From Kiritimatiellota bacterium (GTDB lineage: Bacteria > Verrucomicrobiota > Lentisphaeria > Oligosphaerales > JAADHN01), in NCBI GenBank assembly GCA_013151865.1, contig JAADHN010000009.1:1-50088 (forward strand): a DNA stretch of 50,088 nucleotides, given 5' to 3'. Under the pieces are notes generated by a model. That model was given only the letters and a program-made list of their open reading frames with translations, made no database searches and had not been told where the DNA came from. Shown piece by piece: positions 1-50,088 of this stretch (the stretch's first letter is position 1; the number at the start of each line of letters is the position of its first letter). The position numbers were made by a program, and so were the translations under genes.

Positions 1-1
1 G

Positions 2-1204
2 CCCTCCGCCCATCCATGGGTCGCGACCCCTTACGCGGCTTGGCCGCGCGGCCCGGGAGACTCCGATGCCTGGTTTCCCATCGCCGTCTGGCTGCAGGAT
101 CCGCGTAATGCGGCAGCGTACAAGGCATTGGGGTTCAATCTGTTCATCGGATTGTGGAAAGGCCCAACGGAAAAACAACTCGCCGCGTTGCGCAAGGCGG
201 GCATGCCGGTCATTTGCGCCCAAAACAAATACGCCCTGCGCCACCTCGACGACCCTATCATCGTAGGCTGGATGCACGGTGATGAACCCGACAATGCGCA
301 GCGGTTCGAAACATTTTGGCGGAGCGACCCCGAGCGTGTGGCGCAGGCCTGGCCCCAATACGCCGGACGCTCCTGGCGCGGGTACGGCCCGCCCCGGGCC
401 CCCGCGCAAATCGCGACCGCCTACGAAGACATGAAAAGGAAAGACCCTTCACGCCCGATCCTGCTCAACCTCGGGCAAGGGGTTGCCTGGGACAATTGGC
501 GGGGACGCGGCGTGCGGAGTCGGCACCCCGAGGACTACCCCCGTTACCTCGAGGGGTGCGACGTGGTCTCCTTCGATATCTACCCCGCGGTGCATTCGTC
601 CCTCGAGATCGCCGGCGCCCTGTGGCGCGTCCCGTTCGGCGTCAGTCGCCTGCGGCGGTGGAGTCGTGACCGCAAGCCGGTCTGGAACTGCATCGAGTGC
701 ACGCGGATCAACAATCCCAAGGTCAAGCCCACCCCCCGGCAAGTCCGCGCCGAGGTTTGGATGTCGCTGGTTTTCGGCAGTCGCGGCTTGGTCTATTTCG
801 TGCACCAGTTCAAACCGAAATTCATCGAGGCCGCCCTGCTTGCGGATCCGGAGATGAGCGCGGCCGTGAAAAAGATCAACCGGCAGATTCTCGCGCTGGC
901 CCCGGTCCTCAACAGTCCGCCGATACACGACGAAACGCAAATCGACTCGTCGAATCCAAATGCGCCGATTCGTTTCATGGTCAAGGAGCACGATGGCGCG
1001 CGGTATGTTTTCGCCGTGAACATGACCCCCCAGGTCGCGACGGGCGTTGTCCGTGGCCCGGGCCTGTTCGACAATGCCCGGGTCGAAGTCCTCGGAGAGG
1101 ACCGCCACGTGAAAGTGACGGGAAACCGTTTCACGGACTCTTTCAAAGGTCACGATGTGCACCTTTATCGAGTCCGGTTGCGAGCAACCGGTCCGACGCG
1201 CTGA
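2..1204 (+). CDS. TIM-barrel glycoside-hydrolase-like protein, 5' truncated
   Basis: The reading frame is open from base 2, so the N terminus lies outside the window; 400 residues are visible and the TGA is at 1202-1204. The alternation of short hydrophobic strands with acidic loop ends (GDEPDN near residue 94, NCIECTRI near residue 230, VSFDIYP near residue 190) is typical of (beta/alpha)8 glycosidase-type barrels, and Glu95 and Glu232 are candidate catalytic acids. The last 110 residues look like a beta-rich C-terminal domain (RFMVKEHDGARYVFAVN). I cannot assign a GH family or substrate. Downstream is an alcohol dehydrogenase 95 bp away on the same strand. The function is inference from fold-like pattern only; that it is a real gene is clear from codon texture and length. 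Confidence 0.75.
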   Translation, partial: PSAHPWVATPYAAWPRGPGDSDAWFPIAVWLQDPRNAAAYKALGFNLFIGLWKGPTEKQLAALRKAGMPVICAQNKYALRHLDDPIIVGWMHGDEPDNAQRFETFWRSDPERVAQAWPQYAGRSWRGYGPPRAPAQIATAYEDMKRKDPSRPILLNLGQGVAWDNWRGRGVRSRHPEDYPRYLEGCDVVSFDIYPAVHSSLEIAGALWRVPFGVSRLRRWSRDRKPVWNCIECTRINNPKVKPTPRQVRAEVWMSLVFGSRGLVYFVHQFKPKFIEAALLADPEMSAAVKKINRQILALAPVLNSPPIHDETQIDSSNPNAPIRFMVKEHDGARYVFAVNMTPQVATGVVRGPGLFDNARVEVLGEDRHVKVTGNRFTDSFKGHDVHLYRVRLRATGPTR

Positions 1205-1299
1205 TCCACGTTCCTGTCCGGATGCTATATTATCAAGACCGGAGACTGTTTCGCCGGCAGGCGGTCTTTCTCGACGCCGCACAGCACGGAGTTGTCGTC

Positions 1300-2418
1300 A
1301 TGTGGACCTTCAAACTGCCGACCGAGGTCCGCTTCGGTCCGGGTACATCCGGGGAATTGCCCGGGCTGACGGCACGATTCGGGGGACGGCCTGTGCTGAT
1401 CACGGACCGAGGTCTGGCGGGATTGCCTTTTTTTCTCCGGATCGCCGATCTCCTCGAACCTGTCGCAGTCTTTGCCGAGGTCGAGCCGAACCCGACCGTG
1501 ACGAACGTGGACGAACTGTGCCGACTGTTGCGGCGCGAAAAGGCCGATGTCGCCGTGGCCGTGGGCGGCGGCAGTGCCATGGACTGCGCAAAAGCCGCTG
1601 CCTGCTTGGCGCGGTCGTCGGAGTCGAGCGTTCGTGCGTTTCACACCGGGGGCCTCCCACTGCCCCTTGAACATCTGCCGGTCGTGGCCGTGCCCACCAC
1701 GGCGGGCACCGGCGCCGAAGTTACACCCTTCTCGGTGCTGGACGACCGCGAAAAAGGCGTCAAGGGCCCGTTGGCCGGGCCGGCCTTGTACCCGACCTTG
1801 GCCGTTATCGATCCCCGCCTGACCCATTCCATGCCCCGATACGTAACGGTCTGCACGGGACTCGACGCGCTCTGTCATGCGATCGAGGGGTATTGGTCGA
1901 AACACCACCAACCGATCTGCGATCTGCTGGCCGTGGAAGCGGCCCGCTTGGTCTTCCGGGACCTCGAGACCGCCTGCCGGGTACCCGAAGACGCCCCGGC
2001 CCGAGAGGGCATGGCGTATGCCGCGCTGCTGGCAGGCGCGGCGTTCCAACTGCCCAAGAACGGGATGGTCCATGCCTGCTCGTTCCCGCTCTCGAACCGG
2101 TATCACCTGGCCCATGGGGCGGCGTGCGCGTTTACACTGGAGTTCGCCATTCGGCACAACACCCCCGCCCTGGACGGACGCATGGAGCGATTCGCCGCGG
2201 CGTGCGGTTTCGATTCGGTGGCCGCCATGATCGGGCGGATCACGGCATTGAAACAATTGGGCGGACTCCCCTGTACGCTCGATGAAGCCGGGGTGCCTGC
2301 CGAGGATGTCCCGGCCGTCATTGCCGAGAGTTTTCACCCGCTCATGCAGAACAACCCGGCGCCGGTGGCGCCGGCCGACCTTGCGCGAATGTATAACGAA
2401 CTGGCCGGCGACTCGTAA
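1300..2418 (+). CDS. iron-containing (type III) alcohol dehydrogenase
   Basis: This is a 372-residue member of the Fe-ADH family, which reduces aldehydes or oxidises alcohols with NAD(P) in the cytoplasm. The N-terminal nucleotide-binding half has the GGGS turn at 89-92 (AVGGGSAMDCAK) and the VPTTAGTGAE motif at 131-140. The metal-binding half keeps all four usual ligands: Asp189 and His193 (TGLDALCHAIEG), His258 (GMVHA) and His272 (AHGAACA). The ATG at 1300 is chosen because GGAG lies about 10 bases upstream and the protein starts directly at the family's first strand (GPGTSGELPG). The substrate is unknown. The neighbouring split transketolase suggests reduction of a small aldehyde released by sugar cleavage, which is inference. 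Confidence 0.92.
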   Translation: MWTFKLPTEVRFGPGTSGELPGLTARFGGRPVLITDRGLAGLPFFLRIADLLEPVAVFAEVEPNPTVTNVDELCRLLRREKADVAVAVGGGSAMDCAKAAACLARSSESSVRAFHTGGLPLPLEHLPVVAVPTTAGTGAEVTPFSVLDDREKGVKGPLAGPALYPTLAVIDPRLTHSMPRYVTVCTGLDALCHAIEGYWSKHHQPICDLLAVEAARLVFRDLETACRVPEDAPAREGMAYAALLAGAAFQLPKNGMVHACSFPLSNRYHLAHGAACAFTLEFAIRHNTPALDGRMERFAAACGFDSVAAMIGRITALKQLGGLPCTLDEAGVPAEDVPAVIAESFHPLMQNNPAPVAPADLARMYNELAGDS

Positions 2419-2604
2419 CACTTTCTATACGAGCCGCCTCCATGGATTGTCGCAGTATTCGCCGGCCCCTCGGGAGTCCGCCGTTTGCCTTGTATACGGC
2501 CGAAAGAAGCGGGGGCAAAACGGTCCTCGGCAATCGTGCGTGCGAGAATTGCCGCGGAGGCCGCGGTTTTGTCCGCACTTCGGGTTACGAGGCGTCGCGG
2601 GAGT

Positions 2605-2661
2605 GTCTGGACGATTCTGCGGAGACTGACAATTCGCCCACGCTCGAGACTGTTTCGAGAC
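2605..2661 (+). repeat. dispersed repeat R2, copy 1
   Basis: A 57-bp element beginning GTCTGGACGATTCTGC and ending GTTTCGAGAC. It is identical to copy 2 at 42 of 57 positions without gaps by hand count. The end forms a near-palindrome (GACTGTTTC|GAGACGATC, centre 2656/2657). It lies 35 bp upstream of the N-terminal transketolase start. Confidence 0.7.
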
Positions 2662-2696
2662 GATCAGCAAGATTAACGATCAACCGGGAGTCGACC

Positions 2697-3548
2697 ATGA
2701 ACCAGGATTTCGACCGGCAGGCCTTCGATCGACTGGCTGCGGAATGGCGTTACGTCATCACGGACATGATCTGCCGCGCCAAGAGCGGCCATCTCGGCGG
2801 GGCCCTCTCCCTGGTCGAGATCGTCCTGACGCTCTACTGGCGGATCATGCGCGTGGATCCGAAAGCGCCGAAATGGAAGGACCGGGACCGACTGGTCTTG
2901 TCGAAGGGTCACGCCGCCCCGGTGCTGTATGTGGCCCTGGCGTACCAGGGGTTTTTCCCGAAATCCTGGCTGAAGACCCTGAACGAGGACGGTACGCGCC
3001 TGCCCAGCCATGCGGACGCCCGGTTCGTCCCCGGCGTAGACATGACCACCGGCTCACTCGGCCAGGGACTGTCCTGCGCCGCCGGGGCCGCCCTGGCCGC
3101 CCGTATGGACGATGGAGACCACACGGTGTTCTGCATCATTGGAGACGGCGAAAGCGATGAAGGCCAAAACTGGGAAGCTGCGATGTTCGCAGCCCATCAC
3201 GGGCTCGACAATCTGGTGGCCGTCACCGACTACAACCGCCTCCAAATAGACGGGTTCACGGAGGAAGTAATGGGCCTCGAGCCCCTGGCCGACAAGTGGC
3301 GGGCTTTCGGTTGGCAAGTGTTCGAGATGGACGGGCACGACTGGGAGGACATTTACACCACGATCCGAGAGGCCCAGGCCGTGAAAGGCCGACCCGCCAT
3401 GATCCTGGCGCATACCATCAAGGGCAAAGGGAACCTGGCGGTCGAGGGCCGCCCTGAGAGCCACAACATCAAGGTCCCTGATGCCGAGGCCTATGCCAAG
3501 TACATGGGCGCCCTGGTCGAACGGGACTTCGAGTTGCCGTACTGTTGA
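2697..3548 (+). CDS. transketolase, N-terminal (TPP-binding) subunit
   Basis: 283 residues, corresponding to the N-terminal half of a full-length transketolase (about 620-670 residues), as in organisms with split enzymes. Thiamine diphosphate and metal binding are visible in GDGESDEGQNWE (149-160) with Asn180 (TDYNRLQ). Conserved histidines appear in SGHLGGALS (His32) and SKGHAAP (His72). With the next gene it should form a heteromeric enzyme moving two-carbon ketol units between sugar phosphates. The ATG at 2697 has GGGAG 8 bases upstream. The R2 repeat at 2605-2661 ends 35 bp before the start, and an inverted copy begins just after the stop. Confidence 0.94.
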   Translation: MNQDFDRQAFDRLAAEWRYVITDMICRAKSGHLGGALSLVEIVLTLYWRIMRVDPKAPKWKDRDRLVLSKGHAAPVLYVALAYQGFFPKSWLKTLNEDGTRLPSHADARFVPGVDMTTGSLGQGLSCAAGAALAARMDDGDHTVFCIIGDGESDEGQNWEAAMFAAHHGLDNLVAVTDYNRLQIDGFTEEVMGLEPLADKWRAFGWQVFEMDGHDWEDIYTTIREAQAVKGRPAMILAHTIKGKGNLAVEGRPESHNIKVPDAEAYAKYMGALVERDFELPYC

Positions 3549-3550
3549 TT

Positions 3551-3606
3551 GTCTCGAAACGATCCGGGCGCACGGGAACTCGCAGGTCCTGCGGAGTTCC
3601 CCGGAA
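3551..3606 (-). repeat. dispersed repeat R2, copy 3 (inverted)
   Basis: Reads GTCTCGAAAC then GAACTCGCAGG...CTGCGGAG...CCCCGGA on the plus strand, i.e. R2 in the opposite orientation to copies 1 and 2, about 62% identical to copy 2. Its near-palindromic end starts at 3547, overlapping the last two bases of the transketolase N-subunit stop codon. Together with copy 1 it flanks that gene as an inverted pair. Confidence 0.55.
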
Positions 3607-3692
3607 AGCATCTGAGATGCACTGAAAAAACGAACGGCCCGAGCCGGCCGAATCTCGCGGCGACGGCGAACGAGTATGGAGGATAGCACAAT

Positions 3693-4637
3693 ATGGCGCT
3701 TCACGACAACGAAATGCGGGCCGTCTACGGTATGACGCTGAACCAACTCATGGATGAGAATCGAAACGTGGTCTGCCTCGAAGCCGACCTCAGCAAAGCC
3801 TCGGGCACCAATCCCCGAGTGGTCGAGGCGCACCCGGACAATTTCGTAAATGCAGGCGTTGCCGAGGCAGACATGATCGGGGTTGCGGCCGGCCTGGCCA
3901 GCGAGGGCAAGATTCCGTTCTGCGCCAGCTTCACTTGCTTCGCCTCCCGCCGCGTGTACGATCAGGTCACCATCAGCGTGGCATACGCCAACCTCAACGT
4001 GAAAGTCGTGGGAACGGCCCCGGGCGTGACCGCCGGTCCCAACGGCGGCACACACATGTCGTTTCAAGACTTGGCCATCATGCGGGTCATGCCCAACATG
4101 CACGTCTACAGCCCCTGCGACGTGTATGAACTGCGCGCCGTACTCCGGCACATGGCCGCCGCCATCCAACCCACGTACATGCAACTGATTCGGCCGAAAG
4201 TGCCGGCGGTCTTCGACGAGTCCTACACATTCGATCCCGAGAGCGCCGTCCGGGTCAGCCGCGGCGACGACATCACGCTGGTCTCGACCGGGTACATGAC
4301 GCATTTTGCGCGCCACGCGGTTGAGCAGTTGGCCGGGCAGGGGGTGAGCGTGGATCACCTCCATTATCCGTCCGTCAAGCCGTTCGATGCGGCCACACTG
4401 GTCGAGTCCGCGGCACGGACCGACGGCGTGGTGACGGTCGAAAACCAGAACATTCTGGGCGGGTTGGGGGGCGCGGTCTGCGAAATCCTGTCCGAGCAAC
4501 GCCCGACCCGCGTCAAGCGACTCGGAGTCCCCGACCAATTCGGGGAAGTGGCGTCGGAAGAGTATCTCTTCGAAAAACACGGGTTCGGCGTGCGGCACAT
4601 CGTCCAAGCCTGCCGGGAACTGGCCGGAAAGGTCTGA
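3693..4637 (+). CDS. transketolase, C-terminal (pyrimidine-binding) subunit
   Basis: 314 residues matching the pyrimidine-binding plus C-terminal domains of transketolase. The activating Glu is in NAGVAEADM (Glu58) and the cofactor ring pocket in CASFTCFASRRVYDQ (77-91). The C-terminal transketolase domain follows (ITLVSTGYMTH, VVTVENQNILGGLGG). The gene lies 144 bp after the N-terminal subunit, an unusually wide gap for such a pair, and the gap holds an inverted R2 repeat. The ATG at 3693 has GGAGG about 10 bases upstream. It must pair with the preceding subunit to be active. Confidence 0.94.
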   Translation: MALHDNEMRAVYGMTLNQLMDENRNVVCLEADLSKASGTNPRVVEAHPDNFVNAGVAEADMIGVAAGLASEGKIPFCASFTCFASRRVYDQVTISVAYANLNVKVVGTAPGVTAGPNGGTHMSFQDLAIMRVMPNMHVYSPCDVYELRAVLRHMAAAIQPTYMQLIRPKVPAVFDESYTFDPESAVRVSRGDDITLVSTGYMTHFARHAVEQLAGQGVSVDHLHYPSVKPFDAATLVESAARTDGVVTVENQNILGGLGGAVCEILSEQRPTRVKRLGVPDQFGEVASEEYLFEKHGFGVRHIVQACRELAGKV

Positions 4638-4681
4638 CTCGACTCCGTTCCGTTGTGCCCAGTGCCTCAAACCGAATACGG

Positions 4682-4712
4682 AAAAAAGAGATGGCGTCGC
4701 GGGAATCGACGC
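4682..4712 (-). terminator. possible Rho-independent terminator, minus strand
   Basis: Read on the minus strand, GCGTCG and CGACGC (4712-4707 and 4699-4694) form a perfect 6-bp stem around a 7-base loop, followed within 7 bases by six T residues (4687-4682). It lies about 150 bp downstream of the pseudopilin gene on the same strand. The stem is short, so this is tentative. Confidence 0.35.
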
Positions 4713-4863
4713 GTCTCCGACTTGGGCCCGGGCCGCTGGGAGGGCACAAGGCCCGGTTCGTCAACCCGGAGCGGGGGGACGGGTCGCCCGCCACGGGAGG
4801 AGGGGCTCGGATGGGGTGGGGCAAGTGGGGCGGGAACCGGGGGAGACGCCCGGCCCGACGGAT

Positions 4864-5556
4864 TCAATTCCTATCCCAGAGGCCGCTGTTGGAACTGCCG
4901 TTGACGTCGGCCGCCAGGAACCATTTCACGTGGCCGTCGGCCCAGAGGATGTTGGCGCCCTTCTTGTGACGGCCTCGAACGTAACCTTGAGTCTGGTCGT
5001 ACCTGATCACGAACGCCGGAAAACCGTCCTCGCCAACATGGCCGCTGTCAGCAACCATCACAGTCTTCTGGGGAGAATCCACGTCCGTGATGGCATAAGC
5101 GCGATACGCAGGCGGGGTGGAACTTGGATTGCCGTCCCCGAGCCCTTTGTAGTTATAGCCGAAAGAGATCTCCCGAATATCGAGGTTGCCGGACGCGTCC
5201 CGGTTGTAATCCGAACTCGAGTCCACCGGACAACGGTACAGTTTGAAATCGACCCGCTGGGAACTCCCCGGAGTGTAGGAAAGATACGAAGCAATCCCCT
5301 GAATATACCAGTATACACCTCCCGTCCCCACGTTGCGGTCGTCCTGGACCGGCATCAGATCGTCGTTGTCATTCTCATACTGCAAAAAGCCGATGCCGAT
5401 CTGTTTCAACCGGCTCATGCAAGAGGTCCGTAACGCCTTTTTCCGAGCGCTCGCCAACGCCGGCAACAGCAGACCCGCGAGAATGGCGATGATGGCGATC
5501 ACCACCAGCAACTCGATCAGGGTGAAACGTTTGACAGACGGCCCTGCTGCGCTCAT
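4864..5556 (-). CDS. type IV pilin-like/pseudopilin protein, DUF1559-like
   Basis: 230 residues with the type II secretion/pilin N-terminal signature [18 protein letters not shown] (11-28), one hydrophobic helix, and a C-terminal head ending in [11 protein letters not shown], typical of the large pseudopilin families of Planctomycetes and Lentisphaerae. Such proteins are cleaved by prepilin peptidase before the Phe and assemble at the inner membrane. The usual Gly at the cleavage site is Arg here (VKR|FTL). The start at 5556 is preceded by GGAGG at 7 bases; upstream codons in this frame lack pilin character. A possible promoter lies at 5647-5675. No secretion genes are adjacent, as is usual for these dispersed pilin genes. 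Confidence 0.9.
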
Positions 5557-5646
5557 GACAAACCTCCATGGTCCTCGTGTCCGAAGATGCTCCAAGAACG
5601 GGAAACAAGCAACGTCACCTCTCCCGTCAACACCGGTGTTCTCGAT

Positions 5647-5675
5647 ATTGTATCCGTTTGAGAGGCCAAAAGCAA
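5647..5675 (-). promoter_or_regulatory. possible sigma70-type promoter for the pseudopilin gene
   Basis: On the minus strand, TTGCTT (5675-5670) and TACAAT (5652-5647) are separated by 17 bases. The -10 matches consensus at five of six positions and the -35 at three. It would give a leader of about 85 bases before the start at 5556. Confidence 0.3.
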
Positions 5676-5823
5676 GTCCGCCCTCAAGCCGACCCAACCG
5701 GCCGCTTACGGGGGAAAACGACGCGAAATCGAGACCACTGCGGAATCGGGACCGAAATCAACCGCAACAACGACTGCGACAGCGATGGCGAGCCAGACCC
5801 CATCCGCCAGCCTGAACGATTCA

Positions 5824-5972
5824 CGCGTCGCCCGGAGCGGAGGGTGAAGCGCACTGCTGCTCGTCCGACCCAAGGCCCGGAAATCGATTTCTGTCGCCGC
5901 ATCGTCCCCAACCGTTTTGCGTCCAGTGTGTAACGACGCAAGCCGGTCGGCTTCATGAATAGTTCAGGCTAA
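5824..5972 (+). repeat. dispersed intergenic repeat R1, copy D
   Basis: Aligns with copy C (22387-22530) along its length with a few small indels. Shared landmarks in order are ACGCGTCGCCCGG, GTGAAGCGCA, TCTGTCGC, GCATCGTCC, CAACCGTTTT, GTCCAGTG, and TCATGAAT followed by a stop-like TAG/TAA. It lies in a gap with no gene. The function is unknown. Confidence 0.7.
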
Positions 5973-6296
5973 AGACGGCGCGGCCGCGAGCGGGCCGATT
6001 TCGGGATGGATTTCCGCCGTTTTCGACCCAGCGGGGCCGCCCGCAACAGTCATCCTGCCGACCGGGAAACGGAAGCGGCGCAAGCTCGCCGAAAAGGGCC
6101 GCGCTCTCTCGCCTTCGTCCCGCGGCTGCGGGGGACCACGGCGGACAGGTCGGGTGGGGGCCGGTCTCCGGCGCGACGGCGCAAGCGCAGTCGCCCGGTT
6201 TCATTCCCGCTGACGGCCTCCCCTCCCTCGTTGCGTCCGGTCCGGCAATACTCCCGAATCCCGACAAACATGACGCTATTTGGCGTATTCCAGGAC

Positions 6297-6311
6297 TTAT
6301 AGGGCCTATAA
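6297..6311. promoter_or_regulatory. 15-bp perfect palindrome, operator-like
   Basis: TTATAGGGCCTATAA reads the same on both strands around its central G. It sits in the AT-richer part of the gap, 130 bp before the promoter-like pair at 6444-6471. No regulator can be named. Confidence 0.3.
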
Positions 6312-6443
6312 CGGCACTTTTGGCATGTTCTGTCGGTATTTCAGACAACTTTGCGCAGAAATCGACCGGGCGTTCTGAGGCGTACAACGAAAAAAAAACG
6401 TATCAGGGATCCGGAAAAACACGGTTTTCCAGGGAACCGCGCC

Positions 6444-6591
6444 TTGTATGAACTGTCAGAAAGGTTAGAATACAGACAGAAAAGTTACGAATGACCCGAG
6501 CGATTTCCGCGGGGACGCTGGCTTCCTCCCTCCTCCCCTCCCCGCAATCCCCTCCCAAGCGGCCTCGTGGGAATCGCGAGGGTCTTTTTTT
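6444..6591 (+). ncRNA. hypothetical small RNA transcription unit
   Basis: TTGTAT (6444-6449) and TAGAAT (6466-6471) with a 16-bp spacer resemble a sigma70 promoter, and CTGTC...GACAG half-sites (6453-6457, 6475-6479) bracket the -10. About 90 bp on, CCTCG/CGAGG (6563-6581) forms a 5-bp stem followed by seven T residues within 10 bases. No open frame with a ribosome site lies between, and the next gene is on the other strand, so a roughly 110-base RNA is the simplest reading. All of this is pattern inference; the stem is weak. Confidence 0.22.
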
Positions 6592-6725
6592 GCCTCGGGA
6601 GGCGGACGGAAGCGCACGGCCTTGCCGCCGCTACCAGACGACGACCGTGCCGGTCACCGCATGTTTCAAGCTGTCTCGCAAGTGGTCAGGGATTGCTTTC
6701 CGGCGCTTGGGACAGCGGGAGTGCT

Positions 6726-8192
6726 TCAGCGAATCCGCACGTTTTGCTTTTCCAGTTCCATCTGAATCGCTTCCAGCGGCGTTTCCCGGGGGAAACATCC
6801 CAGTCGCGCCGCCACCGCAGCGGCAGCGCCGGCGGCCTGTCCCACCACCATGGTATGTACCATGACCCGGAGCAAATGTGGGGCCGCGGCGCCGACGCTG
6901 CGTCCGGCCCCCATCAAGAGTCCGTCCACATTGCGGGGCAGGAGGCAGCGGTACGGCAGGTCGAACGAATCCGAGCGACACTTCTGGCATCCCCAAGCGT
7001 TTGGTCCGCGGTGCAGGACAGGGTGGTCCCAGCCGACAGCGCGCCCGACCGCGTCGGGCTGCCGGTTTCCGGCGGCCATCATTTCGGGAGTGAAGGTGAA
7101 TTCTCCGTCCAGCCAACGCGAGGTCCGGACGCCGAGGTTGGCGGCCGTGCCGGCCACGAAGGCGTTTCGAAAACCGGGTATGTATCGGCGGTAAACAGCT
7201 GCGACCGTATGAGCCATGCGCCGTCCGTCGAGAATACTCCGAGTGATCTTATCCGGATCGAGCCCGTTGAACCGGGCGAATCCGGTAACCACATGGACCA
7301 TGCCGGTCTGCCGTAGCGCGTGCATTTGGCAGGCGTCGGTGCTGTCCATGCACCCGATGGTTGCCGGCAGGTTGCCGTCCGCTTGGGCCTTCTGGAACGC
7401 CGCCATCTGCATGCCGCCGCCGTGCGGGAAGAGAAAAGTTCCGCAATCGTCGAACTGGGCCAGCGCTTCGTTCGGATCCCAGTGGACGTCCATGTAAGCA
7501 GGATATTGGTCCGGATGTCGGCGAAAAAAATCCACGAAGGCCGCCACATCCACGTTTCCCAAGCGAAAACAGAGGCTGTGCAAGGCGCGTTCTTCGGTCC
7601 GGACCGGGGCGCCGGCGGTCGCGGCCACGTCCGCGTCCCCAGTGGCATCCACCACGACGTCGGCGAGCAAAGCTTCGCGACCGGCCTTGCTCTCGACGGC
7701 GACCCCGCGCACGACGCTTCCGTCCCGCAGGGCGGATGCGGTCCAGGCATTGTAGAGCACCTGGACCTCGGCCTCGACGAGGAGCCGCTCAAAGGCGAGC
7801 TTGGCCAATTCGATGTCGTAGATCACGTGCCCTTTGTGGCGGCGCCACTTTCGGCCGTAGCCCGTGGCCCGTGCCAATGCATCCGCGATCTCGACCGGGA
7901 TCCCCGTGACGCCCGGTTTTCCCTGCGCCGTAAAGTAACAATTGAAGATCGAGCAGCACATGCCGGCCGTTGCCACGCCGCCGGGAAAGCCGTTGCGCTC
8001 CACCAGCAGAGTCCGTGCACCGGCCCGGGCCGCGGCCAACGCCGCGGAAATCCCGCCGAGCCCCGCACCGGCGACCACCACGTCGAACCGACCCCGAACA
8101 GGCAACCTGTGCAGTTCCTCTTCGGCTGTGAATGCCTTCATCATGCCAAAATCCTGAGATTCCGAAACGGGTTCAAAGTGCCGCAGAGTCAT
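6726..8192 (-). CDS. FAD-dependent oxidoreductase (FAD_oxidored-type)
   Basis: 488 residues. The dinucleotide-binding loop is AGAGLGG (Gly42, Gly44, Gly47) with the ribose-binding Glu65 (LLVERNGFPGG). A second conserved block is VVVDATGDADVAA, and the C-terminal FAD motif is NVDGLLMGAGRSVGA. These match the large FAD_oxidored family found in multiple copies in Planctomycetes and Lentisphaerae; substrates are mostly unknown. The ATG at 8192 overlaps the truA TGA (ATGA, 8192-8189) with AGAGG upstream, which suggests translational coupling. A pair of Met codons at 17-18 is an alternative start. No signal peptide is seen, so it is probably cytoplasmic. Confidence 0.88.
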   Translation of the reverse strand: MTLRHFEPVSESQDFGMMKAFTAEEELHRLPVRGRFDVVVAGAGLGGISAALAAARAGARTLLVERNGFPGGVATAGMCCSIFNCYFTAQGKPGVTGIPVEIADALARATGYGRKWRRHKGHVIYDIELAKLAFERLLVEAEVQVLYNAWTASALRDGSVVRGVAVESKAGREALLADVVVDATGDADVAATAGAPVRTEERALHSLCFRLGNVDVAAFVDFFRRHPDQYPAYMDVHWDPNEALAQFDDCGTFLFPHGGGMQMAAFQKAQADGNLPATIGCMDSTDACQMHALRQTGMVHVVTGFARFNGLDPDKITRSILDGRRMAHTVAAVYRRYIPGFRNAFVAGTAANLGVRTSRWLDGEFTFTPEMMAAGNRQPDAVGRAVGWDHPVLHRGPNAWGCQKCRSDSFDLPYRCLLPRNVDGLLMGAGRSVGAAAPHLLRVMVHTMVVGQAAGAAAAVAARLGCFPRETPLEAIQMELEKQNVRIR

Positions 8193-9082
8193 GGCATTGC
8201 CTCTGCGTCGACCGTCCCCCCCTCGCAGCCGATCCCGCGGTCGAACGGGTCGCCGGCGAACGCGTGAAACGGCGGCAGGGCGGGACGATAGTCGACGTGC
8301 TGTCGGGCCTCGAAAAAGACCCGGGCCAAGAACAGGCCGTGGGGGGGCGCCGTGTCTGCGCCGAGTCCGCGTCGGTCTTTTTCGGCCAGTCGGGCCGCCG
8401 CCTCGTCGGCCCGGCATCTTCCGGCCCCCACTGCGAGAAGGTATCCGACCAGGGTCCGGACCATGCGATAAAGAAAACTGCGGCCTTCCACGCAAACAAA
8501 GAGCCAGTCCCCGACCCGATGGACTGTAATGGACAGCACATGCCTGACCGTGCTCTCGATCTCCCGCTTCGGATTGGTCGTGAACGACGCGAAATCGTGC
8601 TCGCCGAGCAACGCGCCGGCAGCGCTTCGCATGGCGTCGAGATCGACTTCCCCCGGGCGATGCCAAGCATATCTGTGTTGAAAGGGACCGACGGTCCCGC
8701 CCGTGTGAACCACGTAAGTATAGGCCTTCCCCCAGGCCGAGAATCGCGCGCTGAAACCAGGCGGAGCCAACGCGGCCGCCATCACCCGGATGTCGGGCGG
8801 CAACCAGCGGTTGAGTACAAAACGCAGGCGGTCGGCCGACATCCCGCCGGGCAGCCGCGCGGTGAAGCTGACTTGCTGGTCGAGTGCGTGAACACCGGCA
8901 TCGGTCCGACTGGTGGCCTCGGTCCGCAGGTCGGGCTTCCCTGTCAGTGCCCGCAGGCGCCGCAGGAGTTCCCCTTCAACGGTCCGAGCGTTCGGCTGAA
9001 CCTGCCAGCCATGGTAGTCGGTGCCGTCGTACGCGAGGGCCAGACGCCAGGTCGGGACGGGCGCTTGTGGACCGAGGGCCAT
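8189..9082 (-). CDS. truA: tRNA pseudouridine(38-40) synthase TruA
   Basis: 297 residues, close to the usual 250-280 for TruA, which converts uridines 38-40 of the tRNA anticodon stem to pseudouridine. The N-terminal strand LALAYDGTDYHGWQVQ (15-30) and the catalytic-Asp motif SRTDAGVHA (Asp61) are both exact family signatures, and the second half has SFLYRMVRTLVG. About 30 residues at the C terminus run beyond the normal end. Its stop overlaps the start of the following FAD oxidoreductase. The zinc-ribbon gene upstream on the same strand is 385 bp away. Confidence 0.96.
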   Translation of the reverse strand: MALGPQAPVPTWRLALAYDGTDYHGWQVQPNARTVEGELLRRLRALTGKPDLRTEATSRTDAGVHALDQQVSFTARLPGGMSADRLRFVLNRWLPPDIRVMAAALAPPGFSARFSAWGKAYTYVVHTGGTVGPFQHRYAWHRPGEVDLDAMRSAAGALLGEHDFASFTTNPKREIESTVRHVLSITVHRVGDWLFVCVEGRSFLYRMVRTLVGYLLAVGAGRCRADEAAARLAEKDRRGLGADTAPPHGLFLARVFFEARQHVDYRPALPPFHAFAGDPFDRGIGCEGGTVDAEAMP

Positions 9083-9467
9083 GCGATACTCCGAGAACGC
9101 CTGCAGAATACGGAATTCGACTCCGAAGCCGGTGCGCTCGCGGGCCGGTTCGCCGCGGCCCCCGGCAAGAACAGACCGTACTCAACACCCTGCCGCGCGC
9201 CGAAACGGCTCAGCAGCCGCGCCGTTCCCCGGGTTCCCCAGGAGACTGAAATCGTCGTTCCGGGGTTTATACTGGCCGACACTCACCGGATCGGCATGGC
9301 GAAACGTCCGGTCGGCAGGCAGCCCGACGAATCGAGCGCATCCCCCGGAAAGCGACAGGGCCGGTGCGGGCATTCCCGGGTGGAACCGGGCGACGACGGG
9401 CGGAGGGAGGAGGGAGGGGGGAACGCACCCCGAATCGCACCGATCGCTCCCAACTGCGGCGAACGGA
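9083..9467. other. 385-bp intergenic gap
   Basis: Lies between the zinc-ribbon protein gene and truA, both on the minus strand. I see no gene with a ribosome site. TATAAA on the minus strand (9271-9266) could be a -10 element for truA, but no good -35 accompanies it. Confidence 0.4.
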
Positions 9468-10178
9468 TCAAACATCGTCGAAAAGCAGTGCCCCGCAGTT
9501 CTGGCAGCGCACGAGCAGACTCTTGCGCACATCCATACGCATTTGCGCCGTGACCCGCATGTGGCAACCGTCGCAAATCCCCTCCCGAACCGGAACCAGA
9601 ATGGCGCGTCCGGCGAATTTCGGGCTTTGGCGGAGACGCTCGTACATGGCGCGCTTGTCCGCCGGCGCCGCGGCAAAGGCTGCCTTCCGCTCTTCCCGGA
9701 GCCGATCCAGCAATGCCTGAAAATTCCGGGCCCGGGTATCGAGGTCGGCGATCATATCCCGCACCCGATCCCGGGTCTGTTCGAGGCGCTTCTTGGCTTC
9801 GGCGAGACGGTCGCGCCCCTCGTCAACTTCTTCGAGCAAAATAAGTTCCCGGGTTTCGTGCTCGCTGATCTGTTCGCGCGCCTGCTCGATTTGGCTCAGA
9901 GCTGCCTTGTATTCGTCGTTGTCCTTGATCAGGGCCGTCTTGCTCATAAAGCTGCGGAGTTTCTCCTGGAAGCCCTGAATCGTGATCTCTGCGTCCTTAA
10001 CGGCCTTTTCCTTCTCCATCACCTCGTCATGGGCCGCCTTGGCCTGCCGTTCGGCGTCTTCGAGCAGTCTGCCGGCCTCTTCTTTTTCCGCCGGGACCAT
10101 GGCAATCTGCTGTTCGAGCGTTCGGATGCGGAGGTCCTTCTCCTGGAGGAGCAGAAGCCGTTGAATCCATTCTTCCAT
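9468..10178 (-). CDS. coiled-coil protein with C4 zinc ribbon (zf-RING_7/CT398-like)
   Basis: 236 residues. Residues 5-165 are almost uninterrupted charged heptads (two long helices forming a hairpin coiled coil). The C terminus holds Cys202-x2-Cys205 and Cys225-x2-Cys228 (CDGC, CQNC), a zinc ribbon that fits the PF02591-type family. Relatives have been proposed as nucleic-acid- or secretion-associated scaffolds; the exact role is not known. The start at 10178 gives MEEWIQRLLLLQEKD, the usual beginning; upstream codons in frame are Arg-rich noise. A possible promoter reads TTGTGT-17-TATGGT just upstream on the minus strand. Confidence 0.88.
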   Translation of the reverse strand: MEEWIQRLLLLQEKDLRIRTLEQQIAMVPAEKEEAGRLLEDAERQAKAAHDEVMEKEKAVKDAEITIQGFQEKLRSFMSKTALIKDNDEYKAALSQIEQAREQISEHETRELILLEEVDEGRDRLAEAKKRLEQTRDRVRDMIADLDTRARNFQALLDRLREERKAAFAAAPADKRAMYERLRQSPKFAGRAILVPVREGICDGCHMRVTAQMRMDVRKSLLVRCQNCGALLFDDV

Positions 10179-10682
10179 AACGGATCGTCTCGCCTGCTGT
10201 CGCCGCAATCCGGTGCGGCGGTCTTGATGGCCCATCGACGCGGGATTTCAGAAAGGAAGAAACCATATCGACTCGAACCCAGTAACACAAACGCACGTGT
10301 GCAGAAAAGCGGGCCGCGCCCCTGCCCCGCCCGGCCCCCCCGGAGGGCGACGCGGCCGGGCGCTGCACTTGTTCACCCGGCCGACGGCATGGCGTCCTGA
10401 CGGACAACCAGACGCAGACTTGTACACGGATCAAGCTCGTGTATCGTTGCAGACGCGCCGCGCCGCCGTGTCGCGCGGTGGCTCAGGCGAAGGCGGGTCG
10501 GACCCGCTTTCGACTGCGCTCGGGGCAACTCCGACAGAGATCAAGGTCGGTCCCGGGCTCGCTGTCCGGTCGAGCATCTCTCAGCAGGGGCCTGAGCCGT
10601 TGCCGTCTCGACGCAACCGCAAAGAGAAAGCGGACTCGGGGGAGGCCTGCAGGTTCGCCCGGGCAATTCCAAGACGCACCCT
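10179..10682. other. 504-bp divergent intergenic region
   Basis: It separates the minus-strand zinc-ribbon gene from the plus-strand membrane protein, so it should hold two promoters. Weak candidates are TTGTGT/TATGGT with 17-bp spacing on the minus strand (about 10264-10292) and TTGTAC/TATCGT with 16-bp spacing on the plus strand (about 10421-10448). The remainder is GC-rich with no convincing gene. Confidence 0.35.
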
Positions 10683-12698
10683 ATGAGCTTTGATCGCATC
10701 AGGTTGATCGGCAGGGAGCGACAGACGGCGGGGACGACCGGCGGACGTATTGCCTGGCCTGCGGTCGTCACCGGTGTGGTTCTGGCGGTTGTGCAGGGGG
10801 TCGTCACGCTTTACGCGACCCATCGCCAAGTGCTTTACCTGACCGGCACGCAGATTCCCGTCCTCGCTTTCTTGTTTCTTTTCATTCTCGTCCTGATTGC
10901 GAACCCACTCCTGGCCCGTGTGCCGAGGCTGCGTCCTTTCGGCCGCGCCGAGCTGATGGCCATTTTCGCGTCCATGTTCGTCACCGCGGGCCTGTCGACG
11001 TTCGGCCTCGTGGACCACCTGATCCCACTAATCTCAACGCCTTGGAACCCAAAATGGAATACGCCGCAGGCCGGCTGGGATGTGCAGATAAACCCGAACC
11101 TGGATCCCCGCCTTTTCATTACCGATCCCCGGTTGGTTCTGCAATTTCGAGAAGGGTTGTCCCAAGACGAGTCTCTCTTGCGCGACGTCCCCTGGGGAGC
11201 GTGGCTGGGGCCTATCCTGCGCTGGCTGGTCCTCGGCGGTCTGGTCTACGCCATGTTCTACTTTCTGTCCTTTCTCGTATATCGGCAATGGTCCCAGCGC
11301 GAGCAGTTGACCTTTCCCCTGGTAAGGGTCCCGGAAGCGATGCTGCCGCCGGGCGACCGTGGCCGAGTGCCCGACATCCTGAAGACCGGCCTGTTCTGGG
11401 CCGGTTTCGCGGGGGCTTTCGGCGTCCTGTTCTGGAACGGCGCCGTACAGGCGGGCTGGATCCACGGGCTCGGCCCCATCCCCCTCACCCTGAACACCGG
11501 CCGTCTCTTCCCGGGGACCGTGCTCGAGGGTATTGTAGGGGTGTTTCGGCTCCGACTGCTCTTCATCGCCCTCGGGATCGCCTTCCTGCTGCCCACGGAC
11601 GTCAGTTTCTCCGTCTGGTTCTATTTCCTGGTGCGCTGCGGCATGGTGGCACTGGCCTACAGCCTGGGGTACGGCCGGTCGTTTCCCTGCGACCGCGGCT
11701 GTTTCAGTAATTTCGTGACGGCCCAGGGCGGCGGCGCCATCCTGGCATTCGGCGCGTTTTGCCTGGTGAAGACCCTCGACAACTACCGGAGCGAATACTC
11801 CGCTCTTCCCCCTGGACAACGCGCCGCGGCGCTCCGGCCTGTACTCGGCCTCGTCGGGACATTGGCGGCCATGACGTTGTGGATGGCTACCTACTGCGGC
11901 GATGCCAACCCAGTGGGCGCTGCCGTCTGGGCCTTCGTATTCGTGATCGGTACCGCTCTGATCACCACAAGCTTCATGCGGATCGTGGCCGAATGCGGTA
12001 TCTACGGACTGCAGTGCTACGGCGGCCCCATTCACTTGGCGCGGATCACCAATGCGGTGCGAATCATCCCAGTCAAAGTGCTGCTGCCGCTGCTGACGTT
12101 CCACTTCATGTTTTTTTACGACCTAAAAGCCTTTAGCGCACCAGGGGTGACGGGGTCGCTGCGCATGCAGGAAACGGTGCGTGCTCCCCGGTTCCGATTT
12201 CATCTCACCGTGGTTCTGGCCATCCTGTTCACCTCGTTGGCCACGGTCGTCGTGGCCCTTTGCATGGCCTACCGCTCGGGCGCCCAGCAGATGAACCCCT
12301 GGTTCTACACACGGAACACCCGGATATTGATGGACATCGCCCGACGCCTGGTCGAGGACCGCCTCGAATGGCGTCCCCTGCATTTGGTCTTCCTGGTGCT
12401 CGGGATGTCATGGGTGGCAATCAGCTTCTTCCTGCGACGCTTCCTGTTCTGGTTCCCGCACCCGGTCGGATACGTGTTGCTGGTCGACAATTTCATGGTC
12501 AATTTCTATTGGTTCGGTTTCTTGCTGGCCTGGGCCGTTAAGAAGGTCATTCTGCGCTATGGAGGGAAACACACCTTCGACCGGACTCGCCCTCTCTTCA
12601 TCGGCTTCATCATCGGGCACATCTCCGCCGCGGCTCTGTGGATCCTCCTGCGATGGTGGTTTTCGCTGCCCCGAGTCTACATCACCCTCTGCGACTGA
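10683..12698 (+). CDS. polytopic membrane protein, DUF6785/DUF6784-like
   Basis: 671 residues with about 13-14 hydrophobic segments (for example 27-44, 60-76, 88-105, 180-200, 240-258 and 290-312) and conserved soluble loops such as QWSQREQLTFPLVRVPEAML. The overall order (an N-terminal membrane bundle, the SQREQLTFP-type loop, then a C-terminal bundle with FRFHLTVVLAILFTS and MNPWFYTRNTR) fits the DUF6785/DUF6784 families of Planctomycetes, Lentisphaerae and Armatimonadetes, which look like oligopeptide-transporter relatives. The substrate is unknown. The ATG at 10683 lacks a strong Shine-Dalgarno but is the first Met before the first membrane helix. Confidence 0.8.
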   Translation: MSFDRIRLIGRERQTAGTTGGRIAWPAVVTGVVLAVVQGVVTLYATHRQVLYLTGTQIPVLAFLFLFILVLIANPLLARVPRLRPFGRAELMAIFASMFVTAGLSTFGLVDHLIPLISTPWNPKWNTPQAGWDVQINPNLDPRLFITDPRLVLQFREGLSQDESLLRDVPWGAWLGPILRWLVLGGLVYAMFYFLSFLVYRQWSQREQLTFPLVRVPEAMLPPGDRGRVPDILKTGLFWAGFAGAFGVLFWNGAVQAGWIHGLGPIPLTLNTGRLFPGTVLEGIVGVFRLRLLFIALGIAFLLPTDVSFSVWFYFLVRCGMVALAYSLGYGRSFPCDRGCFSNFVTAQGGGAILAFGAFCLVKTLDNYRSEYSALPPGQRAAALRPVLGLVGTLAAMTLWMATYCGDANPVGAAVWAFVFVIGTALITTSFMRIVAECGIYGLQCYGGPIHLARITNAVRIIPVKVLLPLLTFHFMFFYDLKAFSAPGVTGSLRMQETVRAPRFRFHLTVVLAILFTSLATVVVALCMAYRSGAQQMNPWFYTRNTRILMDIARRLVEDRLEWRPLHLVFLVLGMSWVAISFFLRRFLFWFPHPVGYVLLVDNFMVNFYWFGFLLAWAVKKVILRYGGKHTFDRTRPLFIGFIIGHISAAALWILLRWWFSLPRVYITLCD

Positions 12699-12862
12699 CG
12701 CCTTCTCGACAGGCGAAATGCGGCGCGAAAGGCTTCGTGGCCGTCCCCAGCCGTGATATAGTAGGAAAACGAGGGCGTCCGGACAGGGCTCGCGACCGCG
12801 TGCCCCGGCGCACAAAGCCGTCCCGCGGACGATCCCCCCATCCCGAACCGGAAAGTGCGCTC

Positions 12863-14752
12863 ATGCCGCTTCTGCTCGTAGAATCCGGCGACCTGCGCGG
12901 CCTGGCGGTCGAGGTGACCGAAGAACTGATCGTCGGCCGAGACGTCGACGCCGGCCTCCACCTCTCCGACCCCGGTGTTTCTCGGCATCATTGCCGGGTG
13001 TTTCCCGACGATGGCCGCATTTGGATCGAGGACATGGGAAGCCGCAACGGCACTTTTGTAAACGGAGCGGCCATCGAACGCGCCGAACTCGTGCCCGGCA
13101 GCCGCATTCTTGCCGGAACCGTTGAGATGCGGTTTGTCCTCGATTCAAGTGCAATCAAGGACTCGCAGGGCCCCGGGACCACGTTGTTGGATGTCTCCGG
13201 GGATCGGGAAGTGGCCGTATCGGTGGTCGCAGACGCTTCGAACGGGGCGCCGGAACTGCTCGATCCGAGCCAGGCGCTCCTGCGCCTCCAGACGTATTAC
13301 CAAGTGGCGGAGGCCCTGGCCACACAGACTGACGAACACCAGGTGCTGGCCCGAATCCTCCAATGCCTGATGGATATCTTCCCGCAGGCCAGCCGCGCCT
13401 ATGTTCTCATGGGCGACAGCGTCGAGAGAATCCAGGAAAAGGGCCGGCTCTATCGGGAAGGCGGGAAAACCGATTCCGGCGCAACGGTCAGCCGAACGAT
13501 CCTCCGGGCTGTCCTGGAGCGACGTGAAGCAGTACTCTCGACCGACGCGGCCAAAGACCAGCGTTTCCTGGCCGGGGCGAGTATCGTCGAACAGGACATC
13601 CATACCATGATGTGCGCCCCGCTCATCGCGTGCGGGGAAGTGTTGGGCGTGATCGAGGTGGATTCCGCCTCGGTAACACAGCCGTTCGTCGAGGCCGACC
13701 TCAACCTGCTGGTCGGCATTGCGCGACAAATCGCCCTTTTCTTGCGCAACACTCAGCTTGCCGCCCGGGCCGCAACCGAACGCGCGCAACGCAAGCAACT
13801 CGAGCGCTTCTTCTCCCCCGCAGTCGCGCGCCGTGTGGCCGACTCCGAGCTGACGTTGGGCGGCGAACTCCGTGAAGGGGTGGTCATGTTCTGCGATATC
13901 GTCGGCTTTACGCCGATGAGCGAGAAGAAACAACCCGCCGAACTGGTCGAGCTGTTGAACCTTTACCTTGGAACCATGGTCGAGGAAATTTTCGCCGCGG
14001 GAGGCACGGTGGACAAGTTCGGCGGAGACGCCATCCTGGCGGTCTGGGGAGCGCCCGCCCCGGTCGAGAACGACGCCGACTGGGCGCTCCGGGCCGCCCT
14101 CCGTATGCAGAACGACATGGTGGCCTACAATGCCCGCCTCGCCGAAATGGGCAGCGATCCGGTGGGAATGGGCATCGGACTGCACGCCGGTCCCTTCATC
14201 GCCGGGAACATCGGCTCGGCCGAGCGAATGGAATACACCGTGATCGGCAACCATGTCAACTTGGCTCAACGGGTCGAAAGCAAGGCCGCCGCGGACATGG
14301 TCGTGATCTCCGAAGCCGCCGCAGACCGACTGTCCGGCCGGGTGTTGGGGACGCGTTTCGAAGGCGTCCGCCTCAAAGGAGCGGGGGCGACCGTGTGCCT
14401 GATCTGCGCCCGTGGCCTGATCACCCGGGACGAATGTCTTCTGAGTGTGCCCGTCATGCTAGACAACGCCGTTCCCGCAAAAATCATCAGGGCCGATCCT
14501 GAGGCGAGACAACTCGTGGTCAGCACGGGCCGGGCCTTCGGTCCCAGCGCCGTCGACGTACTGGTCACCCCCCGCACGCCCGAACTTGCGGTCCAGCCGT
14601 TCCGAGCCCGACTGATGCCGGAACGCAACGCCGGGAATGATCGCGACCGGATCCTGCAGATGGACCGTCCGGCGCCGTTTCTCGACCGCCTTTTCGACGA
14701 AGGCGTCATCGAAGGCGGCAAGAACGGCATTCCTTGGAGGCGAGAGAGTTGA
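12863..14752 (+). CDS. FHA-GAF-class III adenylate cyclase
   Basis: 629 residues in four parts. First, an FHA phosphothreonine-binding domain (1-95: VGRDVDAGLHL, GVSRHHCRV, SRNGTFVNG). Second, a GAF sensor domain (about 138-300). Third, a class III nucleotide cyclase domain (335-510). Fourth, a 115-residue C-terminal beta-rich domain, possibly PilZ-like, beginning at DECLLSVPVM. Catalytic residues are complete: metal Asp345 and Asp389, purine-specifying Lys385 and Thr459, transition-state Asn466 and Arg470. Lys/Thr indicates ATP to cAMP. No membrane segment is seen, so it is cytoplasmic. The start at 12863 begins directly at the FHA strand. The FHA domain implies input from a Ser/Thr kinase, such as the one at 38943-40046. 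Confidence 0.93.
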   Translation: MPLLLVESGDLRGLAVEVTEELIVGRDVDAGLHLSDPGVSRHHCRVFPDDGRIWIEDMGSRNGTFVNGAAIERAELVPGSRILAGTVEMRFVLDSSAIKDSQGPGTTLLDVSGDREVAVSVVADASNGAPELLDPSQALLRLQTYYQVAEALATQTDEHQVLARILQCLMDIFPQASRAYVLMGDSVERIQEKGRLYREGGKTDSGATVSRTILRAVLERREAVLSTDAAKDQRFLAGASIVEQDIHTMMCAPLIACGEVLGVIEVDSASVTQPFVEADLNLLVGIARQIALFLRNTQLAARAATERAQRKQLERFFSPAVARRVADSELTLGGELREGVVMFCDIVGFTPMSEKKQPAELVELLNLYLGTMVEEIFAAGGTVDKFGGDAILAVWGAPAPVENDADWALRAALRMQNDMVAYNARLAEMGSDPVGMGIGLHAGPFIAGNIGSAERMEYTVIGNHVNLAQRVESKAAADMVVISEAAADRLSGRVLGTRFEGVRLKGAGATVCLICARGLITRDECLLSVPVMLDNAVPAKIIRADPEARQLVVSTGRAFGPSAVDVLVTPRTPELAVQPFRARLMPERNAGNDRDRILQMDRPAPFLDRLFDEGVIEGGKNGIPWRRES

Positions 14753-14904
14753 GCATATATGAGGGCAGTCCTTTTCGTTGCAACCAATTGCCGAACGAGT
14801 ACGGTAGGGTTGCGGCAAGTGAATGTCCCCGGCGTGAAATGGTGTTGTGGCAATGGCCCATCCGTTGCGCGTTGAATTCCCGAATGCCTGCCGGCCTGAA
14901 TACT

Positions 14905-15071
14905 GCATGAAACATCTGCTGGGAGGACGCATCTTACACATCTTCAGAACATTGCCGCCGCTCACCGACCGAGGCGGTGTTTCAACAGCGCCTTGCCCGG
15001 CGTTCGACGCAATGACTTGAATCCGTGTAAACTGCGCCCCATGGCCACGAAGTTCATGAATTCATCGGGCC
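14905..15071 (+). repeat. dispersed intergenic repeat R1, copy A
   Basis: Aligns without gaps to copy B (37475-37641) at 137 of 167 positions by hand count, and most differences are transitions. It contains TCTTCAGAACAT, AATGACTTGAATCCGT and a hairpin (14953-14959 with 14973-14979, 13-base loop) whose stem is kept by G-T pairs where copy B has perfect G-C pairs. Confidence 0.8.
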
Positions 15072-15352
15072 AGACTTCGTCCATCGTGTCATCCGACCCC
15101 GCTCCTCCCACGGCAATCAAGAAGTCCAGAGCCGTGAGCATACTCGTCATCGACGATTCGCGCGTCGACCGTATCGTGACCAAAGGTGGTGTTGCAGAAG
15201 GGAGGGTTCGACGATTTGATGATGGCCGAATCGGCGCTTCGGGACCTTGAACTCCTGGGCGTCCCCGTTCGACCGGACCCTCCCCGCCTTTTCGCTGCGG
15301 ATACAAGCACCCCGCGACACGGCCGTTTCCGCCCCCACCTGTTACCGCCTCC

Positions 15353-15381
15353 TTGCCCCTCCCGCCTCCAGGTCCTATATT
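15353..15381 (+). promoter_or_regulatory. possible sigma70-type promoter for efp-epmA
   Basis: TTGCCC (15353-15358) and TATATT (15376-15381) are separated by 17 bases. The -10 has five of six consensus bases and the -35 four of six. The implied leader to the efp start is about 245 bases. Confidence 0.3.
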
Positions 15382-15633
15382 GAAGGCCCCGCGAATTCCC
15401 GCACAAGCCCATGCCGGGCCGGGGGGATCGCGCCGGGACTGCCCGGCAACCAGTTGCGGCTTCAACCGGCGGCAATTGGACTGCGTCGTCATTCCTCGTA
15501 TTCGGACAGCGAAAGTTGCGTTCCGGTCCGAAGGATGGAAACAGTCCGGGACAGCCATGATTGCCCCGGGGCCCTTGCCCTCGAGAAACGGTGTGGGAAT
15601 GGGGCGGTCGTCCCCGAGTATGGAGTTTTGCCC

Positions 15634-16200
15634 ATGTTTACAGCGTCCGATTTGCGAAAAGGCCTCAAGATCGAACTGGACGGGGAACCTTATGTGGTCA
15701 CGGAGTTCCAATTCTGCAAACCCGGCAAGGGCCAGGCCCTGTATCGATGCAAGCTCCGGAACATGCTCACCGGCGCCTCGATGGACAAGACGTTCCGCTC
15801 GGTGGACAAGATCGACAAGCCGGACCTCGAGGAAAGGGAGTTGCTGTTCTCGTACGAGGACGGCGATGCATTGGTGTTCTTGGACGCCGACACGTACGAA
15901 CAGGTGTCGATCCCCGCGTCGCTTTTGGGGGACAAGCGTTATCTGCTCGCAGACGATATGGCGTGCTCCGTACTCTTTTATCGCGACCGTCCGATCGACA
16001 TTTCCCTCCCCTTCTCGGTCGAGAAACGTATTGCGAAAACCGATCCCGGTGTCCGGGGCGACACGGCCACGAATGTGACCAAGCCGGCCTGGCTCGACAA
16101 TGGGTACGAACTCCAGGTGCCGTTGTTCATCAACGAAGGGGACGTGATCAAGATCGACATCCGGACCGGCACGTATGCCGAGCGCGTCCGAAAAGCTTGA
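15634..16200 (+). CDS. efp: elongation factor P
   Basis: 188 residues, the normal EF-P length. The N-terminal KOW-like domain carries the modification loop CKPGKGQALYRCK with Lys32 at the position that is beta-lysylated in Escherichia coli (Lys34). Two OB-fold domains follow, ending in the conserved segment GDVIKIDIRTGTYAERV. EF-P relieves ribosome stalling at polyproline. The ATG at 15634 begins the typical MFTASDLRKGL. The next gene, 10 bp on, is the enzyme that modifies this Lys, which strongly supports the lysylation type rather than rhamnosylation. Confidence 0.97.
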   Translation: MFTASDLRKGLKIELDGEPYVVTEFQFCKPGKGQALYRCKLRNMLTGASMDKTFRSVDKIDKPDLEERELLFSYEDGDALVFLDADTYEQVSIPASLLGDKRYLLADDMACSVLFYRDRPIDISLPFSVEKRIAKTDPGVRGDTATNVTKPAWLDNGYELQVPLFINEGDVIKIDIRTGTYAERVRKA

Positions 16201-16210
16201 GCGACCCCGT

Positions 16211-17107
16211 ATGCTTTCCACACTTTCCCTCCTGCGCCTCCGGCACACGGTATGGACGGCCACCCGGTCTTTTCTGCAAGACCGAGGCTACGTCGAGGTC
16301 CAAACTCCCGTTCGCATTTCGCCCCCCGCTCTCGAGGATTTCATCGATGCCGAACCGTGCGGGGACCGTTTTCTGCGCACCTCGCCCGAGTTCCATATGA
16401 AACGCCTTCTGGCCGAGGGACTGCCGCGACTCTACCAGATCGGCCCCTGTTTCCGCCGGGGCGAATTCGGCCCGCGACATCTGCCCGAATTCACCATGCT
16501 CGAATGGTATGCCGCCGGCACGGATTACCGCGCCCTGCTGGCCGAGGCGCAGGAGTATCTGGCTTGGACGGCCGGCCGGGCGCTCGGCGGCGAACCGTCC
16601 ATCAGTCGAGACGGCCGGGCGGTCGACCTGAAGGCCCCGTGGGAGGTGGTGCGCGTGGAGGAAGCATTTCGCGAATACGCGGGAGAAGATCTTGCCCGCG
16701 CCCTCGAAGCCGGTCGGTTCGAAGAGATCCTGATCAGCAAGATCGAGCCGGAGCTGGGCTGGGGATGTCCGTGCGCCTTGATCGACTATCCGGTCGAGTT
16801 TGCGGGGTTCGCAAGAGTCCGACCGGGGCCGCCGCCCCGGGCCGAACGCTGGGAGCTGTACATTGCCGGGATCGAAATCGCCAACGCCTGCACCGAACTC
16901 ACCGACGCCGCGGAGCAACGCCGGCGCATGGAGCGTTCCGCCGCGTTGCGCGCCCGCAACGGCGCCCCGATCTACGGGGTCGACGAAGCGTTCCTGCAAG
17001 CCCTCGAAAAAGGACTGCCGCCCGCCGCCGGAATCGCTGTCGGCCTGGACCGGCTCGTCATGGTCCTGGGCGGGGTCGAGCAAATCCGGGACGCAGTCCC
17101 TGAGTAG
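16211..17107 (+). CDS. epmA: EF-P lysyl-ligase EpmA (PoxA/GenX type)
   Basis: 298 residues (E. coli EpmA has 325), consisting only of a class II lysyl-tRNA-synthetase-like catalytic core with no anticodon-binding domain. Motif 2 is FRRGEFGPRHLPEFTMLEWY (81-100), preceded by LRTSPEFHMKRLL. Motif 3 is GIAVGLDRLVMVLGG near the end. EpmA attaches (R)-beta-lysine to EF-P. The start at 16211 is 10 bp after the efp stop; an ATG at 16175 overlapping efp is a less likely alternative. The lysine 2,3-aminomutase EpmB is not in the window and would have to be elsewhere. Confidence 0.94.
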   Translation: MLSTLSLLRLRHTVWTATRSFLQDRGYVEVQTPVRISPPALEDFIDAEPCGDRFLRTSPEFHMKRLLAEGLPRLYQIGPCFRRGEFGPRHLPEFTMLEWYAAGTDYRALLAEAQEYLAWTAGRALGGEPSISRDGRAVDLKAPWEVVRVEEAFREYAGEDLARALEAGRFEEILISKIEPELGWGCPCALIDYPVEFAGFARVRPGPPPRAERWELYIAGIEIANACTELTDAAEQRRRMERSAALRARNGAPIYGVDEAFLQALEKGLPPAAGIAVGLDRLVMVLGGVEQIRDAVPE

Positions 17108-17261
17108 CTTCGGCGCGACGCCCCGGACGCTTGCAGGTTGCGGGCAGGCCTCCCGAACCGACTTCGCCCTCCGTCCGACGACCAAGCTCGATTCAGAAGC
17201 GGTCCACGCCGCCCCGCCCCACAGCTGAAAGCGGGAAACAAAGCCGCACCCGCTCCGAAAC

Positions 17262-18674
17262 TCACCTCCGCGAATCGGCCCGTATTGCCGGTTTGGCGGT
17301 CCAACTCTGGCGGCGAATGGCCGCCATAACCTGGCACCCCAGGAAATCCGGCGGGAATACACTCCAGGTGTTTTGGAAGCGATAATCGCGGACTTCGCGC
17401 CGCTTGGCGAACTCCGGTAGTTCGCCGGCCGGCCGCACGGCAATCGTCCTCGAAGGGGCGCCGCCGGTCTGCGAACTCCGCAGCAACCGGCGTACGGCCT
17501 TCATCAGCGCATGAGGGCCAACGGCGGCCGCGCCCACAACAATCTCGGCCGGGACCGCTCCGGTCGTCCGACATTCGGCGTCTGCGGCCAGGCACGCGTC
17601 GAGCACTGCCTGGGAAGGAGCGTCACCGGACGCCGCGGCAACCGGATCGTGCAACGGGCCGAGCAGCCGCTCCACGGCCACCCGGTTCGGCATCCGCCCC
17701 GCGCCTGCGAACTCCACAGCGCTTTTCAGCAACACCCCGAATTCCTCGGCAGGCGACAGCACCGTGCCGCCGGGCAACACGGTGCAAGCCAGCGGCGCGT
17801 CGTCCGGCTTGTCGATAAGTCGGCGGATTTGGACCGGATCGAGCCAGGAGACCGGACCAGGAGCGAACTCACGGTACAGCTTGCGATACGTGGTCGGCTC
17901 GATGTTCGGCAACCGGGCCACATAATCGAGGAACGCGTCGAAATCGCCTTGCAGTTGTGCGATCTCCGCACGGTCCCGGCACGGCGCCGGACGCCACTGG
18001 GTGCGCGGCGGGTTGGCGCCGGCCGTGAAGTTCTGCGGAAACGACGCCGTTACCAACCGGCACGGGTGCGTGTACATTATCAGGTACGTTCCGGCGTGGC
18101 GGTCGCACAGCTCCAAGAAGTCTTCTTTCATTTGCTCGAGACGTTGCGACGGAACGACGGAGAAATAGCGGTCGAACGACGTGTGATAGGTCAGGAACAG
18201 GGCGTTGGCGAACCACAAGGGCTGCCCTGAGGCCCATTCGAACGGGGAATCGGCAAAGACCGGGACATCGAGCCGACGCATGGCTTCGGCAATCTGCGGT
18301 CCCCAACTTGCGCCCGGCTTACACCACGCCGACGGCTGTTGCCCAAAGGTTTCGCGCACGTCGGCAATGCCGCGTCCCTCCTCTTCCAGAGCGCGCCGGA
18401 CGCCGCTTTCCCAATCCAACACGTCCAGGTATTCCGCCCAGGTCGGATGCGCGGAGTGCATGTTGGAGTGGAAGGCGATCTCGTGCCGGCTCATGGCCCG
18501 AATCACGTCTCGGCGTCCCCGGGCCCGAAGAGCGCGGGCCAGTTCCCCCACCACGCAGGCGCAGGCGGTGAACCCATGTCGACTCATCGCTTCGGCCCAC
18601 CATTTCTCGGCGGCGTCCGCACTCGGGGTCTCGTAATCCTCGCTGTCGAATGAGAAAATCAGTCTGGTGCTCAT
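17262..18674 (-). CDS. NodB-like polysaccharide deacetylase-type protein with C-terminal extension
   Basis: 470 residues. The first about 280 look like a NodB-fold deacetylase: FSFDSEDYE at 7-15 supplies Asp10 and Asp13, HSNMHSAHP at 69-77 supplies the His pair, and MYTHPCRLV is a late barrel motif. These enzymes remove acetyl groups from sugars with a metal. The C-terminal 190 residues contain SPAEEFGVLL...GRMPNRVAVERLLGP, a pattern resembling pseudomurein-binding-type repeats; this is tentative. No signal peptide is visible. It is the last gene of a minus-strand run and starts 24 bp after the LamG/FAD gene stop, so it is likely co-transcribed. The substrate is unknown. Confidence 0.72.
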   Translation of the reverse strand: MSTRLIFSFDSEDYETPSADAAEKWWAEAMSRHGFTACACVVGELARALRARGRRDVIRAMSRHEIAFHSNMHSAHPTWAEYLDVLDWESGVRRALEEEGRGIADVRETFGQQPSAWCKPGASWGPQIAEAMRRLDVPVFADSPFEWASGQPLWFANALFLTYHTSFDRYFSVVPSQRLEQMKEDFLELCDRHAGTYLIMYTHPCRLVTASFPQNFTAGANPPRTQWRPAPCRDRAEIAQLQGDFDAFLDYVARLPNIEPTTYRKLYREFAPGPVSWLDPVQIRRLIDKPDDAPLACTVLPGGTVLSPAEEFGVLLKSAVEFAGAGRMPNRVAVERLLGPLHDPVAAASGDAPSQAVLDACLAADAECRTTGAVPAEIVVGAAAVGPHALMKAVRRLLRSSQTGGAPSRTIAVRPAGELPEFAKRREVRDYRFQNTWSVFPPDFLGCQVMAAIRRQSWTAKPAIRADSRR

Positions 18675-18698
18675 CGGCGGGTCGGCCTGTTCGTTCGG

Positions 18699-21600
18699 TC
18701 ACGGTTCGTTGTAAGCGCGAATCTCGAACACCCGTGCAGCGGGGTCCCCGTTGGTTGCCTGAACCGTCAGTCGCAATCCCCCGGTGATTCGGGGGGCGAA
18801 CCGGTGGATTCGGCGCCGCTGGAAGTTTCCTTCGACGGCGACCAGTTCCACCCACTTGCCGTTCGCGTCCCGGTAGGAAAGCGTATAATCCCGCACGCAC
18901 TCCGCCGGCAGCGGCACGGTGTGGAACGGCGCATTCAGGTCGGTATCGAACGTCAGGTACACCGTATTGATTTCGACCGGTCCAGTGAAGTCCAGTTGCA
19001 GCCATTGAGGCAGGGGTTTGGTCGGGTCGGACACCCACATATTGGTGTGCACCCCAACCGGGCGAGCGACGCCGTTCACCACGTTCTCGGGTGCGTAGGA
19101 AGCGGGTGAGGACAGCGGCGGACGGGTGTAAAACGCGTAAAACTGATTCGGCTGCACCTGCCACGCATTGCGGGCCCCGTCCCCGTAAGCACGGCAGCTC
19201 CCCTGTGGAGCCCGGGTCATCAGGCGCCACGAGAGTCCCTCGGTCCGCGGCAGCCAGACCTGGAGGAACGGCGCAGCGACAGCCCGGTCCACGCGGAACT
19301 CGACCCAGACCTCGCTTTCCGGCGGCGCCTCTCCCTCAACGGTCCCGAGTTCGACGCCGGTCGAAAGATTGGCGGGATCGGTCACGCTGCGGAGGTGCAA
19401 CACGAGCCGAACCGGCCTTTTCCGCGCGGAAGCCAGGCGCAGGAAGATGCTCTCGATTCTTTCGACCCCGGACGCGGGAAAGATGACGGATCGGTCCATG
19501 TTGAGCGGGTGTATGGCTTCTCCGCGGACCTGGTCACGCCCGAACAAGTCGAAGCGGGCGGTACTCGAGGCGGAGACCGTGGCTCTTCGGGCGTAATCGT
19601 TCGGATCTTCGTTGCGCAGCCCGGGAATGTACTGATCGTACTTGAGGAGCGTCTGTTGAAGTTCGCCGATGCGTTCCCGACAGAGTTCCCGCGGCGTGAG
19701 CCGATGTTTCACGCACAGAGCCGCCGCGGTCCCGACCGCCTGGCCGAGCGTGGCCAGCGTTCCCTGGACCCGAACGCTGCCCAGGGCAATGTGCGTGACG
19801 CTGACATCGCGCCCGGCAAACAGCAGGTTGTCGATGTTGACCGAGTAGAGGCAACGAAAGGGAATGGTGTAGATGGGGACCCGGGGATTGCAGTCGAACG
19901 GTCCTGCCTTCCCGGAGAGGATGCCACGCGGGTGGTGGACGTCCAGGGGCCAGCCGCCGTAAGAAACTCGGTCCGGAAAGACGCGGGCGGACTGCACGTC
20001 GTTCTGGGTGAGAATGACGTCTCCCATCAATCGCCGCGACTCGCGTTTGGCGTCCATGATGGGCACGTATGCCAGCGTGTAGTCTGCGGCCCGCTTGCGT
20101 TCGGACCACTTGTTTTTCAGATAATCCCAATACCCGAAGGTGATCCGAATGAGTTCGTCCCGGGCTTTCTCGGCCTGCCAGAGATCATCGATGGTGCCGG
20201 GGTGTTCGATCCACCACTCGCCGCTCACCACCGAACGGATGTTGCGCCCGAATGCGTTCCCTGCGGGCAGGTTGTAGGCCCAGGGCGGCGGCGTGTACCG
20301 CACAGGTTGTCCGGTGTTCACGGCCCGAAAGGCCAAAGCGAATTCTCCCATCAGACAGCCGCTCATGGTGATCTTGTCAGACTTTTCGGGCGCCAGGCTC
20401 TCGTTGAACTCACTCCGCGCCTCCCGGCCGAGACGGTACTTGGCTTTCGCGAAGTACCCGACCCAACCGTCGCCTGTGCAGTCGATGAAATACTTGCCCC
20501 GATACCGGGTGATGCGGTTCGTGAGAGTATTGACCGACCGGGCCGCGGCAATCCGGTTCGCCCCGTCCATGTCGACGGCAAAAACGTGCTCGTTCAGGAA
20601 AACCGTCAGGTTCTTTTCGTCCATGGCGATCGTCCGGAACGGCTCGCTCCATCGCGGGTAGGCATACCGGGCTTTGATACGGCCGACCTCCTCGATGATG
20701 CCGCTCTCCCGCGCGTTTGGGTGCCCGCTGGCCGCGCCATTGATGCCCACTCCCAGCTCGATACTCGCATTGCCGCCCAGCACAGGACGATTCTGGATGA
20801 GTGCTGTTTTGGCGCCCATTCGGGCTGCGGCCAACGCGGCCACGGACCCCGCCGCCCCGGCACCCACCACGATGACATCGAATTCGCCGCCGTCGCGGGG
20901 ATCCAGGTTCAGGCCCGTCAAACGACTGCGCTCCCGGCGCACGCCCTCGAGCGTGTCGGGCGGAGAGAACCCGGCGTCGGTGGTTAGAATCAGGGCGTCG
21001 CACCGGCCGTACCCGCCGGTCAGGTCGCGGAGGGCGAGACGGACCGTGCCCTTCGTCAGCTCGAATTCGTCGCCACGCTCCCAGACCCACTTGTCGGTCT
21101 TGGCGGCCCCGAAGGCCCGGGCGCCGCCCCGACCGTCGACAAGGACCGCGAAGGTCCCGGGCGTATACTCCGGGAGCCAATTCCGCGCCCGAACCCACAG
21201 GCGGTAACGACCGGCGGCGGGGAGTTCGAATTCGACGGTTGCGTCTTTCACCGGACGGCCGATCCCGGCGGCGATGAGGTAAGCGGACCCCATCAGGTGC
21301 ACAAACTGTGTGTCCAGGAGCCAACCGCCGTAATCCGTGAAATCTTCAGCGTCGATCCAGACAAAACCGGGCTCGATCATACTCACCTCCCGTTTCGGTT
21401 TGCGGAAACGCGCCGGACTCCGGCCGATTTCGCGCGCGGGTTGCCGGGCGCCGCGGGGACGCGCCAGAGCGCGTCGACCCGCGGCCGCTTCCGCGGCGAT
21501 TTCCGCGGCCGACAGCTCCCGGGCGTAGATGCGAACTTCGTCAATGGCGCCGAGAAAGGGCCATCGTCCCGCGTACGCCCCGATGTAGAGCGGCGTGGCC

Positions 21601-22241
21601 GTCTCGTCGATCATGCCCGAAAACGGCGTTTCGGCAACCTGCACGCCGCCCAGAAAAAGGCGCAGGGCCCGGCCGTCCCAGGTCGCGGCGACATGACGCC
21701 ACCGGTCCGCGCGCCATCCGGTCGAGGGCGCTTCGATCCCAACCGGCTTTCCCTTCTCCCAAACCAGGAAGCCGAGCCGTCCGCCCGCGCCGAAGCGGAG
21801 GGCGAACGCGCCGTCTTTGCGCAGGATCGTGGCATAATCGCTCGGCGGAAACCTGGCGGGGCGCACCCAGGCCTCGACGGACATGGCGTTCCGCGGGATC
21901 AGGTCCGGCCCGTGCAGGATTCGAACATGCATGGTGCGATTGTCGAACCGAATGCCGGCGCCGCGGACCCCCTCCACCAGGAAGGCATGGCTGATCGTTC
22001 CGTCGTTCCCATGCCCGGAAACATCCAGGACTGTGCGCGATTTCACACCGTCGAACGTCCACGCGGCAACCGGCCCACGCACACCCCCTGGTTTCGACTG
22101 CGCAGCAACCGCCGGTCGAGCCGCCAGGCCGAGCCGCACCAGGCCCATGATCGCCAAAGACGCGCCAAGCAAACGCCCGCCTCCCCGCGGCCGGCGGATT
22201 CCGGGGACATCCCGTGCGTTTCTCCTGCTGTCATGCGCCAT
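18699..22241 (-). CDS. exported LamG-FAD-dependent oxidoreductase (fusion)
   Basis: 1180 residues in one frame. A signal peptide (basic RRPRGGGR, hydrophobic 25-40, cleavage near AVAAQ) is followed by a LamG/concanavalin-like domain (55-245: GHGNDGTI, SVEAWVRP, IDEVRIYARELS) and an Arg/Pro linker (255-287). A carbohydrate-binding-like segment (295-425) comes next, then a FAD_oxidored domain with GAGAAG (460-465) and later LLFAGRDVSVTHIALGSVRVQ. The C-terminal region is discoidin-like (about 930-1180). Met288 (21380) is preceded by a near-perfect Shine-Dalgarno, so a shorter 893-residue form may be made, or the LamG part may once have been a separate gene. Neighbours are carbohydrate enzymes; the role is probably sugar oxidation. 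Confidence 0.82.
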   Translation of the reverse strand: MAHDSRRNARDVPGIRRPRGGGRLLGASLAIMGLVRLGLAARPAVAAQSKPGGVRGPVAAWTFDGVKSRTVLDVSGHGNDGTISHAFLVEGVRGAGIRFDNRTMHVRILHGPDLIPRNAMSVEAWVRPARFPPSDYATILRKDGAFALRFGAGGRLGFLVWEKGKPVGIEAPSTGWRADRWRHVAATWDGRALRLFLGGVQVAETPFSGMIDETATPLYIGAYAGRWPFLGAIDEVRIYARELSAAEIAAEAAAGRRALARPRGARQPAREIGRSPARFRKPKREVSMIEPGFVWIDAEDFTDYGGWLLDTQFVHLMGSAYLIAAGIGRPVKDATVEFELPAAGRYRLWVRARNWLPEYTPGTFAVLVDGRGGARAFGAAKTDKWVWERGDEFELTKGTVRLALRDLTGGYGRCDALILTTDAGFSPPDTLEGVRRERSRLTGLNLDPRDGGEFDVIVVGAGAAGSVAALAAARMGAKTALIQNRPVLGGNASIELGVGINGAASGHPNARESGIIEEVGRIKARYAYPRWSEPFRTIAMDEKNLTVFLNEHVFAVDMDGANRIAAARSVNTLTNRITRYRGKYFIDCTGDGWVGYFAKAKYRLGREARSEFNESLAPEKSDKITMSGCLMGEFALAFRAVNTGQPVRYTPPPWAYNLPAGNAFGRNIRSVVSGEWWIEHPGTIDDLWQAEKARDELIRITFGYWDYLKNKWSERKRAADYTLAYVPIMDAKRESRRLMGDVILTQNDVQSARVFPDRVSYGGWPLDVHHPRGILSGKAGPFDCNPRVPIYTIPFRCLYSVNIDNLLFAGRDVSVTHIALGSVRVQGTLATLGQAVGTAAALCVKHRLTPRELCRERIGELQQTLLKYDQYIPGLRNEDPNDYARRATVSASSTARFDLFGRDQVRGEAIHPLNMDRSVIFPASGVERIESIFLRLASARKRPVRLVLHLRSVTDPANLSTGVELGTVEGEAPPESEVWVEFRVDRAVAAPFLQVWLPRTEGLSWRLMTRAPQGSCRAYGDGARNAWQVQPNQFYAFYTRPPLSSPASYAPENVVNGVARPVGVHTNMWVSDPTKPLPQWLQLDFTGPVEINTVYLTFDTDLNAPFHTVPLPAECVRDYTLSYRDANGKWVELVAVEGNFQRRRIHRFAPRITGGLRLTVQATNGDPAARVFEIRAYNEP
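21380..21392 (-). promoter_or_regulatory. strong internal ribosome-binding site
   Basis: On the minus strand GGGAGGTGAGT stands directly before the ATG at 21380, the best anti-16S match seen in the window. It lies inside the LamG/FAD reading frame at codon 288, exactly where the LamG linker ends and the oxidoreductase module begins. Confidence 0.55.
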
Positions 22242-22386
22242 CTTTTTTGCATCCCTTGTTTGGGCTTCAAGACATCCAGAATCGCAAGAACTGTCTCGGA
22301 AACTCCACTTGTTCCGCCGGGAGGTTGCGATCCTTGACGTCGGCCGCGGCTTACTCTGAATGATGCATGCGGCATCTGCTGCGATG

Positions 22387-22530
22387 ACGCGTCGCCCGGT
22401 GAGTGAAGCGCATTGCCGCTCTTCCAACACAGCCGCCGGGAATCGAATTCTGTCGCAGCATCGTCCGCAACCGTTTTCCGTCCAGTGGATATCGACACCA
22501 TACTGTCGGCGTCATGAATGGTTCCGGTTA
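22387..22530 (+). repeat. dispersed intergenic repeat R1, copy C
   Basis: Homologous to copy D (5824-5972), with landmarks ACGCGTCGCCCGG, AATTCTGTCGCAG, CATCGTCCGCAACCGTTTT, GTCCAGTG and TCATGAAT. The 20 bases before it (CATCTGCTGCGATGACGC) match the start of copy B. It fills the gap between two minus-strand genes, and its right end runs into the stop codon of the Gfo/Idh/MocA gene. Confidence 0.7.
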
Positions 22531-23580
22531 GAGTCGCCACCGAACCGCCAGGGCCTTATGCTCCTGCGAACTCCGCACCATGGTTTCGATCAGTTCGTCC
22601 ACATCGTAGCCGGTCCGGCGAGACTGGGCGCCCTGTTCACCCCGTGCGATGTTCTCGCAGAAGAAAGCAATTGCACGGTCGAATGGCGATACGGGCGCGT
22701 ACCGGTACTCCGTCGCCTGCCCGGTCGTGTTGTCGTAGTGAACGAGAAGGGACGCGTTGGTCTCCACCTTGTCCCACTGGGCACTGAAGACTTCGAGCCG
22801 GCCGTTTGTCCCGTTGATCTCGACGCGCTCGTCCCATCCGTCGCGCAGGAACCCGATCCGGCGCAGGGGGTGAGCCAACGCTTCACAGAGCACGATTCCG
22901 TGGTTCGTTTCCAGCAAGGCCGTTGCCTGCAAGTCGTAATCCCGGTCCGCCGGGATGGCGACAGAGGCATACAACCGGCGCGGACGACCGATAAGATACA
23001 GGACCAAGTCCAGGATGTGGCTCCCGCCGCAGGCGAGGATTCCACCCCCGTAACGCCGACGCACCTCGGACATGCCCCCGTCGGGCGTGTGGAAGGGGCC
23101 CGAGTCGGGCGCTTCGCTCCAGAGATCGCCCCAGCACTGATGGGTGCGAATATGCGTCGACACAATGCAACCGAGACGCGGCAGCAACGCTTTTGCCTTC
23201 TCCACGGCCGGGATGAATCGTTTCATATAGGACGTGTAGAAAATCGTTCCGGCCGATTCCGCACGCCGGACAATCTCCGCGGCGTCCTCGGCATTTTCCG
23301 CCAGCGTCTTCTCGCAAATCACCGCTTTGCCCGCGGTGACGGCGGCCATACACATTTCTTTATAGGAGAAGGCAGTGATATCGACCAAATCGACCTCGGG
23401 ATCGGCGAGTATTTCACGGTAGTCGGGCGCGTAAGCCGCGCCGAACCTGTCCGCCCACGGTCGGGCCGCGGTTTCGTCGAGGTCACAAACCCACTTGACC
23501 GTCACCCCGGCTTTCTCGAGTCCGGAAAAATGAAAGCGGGAGATGTTGCCGCAGCCGATGACGCCCGCCGTGATGGCCAT
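22528..23580 (-). CDS. Gfo/Idh/MocA-family oxidoreductase
   Basis: 350 residues. The N-terminal Rossmann fold has GVIGCGNIS (6-14), the acidic strand end VCDLDE (31-36), and the family Glu-Lys pair CEKTLAEN (Glu90, Lys91). The C-terminal half is an alpha/beta dehydrogenase domain with GGGILACGGSHILDL, where the His serves catalysis in relatives. Members oxidise or reduce sugars, inositols or amino sugars with NAD(P). The start at 23580 has AGGAG 10 bases upstream. It is 48 bp from the SGNH hydrolase gene in the same orientation. The exact substrate cannot be read from sequence. Confidence 0.92.
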   Translation of the reverse strand: MAITAGVIGCGNISRFHFSGLEKAGVTVKWVCDLDETAARPWADRFGAAYAPDYREILADPEVDLVDITAFSYKEMCMAAVTAGKAVICEKTLAENAEDAAEIVRRAESAGTIFYTSYMKRFIPAVEKAKALLPRLGCIVSTHIRTHQCWGDLWSEAPDSGPFHTPDGGMSEVRRRYGGGILACGGSHILDLVLYLIGRPRRLYASVAIPADRDYDLQATALLETNHGIVLCEALAHPLRRIGFLRDGWDERVEINGTNGRLEVFSAQWDKVETNASLLVHYDNTTGQATEYRYAPVSPFDRAIAFFCENIARGEQGAQSRRTGYDVDELIETMVRSSQEHKALAVRWRL

Positions 23581-23628
23581 GATGCCGGTTCTCCTGAATC
23601 CAAGGACCATCCAGAAACAATCGCAATG

Positions 23629-24732
23629 TCAAGAAGCCGCCGGCCCGTTCGAGAATACCTGCACGAGCGGCTCGAGGGCCTTGGCCCATAGTCGCGCCAT
23701 GTGCTCCATCCCTTCCGGGTTGGGATGCACAGGATCGTCACCGTACCAACGGGTGCGGTCGACGGCATAGGCCCGGTAAAAGTCCGGCCCGGGTCGCAGA
23801 CCCCGCCGCTCCACAAGGCGGTCGATCTCGGCGCAGTAGGCGGCCAGGATCGGGGCCGCACCCGGGGCGTAGTCGTAACTGGGCTTGGCAACGACGATGC
23901 GCTCGGGACGGGCCGCGTATTCATGCAGAAGTCGCGCAACAATGGCGTTCATGTCTGCCGCAAAAGCGGCGGGGGATCGCTTGGCGCGTCCGTCGTTGAC
24001 TCCGAGATGCACCAACCACACATTCGGCCGGAGCTGCCGCATCCGCCGCTGCCAGTCCCGGTCGTTGCGCATCATCTGCAGGTAAGCCGCAGCGGTGATC
24101 CCTCCCACTCCTTCGTTCGCGACGAAGACAGGGCGGCGCCAGACTCCGGTCAATGCGTCGTTCAACGTCGTCATCCAGCTCTTGAAACAGTTGCTCTCGG
24201 GCATGTGCCGGTGCGCTGTGGGAGCGTGCTGCGGGAAGTTCCGGCCGTCCCGCGACACGGCGGTGGGAGGGAAGTGCTCGGCCCGAAGATTCAGGTCGGC
24301 GCGATGGAAGCCCGTCCCACGGTAGCCCTCGGTGATGCTGTCGCCCAACGCGGCCAGGACTGCACCGACACCGATCGGCTCGACCACCTTGACGCCGAGC
24401 ACGTTCCCGGCTCGGTCGCGTGCTGTAATCTCCGCTGTGTACTCCGCGGGCGCCAAATCCGGAAAGCAGGCAATGGGCTCGACGGGCAAGACGATTTGCT
24501 CGGCCACGACCGTTCCGCCCCGCAACAGTCGCACCAGCGCGTTTGCCTGTCCCGAGCGACCGAAGTCGATGGAAAGACGGATACGGCGAGATGTCTGAAT
24601 GTGCGGGATCGTATACGTGCCCTTGGTGTCGGCGACTGTCAACAGCAACGGACAGCGCGTAACGCGCGGACCGTCCGCCGCGCAAAGCATCGAACCCCGA
24701 CCGGTCTTCCCGAGAGTTGCAGTTTCTTTCAT
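23629..24732 (-). CDS. SGNH/GDSL-family esterase-like hydrolase
   Basis: 367 residues. An N-terminal beta-rich domain (20-120) precedes an SGNH hydrolase core with block I GDSITEG (Ser132), block II Gly in NEGVGG, block III GVND (Asn246) and block V DDPVHPN (Asp333, His336), so the complete Ser-Asp-His triad and oxyanion residues are present. Such enzymes deacetylate glycans or cleave carbohydrate esters. No clear signal peptide is seen. The ATG at 24732 has a run of G residues 4-10 bases upstream. It starts 46 bp after the zinc alcohol dehydrogenase and is likely in the same transcript. Confidence 0.9.
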   Translation of the reverse strand: MKETATLGKTGRGSMLCAADGPRVTRCPLLLTVADTKGTYTIPHIQTSRRIRLSIDFGRSGQANALVRLLRGGTVVAEQIVLPVEPIACFPDLAPAEYTAEITARDRAGNVLGVKVVEPIGVGAVLAALGDSITEGYRGTGFHRADLNLRAEHFPPTAVSRDGRNFPQHAPTAHRHMPESNCFKSWMTTLNDALTGVWRRPVFVANEGVGGITAAAYLQMMRNDRDWQRRMRQLRPNVWLVHLGVNDGRAKRSPAAFAADMNAIVARLLHEYAARPERIVVAKPSYDYAPGAAPILAAYCAEIDRLVERRGLRPGPDFYRAYAVDRTRWYGDDPVHPNPEGMEHMARLWAKALEPLVQVFSNGPAAS

Positions 24733-24778
24733 GGGATCCCCCCGGCGTCGATTACTGTCGCTGTTGTTGTCGTGTCTT

Positions 24779-25780
24779 TCACGGGGTCACCACGACCTTT
24801 ACAGCGTCCGGACTCGAGCGCGCGGTCGCCATGGCCTGCGCCAGCGCGTCCAGCGAAAAGCGGTGCGAAATCAGGGCCGGACCGTCCACGACACGTTCCC
24901 GCAGATACTGCAGCGCCAACGGCGTATAGAGTGCCGGGGACGCAAACGACGCTCGGAGCTGAAGCTTCTTGAAATGGAACGCGTTCGCGTCGAATCGACA
25001 GAATGCGTCCGTGCCGTGCGCGATGCCGATGAAGGCAACAATTCCGCCTTTGCCGGCGACCTCGAATGCCGCGTTGAGGGTCGGCGGCGGCGTGGTCACG
25101 AGCACCCGGTCGATCACGCAACCGAAGTCGATGTCCGCAAGCGGGGTTGTTTCGGGGTGGATCACGTCGTCCGCTCCGAATCGGCGTGCGAGTTCCACCC
25201 GCGCGGTTCGCCTCCGTCTCTGGCTGGCAAAGACGCGCCGGGCGCCCATACGCCGGACCAGCGCGGTGACCATCAGCCCGATGGGGCCCTGCCCCATAAC
25301 GAGGACGTTCGAGTCGAGCCGGATATCCCCGAGCCGGACCAAGTCGATAGCCACCCCGAGGGGCTCGCTGAGACACGCCGCCTCCGGGGCCAAATCTTCG
25401 CAAAGAATGGCCGAGACACCGGGCGCCGTCATCTCGTCGGCGAACCCGAATGAGTCGAGAAAGAAGAAACTTTGGATATCGGTGCACAGTTCCTGGCGTC
25501 CGTTCCGACAGTTTCCGCATTTCCCGCAGGCCGTGGCGGATTCGAGCACCACTCTCTGACCGTTGCGGACATTCGTGACGGCCGAACCGATTTCGACAAT
25601 CGTGCCCGCAATTTCGTGTCCAAAGCCGGTCTCCCGGTCTTCTTGATGAGGGTCCTCCTGCAGGTCGGTGCCGCAGATGCCGCAGGCTGCGACGCGGACA
25701 CGAACCCGGTCCGGCGCGAGCGGAGTGGCGGGTCGCTCGCACCACTGTACATCACGCCCCTTTTTCACTGCGATGCGCAT
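24779..25780 (-). CDS. zinc-dependent alcohol/polyol dehydrogenase
   Basis: 333 residues of the medium-chain dehydrogenase family. Catalytic zinc ligands are Cys36 (GICGTD) and His55-Glu56 (FGHE). The structural zinc lobe is Cys85-x2-Cys88-x2-Cys91-x7-Cys99. The cofactor fold has VLVMGQGPIGLM. It is a little shorter than typical sorbitol dehydrogenases (about 345). It would oxidise a sugar alcohol or secondary alcohol with NAD(P). The start at 25780 has AAGGAG about 9 bases upstream. It sits in a run with Gfo/Idh, SGNH and CBM genes, suggesting sugar catabolism. Confidence 0.92.
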   Translation of the reverse strand: MRIAVKKGRDVQWCERPATPLAPDRVRVRVAACGICGTDLQEDPHQEDRETGFGHEIAGTIVEIGSAVTNVRNGQRVVLESATACGKCGNCRNGRQELCTDIQSFFFLDSFGFADEMTAPGVSAILCEDLAPEAACLSEPLGVAIDLVRLGDIRLDSNVLVMGQGPIGLMVTALVRRMGARRVFASQRRRRTARVELARRFGADDVIHPETTPLADIDFGCVIDRVLVTTPPPTLNAAFEVAGKGGIVAFIGIAHGTDAFCRFDANAFHFKKLQLRASFASPALYTPLALQYLRERVVDGPALISHRFSLDALAQAMATARSSPDAVKVVVTP

Positions 25781-25952
25781 CGCCCTTTTCTCCTTCCACA
25801 ATGTGATGCACCACGGAAAGACGCCTCGCGAAAGCCGAAGAACAAAAGCAGAACCATGGCACGGACTCGATCCGGAACAATCCCGCCGCCGAGGATTCCG
25901 CCGTTTCTTCCGGGACGGGGACGGGACGCCGGGCGTCTCGGCAGGCCAGGGA

Positions 25953-27755
25953 TCATGGACGGACTGCTCGGTCTTTGGTCACGATTCGGATGTCGTCGAT
26001 CCAGAGTTCGCCGACGTCCCCGTCCCAGTACAGGTTGACGCGACAACGTGTGTTCTTACCGGGCTGGTCCACCATTTTGAAAGTGACGCTGCGGCGACGC
26101 CATCCGGAATCTCCCGACGGCAGTTTCAGCGCCGGAGAACTCCAAGTCCAGCCCTGGTTGGCCAAGAGGATGCCGTAAGGACTTTTCTTGGCCAGGCCTT
26201 TGGTCTTGACCATAGCCGAGAGCGTGTACTCTCTGCCGGGCTCGAAGGTGAGAGGTGCATCCTGAAGAAACCTCGTCCGCTTGCCGTCCAGCTTGAGATG
26301 GAGGCAGTGTTTCCCGCGAAACGCGCCCTTGTCGACCACGGATACGGCCTCGAGGTGATTCGAGTTCCGCCAACCGCCCCGCCAGCCGACCGGGGCGCCG
26401 TCCCGACGCAGGGTCTCGAAGTCCTCGCTCATCACGATCTTGGGCGGGGCGCCCTGCGTGCGTTGGACGAGCTTGCGCATCACCGGGGGCGGAGTCAGTT
26501 CAAAAGCTTCTTCCATGTACGGCTGGATCTCGATGAAGTTGAATGTGAGTTCCCGACCGATAGGACCGCCGGGTTCGGTCGGCGTCCGCCAGTCGGAAAT
26601 GACCAGCCTCGCGGTGCTCCCTTCGGCCCGGAACACGCGCCAGTGGAAGTTCTGCCAAAAGCGATGATTCCGGTTGAACCGCCCGATGCTTTGAATGCTG
26701 GAGAACTGGTCCTGGAACCCGCGCTCCCCCCCCGGCAGGGGCGCAGCGCCCTCGATGCGGACCGAGACGGCGTGGAGCACGCGGGCTTGGCTGATGCCCT
26801 GGAGCAGATTCCGACGGTCGCCTGTATAAAACCTGAGCGAGTAAAGTCGGCCGGGCGTCAGACGTCCGATCTCCTGGCTGAACGTATTCGGTGCGGCCGC
26901 GCTGCGTCTGGCGACCAAGAAATGGTCGCCCTGCCCGGCGGCGGCCCGATACCGCCCCTCGAGCACGCCGTACCCGGCAAACGAGTCGACGAACATACTG
27001 CCCGCCGCCGCAGGCTCCAGCGTCCAATGCTTCGTGCCTTCATCGAAGTCCGGGTTCAGGATGTGACGCAGCACGTAGGGATGATTCGACAGCGGATCGG
27101 TACGCCCTTCGATGCCGTAATGCCGCAGCAGTCGGCCGGTCCAGAGCAGAGTTTCCGGGTCGAAGTAGTTGGATCGGTACGGCTGCACTCCCCAGAGGCC
27201 GAAGAAGACCGGATTGTCGGCCAGTATCTGGAATTGGCGATCCAAGTGCACCTTGAAGTCGACCGTCGGAGAGGTGTTCGTGGTGCAGTACGGCAGGGAT
27301 GCGTGCATCAACGTAACAATCATCCGGCGTACGCTGCCCGGCAGGGCCGCCTCCCACCCCTTGGCCGAATCCACGAGTCGTTTGCGAATGTTCTCCATGC
27401 TCTCAGCCTCGTTCTCGCGTTCGGCGATGTACCATTCTTCGGAAAAGGGCCAGCCGGCGGCCAGGACGGTCCTGATGAACGCATACCCGCCGCTGGAGTG
27501 ATACACCCCGGGGACAAACGGGATGAACATGCGCCCCTTGAACTGCGGATCTTCAGCCAGGCGGGCGGCGCAACGGCTCAGGGCCAGCCAGGCATCGCGG
27601 GAGAACATGCTCGCCCAGTATTCGTCGCTCTGAATGCCGTCGTAACCGGGGGCGGAATAACCGCGACTGCTCCGCCAGTAGGAATCGGCGGCGGCGGCCG
27701 CCCTGTCCCGGTCGCCTTTTCTCCCGGGATTGCTCTGATTCGCCAGCCAGCACTT
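25953..27755 (-). pseudogene. CBM9-like exported protein, C-terminal part (frameshifted)
   Basis: This frame continues the protein begun at 29574, shifted by one base near 27750. It has no start codon with a ribosome site at the junction, and the sequence reads sensibly from KCWLANQSNPGRKG onward. The bulk (SYWRSSRGYSAPGYDG to about residue 350) is unrecognised, perhaps a catalytic barrel. The last 170 residues (EDFETLRRDGAPVGW to WIDDIRIV) are a jelly-roll carbohydrate-binding module of the CBM4/9 type. Removing one A from the AAA at 27754-27756 joins the two parts into about 1206 residues. It could be a true lesion or a base-call error. Confidence 0.72.
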
Positions 27756-29574
27756 TCCGCCGCCACGCGGCGTGCGCTTCGGGATACTCGCGCAGGCTCT
27801 CGATGGTGTTGCAGTGCGGCAACATGGCCTTTGCGAGTCTTTCCCACGTGTTTGTCCCAAAGGCGCGGATGTGTGGAGTGGTTTCATGGGCGTTGTAGAA
27901 CAGGGCCGGGATGGCCCGAACGACCAACGATTCCGGCCGGCCCTCGATGTGTAGGGAATGGCGGCCCGCGGGAAGCAAGCGCATGGCTTCGGCGTCCCCC
28001 TTGCCAAGGGGCCGGTTCTCCGCATCAAGCCGAACCGTTGCACCACCGGTAAAGTGGAAGAAGCACCACCCGTGACGCGGATTCATAAACTGAATCTCGC
28101 TGTCTTCCAGCAGGCCGCGCTCCCCGGCGTTCATGAGTTCGCTCACCAGGTTGTTGAGCACGCGGATACGGTGTGCCCCGCCGGGCAGCACTGTGGCCGT
28201 CGCGGAAGTCGACGCCAGTTCCCGGCCGCGGATATCGTGCAAGACAGCCCGCACCTCGTACGCGCCCCACGGGATGTCGGCCGTGGAAATGTTTAACCTG
28301 CTCGTCGGTTTGGCACGCTGCATCGTTCGAGTCGTCACGACGCTTCCAGTGAGGCGTGACGCCAGCGTCACAGTCAGCCGGGAATCGGTGGATTCCGCAT
28401 CGGCGGCATGGACGACAATCCGGATCACGGGCGTTTTGACCGGTCCCATGTCTCGCTGCCAGGGATCGACGATCTCGAGCCGCAGGGGCGACACGACGCT
28501 TCGAAACACCGGGCCGAACATGGCCGCACTGATGCTTGAACGGGCGTACGTTTCGCCGGTCGCCGCGTCCGTGACCGTAATTGCGCGCGCCGTTAAACGT
28601 GGCTGAACATAGAGGTCGGTCCTGTGGGCAAACAGCGGCTCCCAACGAACGGTCTCCAAGGGAACCTCGATGGGTGCGTCCGGCGCGAGAACAATCACTT
28701 TTCCCGGGCCCGACGACGGGCCCGCGCGCTCGACGGCGATCCGGACCTTCCTGAGGCGGCCGGTCCGGTTGCGGACCGCAGTGCTCAGCACGGCTTCACG
28801 AAGGACGCCATTGAATCGAGTCCGGAGTTTGGCCGGTCCGAAGGTGTAGCAGTACTTTCGGAAATCGACCTCGATCCCGTGCACGGTGACGAACTTGCCC
28901 GCCTCGTTGAAAGCGCCGCCGGTCGCGAGCGCCGACATTTCGGCCGGGGCCTTCGAGTCGCGGGCGACGTTCAACCCCCAGATGCTCCCCGTTTTTTCCG
29001 TCAGGCCGAACGTATGGAACGGCGCCGCGATCTCGACCGAGTAGAAGTCGTCGCCTCGATGGACCTTGGCGATCCATCCGCCGTTCCAGTCTCTGTCCGT
29101 CACGGCCCCGGCCTGGGTTCGCGCACCGTCCCAGGTAGCGCCATACGCGTTGACGCAGAACTGGTAGTAGTTTTCGCCGCTCTTGCCGGGATCGACCATC
29201 ACCTCCACGTGATCGTCGCCGAACAAACCACTGTCGTGAGGCCTGACGGCGCCTTTGATTTTCGAGCCCTTCTCGCTGAAGCAAGTTACGCCGATGTACA
29301 GATTGCGGTCGTCGTAGCAGATCCGCGCCTCGGTCCGAAAGGCCGACGGTGCGCCGGATCGATAGATCGAGAAACGGGTCGCCGGCCGCGCGTTCCGCCA
29401 GCAGGCGTCGTTGAGCCTCCCGTCAAGGGTCGGCGGGGTTGCCGCTCGCAGTGCCTGTATCGGCGGCGGCGCACCGGTCGCGGTTGCGCCGACGGCGAAG
29501 ATTGCCGCCAACAGGAGGATCGGTGCGCGTGCGGATTCCGCAAACTCTGCGGGGATCAAGCCGAATATTTTCAT
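27553..29574 (-). CDS. CBM9-like exported protein, N-terminal part (frameshifted)
   Basis: The start at 29574 has GGGAGG upstream. A signal peptide (hydrophobic 18-33, cleavage near ATA-TGA) is followed by a CBM9-type carbohydrate-binding module (40-230: PTLDGRLNDACW, LYIGVTCFSEKG, GDDHVEVMVDPG). Beta-sandwich segments follow to about residue 600. After about residue 608 (27750) the frame degenerates into Arg-rich sequence until a stop at 27553, while the neighbouring frame takes over, so the real product probably continues in 25953-27755. CBM9-like domains bind ends of xylan, cellulose and related glycans, so a role at the cell surface or periplasm is likely. Confidence 0.8.
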   Translation of the reverse strand: MKIFGLIPAEFAESARAPILLLAAIFAVGATATGAPPPIQALRAATPPTLDGRLNDACWRNARPATRFSIYRSGAPSAFRTEARICYDDRNLYIGVTCFSEKGSKIKGAVRPHDSGLFGDDHVEVMVDPGKSGENYYQFCVNAYGATWDGARTQAGAVTDRDWNGGWIAKVHRGDDFYSVEIAAPFHTFGLTEKTGSIWGLNVARDSKAPAEMSALATGGAFNEAGKFVTVHGIEVDFRKYCYTFGPAKLRTRFNGVLREAVLSTAVRNRTGRLRKVRIAVERAGPSSGPGKVIVLAPDAPIEVPLETVRWEPLFAHRTDLYVQPRLTARAITVTDAATGETYARSSISAAMFGPVFRSVVSPLRLEIVDPWQRDMGPVKTPVIRIVVHAADAESTDSRLTVTLASRLTGSVVTTRTMQRAKPTSRLNISTADIPWGAYEVRAVLHDIRGRELASTSATATVLPGGAHRIRVLNNLVSELMNAGERGLLEDSEIQFMNPRHGWCFFHFTGGATVRLDAENRPLGKGDAEAMRLLPAGRHSLHIEGRPESLVVRAIPALFYNAHETTPHIRAFGTNTWERLAKAMLPHCNTIESLREYPEAHAAWRRKVLAGESEQSREKRRPGQGGRRRRFLLAEQSRLFRPRLRRHSERRILGEHVLPRCLAGPEPLRRPPG

Positions 29575-29646
29575 CGTGCACCCTCCCCCGGGACGAACCG
29601 CATTGCGGCGATCGCCGGACCAACGACTTCGTTGCCGAGTTCGTTT

Positions 29647-29958
29647 TCATTCATCCTTGGGACCTTGGCGCCTTTGCAGGAGTCGATTCTTCAACATCGA
29701 AGCCACCCGCTCCGCGTTGTCGCGGTAGGGGGCCTTATCTTCCGGGAGTCGTATCGATTCCGCCGAAACGGCGTTCGCCCGGAGTCGAAATGCCTGTTCC
29801 ACTTGTCTCGAAACAATCGGAGACGCTGAGGCCCCCTCCGGCCGCGCCGGAATCGTGCAGACGAACCAGACCCAATCCATGATTTCGAAACGAACAATAA
29901 GCGGAAACGACGTTTGCGCCACCCTTTCCCTGCGCAACTCGCGGATTTTCAGATACAT
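29647..29958 (-). CDS. small hypothetical protein
   Basis: 103 residues starting MYLKIRELRRERVAQ, with GGGGCG as a weak ribosome site, and ending in a charged helix (NAERVASMLKNRLLQRRQ). I do not recognise the family. It lies 72 bp upstream of the CBM9-like gene on the same strand. A possible R2 repeat copy (29805-29862) falls inside it, which weakens the case that it is coding or suggests the repeat has been absorbed. Confidence is modest. Confidence 0.45.
   Translation of the reverse strand: MYLKIRELRRERVAQTSFPLIVRFEIMDWVWFVCTIPARPEGASASPIVSRQVEQAFRLRANAVSAESIRLPEDKAPYRDNAERVASMLKNRLLQRRQGPKDE
29805..29862 (-). repeat. dispersed repeat R2, copy 4 (inside a small open frame)
   Basis: Begins GTCTCGAAACAATC and ends GAATCGTGCAGAC, matching both ends of R2 copy 1 read in reverse (GTCTCGAAACAGTC, GAATCGTCCAGAC) with almost the same spacing. 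The middle is diverged. Confidence 0.45.
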
Positions 29959-30056
29959 TACGCGCCCCGCAAAGGACCGGTGCACGCCGGCCCGTTTCCC
30001 GGATGCGCCATGGTGCGCAAAGGCCGACCCGGCCGGCAAATCGGAAAGGATGAGGC

Positions 30057-31859
30057 ATGGACGACAAGCCGCAGGATCGGGCCGAACATTTCCTTCGGAA
30101 CGAAACGCAATTCCACCTCGGGGCGCTGCCCACGGAACAGCCTCACCCCGCCACGCGCGGTCTGGCCGAGATCCTGCAACGCGATGTTGCGGCCGGTATA
30201 CGCCTGCTTCAAAAAGTGGACGGAGATGTGGCTGGCGCCGCGGATCGTGTCGTGCCGAGTGCGGAGTTCGCAGCGCTGGTCGAGGCCATGCTCGAAGCGC
30301 TCGGGTCCGGTGGGCGCATCTGTTTCTCGGGGTGCGGGGCCACGGGTCGACTCAGCATCCTGCTCGAAGCCCGTTGGCGTCGTTTCTGGAGCGACGCCGC
30401 GGACCGCCACGCCGAATATGCCGGCGAATGTCGGCGGATCAGCGACCGGGTTTGCAGCATAATGACCGGTGGGGATTACGCCCTGATCCGGTCCGTCGAG
30501 AACTTCGAGGATTACATCTCGTTCGGTCGGCGGCAGGTCGCCGATCTGGGCCTGGAGGCGGGCGACGTGCTCGTGGCGATTTCCGAGGGCGGCGAGACAT
30601 CCTCCGTCATCGGGACCGTGCTCGAGGCACGTGAGCGGGGGGCGACGGCGTTTCTTGCCTTCAATAATCCGTCCGCCGTCCTGTGCCGAACCGTCGAGCG
30701 CTCTCGCGCCGTGATCGAACGCCCGGACGTGACGGCGCTCGACCTCTCGTCCGGCCCCATGGCCGTGGCGGGATCCACCCGGATGCAAGCGACCACGAGC
30801 GAGCTGCTGTTGATCGGCGCAGCCCTCGAGCAGGCATTGGCACGTTTTCTACCGAACGCACCGGCCCCGGTTGCCGACGAATGGCGCGGACGCATCCCCG
30901 CTCCCGGTGCGTACCCGCAACAATTCCGCAGCTTGCTTGTCGACCTGGAAGCCGATGCGGCGGTCCGGGCCCTTGCCGACTGGGTCGGGCTCGAGTGGGA
31001 GATCTACCGACAAAAGGGATTGGTCACGTATTTCGCCGACGAGTGTCTCCTGGATATTCTCACCGATACCACCGAGCGTAATCCCACCTTCATGCTCCCC
31101 CCCTTCCGAAAATGCGACGACACGATTTCCCCACCCTCGTGGGCCTTCGCCAAAAACCCGCTTCTCCCCACCCCCGAAGTCTGGCGGCGCATCCTGGGGC
31201 GGCCGCCGCGCTGCCTCGCCTGGACGCCCGCGGTCTATGCCGAACTGGGGGCCGCGAACAACATCCGACGCAAGCCGCCCAAGCTCGATGTCGAAGAAAT
31301 CCGGAAGTTCCGGATCGGCTTCGAAGACGATCCGGGACGGGTCGCGCCCGAGGCGAACGCCGCCATCCTCACCGTGCTCGGCGACGAGTGGTCTGCAAAC
31401 CGCGGCGATCCTGTCGGGCTTGAAGCGGCTTTCAGGGGCTGCGCCCGGGCGTTCAGGCTCCGGGTCGCGGCCGTGGTGGGCGGACCCTTCACGCGACAGC
31501 CGCCCCATGCCTGGGACCGGTTGTTCCACATCCCCTGCCGTCTGCCGGATACCCCATTGCAACTTTGGCAGCGTCTGGCGCTGAAGCTGGTCTTCAATAC
31601 CGTCTCGACAGCGACCATGGGGTGCATGGGGCGCTTGGCGGGAAACTGGATGGCGCACGTCGAACCCACCAACAAGAAACTTGTCGACCGTGGGACACGC
31701 CTGATCGCCGAATTGGCCGGCACGGACTATGCAACCGCCTGCCGCACACTGTTCGAAACCGTGGATGACTTGAAACGGACCGTGCCCCCCGACCGGGAAC
31801 GCCCGTCGCCGGTGGCCGTTGCCATCGAAAAACTCCGGCAGGGAACTTCCGGCGAATAA
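30057..31859 (+). CDS. GKRP/MurQ-like protein with two SIS domains
   Basis: 600 residues. The first SIS (sugar isomerase) domain has CFSGCGATGRLS (89-100) and LVAISEGGETSSVIG, the phosphosugar-binding signature of N-acetylmuramate-6-phosphate etherase (MurQ) and glucokinase regulatory protein. The second, C-terminal SIS-like half has LKLVFNTVSTATMGCMGRL and VEPTNKKLVDRG, matching the MurQ tail (VQATNEKL-type). The double-length form matches the GKRP architecture rather than the about 300-residue MurQ. It probably binds or acts on phosphosugars in the cytoplasm. The ATG at 30057 follows AAGGATGAGG. It is a single gene between opposite-strand blocks. Confidence 0.85.
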   Translation: MDDKPQDRAEHFLRNETQFHLGALPTEQPHPATRGLAEILQRDVAAGIRLLQKVDGDVAGAADRVVPSAEFAALVEAMLEALGSGGRICFSGCGATGRLSILLEARWRRFWSDAADRHAEYAGECRRISDRVCSIMTGGDYALIRSVENFEDYISFGRRQVADLGLEAGDVLVAISEGGETSSVIGTVLEARERGATAFLAFNNPSAVLCRTVERSRAVIERPDVTALDLSSGPMAVAGSTRMQATTSELLLIGAALEQALARFLPNAPAPVADEWRGRIPAPGAYPQQFRSLLVDLEADAAVRALADWVGLEWEIYRQKGLVTYFADECLLDILTDTTERNPTFMLPPFRKCDDTISPPSWAFAKNPLLPTPEVWRRILGRPPRCLAWTPAVYAELGAANNIRRKPPKLDVEEIRKFRIGFEDDPGRVAPEANAAILTVLGDEWSANRGDPVGLEAAFRGCARAFRLRVAAVVGGPFTRQPPHAWDRLFHIPCRLPDTPLQLWQRLALKLVFNTVSTATMGCMGRLAGNWMAHVEPTNKKLVDRGTRLIAELAGTDYATACRTLFETVDDLKRTVPPDRERPSPVAVAIEKLRQGTSGE

Positions 31860-31990
31860 CTCCGGCGCCCCCTCTCTTTTCCGGCGTATCTCCGGCCGCA
31901 CCGCAGAAACCCGGGGATCGCATGACCGGTCCGGTCCCCGTTTCCGGACCCCGTTGGGATCGCTGAGAAGGGCGTTGCTTCCGGACAACG

Positions 31991-32945
31991 TCAGCGCAGG
32001 CCGGAACGGCGGCGCACGTACCATTCGAATGAGGCGAGCAGCAGGACGGCCAACAGCCACGGGACCGTTTCACTGAGGACCACGCGCCGGCGAATAACCG
32101 GCACGTCGCGACTGAGGGGGAGGCGTTGGAGGCCACGCATGGCTGAGTAGGGCCGGAATACGCCGCCGGTGATCCGAGCCACGTCCCGAAGTATGTCTTC
32201 GCGATAGGCGGTGTCCGTGGTTTCGGCCCCGGTCCAGCGGGCAACGAAGTGGGCCGTCTTCCGCAAGGTCTCGTCCGGTCTGCGGACCTCGACGTCCACG
32301 GCGTATTCTCCTGCCTGCTCCGGCCGGAACCACTCGCTGTAGGCGCCGGTGTCCAGGTCCGACGGCTGCAGCACGAGTTCTCTGCGTCGCCCGTCGGGCC
32401 CGGTGACTGCGGCGGTCACACGGGCGTCCGCGGCGGGGCCGTAGTCGCGTCTCAGCACTTTGACCCCGAGTTCGATCTGTTTCCCCGCCGGCATCTTGCG
32501 GCCGTCGAAAGCGACGGAGAACCGCGGCTTGGCCGTCGAACTTAACCAGACGAGAAAGCGGTCCCAGAAGGCTTGGTGCAGGTCGAGTCCGGCTCGACTG
32601 CCGAGGCGCCAGCGCCAGGTATCGCGCAATCCCAGACAGGCGACGCGGCCGCTTCCATACGCCTGCGCCACCAGGAGAGCCCTGCGACCGTCCGGAGTGA
32701 GGAGGGCCGGACGGGCGCCTTTTTTCCACTCGGAGACGATCCAGGCCGGGACATTCGGGGGCAGGTACGGTCCGGGCGGCCCGGTCAGGACGCCGTCCGG
32801 GTCTTTTCGGAAAATGAACCCGGGGACCAGCACGAGGGGAAGGCGGCGAGAAGACTGTTCGACGCGGCCGACCAGAACCGGCAGGAGCGCGAGAAGGTCC
32901 GGGGGCAGCGTGTCGGTCGCCCCGATGCAAAGCAGCCCCCCCCCC
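31991..32945 (-). pseudogene. vWA membrane protein, C-terminal part (third frame)
   Basis: Continues the protein of 32785-34148 after the G10 tract at 32945-32936, reading LLCIGATDTLPPDLL onward. It contains the rest of a class-I-glutamine-amidotransferase-like domain, an immunoglobulin-like sandwich (PRFSVAFDGRKMPAG to EYAVDVEV) and a C-terminal membrane helix (VPWLLAVLLLASFEWYV). The frame has no start codon or ribosome site at the junction, so it needs a frameshift or an extra G upstream to be expressed. Confidence 0.72.
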
Positions 32946-33894
32946 GTCGGCTCACAAAACGGCGTATCGTCTTGCGCACGGGAGCGTTCAATCGGCCCAG
33001 GAACGAGGCGTCGGCCACAATCGCGTCGAAGCGATTCAGAGCGTCGGCGCTTCTCGGGAAGTCTTTCGGTTCGCTGCCGGGATCGAACCCCGCATGATAC
33101 CAGGCGTCGGGCGCCATTCGGATCGCGGCGGCCAAACTGAGCTGCCGGTTGGCGCCGGCGGCCATTCTCAGGAACTTGTATTCCCAACCCAGGCGGTCGC
33201 CCAAGTATAGAACATGAAAGACGACCGGATCGGTAATCTCCACTCCGGTGTAGTCCACGTCCGTCTCCGGGCGGATGTCTCCGGAAACGTGCTCGACTCG
33301 GACAGCGTAGGTCTTGAACCCCGCATGAGCGGGAGTCACCCGAAAAGTCTCGGTCAGCTCGGCGGCGCCGGGACGGAGGGCGACGGCCCGGGTCTGCAAC
33401 TGCCGCCCGCCCTCGGTGAGAACCAGGCGCGTCGCGATCTTCTGCGGCAGGGTGTTTCGCAGGCACACGTTCAATTCCAGGGGGCGTCCGGCGGGGGACC
33501 GTGCCGGGGCTGGCGCGAACCGGACGGCAACGTCCCCGCTGCGCCCGACCCCGCCGGTGCCCACGACGCTTACGGGGATGCCCTGCTGCCTGAGCTGTTT
33601 GGCGGCCTGGGTAGGAGGGAGACCTTCATTGCTGTGCCCGTCGGAAAGCAGCAGAACGGCGCCGAGCGGCAGGTTGGGAAACTCGGCAGGGGTGGCCAGA
33701 AGGACGTCCCCCAATGCGGTGTTTCCCGGCAGGATCGCCGAACGCGGTCCGAACGCCGGCTTGAGACTGTCGGCGAACATGAAGGGACGAAAGCGGTAAA
33801 GCGCGCTCAGACGCTGGACCAGTTCTCGAGCGTCAACGCCGGAGGCCGCCTCGAAGCGGCTTGTCTGCGGCGGGGGGCAATCCCGGGTCTTCAT
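32785..33894 (-). CDS. vWA membrane protein, middle part (second frame)
   Basis: Starts at ATG 33894, which overlaps the TGA of the preceding fragment (ATGA). It carries the remainder of the von Willebrand A domain (MKTRDCPP, then AVLLLSDGHSNEG and IPVSVVGTGG), a beta-sandwich region and the first half of a GATase1-like domain (FDAIVADASFLGRL). After the G10 tract (32945-32936) the frame becomes nonsense until a stop at 32785, and the true continuation is in 31991-32945. One additional G would restore the frame. Confidence 0.75.
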   Translation of the reverse strand: MKTRDCPPPQTSRFEAASGVDARELVQRLSALYRFRPFMFADSLKPAFGPRSAILPGNTALGDVLLATPAEFPNLPLGAVLLLSDGHSNEGLPPTQAAKQLRQQGIPVSVVGTGGVGRSGDVAVRFAPAPARSPAGRPLELNVCLRNTLPQKIATRLVLTEGGRQLQTRAVALRPGAAELTETFRVTPAHAGFKTYAVRVEHVSGDIRPETDVDYTGVEITDPVVFHVLYLGDRLGWEYKFLRMAAGANRQLSLAAAIRMAPDAWYHAGFDPGSEPKDFPRSADALNRFDAIVADASFLGRLNAPVRKTIRRFVSRRGGGCFASGRPTRCPRTFSRSCRFWSAASNSLLAAFPSCWSPGSFSEKTRTAS

Positions 33895-34148
33895 ATACTG
33901 GCGGAACAGTCCGTGAGCAGGGCGACCCGGAACCGACTCGGGTCGGGCCGCTCTTTCTCCCGGTACGGCCGAAGCAGGAAAAGGAAGATCAATACAGCCG
34001 CGGCCATGCGAAGCGCAAAGATGAGCGCCCGCCGGCCCGGCTGGAGAGCCGTGCGAAGTCGGTGCGCCGTCAGGGCGAGTGCCGCTCCCAGGACAATCAG
34101 CCAAGCCCAGAGAAACAGCGGTGGCGAAAAGGGTTGAAACCCGATCAT
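33891..34148 (-). CDS. vWA membrane protein, N-terminal fragment (first frame)
   Basis: 85 residues: MIGFQPFSPPLFLWAWLIVLG, two membrane helices (13-29 and 46-60), then the first strand of a von Willebrand A domain ending VALLTDCSAS, where DxSxS is the metal-ion (MIDAS) motif. The frame stops two codons later at TGA (33893-33891), and the next frame continues the motif with Met-Lys. The start overlaps the stop of the coiled-coil gene (ATGA, 34148-34145), so the pair is translationally coupled. Intact relatives in Planctomycetes are single membrane proteins of about 700 residues. Confidence 0.75.
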   Translation of the reverse strand: MIGFQPFSPPLFLWAWLIVLGAALALTAHRLRTALQPGRRALIFALRMAAAVLIFLFLLRPYREKERPDPSRFRVALLTDCSASI

Positions 34149-37100
34149 TGGCTTTCGCTCAGGTCTTTGAAGTATTCTTCCACAAGCGGTCGGTATTTCT
34201 CGGGGGGGACCGCGGCCTGCCGAAAAAGACGGGTCCGTTGCCGGAGGTCGAGGGCAGCGATTCGTTTCTCGAGCACGCGGGCGGCGCCGGCAATGACTTG
34301 AGCCAAGCGCGCTCCGTTCTGCCGGTTGTCTCCGCCCGAAAACGGCAGAGAGAGCGCATCGGCGGCCTGCCTGAGCCCCCGGTCGCGCAGCCCGGAAGCG
34401 AGGCGGTCCAGGTCCGCTCCCGTGTCCCTACGCAATTGATCGAGACGCTGGCCCGTCTCGGAATCGGTTTCCCGGGCCAAGGCCCGGGCTTCCCGGGCGG
34501 CCTGACGGAGCTGGGCCGCGGCGGCCTCGATTTCTTCCCGGGAGAGAGCAGGCAGCAACTGCGCGGCTTTCCGGAGGTTACCCGCCAACTTCAACAATTC
34601 GTTGGCCGCGTCGGTCTGATAGCGTGCGGCGCGCTGGAAGCGGCGGTAGCGGATCGCGTTCGCGGCCCGGGTCATGCGCCCCGGAGCGCCGCTTTCCGCA
34701 AAGGATTGGCGCGCGCGGCCGATGGCCTCGCTCGCCTGTGGGTACCGTTCTTCGAGTGCGTTGGCAACTTTCCCGACCGCCTTCTCGAGACGCTTGCTCT
34801 CCTCGCCGATGCTCCGCTGACTCCGCAATGCGACGGTTGTTTCCGCCTCCGTCACCGCCGACTTGCGGTCGAGCTTGGCGGAAGCACGTGCGGCCGACCG
34901 CTCCTGCTCGGAAAGTCCCTGGGCCGCCGCTGCCAGTTGTTCCACGGCGTTGGCGGACGCACGACGGTAGGCGTCCTCGGTCCGGCGGATCGCGGCAAGC
35001 AGGAACGCGTGGCTTCGGCGGCCCTGGCGTTCGCCGGTTTCGAACGCACCCGTCGACAGGGCGCGCTGTGCGGCTGCCATGGCCGCGGTGGCGGACTGCA
35101 CCGACTGGCGGGGGCGGGCGGTTTCCGGAACGCGTTCGAGGGTCTTTCCGACGCGCGCCGTGTCCGCGCGAAGAGCGGCTTGGTCGGCGCCAAGCTTCGC
35201 CGCGGCCGCGGCCGGTTCGCCCTGGGGCCGACCGGCCTCCCGGTTCAATTCGGCTTGGCGCCGGGCGAGATTGCGTAGTTCGCGAATGGCGTTCTGCAGG
35301 GCTTCCATCTGTTCGGCACGGGAAGCGACCGAGTCGGTCTGGCGGGACGACTCCTGCCGCTTGCGCTGAGGCTTCCCCTGGGACGCTTTGCCTTTCCCGC
35401 CGCGGCTGCCGGCAGCCGCGTTCTTGAGAAGCTGGTTTTCGAGGGCAATCAAACGGGCCAAGGCCCGTTCCTGGGGCGAGAGCGACTCTTCGATCAGGTC
35501 CGTTGCGGCGAGTTGCTTTGCCTGTTCGATCTCGGCGACGGCTTCCCCGAGCAGGGCGCCGATGGGACCGCTACCCCCAGGGCCCACGGCCGCCCGGATT
35601 TCCTGGAGTTTTCGCGCTGCGGCCGTGCGCAGGTCGCTCAAACCGGTAACCAGTGTTCGGGTTCGCGCGCGCCGGTCGGGACCGGTCAGGGCGAGGGCAT
35701 CGTAGGTCACGCGGATCAGGCGCTTGATCTCCGCGATCAACGGGCCGATGTCCATTTTCTTCTTCTGTCCGCCGGCCCCGCCGGAGCGGGGCGTAATTTT
35801 CGGGCGCACCTCGATGAAAAAGATTTCGGAGCGCGCCTTTTGCGGGTCGGGGCTCCGGTTGTCAACCGCGACAAAGGAATAAGCCAGCACGTCGCCTTCT
35901 CTTGCCCCGAGTGCCTTGACGTCGAACCGGTAGGCCACGGTCTGCCGCGTGGGGCCCGGCTTGCCGGGCGCGGCCGCGCCCCCGGCCCCACCCGGCGCCG
36001 GAGGAAGAACCGGTGGAGTCAGCGTGCGGCGGTCCCGCCCGGAAACGGAAAAGGTGAGTTCGACGCGCGCCAGACCCAGGTCGTCTGCGGCCCGCGCCAC
36101 GGTGCGGACTACGGCATCCGGCAGAACTTGAACGTCCCGTCCCGGTTCCAAGACATCGATGGCGGGGGGGCGATCCGGAATGCTCTCCGCCCGAAAATCC
36201 GGGGTGCGCGTGCGGTGTCCCTCCCGGTCGCGGAGCGTTACGGCGAACGTAACGGATTTGCGGAGTTCGCAGGAAACGGACCGGGCGGCGCCGGGGGTGG
36301 TGGGAGCGAGACGTCGGCGGTCCCGGCCCCAAAGCAGAGTCACGGCGGCGCCGGGGGTGGGTTCGACCGAAAAGCGGACGCGACTGCCGACCGGAGCGCT
36401 GAAGTCTTGCAGGTCTGTTATCTCCCGAGATGCAACGCCGGTATACGCCGGCGGGACAATTTCGATTCGACTGCGTCGGATGGCGGGGGGGCGATAGGGA
36501 TCGATGCGGAACCAAGCACTGGCCAGCGAAGGGGTGAGGATCCGGTAGCGCACCGGCGCGTCGACGGCGTACAGAGTGAAGGTATGCGTCCGCCCCCCGC
36601 GACCAGGCGTCGGGCGCGTCATTCGGAAACGGCGGCTGCCCTCGGGCGTCAGAGTAACGATCTCCGCAGTGTTTTGCCACCTGCGGACGGTCGCGGCAAT
36701 GGTCACGTCGCTGTTTTCCGCGATCTCGGTGTTGCCCGGGGTGACGACCAGACCGGTGTGCTCGCCTCGAAGTCGGTCCGCCAGTTCCCAGCGTGCCTTT
36801 TGCACAAATCCACTGCGGCCGGCGAGTGCCGCGAGGGCGCAGAACAAGAGGCCGGCGAACGCAAGCCGCCCGGTCCGGAGCCCGGGAGGAATCAGGACGG
36901 CAGACAGATCGAGCGAGGCGGTCCCGGCGGCAACCGAGTCGTGGAGGGTCTTTTCCAAAGGGCGTAGAGACCTGCCGTTCCGGATCTCGAGTTCGACCGC
37001 ACACACATACGAATCCATCAATTCCGGATGAGCATTCTCAACGGCCAGAGCCAGTTCCTCCGGGTGCGGCGGAAACAGGAGGACACGCAACAATTGTCCG

Positions 37101-37366
37101 CCGAACCGCAGCAGAACGAGAACCACGGCCAATCCTCCCACGACGAGTGCCGTGGGTTCCCGAAAAGAAAGGAGTCGGTCCAGGGCGTCGAACAGCAACA
37201 GAGCGCCGGCGACCAAACCCAGTGCTGTGAGGCAGGCTTCCACGATCCGGCGACGGCGCAAGTCCCGGGCCGTCCGAGCAAGCCGGTCCAGCAAGGGCGC
37301 CCCCTCCGTCGGGGGGGGGCGGGACTCGCACCGGGGAGCCGGCATGATTCTGCTTAACCAATTCAT
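34145..37366 (-). CDS. large coiled-coil membrane protein, DUF4175-like
   Basis: 1073 residues. Two N-terminal membrane helices (about 45-62 and 73-92) and a third near 160-180 are followed by Ig-like beta domains (200-480: VVTPGNTEIAENSDVTI, RIEIVPPAYTGVASREI). About 550 residues of Ala/Arg/Glu-rich coiled coil then extend to the C terminus. The order matches DUF4175-type proteins that accompany vWA/BatA-like proteins in PVC and other bacteria. The start is uncertain: 37366 (MNWLSRIM) or 37345 (MPAPRCES); neither has a good ribosome site. Its TGA overlaps the start of the vWA gene. MoxR and DUF58 genes, common partners, are absent nearby. Confidence 0.82.
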   Translation of the reverse strand: MNWLSRIMPAPRCESRPPPTEGAPLLDRLARTARDLRRRRIVEACLTALGLVAGALLLFDALDRLLSFREPTALVVGGLAVVLVLLRFGGQLLRVLLFPPHPEELALAVENAHPELMDSYVCAVELEIRNGRSLRPLEKTLHDSVAAGTASLDLSAVLIPPGLRTGRLAFAGLLFCALAALAGRSGFVQKARWELADRLRGEHTGLVVTPGNTEIAENSDVTIAATVRRWQNTAEIVTLTPEGSRRFRMTRPTPGRGGRTHTFTLYAVDAPVRYRILTPSLASAWFRIDPYRPPAIRRSRIEIVPPAYTGVASREITDLQDFSAPVGSRVRFSVEPTPGAAVTLLWGRDRRRLAPTTPGAARSVSCELRKSVTFAVTLRDREGHRTRTPDFRAESIPDRPPAIDVLEPGRDVQVLPDAVVRTVARAADDLGLARVELTFSVSGRDRRTLTPPVLPPAPGGAGGAAAPGKPGPTRQTVAYRFDVKALGAREGDVLAYSFVAVDNRSPDPQKARSEIFFIEVRPKITPRSGGAGGQKKKMDIGPLIAEIKRLIRVTYDALALTGPDRRARTRTLVTGLSDLRTAAARKLQEIRAAVGPGGSGPIGALLGEAVAEIEQAKQLAATDLIEESLSPQERALARLIALENQLLKNAAAGSRGGKGKASQGKPQRKRQESSRQTDSVASRAEQMEALQNAIRELRNLARRQAELNREAGRPQGEPAAAAAKLGADQAALRADTARVGKTLERVPETARPRQSVQSATAAMAAAQRALSTGAFETGERQGRRSHAFLLAAIRRTEDAYRRASANAVEQLAAAAQGLSEQERSAARASAKLDRKSAVTEAETTVALRSQRSIGEESKRLEKAVGKVANALEERYPQASEAIGRARQSFAESGAPGRMTRAANAIRYRRFQRAARYQTDAANELLKLAGNLRKAAQLLPALSREEIEAAAAQLRQAAREARALARETDSETGQRLDQLRRDTGADLDRLASGLRDRGLRQAADALSLPFSGGDNRQNGARLAQVIAGAARVLEKRIAALDLRQRTRLFRQAAVPPEKYRPLVEEYFKDLSESQ

Positions 37367-37719
37367 AATACACTTGCTGTATTCATGGATGCGCACATCG
37401 CAAAAAAACCTCGAAGACCGTCCCGGGAGTCCCCACGGCCCCGACGGAGCGCGCCGGCCGCGGCCCTGCATATGGCATGAGCCATCTGCTGCGATGACGC
37501 ATCTCACACATCTTCAGAACATCGCCGCCACCCAGCGACGGAGGCGGCGTTTCAACACAGCCCTGCCCGACGCTCGACACAATGACTTGAATCCGTATGG
37601 ACTACGCCCGCTCGCAACGAAGTCCACGAATCAATCAGGCCAAGGTGGCGGCATCTATCGGAAAGAAGGAAACGGGTGAGACGACGCGGACCGCACTTCG
37701 CTTCAATGCGGGGCCGGGG
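37367..37719. other. 353-bp intergenic gap with repeat R1-B
   Basis: Lies between the small membrane-protein gene and the coiled-coil gene (both minus). Nearly half is repeat R1-B (37475-37641). No gene is supported in the rest. Confidence 0.5.
37475..37641 (+). repeat. dispersed intergenic repeat R1, copy B
   Basis: Ungapped partner of copy A (14905-15071), 137 of 167 identical. It contains a perfect 7-bp hairpin, CGCCGCC (37523-37529) with GGCGGCG (37543-37549) around a 13-base loop. Its first 30 bases also match the sequence just before copy C. Confidence 0.8.
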
Positions 37720-38310
37720 TCAATCCCGGACGAGCGCCTCGATCGCCCCCCGCAAGACCCAAGCCGCACCGACGCCCGCGCCGAAAACCGCGAACGTTCC
37801 ACTGCCCGACAGGTTCTGCAGCCACAAGGCCACGAGGAGGAGGACGACCAGTTCACCGAAGGCCCGCCAACAGCGGTCCCTGAAAAAGTTGAACACGACC
37901 GGAACGCACAGAAGCCAGACCACATCCCGACAGATGTCTGCGGCAATGTATCCCCGTTGGAAGGGAAGTGCACCGGCAAAGAACGCAAAAAAAGAAGTTG
38001 TCAGTTTCCCCCGGAGCATGGTTCGGAGCCGCGCTCTTGCCATTCCCCGACCGAAGTCGGGCGGGTCGATGCGAAGGACCAGCACACACGCCAGCATGGC
38101 CAGGGACGGAAGGACCAATCCCCACACCGTCAGCACGAGGGTGCCGGCCCGCGCCACCACGGGGACCGTGGAAACCGATAAAGCGAAAAAAATCCCGAAA
38201 ATGATTCGACAAGTCCCCTCGATCCTGCGCCGATTCGGTCCGCGTCCCCGGGCAAGAGCGCCCTCGGCCGGCGAGAGAGCGCCGGATAAGAATTCGGTTG
38301 CACCCGCCAT
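37720..38310 (-). CDS. small polytopic membrane protein of unknown function
   Basis: 196 residues with about five hydrophobic segments (IIFGIFFALSVSTVPVV, LVLTVWGLVLPSLAML, TSFFAFFAGALPF, VVWLLCVPVVFNFF and ELVVLLLVALWLQ) and a basic N-terminal tail. I do not recognise the family. The start at 38310 has GAGGA at 8 bases. It follows the TPR-like gene by 75 bp and belongs to the minus-strand run that starts with the MBL hydrolase and kinase. Confidence 0.7.
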   Translation of the reverse strand: MAGATEFLSGALSPAEGALARGRGPNRRRIEGTCRIIFGIFFALSVSTVPVVARAGTLVLTVWGLVLPSLAMLACVLVLRIDPPDFGRGMARARLRTMLRGKLTTSFFAFFAGALPFQRGYIAADICRDVVWLLCVPVVFNFFRDRCWRAFGELVVLLLVALWLQNLSGSGTFAVFGAGVGAAWVLRGAIEALVRD

Positions 38311-38384
38311 GTGTGTTCCTCGCTTTTCACTGCTCCGGAAGGTTTGGGTCGGGGCCTGTCTGGGGGGACGTGAGCTGGTTGGGA

Positions 38385-38771
38385 TTATTCTTCCAAGGCC
38401 TCGAGGGCCGCTTTGCGCCGCCGAGCTTGGTCTCCCCAGGGGTGCCCCGGCCACTGCTTGAGGAAAAGCGTATACCACTGGAGGGCCATGGCGGTGTTTC
38501 CTTCCCGTTCGTAGCAGAGGGCAATCCGGTAGGTGACTCGGGCCGCGCCGGGATAATAGGGGAACCGCTCGAGACCTGCCTCGAACACTTGGCGGGCTGC
38601 GGTCGGCTTCTGAAACAGCATTTTGAGATGGGCCCCCGTGAAAACCGCCTTGGCGGCCCAAGGCTTTTCAGGGTGTGCGAATCCCTGCCGAATGATGAAA
38701 GTGGAGGCCAACGGGAACAGAACCACCCCCAAAAACAACAGCCCCCCCAGCACGATCAGCAGCTTTTTCAT
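38385..38771 (-). CDS. membrane-anchored TPR-like protein
   Basis: 128 residues. One N-terminal membrane helix (MKKLLIVLGGLLFLGVVLFP, uncleaved anchor or signal) is followed by about 1.5 tetratricopeptide-like helical pairs (ARQVFEAGLERFPYYPGA, ALCYEREGNTAMALQWY). The TPR match is by pattern only. The start at 38771 has GGAG 5 bases upstream. It lies 171 bp downstream of the kinase gene on the same strand and may be part of the same pathway. Confidence 0.75.
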   Translation of the reverse strand: MKKLLIVLGGLLFLGVVLFPLASTFIIRQGFAHPEKPWAAKAVFTGAHLKMLFQKPTAARQVFEAGLERFPYYPGAARVTYRIALCYEREGNTAMALQWYTLFLKQWPGHPWGDQARRRKAALEALEE

Positions 38772-38942
38772 GGTCTCCAACTGCCTCCGCCGGAACGAAA
38801 ACGACAGCTCGACGGATCTCGTCCGGGCACGGGTACGGCCGCCCAAGCGCAACCTGCCGGAACCCGGACCAAAAGGCCGGCTGCCGAAATATGCCGACGA
38901 TGCGGCGGACACGCCTGGTGCGTCTTCGGCTTCCGCAAAACG

Positions 38943-40046
38943 TCAGCAGGATTGGGCGGAGTCCGGAATGTCGCCGCCGGCGCTTCCCGAGTCGGCCCCT
39001 GCCGGAGACGGGGCGGCGGGACGAACCTCCTGGGGGGATGCGTCGGGTGCCGGCAACGCCACGGTCGATACCGCCCCGCGCGTCACCCAAGTGAGTTTGC
39101 CGTGCGATCGCTCGCGGACGTACAGTCCCGGCATCTGCTTGCGCAAGTAATGCTCCAAAGTGACCACGGTGGGACCGTACCCTTTGTGATAAATGTAATA
39201 CTCGAGATCGTGGGCCAGTTCGGCAGTGTCCCCGTACCGCAAGGCACGGTCCGACTGCAAGGTGTGTTCGAGGATGCTGACCAGGGCCGGACCGGTTTGC
39301 TCCGGCAGCGCCGCCCAATCGATCTCCCCTGTCCGGGCGGCCTGAAGCAGAGCCGTCCGCGTGCTGCCGTGCCGTGCCGGATGTTTTACCAGCATCTCGT
39401 ACAATACCAGCCCGAGCGAATAGATGTCGGCCCGAAAATCAACGGGTTGCCCGCGCGCCTGTTCCGGGGCCATGTACGGGAATTTGCCGACCAAATGCCG
39501 GTCGTGGAGCTGCATGGCGTTCGTGGCGGCTTTGGCAATGCCGAAGTCCGTCAGTTTCGGCAACCCCTCGGTCGTAATGAGAATATTGGTTGGGCAAACG
39601 TCCCGATGAACGATGTTCAGAGGGTTTCCCTCGGCGTCCGCCCTGGAGTGGGCGTAGGCCAAGCCTCGGGCGATCCGGCTGGCAATAAAGACGGCCAGCT
39701 CTTCCGGGATGTTTTCACCCGTGACGCGGTGGAACTCGATGAAATCGTGCAGCGACACCCCCTGGACGAACTCCATCACAATGAAGTAGCCGTCCCGATT
39801 GCGTTCGAGCTGATAGATCTGGACGATGTTCTCGTGAACAAGGTCGGCGACCAGCCGGGCTTCGTCCATGAACATGGCCACGAAACGCCGGTCCTCGGAA
39901 AGTCGGGGGAGGAGCGTCTTCACCGCGACCCGCTTGGAGAACCCCCCGGTCCCGAGCTGGAGCGCTTCATACACGGACCCCATCCCCCCCCGGGCAATTT
40001 CGCGGATCCCGGTAAAGACGTACTTGACCTCAAGCCTTTCGCGCAT
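38943..40046 (-). CDS. Ser/Thr protein kinase (PknB-like, soluble)
   Basis: 367 residues. Kinase motifs are complete: Gly loop ARGGMGSVYEA (18-28), Lys43 (VAVKTL), Glu62, catalytic loop IVHRDVCPTN (Asp149, Asn154), TDFG (Asp167) and YMAPEQ. The residue after the HRD motif that is usually Lys in eukaryote-like kinases (HRDLKP) is Cys here, a variant I recall from Myxobacteria and related groups. No transmembrane segment is seen; the C-terminal 50 residues are Pro/Ala-rich. It starts 17 bases inside the end of the MBL-hydrolase gene, with GGAGGGG as ribosome site, so the two are coupled. The FHA-cyclase could be a client. Confidence 0.94.
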   Translation of the reverse strand: MRERLEVKYVFTGIREIARGGMGSVYEALQLGTGGFSKRVAVKTLLPRLSEDRRFVAMFMDEARLVADLVHENIVQIYQLERNRDGYFIVMEFVQGVSLHDFIEFHRVTGENIPEELAVFIASRIARGLAYAHSRADAEGNPLNIVHRDVCPTNILITTEGLPKLTDFGIAKAATNAMQLHDRHLVGKFPYMAPEQARGQPVDFRADIYSLGLVLYEMLVKHPARHGSTRTALLQAARTGEIDWAALPEQTGPALVSILEHTLQSDRALRYGDTAELAHDLEYYIYHKGYGPTVVTLEHYLRKQMPGLYVRERSHGKLTWVTRGAVSTVALPAPDASPQEVRPAAPSPAGADSGSAGGDIPDSAQSC

Positions 40047-40932
40047 GATTCCCCTCCAGGCGCCAAGTGTCTCGCTCCCGCGCCCAGTGAACCCTGCATT
40101 TGCACGCTGCCCGTGCGACCGCTTCCATGTCGCGCAGAGCGGCATCGCTCTGGGCCGGATGATGATGGGTCATCAGCAACTGGCAGACTTGGTTATGTAC
40201 ACAGAGATCCCAAGCCTGTCGCCAACTGCTGTGTCCCCAGTCGGGATACTTGTGAATCTCCGAGTCGGCAAAGAACCCGTCGATGGCGGTGAGCCCGGCA
40301 GAAAACGGGTCGTGGAGCAGTCCCTGGAGCGCCCCCCCCCGTCCGTCCGCGGCAATCTCGACATCGGTCCCGAAGACGAATGCATTCGCCCCGGTATCGA
40401 AACGCAGCCCGGAACACGGCTGCGGGTGGGGCATCCCACCCCAGAACACCGTCAGGCCCTGTTCCGGCAACTCGTATCGACCCTGGGGGGGCATCGGCAC
40501 AAATTCCAGCGCGGCGCCGACGTCCTGCAGGGCGACGGGATGATAGGGGGGCGAGAACCATTTGGTCAGGGCCGCCTCCACATCGGGCGCGGCGGAGAGG
40601 ATGCGGACGCGACAATCGGAGCGGTAGATCGGTGCGTAAGAAAACATGCCGCTGATGTGGTCGCTGTGGAGATGGGTCAGCCAGATGTCGAAATCCCGCA
40701 CGCCCCGCTGCAACGCGGCTTCTGCAGCAGGAATCGCCCCGGTCCCCAAGTCCACGAAAAGTGGGCGCGAACCGTCCCTCCAAACTTCAAGCGCGGTCGT
40801 GTGGACCCCGAATTCGGCGCTCGGGACGAACGGGACGACTGTTCCACGGGTGCCCCAGAACGTCACATTCAAAGCGTCGGCCCGGTTCCCCGCCGGCGGA
40901 CTTTTCTCACGGCTTGGATGTTCCCGCCCCAT
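40030..40932 (-). CDS. metallo-beta-lactamase-fold hydrolase
   Basis: 300 residues. The metal-binding HxHxDH motif is exact: HLHSDH at 87-92. Further ligands are likely in GTDVE and THHHP, and the order resembles RNase Z/phosphodiesterase-type MBL proteins. An N-terminal FWGTRGT turn is typical of the group. The start at 40932 has GGAGG 8 bases upstream. It is first of a minus-strand run and overlaps the kinase gene by 17 bases. A role in cyclic nucleotide or phospho-signal turnover is plausible given the divergent cyclase gene, but that is inference. Confidence 0.9.
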   Translation of the reverse strand: MGREHPSREKSPPAGNRADALNVTFWGTRGTVVPFVPSAEFGVHTTALEVWRDGSRPLFVDLGTGAIPAAEAALQRGVRDFDIWLTHLHSDHISGMFSYAPIYRSDCRVRILSAAPDVEAALTKWFSPPYHPVALQDVGAALEFVPMPPQGRYELPEQGLTVFWGGMPHPQPCSGLRFDTGANAFVFGTDVEIAADGRGGALQGLLHDPFSAGLTAIDGFFADSEIHKYPDWGHSSWRQAWDLCVHNQVCQLLMTHHHPAQSDAALRDMEAVARAACKCRVHWARERDTWRLEGNHARKA

Positions 40933-41197
40933 CTGGTTCCTCCATAGTCGATTCCGGGCACAGGATCGGGGTGTGAGTTGACGGACCGGCCCGCGGACTT
41001 GCAATTCCGGCGTCCGGAATCATTTTGTTCCGCCCAAACCGGTATTCCGGCTGTCCGCTGCTCCTCGAATCCAGGGGCCGAGGCGCTTCTTCCACCCGGC
41101 CCCAAAGGACGCAAACGTCATCGCAGGCAAGGGCAAACCCTTCTCGGGCGGAGTCGCTTTGGACTCTGCCCTACTACTAGAACCGCAAACCGTGCCA

Positions 41198-43747
41198 ATG
41201 TCAAGTCCACAGACAGGCCCCGAACCGGGCGACGATTCTCGGAAGCACCGCACGTCGTGGCCCGCCGTCCTTTTGGCCTTTGCCGCGCTTGTGTTGGCCC
41301 TGGCAACTCACCCTGCTCTCGGCCGACTCGAACTGATTTCCGCCGACTATCGCTTCGCGCTGCGATACGCGCTCAATACACGCCTACTCCCCTGGGTCCG
41401 CCGCCGTTTCGGACGCGGGACGGACGGCAAGGCGGCCCCGGTTTCCGACGAAGTGGCTTTGATCGGCATCGACGGCCCTTCGCTGGCGGAACTCGGGAAG
41501 TTCGGCAGCGGCCAGTGGATCGTGCGGGAACCGTTCCGGCGAATGGTGCCGGTATTGCAGTCGGGTCTCGTCCCGAGCGTGGTGGCATACGACCTTCTCT
41601 TTCGACCGGTCATGGGGGCCGAAGAGGAGGCCGACGACGAGACCTCCGTCGGCCCGGAAGCGCTGGGGGCCGTCATCGGGGCCCTGCGCCAGGCCGCGGA
41701 AGAGGGCACGGAGGTCATTCGGAACCCCATCCTCCTGCAGATGACCCGCATTGCGGCCCTTCAGGGCGACGTGAACCTCGCCATGGCTTTTGCGGAACTC
41801 ACGGACCCCGCAGAACCGGACAAACATAAATCGGTCCCCGTGATCTGCGCCTACGACTTCAAAGGCCTGGACGCGGCTACGGACCGAAAATGGTCTCGGG
41901 CGGATATCGTCGGCCGCGATGAAACCGACCTGTCCGAAGACAACGGCGAAACCATTCCCTACCTGCTCGATGTGGCGTTGCCGGAAGATCAGGTTCGAAA
42001 CATTCCCGCCGACTATCGCTTTCTCCCCTATGCCCTGCTGCCGACCACGGTGCTGCGGGACTGCGTCCGACACGGCTTCATCAATGTCCCCCGCGATCCC
42101 GACGGCATCATCCGCCGAGTCCCCCTGGTGCTGGGCTTCTCCTACACGAACCCGGTTACTCAGAAGCAGCACCGCCGATTTGTACCGTCTTTTGCGCTGC
42201 TGTCGGTCCTCTACCATTGGGGACTTCAGCCGGACGCCGTCACCGTCGACTTCGGCAAGGCGTTGACGATTCGCCGTAAGGACGCGCCGCCCCGGGTCGT
42301 TCCCATCGACCGATACGGCCGCCTGTACCTGAACTTCGTGGGGCAAATCAAGGACTACCCGAACATTTCCTTTACCAGCTTTCTGCGCTACGGCGAGGTC
42401 AAGAGGGCCGGGATCGACCCAGCCACCCTCCCCGCGGAACAACAGCGCGCCCTGAAGCGCGCGGACGCCCTGATTACCGGCAAAATCGCCATGGTCGGAC
42501 TCACCGCGACCGGCACCACGGACATCGGTCCGTGCCCGGTGGACCCGAAAACCCCGTACGTCCATATCCACATGACGGCGGCAGACGACATCCTGACCGG
42601 GCGTTTTTTGCGGCCTACCGGCGCCGCCGGTCTGCTGGCGATTTTGGCTGCGCTCTTTTTGGTCACGGCTTGGCCCGCAAGCCGCTGGCACGTTTTCAGA
42701 TTCAGCCTGGCCGCTGCGGGGACGACCGTCGCCTACGGCATTGTGTCGTTCCTGGCGGTCCAATTCAATTTTGCCATCCTGCCTCTTGCAACCCCCATGG
42801 TCTACCTCGTGTCCGGTCCTTTCGCCGTGATCCTGTACCGGTATTTCACCGAGGAAGCGGCACGAAAAAACGTGCGCCAGATGTTCTCGACCATGGTTTC
42901 CCCCCAGGTCCTGACCTATCTGGAAGAGAATCCGGAGAGTTTCTCTCTCACGGGGCACCGGGTTGAGGCCACCATCATGTTCTCGGATGTGGCGGGGTTT
43001 ACCACGATCTCGGAAAGACTCTCGCCGGAGGAACTGACGCGCTTGCTGAACGAATACCTCTCCGCCATGACGGACATCATCATGCAAAGCGGAGGATACG
43101 TGGACAAGTACGAAGGCGACGCCATCATGGCGGAATGGGGCGTCCCGTATCCGGACCCCGGACACGCGACCGCGGCCTGCCTGGCGGCCCTGGACCAGCA
43201 GAAAGAATTGGCCCGAATCCGCCCTCGGCTCGAACAACGGTTCGGGGCGCTCCTGTACGTCCGAATCGGCATGAACTCGGGGGCCGTTGCCGCCGGCAAC
43301 ATGGGATCAAACCGCCGTTTCCAGTACACCGTCATGGGCGACACGGTAAACCAGGCCTCCCGGTTCGAACCCGCCAACAAAGACTACGGCAGCGACATCC
43401 TCGTGGGCCGGCCGACCTGGGAACTGGCCCGTCACGCCGTGGACGCCCGGCTGCTGGACAAGCTCGTGGTCATGGGCAAGACCGAACCCGTGCAAGTGTA
43501 CGAAATCCTGGCACGGAAAGGGGAGGCGCCCGCAGACAAGAAGCGTGCGGTCACCTTTTATGAGGCGGCCCTCAAGCTCCACTGGGAACGGGAATGGGAG
43601 CGGGCCATCGGGCTTCTGGGCAAGGCCCTCGAAGCCTTCCCTGAAGATACGCCGTCCAAGATGTTGCTCAAACGAATTCAGGGCTATATCGAGGCGCCGC
43701 CGCCGGCGGAGTGGAAGGGCGAGTTCGTGCGGAAGTCAAAGGAATGA
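41198..43747 (+). CDS. CHASE2-class III adenylate cyclase
   Basis: 849 residues. One N-terminal membrane helix (WPAVLLAFAALVLALATHP) is followed by a large extracytoplasmic CHASE2 sensor domain (about 60-470) and three membrane helices. The cyclase domain is next (MFSDVAGFTTISERLS to GSDILVGRPTWE), then a C-terminal TPR-like helical tail (TFYEAALKLHWEREWERAI). Catalytic residues are present: Asp in FSDVAGF, Asp in EGDAIMAEWG, Lys in YVDKYEGD, Thr in FQYTVMGD, Asn and Arg in VNQASR. The set indicates ATP specificity. The start is uncertain because no good ribosome site precedes the ATG at 41198. It is divergent from the MBL-kinase operon. Confidence 0.93.
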   Translation: MSSPQTGPEPGDDSRKHRTSWPAVLLAFAALVLALATHPALGRLELISADYRFALRYALNTRLLPWVRRRFGRGTDGKAAPVSDEVALIGIDGPSLAELGKFGSGQWIVREPFRRMVPVLQSGLVPSVVAYDLLFRPVMGAEEEADDETSVGPEALGAVIGALRQAAEEGTEVIRNPILLQMTRIAALQGDVNLAMAFAELTDPAEPDKHKSVPVICAYDFKGLDAATDRKWSRADIVGRDETDLSEDNGETIPYLLDVALPEDQVRNIPADYRFLPYALLPTTVLRDCVRHGFINVPRDPDGIIRRVPLVLGFSYTNPVTQKQHRRFVPSFALLSVLYHWGLQPDAVTVDFGKALTIRRKDAPPRVVPIDRYGRLYLNFVGQIKDYPNISFTSFLRYGEVKRAGIDPATLPAEQQRALKRADALITGKIAMVGLTATGTTDIGPCPVDPKTPYVHIHMTAADDILTGRFLRPTGAAGLLAILAALFLVTAWPASRWHVFRFSLAAAGTTVAYGIVSFLAVQFNFAILPLATPMVYLVSGPFAVILYRYFTEEAARKNVRQMFSTMVSPQVLTYLEENPESFSLTGHRVEATIMFSDVAGFTTISERLSPEELTRLLNEYLSAMTDIIMQSGGYVDKYEGDAIMAEWGVPYPDPGHATAACLAALDQQKELARIRPRLEQRFGALLYVRIGMNSGAVAAGNMGSNRRFQYTVMGDTVNQASRFEPANKDYGSDILVGRPTWELARHAVDARLLDKLVVMGKTEPVQVYEILARKGEAPADKKRAVTFYEAALKLHWEREWERAIGLLGKALEAFPEDTPSKMLLKRIQGYIEAPPPAEWKGEFVRKSKE

Positions 43748-43760
43748 GCCCGGCCGCGGC

Positions 43761-43830
43761 ACCGACCTCGACGCGGCGGCATTCGCGAAAGGCCTTCCCC
43801 GTTCCCCACCGGGCTGAAGCCGAGGTCGGT
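43761..43830. repeat. inverted repeat, 10-bp arms
   Basis: ACCGACCTCG (43761-43770) and CGAGGTCGGT (43821-43830) are perfectly complementary arms 50 bases apart. The loop is too large for a classic terminator, and no T-run follows. It lies just after the cyclase stop. Confidence 0.4.
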
Positions 43831-43946
43831 CCCGGACGGAACGCGCGGCCGGATCGGTTCGACGCGGCCGACCTCTCCCATCCGTCTTGTGCACCACAAG
43901 TTGGACCGGTAAAGTACCGTCTGAGTTTACGGATCGTTTCATCGTT

Positions 43947-44003
43947 GTCCGGACGATTCTGCAGAGGCTGGGAGTTCGCCTCCGCTCCCAATGATTTCGA
44001 AAC
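43947..44003 (+). repeat. dispersed repeat R2, copy 2
   Basis: Begins GTCCGGACGATTCTGC and ends GATTTCGAAAC, 57 bp, ungapped against copy 1 at 42 of 57. It lies 104 bp upstream of the peptide deformylase gene in the same orientation. Confidence 0.7.
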
Positions 44004-44107
44004 CACGAGGTTGTCGACATCCCCCGGCCGGAGTTTGTACCCCGACTCGGCCGCAGGCCAATCCGCAGGTCCGACAAAAGCGGCCGGACAATTTCGAGAC
44101 CCACGGC

Positions 44108-44719
44108 ATGAACTGGCACGAAATGCCTCTTAACTTCAATGCGTCCCCTCTGCAGGTCTGCATCTACGGGGCCCCGGTCCTGCGACGGAAATCCGTCGAA
44201 GTTTCGGCAATTACCCCGGAACTCCGCGAGTTCGCCCGGCGCATGATCGCTACGATGCACCGCGACCGGGGAATCGGTCTCGCCGCCCCCCAAGTGGGCC
44301 GGAGCATCCGGGTCATCGCGATCCATACTCGCAGCGACGACGGTGTTTTTCGCCCCAACGCCTCCCCCGGCGAACGCTTGCTTGAGCCTTTGATGCCGGT
44401 CATCCTGGTGAACCCCCGGGTCGTGCCGATCACCGAGACGACCGGTGTTTACGAGGAAGGGTGCCTCAGTGTGCCCGGCATTCATGCGGACGTGGTCCGA
44501 CCCACAGGCGTCATCCTCGAAGCCATGACGCTCGACGGCGAGAGTTTCCGGATCGAATGCACCGGGCTTCTGGCGCGTTGCCTGCAACACGAAATCGACC
44601 ACTTGGACGGCGTCCTGTTCGTCGACCGTATTTCCGAGGACGATGCCCGACGAATCGCGCCGGGTTTGCGAGCGCTCAAGAAGCGCGCGCGCCGAGAGCG
44701 CCTTCTCCGAACCGCCTGA
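44108..44719 (+). CDS. def: peptide deformylase
   Basis: 203 residues; removes the formyl group from the N-terminal Met of new proteins. All three motifs are present: GIGLAAPQVG (55-64), EEGCLSVPG (Cys119) and QHEIDHLDG (His161, Glu162, His165), giving the metal site and catalytic Glu. It has an insertion of about 15 residues after motif 1 (RSDDGVFRPNASPGERLLEP), seen in type 2-like or atypical deformylases. The start at 44108 is uncertain, since 44123 is also possible and neither has a Shine-Dalgarno. The usual partner fmt is not adjacent. Confidence 0.93.
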   Translation: MNWHEMPLNFNASPLQVCIYGAPVLRRKSVEVSAITPELREFARRMIATMHRDRGIGLAAPQVGRSIRVIAIHTRSDDGVFRPNASPGERLLEPLMPVILVNPRVVPITETTGVYEEGCLSVPGIHADVVRPTGVILEAMTLDGESFRIECTGLLARCLQHEIDHLDGVLFVDRISEDDARRIAPGLRALKKRARRERLLRTA

Positions 44720-44918
44720 CCTTCCGGGCTGTTTTTCTCTTTTTTCGCGGTCGATGAGCGACCGGCTCGTGTTTGCCGGGGCCGTTGCGGCCCGTCGAGG
44801 TTCGACTGCAACGTCTTGTCTGTGAGTGCGGACCGGCGCGACAGACGGGTGCAACAGCGCCGACTGGGATTCGCCCCGGCGGTCCGAGCGACGCGCGCCC
44901 CACACACGTTGAGGTGGT

Positions 44919-45785
44919 ATGAGCCAAAGCACACTTTCACATCCTGTCCGGGCGCCGGTCCGGAAGGTTTTGTACGCCCTTTTCTTCCAGCCGGCGGTCG
45001 TTTTCGTCCTCCGAAACGAACCGTGGGGGCGGGCGTTCCGGTTGTTTGCGCTCGTTTCTTTGCTCTGTGGCGCGGCCATGTCCGGTGTTCGTGTTCCCCG
45101 GATAATGGCAGCCGCTCGAGACTGGGCCGGATGGTTCGGGAAGCGTGTGGCGCCGGTGTGGGTCGAGAAGGGCGAACTCCACTGGGATCGCCCCAAACAA
45201 CTGCCCGCCACCCTTCGCCGCCAAGGCTGGCGATTCGACTTCTCTCCCAAGAAAACCCCGCTGCCGCCCCCGGAACAACTCGGCCCGGAAACCCAGGGAT
45301 TGTGGGTGACGCCCGATGCCGTGCGCTTCTGGTGGCGCGCCGAGGGCGGGAGGCTTGGGCAAACCGTGCTTTTTCAGGACGGGAAGCTGCTGGGAAAAGT
45401 GCCGCTCTCGGACATCGCCGGCGATGGGCGGGTGACCCTTACCCCCGACCGGATCGAGAGCGAGGCCGTCACCCGAATCCGGCCTTGGCTCGTTGTATAC
45501 GTGCTTTTCGGGGCGGTACGCGTGTTGTTCGAAGGGCTGTTCTATACCTTCGTCTTCGCCCTGATTCCGGCCCTGATGCGGAGCCCGCTCGTCACCGGCG
45601 GATTTCGTCGACTCCTCACCCTTTATACTTTCGCGGCCGTGCCGCCCATGATCGTGGCCACCGTTTACGCGACGCTCGATCTGCCCTACCTCGAGCACGC
45701 CCTGATCTTCGTCATCGGACTGGTCGTCTACCTTTCCATCGCCACCCGGGCCGCGGCCCGGGCCGCCGCATCAGGGGCGGATTGA
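44919..45785 (+). CDS. membrane protein, DUF1189-like
   Basis: 288 residues. One N-terminal hydrophobic segment (FRLFALVSLLCGAAMSG) is followed by an extracytoplasmic stretch of about 100 residues and then about four membrane helices toward the C terminus (LVVYVLFGAVRVLFEGLFYTF, LTLYTFAAVPPMIVATVY and HALIFVIGLVVYLSIA). That order fits DUF1189-type proteins, which I assign with caution. The ATG at 44919 follows GAGGTGG. A 199-bp gap with no evident features separates it from def. Confidence 0.68.
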   Translation: MSQSTLSHPVRAPVRKVLYALFFQPAVVFVLRNEPWGRAFRLFALVSLLCGAAMSGVRVPRIMAAARDWAGWFGKRVAPVWVEKGELHWDRPKQLPATLRRQGWRFDFSPKKTPLPPPEQLGPETQGLWVTPDAVRFWWRAEGGRLGQTVLFQDGKLLGKVPLSDIAGDGRVTLTPDRIESEAVTRIRPWLVVYVLFGAVRVLFEGLFYTFVFALIPALMRSPLVTGGFRRLLTLYTFAAVPPMIVATVYATLDLPYLEHALIFVIGLVVYLSIATRAAARAAASGAD

Positions 45786-46010
45786 CACCCTCCGACCGCG
45801 CCGGCGGGAGCCAGTCGCGCTGAACGGAGCGACCACCGTCCGTCCCGACGTGGTGCGCGCCGGCCTCGGGGCGTGTGGAACTACACTGCCTATTATGGTA
45901 GAGTATGGCGTTTCCGGGCGAGGCGAGCTTCCGTGGGGCAAGGCGGTCGACCCACAGAGAATTCGGCGGCGCCGGTTCCGGTCGGCGCAAACGGGTTGGA
46001 GACCAGTATC

Positions 46011-46613
46011 ATGGGACTGATTGCGAGAATCTTCGGATACATATGGGACTTCTTTCTCGGCGCCGCCGTGAACATTCTCGAGGCCGGGCTTGATACGGAC
46101 CCGCGCACTCTGATCCTGATTTTTGTGGGCGTGACGGTCGTGCTGGGGTCGGCCTGCTGGGCGTCCTCCATCGCGGAGGCACGCCTGTACTCGCCCAAAC
46201 TGCACTTTTTTATCGGGCTGTTCGCCCCGGTGCTCTACCCCGTCATTCTCCTTTTCGCCATGGACGTGAAATACCCGGGGGCCGTTCGCCAACCCCCGGG
46301 AGAGGCTCCGGAAACGCCCCCCGTGGCGCCGCCGGCCGAGCCGCAAGAAGTGGAGACCGACGCGGGAGAGGACACGGGGGAGAATGTCGTCGAGTACGAC
46401 CAAGCGTATTTCAGGGAAATCGCCCGGGACGAAGCCGGGAACTTCGTGGGCCCCTGGCGGATCGATCTTGCGGACAACGCGATCGTGGCGCAGCGAATCC
46501 TCGATGCACTGCCGCACGCAGTCGTCATCGAGACCGTTCCGCACGGCCCCAACAGCAAGCCCCAGCGCCTGCGCATTCCGTACGACAAGATCGAGTCCTG
46601 TGTGCGAGCCTGA
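46011..46613 (+). CDS. small membrane protein of unknown function
   Basis: 200 residues. Two or three N-terminal membrane segments (IFGYIWDFFLGAAVNILEAG, ILIFVGVTVVLGSACWAS and LHFFIGLFAPVLYPVILLFA) are followed by an acidic, Pro-rich linker (PPGEAPETPPVAPPAEPQEV) and a C-terminal region (FVGPWRIDLADNAIVAQRIL). I do not recognise the family. The ATG at 46011 has GGAG about 9 bases upstream. It lies between the DUF1189-like protein and ileS on the same strand. Confidence 0.72.
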   Translation: MGLIARIFGYIWDFFLGAAVNILEAGLDTDPRTLILIFVGVTVVLGSACWASSIAEARLYSPKLHFFIGLFAPVLYPVILLFAMDVKYPGAVRQPPGEAPETPPVAPPAEPQEVETDAGEDTGENVVEYDQAYFREIARDEAGNFVGPWRIDLADNAIVAQRILDALPHAVVIETVPHGPNSKPQRLRIPYDKIESCVRA

Positions 46614-46785
46614 CGTATCGGGCAGAGGCAGCGCCTTTCGTACACCTGAATCCTGAGGCCATGAGAAGCGACGCGCGCGAGCCTCCGGGATTCGGGATCT
46701 TCTCATCTTCGCACCCGTTGGCGGCCGACTGACCGTTGGGGTCTGACGTCCGTCACGGGTCTTGCAGGCACGGAAAAGGAGAACC

Positions 46786-49700
46786 ATGTTCGATCCGGTG
46801 GACAGCCAAGTTTCGTTTTCGGCGTTGGAACAGGACGTTCTCGCTTTCTGGCGTGAACACGAAACGTTCCGGAAGTCGCTCGAGGCCCGGCGCGACGGGC
46901 CGCAGTATGTCTTCTACGACGGGCCGCCCTTTGCCACCGGGCTGCCCCACTACGGGCACCTCTTGGCCGGCACGATCAAGGACGTGGTGCCGCGCTACCA
47001 GACCATGCTCGGCAAGTATGTGGAGCGAACGTTCGGCTGGGACTGTCACGGTCTGCCGGTCGAGAACGAGTTGGAAAAAGAACTGGGGATCGGCAGCAAA
47101 CATGAAATCGAAGAATACGGCGTGGCCCGTTTCAACGAGGCGTGCCGTGGGATCGTCCTGCGCTACACCGCCGAATGGCAGGAGATCGTCGAGCGAATCG
47201 GCCGTTGGGTGGATTTCGAGAACGGCTACCGCACCATGGATCGGGATTATATGGAGTCCATTTGGTGGGTGTTTCGCCAACTTTGGGACAAGGGCCTGAT
47301 CTACAAAGGGCACAAGATCCTGCCCTACTGCCCGCGCTGTGCCACACCGCTCTCCAACTTTGAAGCAAACCAAGGATACGAGGACGTCGAGGACCCTTCC
47401 ATCACCGCGCGTTTCCGCAGTACCGATGAACCCGACCTCTATTTCCTGGCCTGGACCACCACGCCCTGGACCCTCCCGTCGAATCTGGCCTTGGCCGTCG
47501 GACCGGACATCGAGTACGTTCGTGTGACGGATGAGGGCGCCGATTACATCCTGGCCGCGGCGCGCGTGCCGGCATATTACCGTGGAGAAACCCCGCGCAT
47601 CACGGCCCGATATACGGGCCGGGATCTGGCCGACATGCGGTACGAACCCCTTTTTCCGTATTTTGCAGATCTCGCCGACCGGGGCGCCTTCCGGGTCGTG
47701 ATCGCCGATTATGTGTCGACCGAGGACGGCACCGGGATCGTGCACACGGCGCCGGGGTTCGGGGAAGACGACGCCGCGACCGCACGTCGTGCGGGGGTGC
47801 CCGTGGTCTGCCCCGTGGATATCGAGTGTCGCTTCACGCCCGAAGTGCCCGATTACGCGGGACGCATGGTCAAGGAAACCGATGCCGACATCATCCGCCG
47901 GCTCAAGAGCGAGGGCAAACTCGTGCACCGCGCCGTGTACCGCCACAGTTACCCCCACTGCTGGCGTTGCGAATCGCCCCTGATCTATCGGGCGGTTTCC
48001 ACTTGGTTCGTGCGCGTCGAGGCCATCAAGGATCGCCTGTTGGCCGCCAATGCCCAAACTCGCTGGGTGCCGGGCCACCTTCGCGACGGTCGGTTCGGCA
48101 ACTGGTTGAAGAACGCCCACGATTGGGCCATTTCCCGGAACCGATACTGGGGCTGCCCCCTGCCGGTGTGGACCAGCGAGGACGGTGAAGAAACGCGCTG
48201 CATCGGTTCCGTGGCCGAACTCGAAAAACTGGCCGGACATCGCGTGCCGGACATCCACAAGCATTTCGTGGACAACATCGCCATTCCCTCCCAACAGGGC
48301 AAGGGGCTGCTCCGCCGCGTCCCGGAAGTACTCGATTGCTGGTTCGAGAGCGGCTCGATGCCGTATGCCCAACACCACTACCCGTTTGAGAACCGTGAAG
48401 CCGTCGAGGCCCATTTTCCGGCCGACTTCATTGCCGAAGGGTTGGATCAAACCCGGGGCTGGTTTTACACGCTGGTGGTCATTTCCAGTGCACTTTTCGA
48501 CAAACCCCCCTTCCTCAACGTGGTGGTCAACGGCCTGGTGCTGGCCGAAGATGGTCGCAAAATGTCCAAGCGCCTCAAGAACTACCCCGATCCCGTGACC
48601 ATCATGGACACCTACGGGGCCGACGCTCTGCGACTCTGCCTCCTGACTTCGCCGGTGGTCCGCGCCGAAGATCTGAGGTTCAGCGAGAAAGGCGTCCGGG
48701 AAGTTATGCGGACCGTCATCATTCCCTTTTGGAATGCCTGTCATTTTCTGGTTACCTACGCCCGAGTGGACGGCTGGCGACCGCCCCCGGGGCCGGCGTC
48801 CGGCCCGGAGGCCGCCGCCAACGACCTCGACCGCTGGGTGCTCTCGCGGATCGAAACCACCGTCGCCGACGTCCGCGAAGCGATGGACCGATACGACCTT
48901 CAGCGCGCCGGCTTGCGGTTCACGGGCTTCATCGAAGAACTCACCAACTGGTACATTCGACGAAGCCGCAGGCGATTCTGGAAAAGCAGCAACGACCGGG
49001 ACAAGGAAGATGCCTATCGGACCCTCCATTATGCGCTGGTTGTGTTCTGCCGCGCCGCCGCGCCTTTTATTCCGTTCGTGACCGAGGCGGTCTACCGCAA
49101 TCTGCGAACGCCGCAGATGCCCGAGTCGGTCCATCTTTGCGATTTTCCGGAACCGCAGGAGGTCTTTCGGGACCCGACCCTCGAACAGCGCATGTCCCGC
49201 ACTCGCACCGCAGTTTCCCTGGGGCGCTTCCTGCGCAGCCAAGCCGGCATCCGGGTGCGTCAGCCCCTGCGCTCGGCGGTGCTCGTCTCGGCCGACCGCG
49301 ACGCCCGGGCCGATCTCGAGGCCACCGCGAAAGTGATTGCCGAGGAACTCAACGTTCGCAACGTGGAAGTCAGTGCGGATGAAGAAGCCCTCGTCAACCT
49401 CGCGGCCAAGGCGAACTTCCGCCGGCTCGGCCCCCGACTGGGACGGCGTGTCCGGGATGCGGCGGCCGCCATTGCAGCCCTGGACGCAGCCGCCATCCGC
49501 CGTCTGCGGGCCGGGGAAACCGTCGAAATCCTTGCGGATTCCGGCCAGCCGGTGGACATAACACTCGAAGACATCGAGGTCCGACGGGAAGAAAAAGCCG
49601 GGCTGGCGGCCGCCAACGAGGGCGAAATCACCGTGGCCCTCGACTTGAGACTCGATGACGACCTCCGACAGGAAGGCTGGGCAAGAGAAATCGTCAGTCG

Positions 49701-49917
49701 GGTCCAGAACCTGCGCAAAGCCGCAGGACTCGAAGTCACCGACCGTATCCGACTCGCCTGCGATTTGCCGACGGCGCCCGCCGCCGCCGCTGCGGCCCAC
49801 GCGGATTACATCCGACGGGAGACTTTGGCCGTCTCCCTCGAAAGCCGGGCGCTCCCCGAAGTCGATCCGGTCGAGATCAACGGACTACCGTGCCGATTCG
49901 CAATCGAGAAGGTCTGA
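46786..49917 (+). CDS. ileS: isoleucyl-tRNA synthetase, type 2 (eukaryote-like)
   Basis: 1043 residues; charges tRNA-Ile. The class I motifs are HYGH (55-58, in PPFATGLPHYGHLLAG) and KMSKR (592-596). The N-terminal sequence FYDGPPFATGLPHYGHLLAG and the overall length are those of the type 2 branch shared by eukaryotes and some bacteria, which is known to tolerate mupirocin better than the usual bacterial enzyme. An editing domain is present (residues about 200-400: LAWTTTPWTLPSNLAL, YVSTEDGTGIVHTAPGFGEDD). The ATG at 46786 has AAAGGAG at 5 bases. The C-terminal tail (880-1043) is the anticodon-binding extension. Confidence 0.96.
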   Translation: MFDPVDSQVSFSALEQDVLAFWREHETFRKSLEARRDGPQYVFYDGPPFATGLPHYGHLLAGTIKDVVPRYQTMLGKYVERTFGWDCHGLPVENELEKELGIGSKHEIEEYGVARFNEACRGIVLRYTAEWQEIVERIGRWVDFENGYRTMDRDYMESIWWVFRQLWDKGLIYKGHKILPYCPRCATPLSNFEANQGYEDVEDPSITARFRSTDEPDLYFLAWTTTPWTLPSNLALAVGPDIEYVRVTDEGADYILAAARVPAYYRGETPRITARYTGRDLADMRYEPLFPYFADLADRGAFRVVIADYVSTEDGTGIVHTAPGFGEDDAATARRAGVPVVCPVDIECRFTPEVPDYAGRMVKETDADIIRRLKSEGKLVHRAVYRHSYPHCWRCESPLIYRAVSTWFVRVEAIKDRLLAANAQTRWVPGHLRDGRFGNWLKNAHDWAISRNRYWGCPLPVWTSEDGEETRCIGSVAELEKLAGHRVPDIHKHFVDNIAIPSQQGKGLLRRVPEVLDCWFESGSMPYAQHHYPFENREAVEAHFPADFIAEGLDQTRGWFYTLVVISSALFDKPPFLNVVVNGLVLAEDGRKMSKRLKNYPDPVTIMDTYGADALRLCLLTSPVVRAEDLRFSEKGVREVMRTVIIPFWNACHFLVTYARVDGWRPPPGPASGPEAAANDLDRWVLSRIETTVADVREAMDRYDLQRAGLRFTGFIEELTNWYIRRSRRRFWKSSNDRDKEDAYRTLHYALVVFCRAAAPFIPFVTEAVYRNLRTPQMPESVHLCDFPEPQEVFRDPTLEQRMSRTRTAVSLGRFLRSQAGIRVRQPLRSAVLVSADRDARADLEATAKVIAEELNVRNVEVSADEEALVNLAAKANFRRLGPRLGRRVRDAAAAIAALDAAAIRRLRAGETVEILADSGQPVDITLEDIEVRREEKAGLAAANEGEITVALDLRLDDDLRQEGWAREIVSRVQNLRKAAGLEVTDRIRLACDLPTAPAAAAAAHADYIRRETLAVSLESRALPEVDPVEINGLPCRFAIEKV

Positions 49918-49963
49918 TCCGGGACCCGCGGCCCCGGCCACAGGCCGTGCAGAGGTAAACCTC

Positions 49964-50088
49964 ATGGCTGTCAGCTATCGCTGTCCGAAGTGCGGGGTCT
50001 CCATCGAACTTGCTTCCAACGTTTCCGCCGTGACCTGTCCCAGTTGCCGTTCCCGCATGAGTCCGGTGGACGCCGATGCGGAGGACAC
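49964..50088 (+). CDS. zinc-ribbon protein, 3' end outside the window
   Basis: 41 codons are visible from ATG 49964, 46 bp after the ileS stop. CPKC and CPSC pairs are 18 residues apart (MAVSYRCPKCG, VTCPSCRSRM), a treble-clef or zinc-ribbon N-terminal module. AGAGG lies about 8 bases upstream. The rest of the protein and its function cannot be seen. Confidence 0.7.
   Translation, partial: MAVSYRCPKCGVSIELASNVSAVTCPSCRSRMSPVDADAED

Follow-up and report, generated by a model that had tools for sequence, protein, structure and literature searches.

The ATGA overlap that interrupts the MIDAS motif of a vWA gene is very probably the by-product of one of two independent small indels in a single ordinary gene, with error favored over mutation as their origin. 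The gene lies on the minus strand of the window, by which we mean the whole stretch of DNA analyzed (50,088 bases, one entire contig of a draft genome of 6.21 Mb in 176 contigs that is related to Lentisphaeria and probably metagenome-assembled). As judged from a structural model of an intact relative, it is predicted to encode a BatA/BatB-like vWA protein that is anchored in the membrane and carries an additional ThuA/GATase-like domain. In the mechanism we propose, one length change would consist of two bases too many at the MIDAS Met codon, and the other would concern the length of a G tract at an Arg-Gly-Gly-Gly motif, the ATGA overlap being a mechanical result of the former and not an evolved start.

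The MIDAS Junction and the Three Pieces of the vWA Gene

Read on the minus strand, the junction at the MIDAS motif (break 1) runs GAC TGT TCC GCC AGT ATA TGA. The upstream frame extends from 34148 to 33891 (−) and ends after 85 amino acids with D-C-S-A-S-I; its stop codon TGA (33893–33891, −) overlaps an ATG (33894–33892, −) within the four bases ATGA (33894–33891). The frame of this ATG reads M-K-T-R-D-C, carries the vWA domain on and remains open to 32785. An initial annotation had described DCSAS followed by a stop, another frame continuing with MKTRD and an overlap of TGA and ATG, and the minus-strand sequence bears this out in all respects but one: The DCSAS frame does end at the TGA, but an Ile codon (ATA) intervenes between the motif and the stop.

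The coding information is distributed over three pieces. Piece A (33891–34148, −), whose product starts with MIGFQPF, encodes the N-terminal helices, which are probably transmembrane, as well as the first vWA strand and DCSAS, followed by Ile and the stop. Piece B belongs to a frame of 369 amino acids (32785–33894, −) and encodes the rest of the vWA domain, the middle beta domain and the first part of the ThuA/GATase-like domain; its Pfam VWA match scores 18.5 bits, under the cut-off of 23.8, and its homology runs only down to a tract of ten G, the last 49 residues of the frame being out of frame and unrelated. Piece A contains the DxSxS segment; the NTALG and SDG segments, which we take to be the further MIDAS segments (T and D) of the vWA domain, are found in piece B. 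The G10 tract constitutes break 2 (32936–32945, −), located on the coding strand inside a conserved [R/K]GGG motif about 1 kb downstream of break 1 in the same gene. Here the frame changes again, and piece C (31991–32939, −) continues in the third frame with the rest of the ThuA/GATase-like domain, a beta domain and the last helix. Among the 124 G/C runs of at least seven bases in 698,832 sampled bases of the genome, this tract is the only run of ten. We consider it very unlikely that the gene is phase-variable, with the G10 tract and the AT repeat switching the full-length protein on and off and the assembly having caught the off state.

Nearly All Homologous Loci Keep a Single Reading Frame

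With piece B we searched 59 genomes, namely the genome of the window itself and 58 relatives. Matches were obtained in 53, and from the larger number of matches we compared the best 29 that lie in other genomes (L003–L031). Some of these loci are close relatives of each other, so that the counts of 28 and 29 given below do not represent independent cases. The closest genomes found belong to the same order, with at most 43% identity over piece B, and none of them to the same genus or family; seven of the 12 named loci with the gene come from metagenome-assembled genomes of Lentisphaerae, Lentisphaeria or Victivallales. Among the best 29 loci, BLAST matched piece A in 10, piece B in 29 and piece C in 28 (at 29–46% identity, the unmatched locus L003 ending with its contig). 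Wherever they were found, the pieces are consecutive parts of one ORF in all loci except L007: In L008, for example, piece A ends at residue 102, piece B begins at 102 and piece C begins at 439. One frame is kept as far as the contig goes in 28 of the 29 loci. The exception, L007 (G019:C761), is the only other broken vWA copy among them, and its break lies at a different place.

In each of the 28 loci that cover the MIDAS motif (L009, cut by its contig end, stands outside this count), D-x-[S/T]-x-S is followed by Met (26 loci) or Leu (two loci), and D-x-[S/T]-x-S-[M/L]-x-x-x-D is read in a single frame with no length difference. The initial annotation had put forward an extra AT dinucleotide as the cause of the break and a comparison with homologues as a means of checking it. 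This comparison upholds the proposal: Since all 28 covering loci have one frame and identical spacing, two bases less than in the window, the latter carries two surplus bases at ATAT (ATATGA, 33891–33896, −, in which the TGA and the ATG overlap). At break 2, the motif is Arg/Lys-Gly-Gly-Gly with one frame through it in 29/29 loci, and neither break of the window is seen in any other compared locus.

The overlap itself can be derived from the surplus. When AT is duplicated before a Met codon ATG and the next base is A, the sequence reads ATA-TGA, and ATGA arises automatically; the overlap is therefore unremarkable in itself. Across eight predicted gene segments, the window has 106 ATG codons, of which 16 are followed by A.

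An evolved split, in which translation would terminate at the TGA and re-initiate at the ATG and an N-terminal membrane piece would reassemble with a second vWA piece, draws on the presence of this overlap and on the fact that coupled gene pairs are most often spaced by the four-base ATGA (PMC10666635). Pairs of this type are well documented (PMC10666635); they join whole genes. The vWA locus resembles such termination–reinitiation pairs in its four-base stop/start overlap and differs from them in that one domain is cut in two, an arrangement without counterpart in relatives, and in that the downstream part is itself broken; two complete proteins that are kept in relatives are not found here. 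The arrangement occurs in none of the 28 covering loci, the cut is placed inside the vWA domain just past its first strand, and none of the five Shine–Dalgarno-like motifs looked for is present upstream of the ATG at 33894. Moreover, the frame that follows the ATG fails in its turn at the G10 tract, ahead of the conserved C-terminal part, and a protein restarted at break 1 would lack about 320 conserved C-terminal residues. In view of these findings and of the automatic origin of ATGA from an AT duplication, we regard an evolved split as highly improbable, and the ribosomal restart, split protein or tuned translation contemplated in the initial annotation finds no support.

Alternatively, the full-length protein could be restored if transcript slippage or a programmed −1 frameshift took place at both breaks: The shift required at each of them is −1, and the G10 tract is shaped like a slippery run. 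However, inspection by eye found no slippery heptamer before the TGA at break 1, the homologues need no shift at either position, and the 70-base stretches downstream of the two breaks are no more structured than 200 shuffles (z of 0.24 and 1.00, pseudoknots being outside the scope of this folding). As the downstream RNA is plain, the five Shine–Dalgarno-like motifs looked for are missing and the breaks occur in no other locus, reinitiation and a programmed shift are both unlikely, and we give the programmed shift hardly any weight.

If the locus is read as a single ordinary gene carrying two small indels, the state of the remaining sequence is informative. The window keeps the conserved residue in 62 of 64 columns (columns conserved in at least 90% of the other rows, with both L007 rows excluded), which lies within the range of 0.843 to 1.0 retained in the other loci. 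The coding signal per base is alike across the pieces, with 11.7/211 for A, 49.7/870 for B and 55.2/949 for C. Intact conserved residues and an intact coding signal are in keeping with an error, or with a mutation that is very recent.

Predicted Structure and Position of the Breaks

The structure of the intact relative L113 was predicted with a mean pLDDT of 85.3 and a pTM of 0.61. In the model, two N-terminal helices (10–31 and 37–59) are followed by the vWA domain, a CARDB-like beta domain, a ThuA/GATase-like domain (~313–545), a beta domain and a C-terminal helix (702–722). For this model, Foldseek listed chains of complement C5 and of the axoneme at the top, with low TM-scores of 0.10–0.14 to the query; its ranking put large multi-domain chains first, and the domain matches quoted here are taken from a second comparison. 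The family shares with BatA/BatB-type vWA membrane proteins the vWA domain with its DxSxS MIDAS segment, and the L113 model aligns with 4jdu (Z 18.8, rmsd 3.1, 179 aligned residues) and with 3ibs, a BatB (Z 17.8, rmsd 3.2, 178 aligned). It differs from them by three additions, namely the CARDB-like beta domain (3idu: Z 14.1, rmsd 2.1, 107 aligned), the ThuA/GATase-like domain (2gk3: Z 20.4, rmsd 2.4, 198 aligned; 1t0b: Z 16.4, rmsd 3.0, 197 aligned) and a further beta domain ahead of the last helix. Break 1 corresponds to L113 residue 85, directly after the strand 74–80, and break 2 corresponds to residues 409–411, at the strand 411–415; on this model, both breaks fall inside predicted domains.

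The Coupled Junction Upstream

BatA/BatB genes are found in a neighborhood with moxR and DUF58 genes. The co-oriented gene upstream of the vWA gene is an ORF of 1120 amino acids (34145–37507, −) that gave no Pfam or NCBIfam match at the limits used and overlaps the vWA start by ATGA (34148–34145). We checked this overlap in seven loci: In L003, L004, L006, L007 and L008, ATGA is present and the upstream protein ends in a conserved tail; in L005, the tail before the ATGA string is unrelated, and L019 lacks the ATGA. Because the upstream overlap recurs in relatives, the genuine coupled junction of the locus is, as far as sequence conservation indicates, the one about 250 bases upstream and not the reported one at the MIDAS motif. 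The vWA locus is mainly a caution for annotation: When two bases are duplicated at a Met codon, ATGA can appear automatically inside a domain, and an overlap of this kind should not be recorded as a pair of coupled genes.

Other Frame Breaks in the Genome

We conducted a coding-frame HMM census of the window and 40 further stretches, together 698,832 bases (648,744 outside the window). It yielded 14 strong same-strand frame breaks, compared with 3 in 400,000 bases of G012 and 1 in 283,429 bases of G021; the excess is suggestive, the three samples differing in size and assembly type and the homology check covering this genome only. The strong criterion misses the MIDAS break, which is among 86 other same-strand frame changes here. 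Three of the 14 strong events lie in the window, at the G10 tract, in a CBM9 gene near 27,748 and at 40,115. The last of these (40,115/40,074) was considered as a frame break and is read as two neighboring genes instead.

The CBM9 gene (25953–29574, −) is the second broken gene of the contig; the initial annotation had recorded neither its break nor the one at the G10 tract. The CBM9 match lies in the ORF upstream of the frame change, and the downstream ORF has a CBM_4_9 match below the cut-off. Both pieces are found in one ORF in three of the nine compared loci (L125, L126 and L130), the other six matching the upstream piece only. Four further strong breaks concern ordinary genes without N runs (L044 near 18,583, L092 near 16,320, L095 near 4,555 and L106 near 14,592), and for each of these four genes both pieces are joined in one ORF in all four compared loci. 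Together with the vWA and CBM9 genes, this amounts to six homology-confirmed broken genes in the 699 kb sampled, so that claims of gene loss from this genome need read support.

The remaining strong breaks fall into two groups. Three lie at or beside N runs (L094, L097 and L099), and four in or beside transposase matches (once in L034, three times in L041). In L041 (G000:C50), the three breaks occur within 9.7 kb with matches to Transposase_mut and DDE_Tnp_1; they probably represent decaying mobile elements. Assembly N positions are found at L094:13069, L097:3338–3346, 14387–14395 and 15641–15644, L099:16478–16485, L106:258–300 and L046:3261.

Two readings of the length changes in the vWA gene are to be weighed against this background. 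Indel errors in metagenome assemblies, a recognized source of error, lead to predicted proteins that are shorter than their relatives, which is the subject of the IDEEL type of check, and genuine pseudogenes are the alternative to such truncation (PMC13087279); the predicted products of the vWA gene, likewise shorter than their relatives, fit this pattern together with its alternative. We infer that both length changes are assembly or consensus errors, a reading we hold to be somewhat better than even, with the three breaks at or beside N runs favoring assembly trouble. A recent pseudogene, inactivated by two frameshift mutations that are genuinely present in the population, is a less probable but substantial alternative. 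It gains from the presence of two lesions in one gene, from the further broken genes and broken transposases of the same genome, and from the two-base AT surplus at break 1, which is atypical of a homopolymer error; the conserved residues and coding signal left intact in all three pieces speak against it, as do the breaks at or beside N runs. Most other breaks of the genome have no long homopolymer alongside, which, together with the atypical AT surplus, leaves room for real mutations. The choice of error over mutation is accordingly to be taken as the favored assignment for what very probably are two small indels in one gene.

Several searches gave negative results within their scope: For 549 bases of the site, a plasmid search found no match, a scan of viral contigs turned up no relative, and nothing in the window matched Rfam at gathering thresholds. 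A 16S rRNA gene was not detected in the genome, the same search being positive in only 9 of 14 control genomes. Literature searches on Lentisphaerae vWA/MIDAS proteins and on programmed frameshifting in bacterial vWA genes listed no paper on the subject, as judged by titles and the opening lines of abstracts, and we claim no wider absence.

Two minor observations concern recurring sequences. Residues 1–34 of L092:16255–17337 (−), a stretch upstream of a URO-D-like gene, recur in more than 20 other places in the genome, mostly at ~60–90% identity, and probably represent a dispersed intergenic repeat. In G012, the breaks at L059:12283 and L066:18837 share an A7 run and identical start-codon spacing; they probably belong to a transposable element with frameshift expression that is present in two copies.
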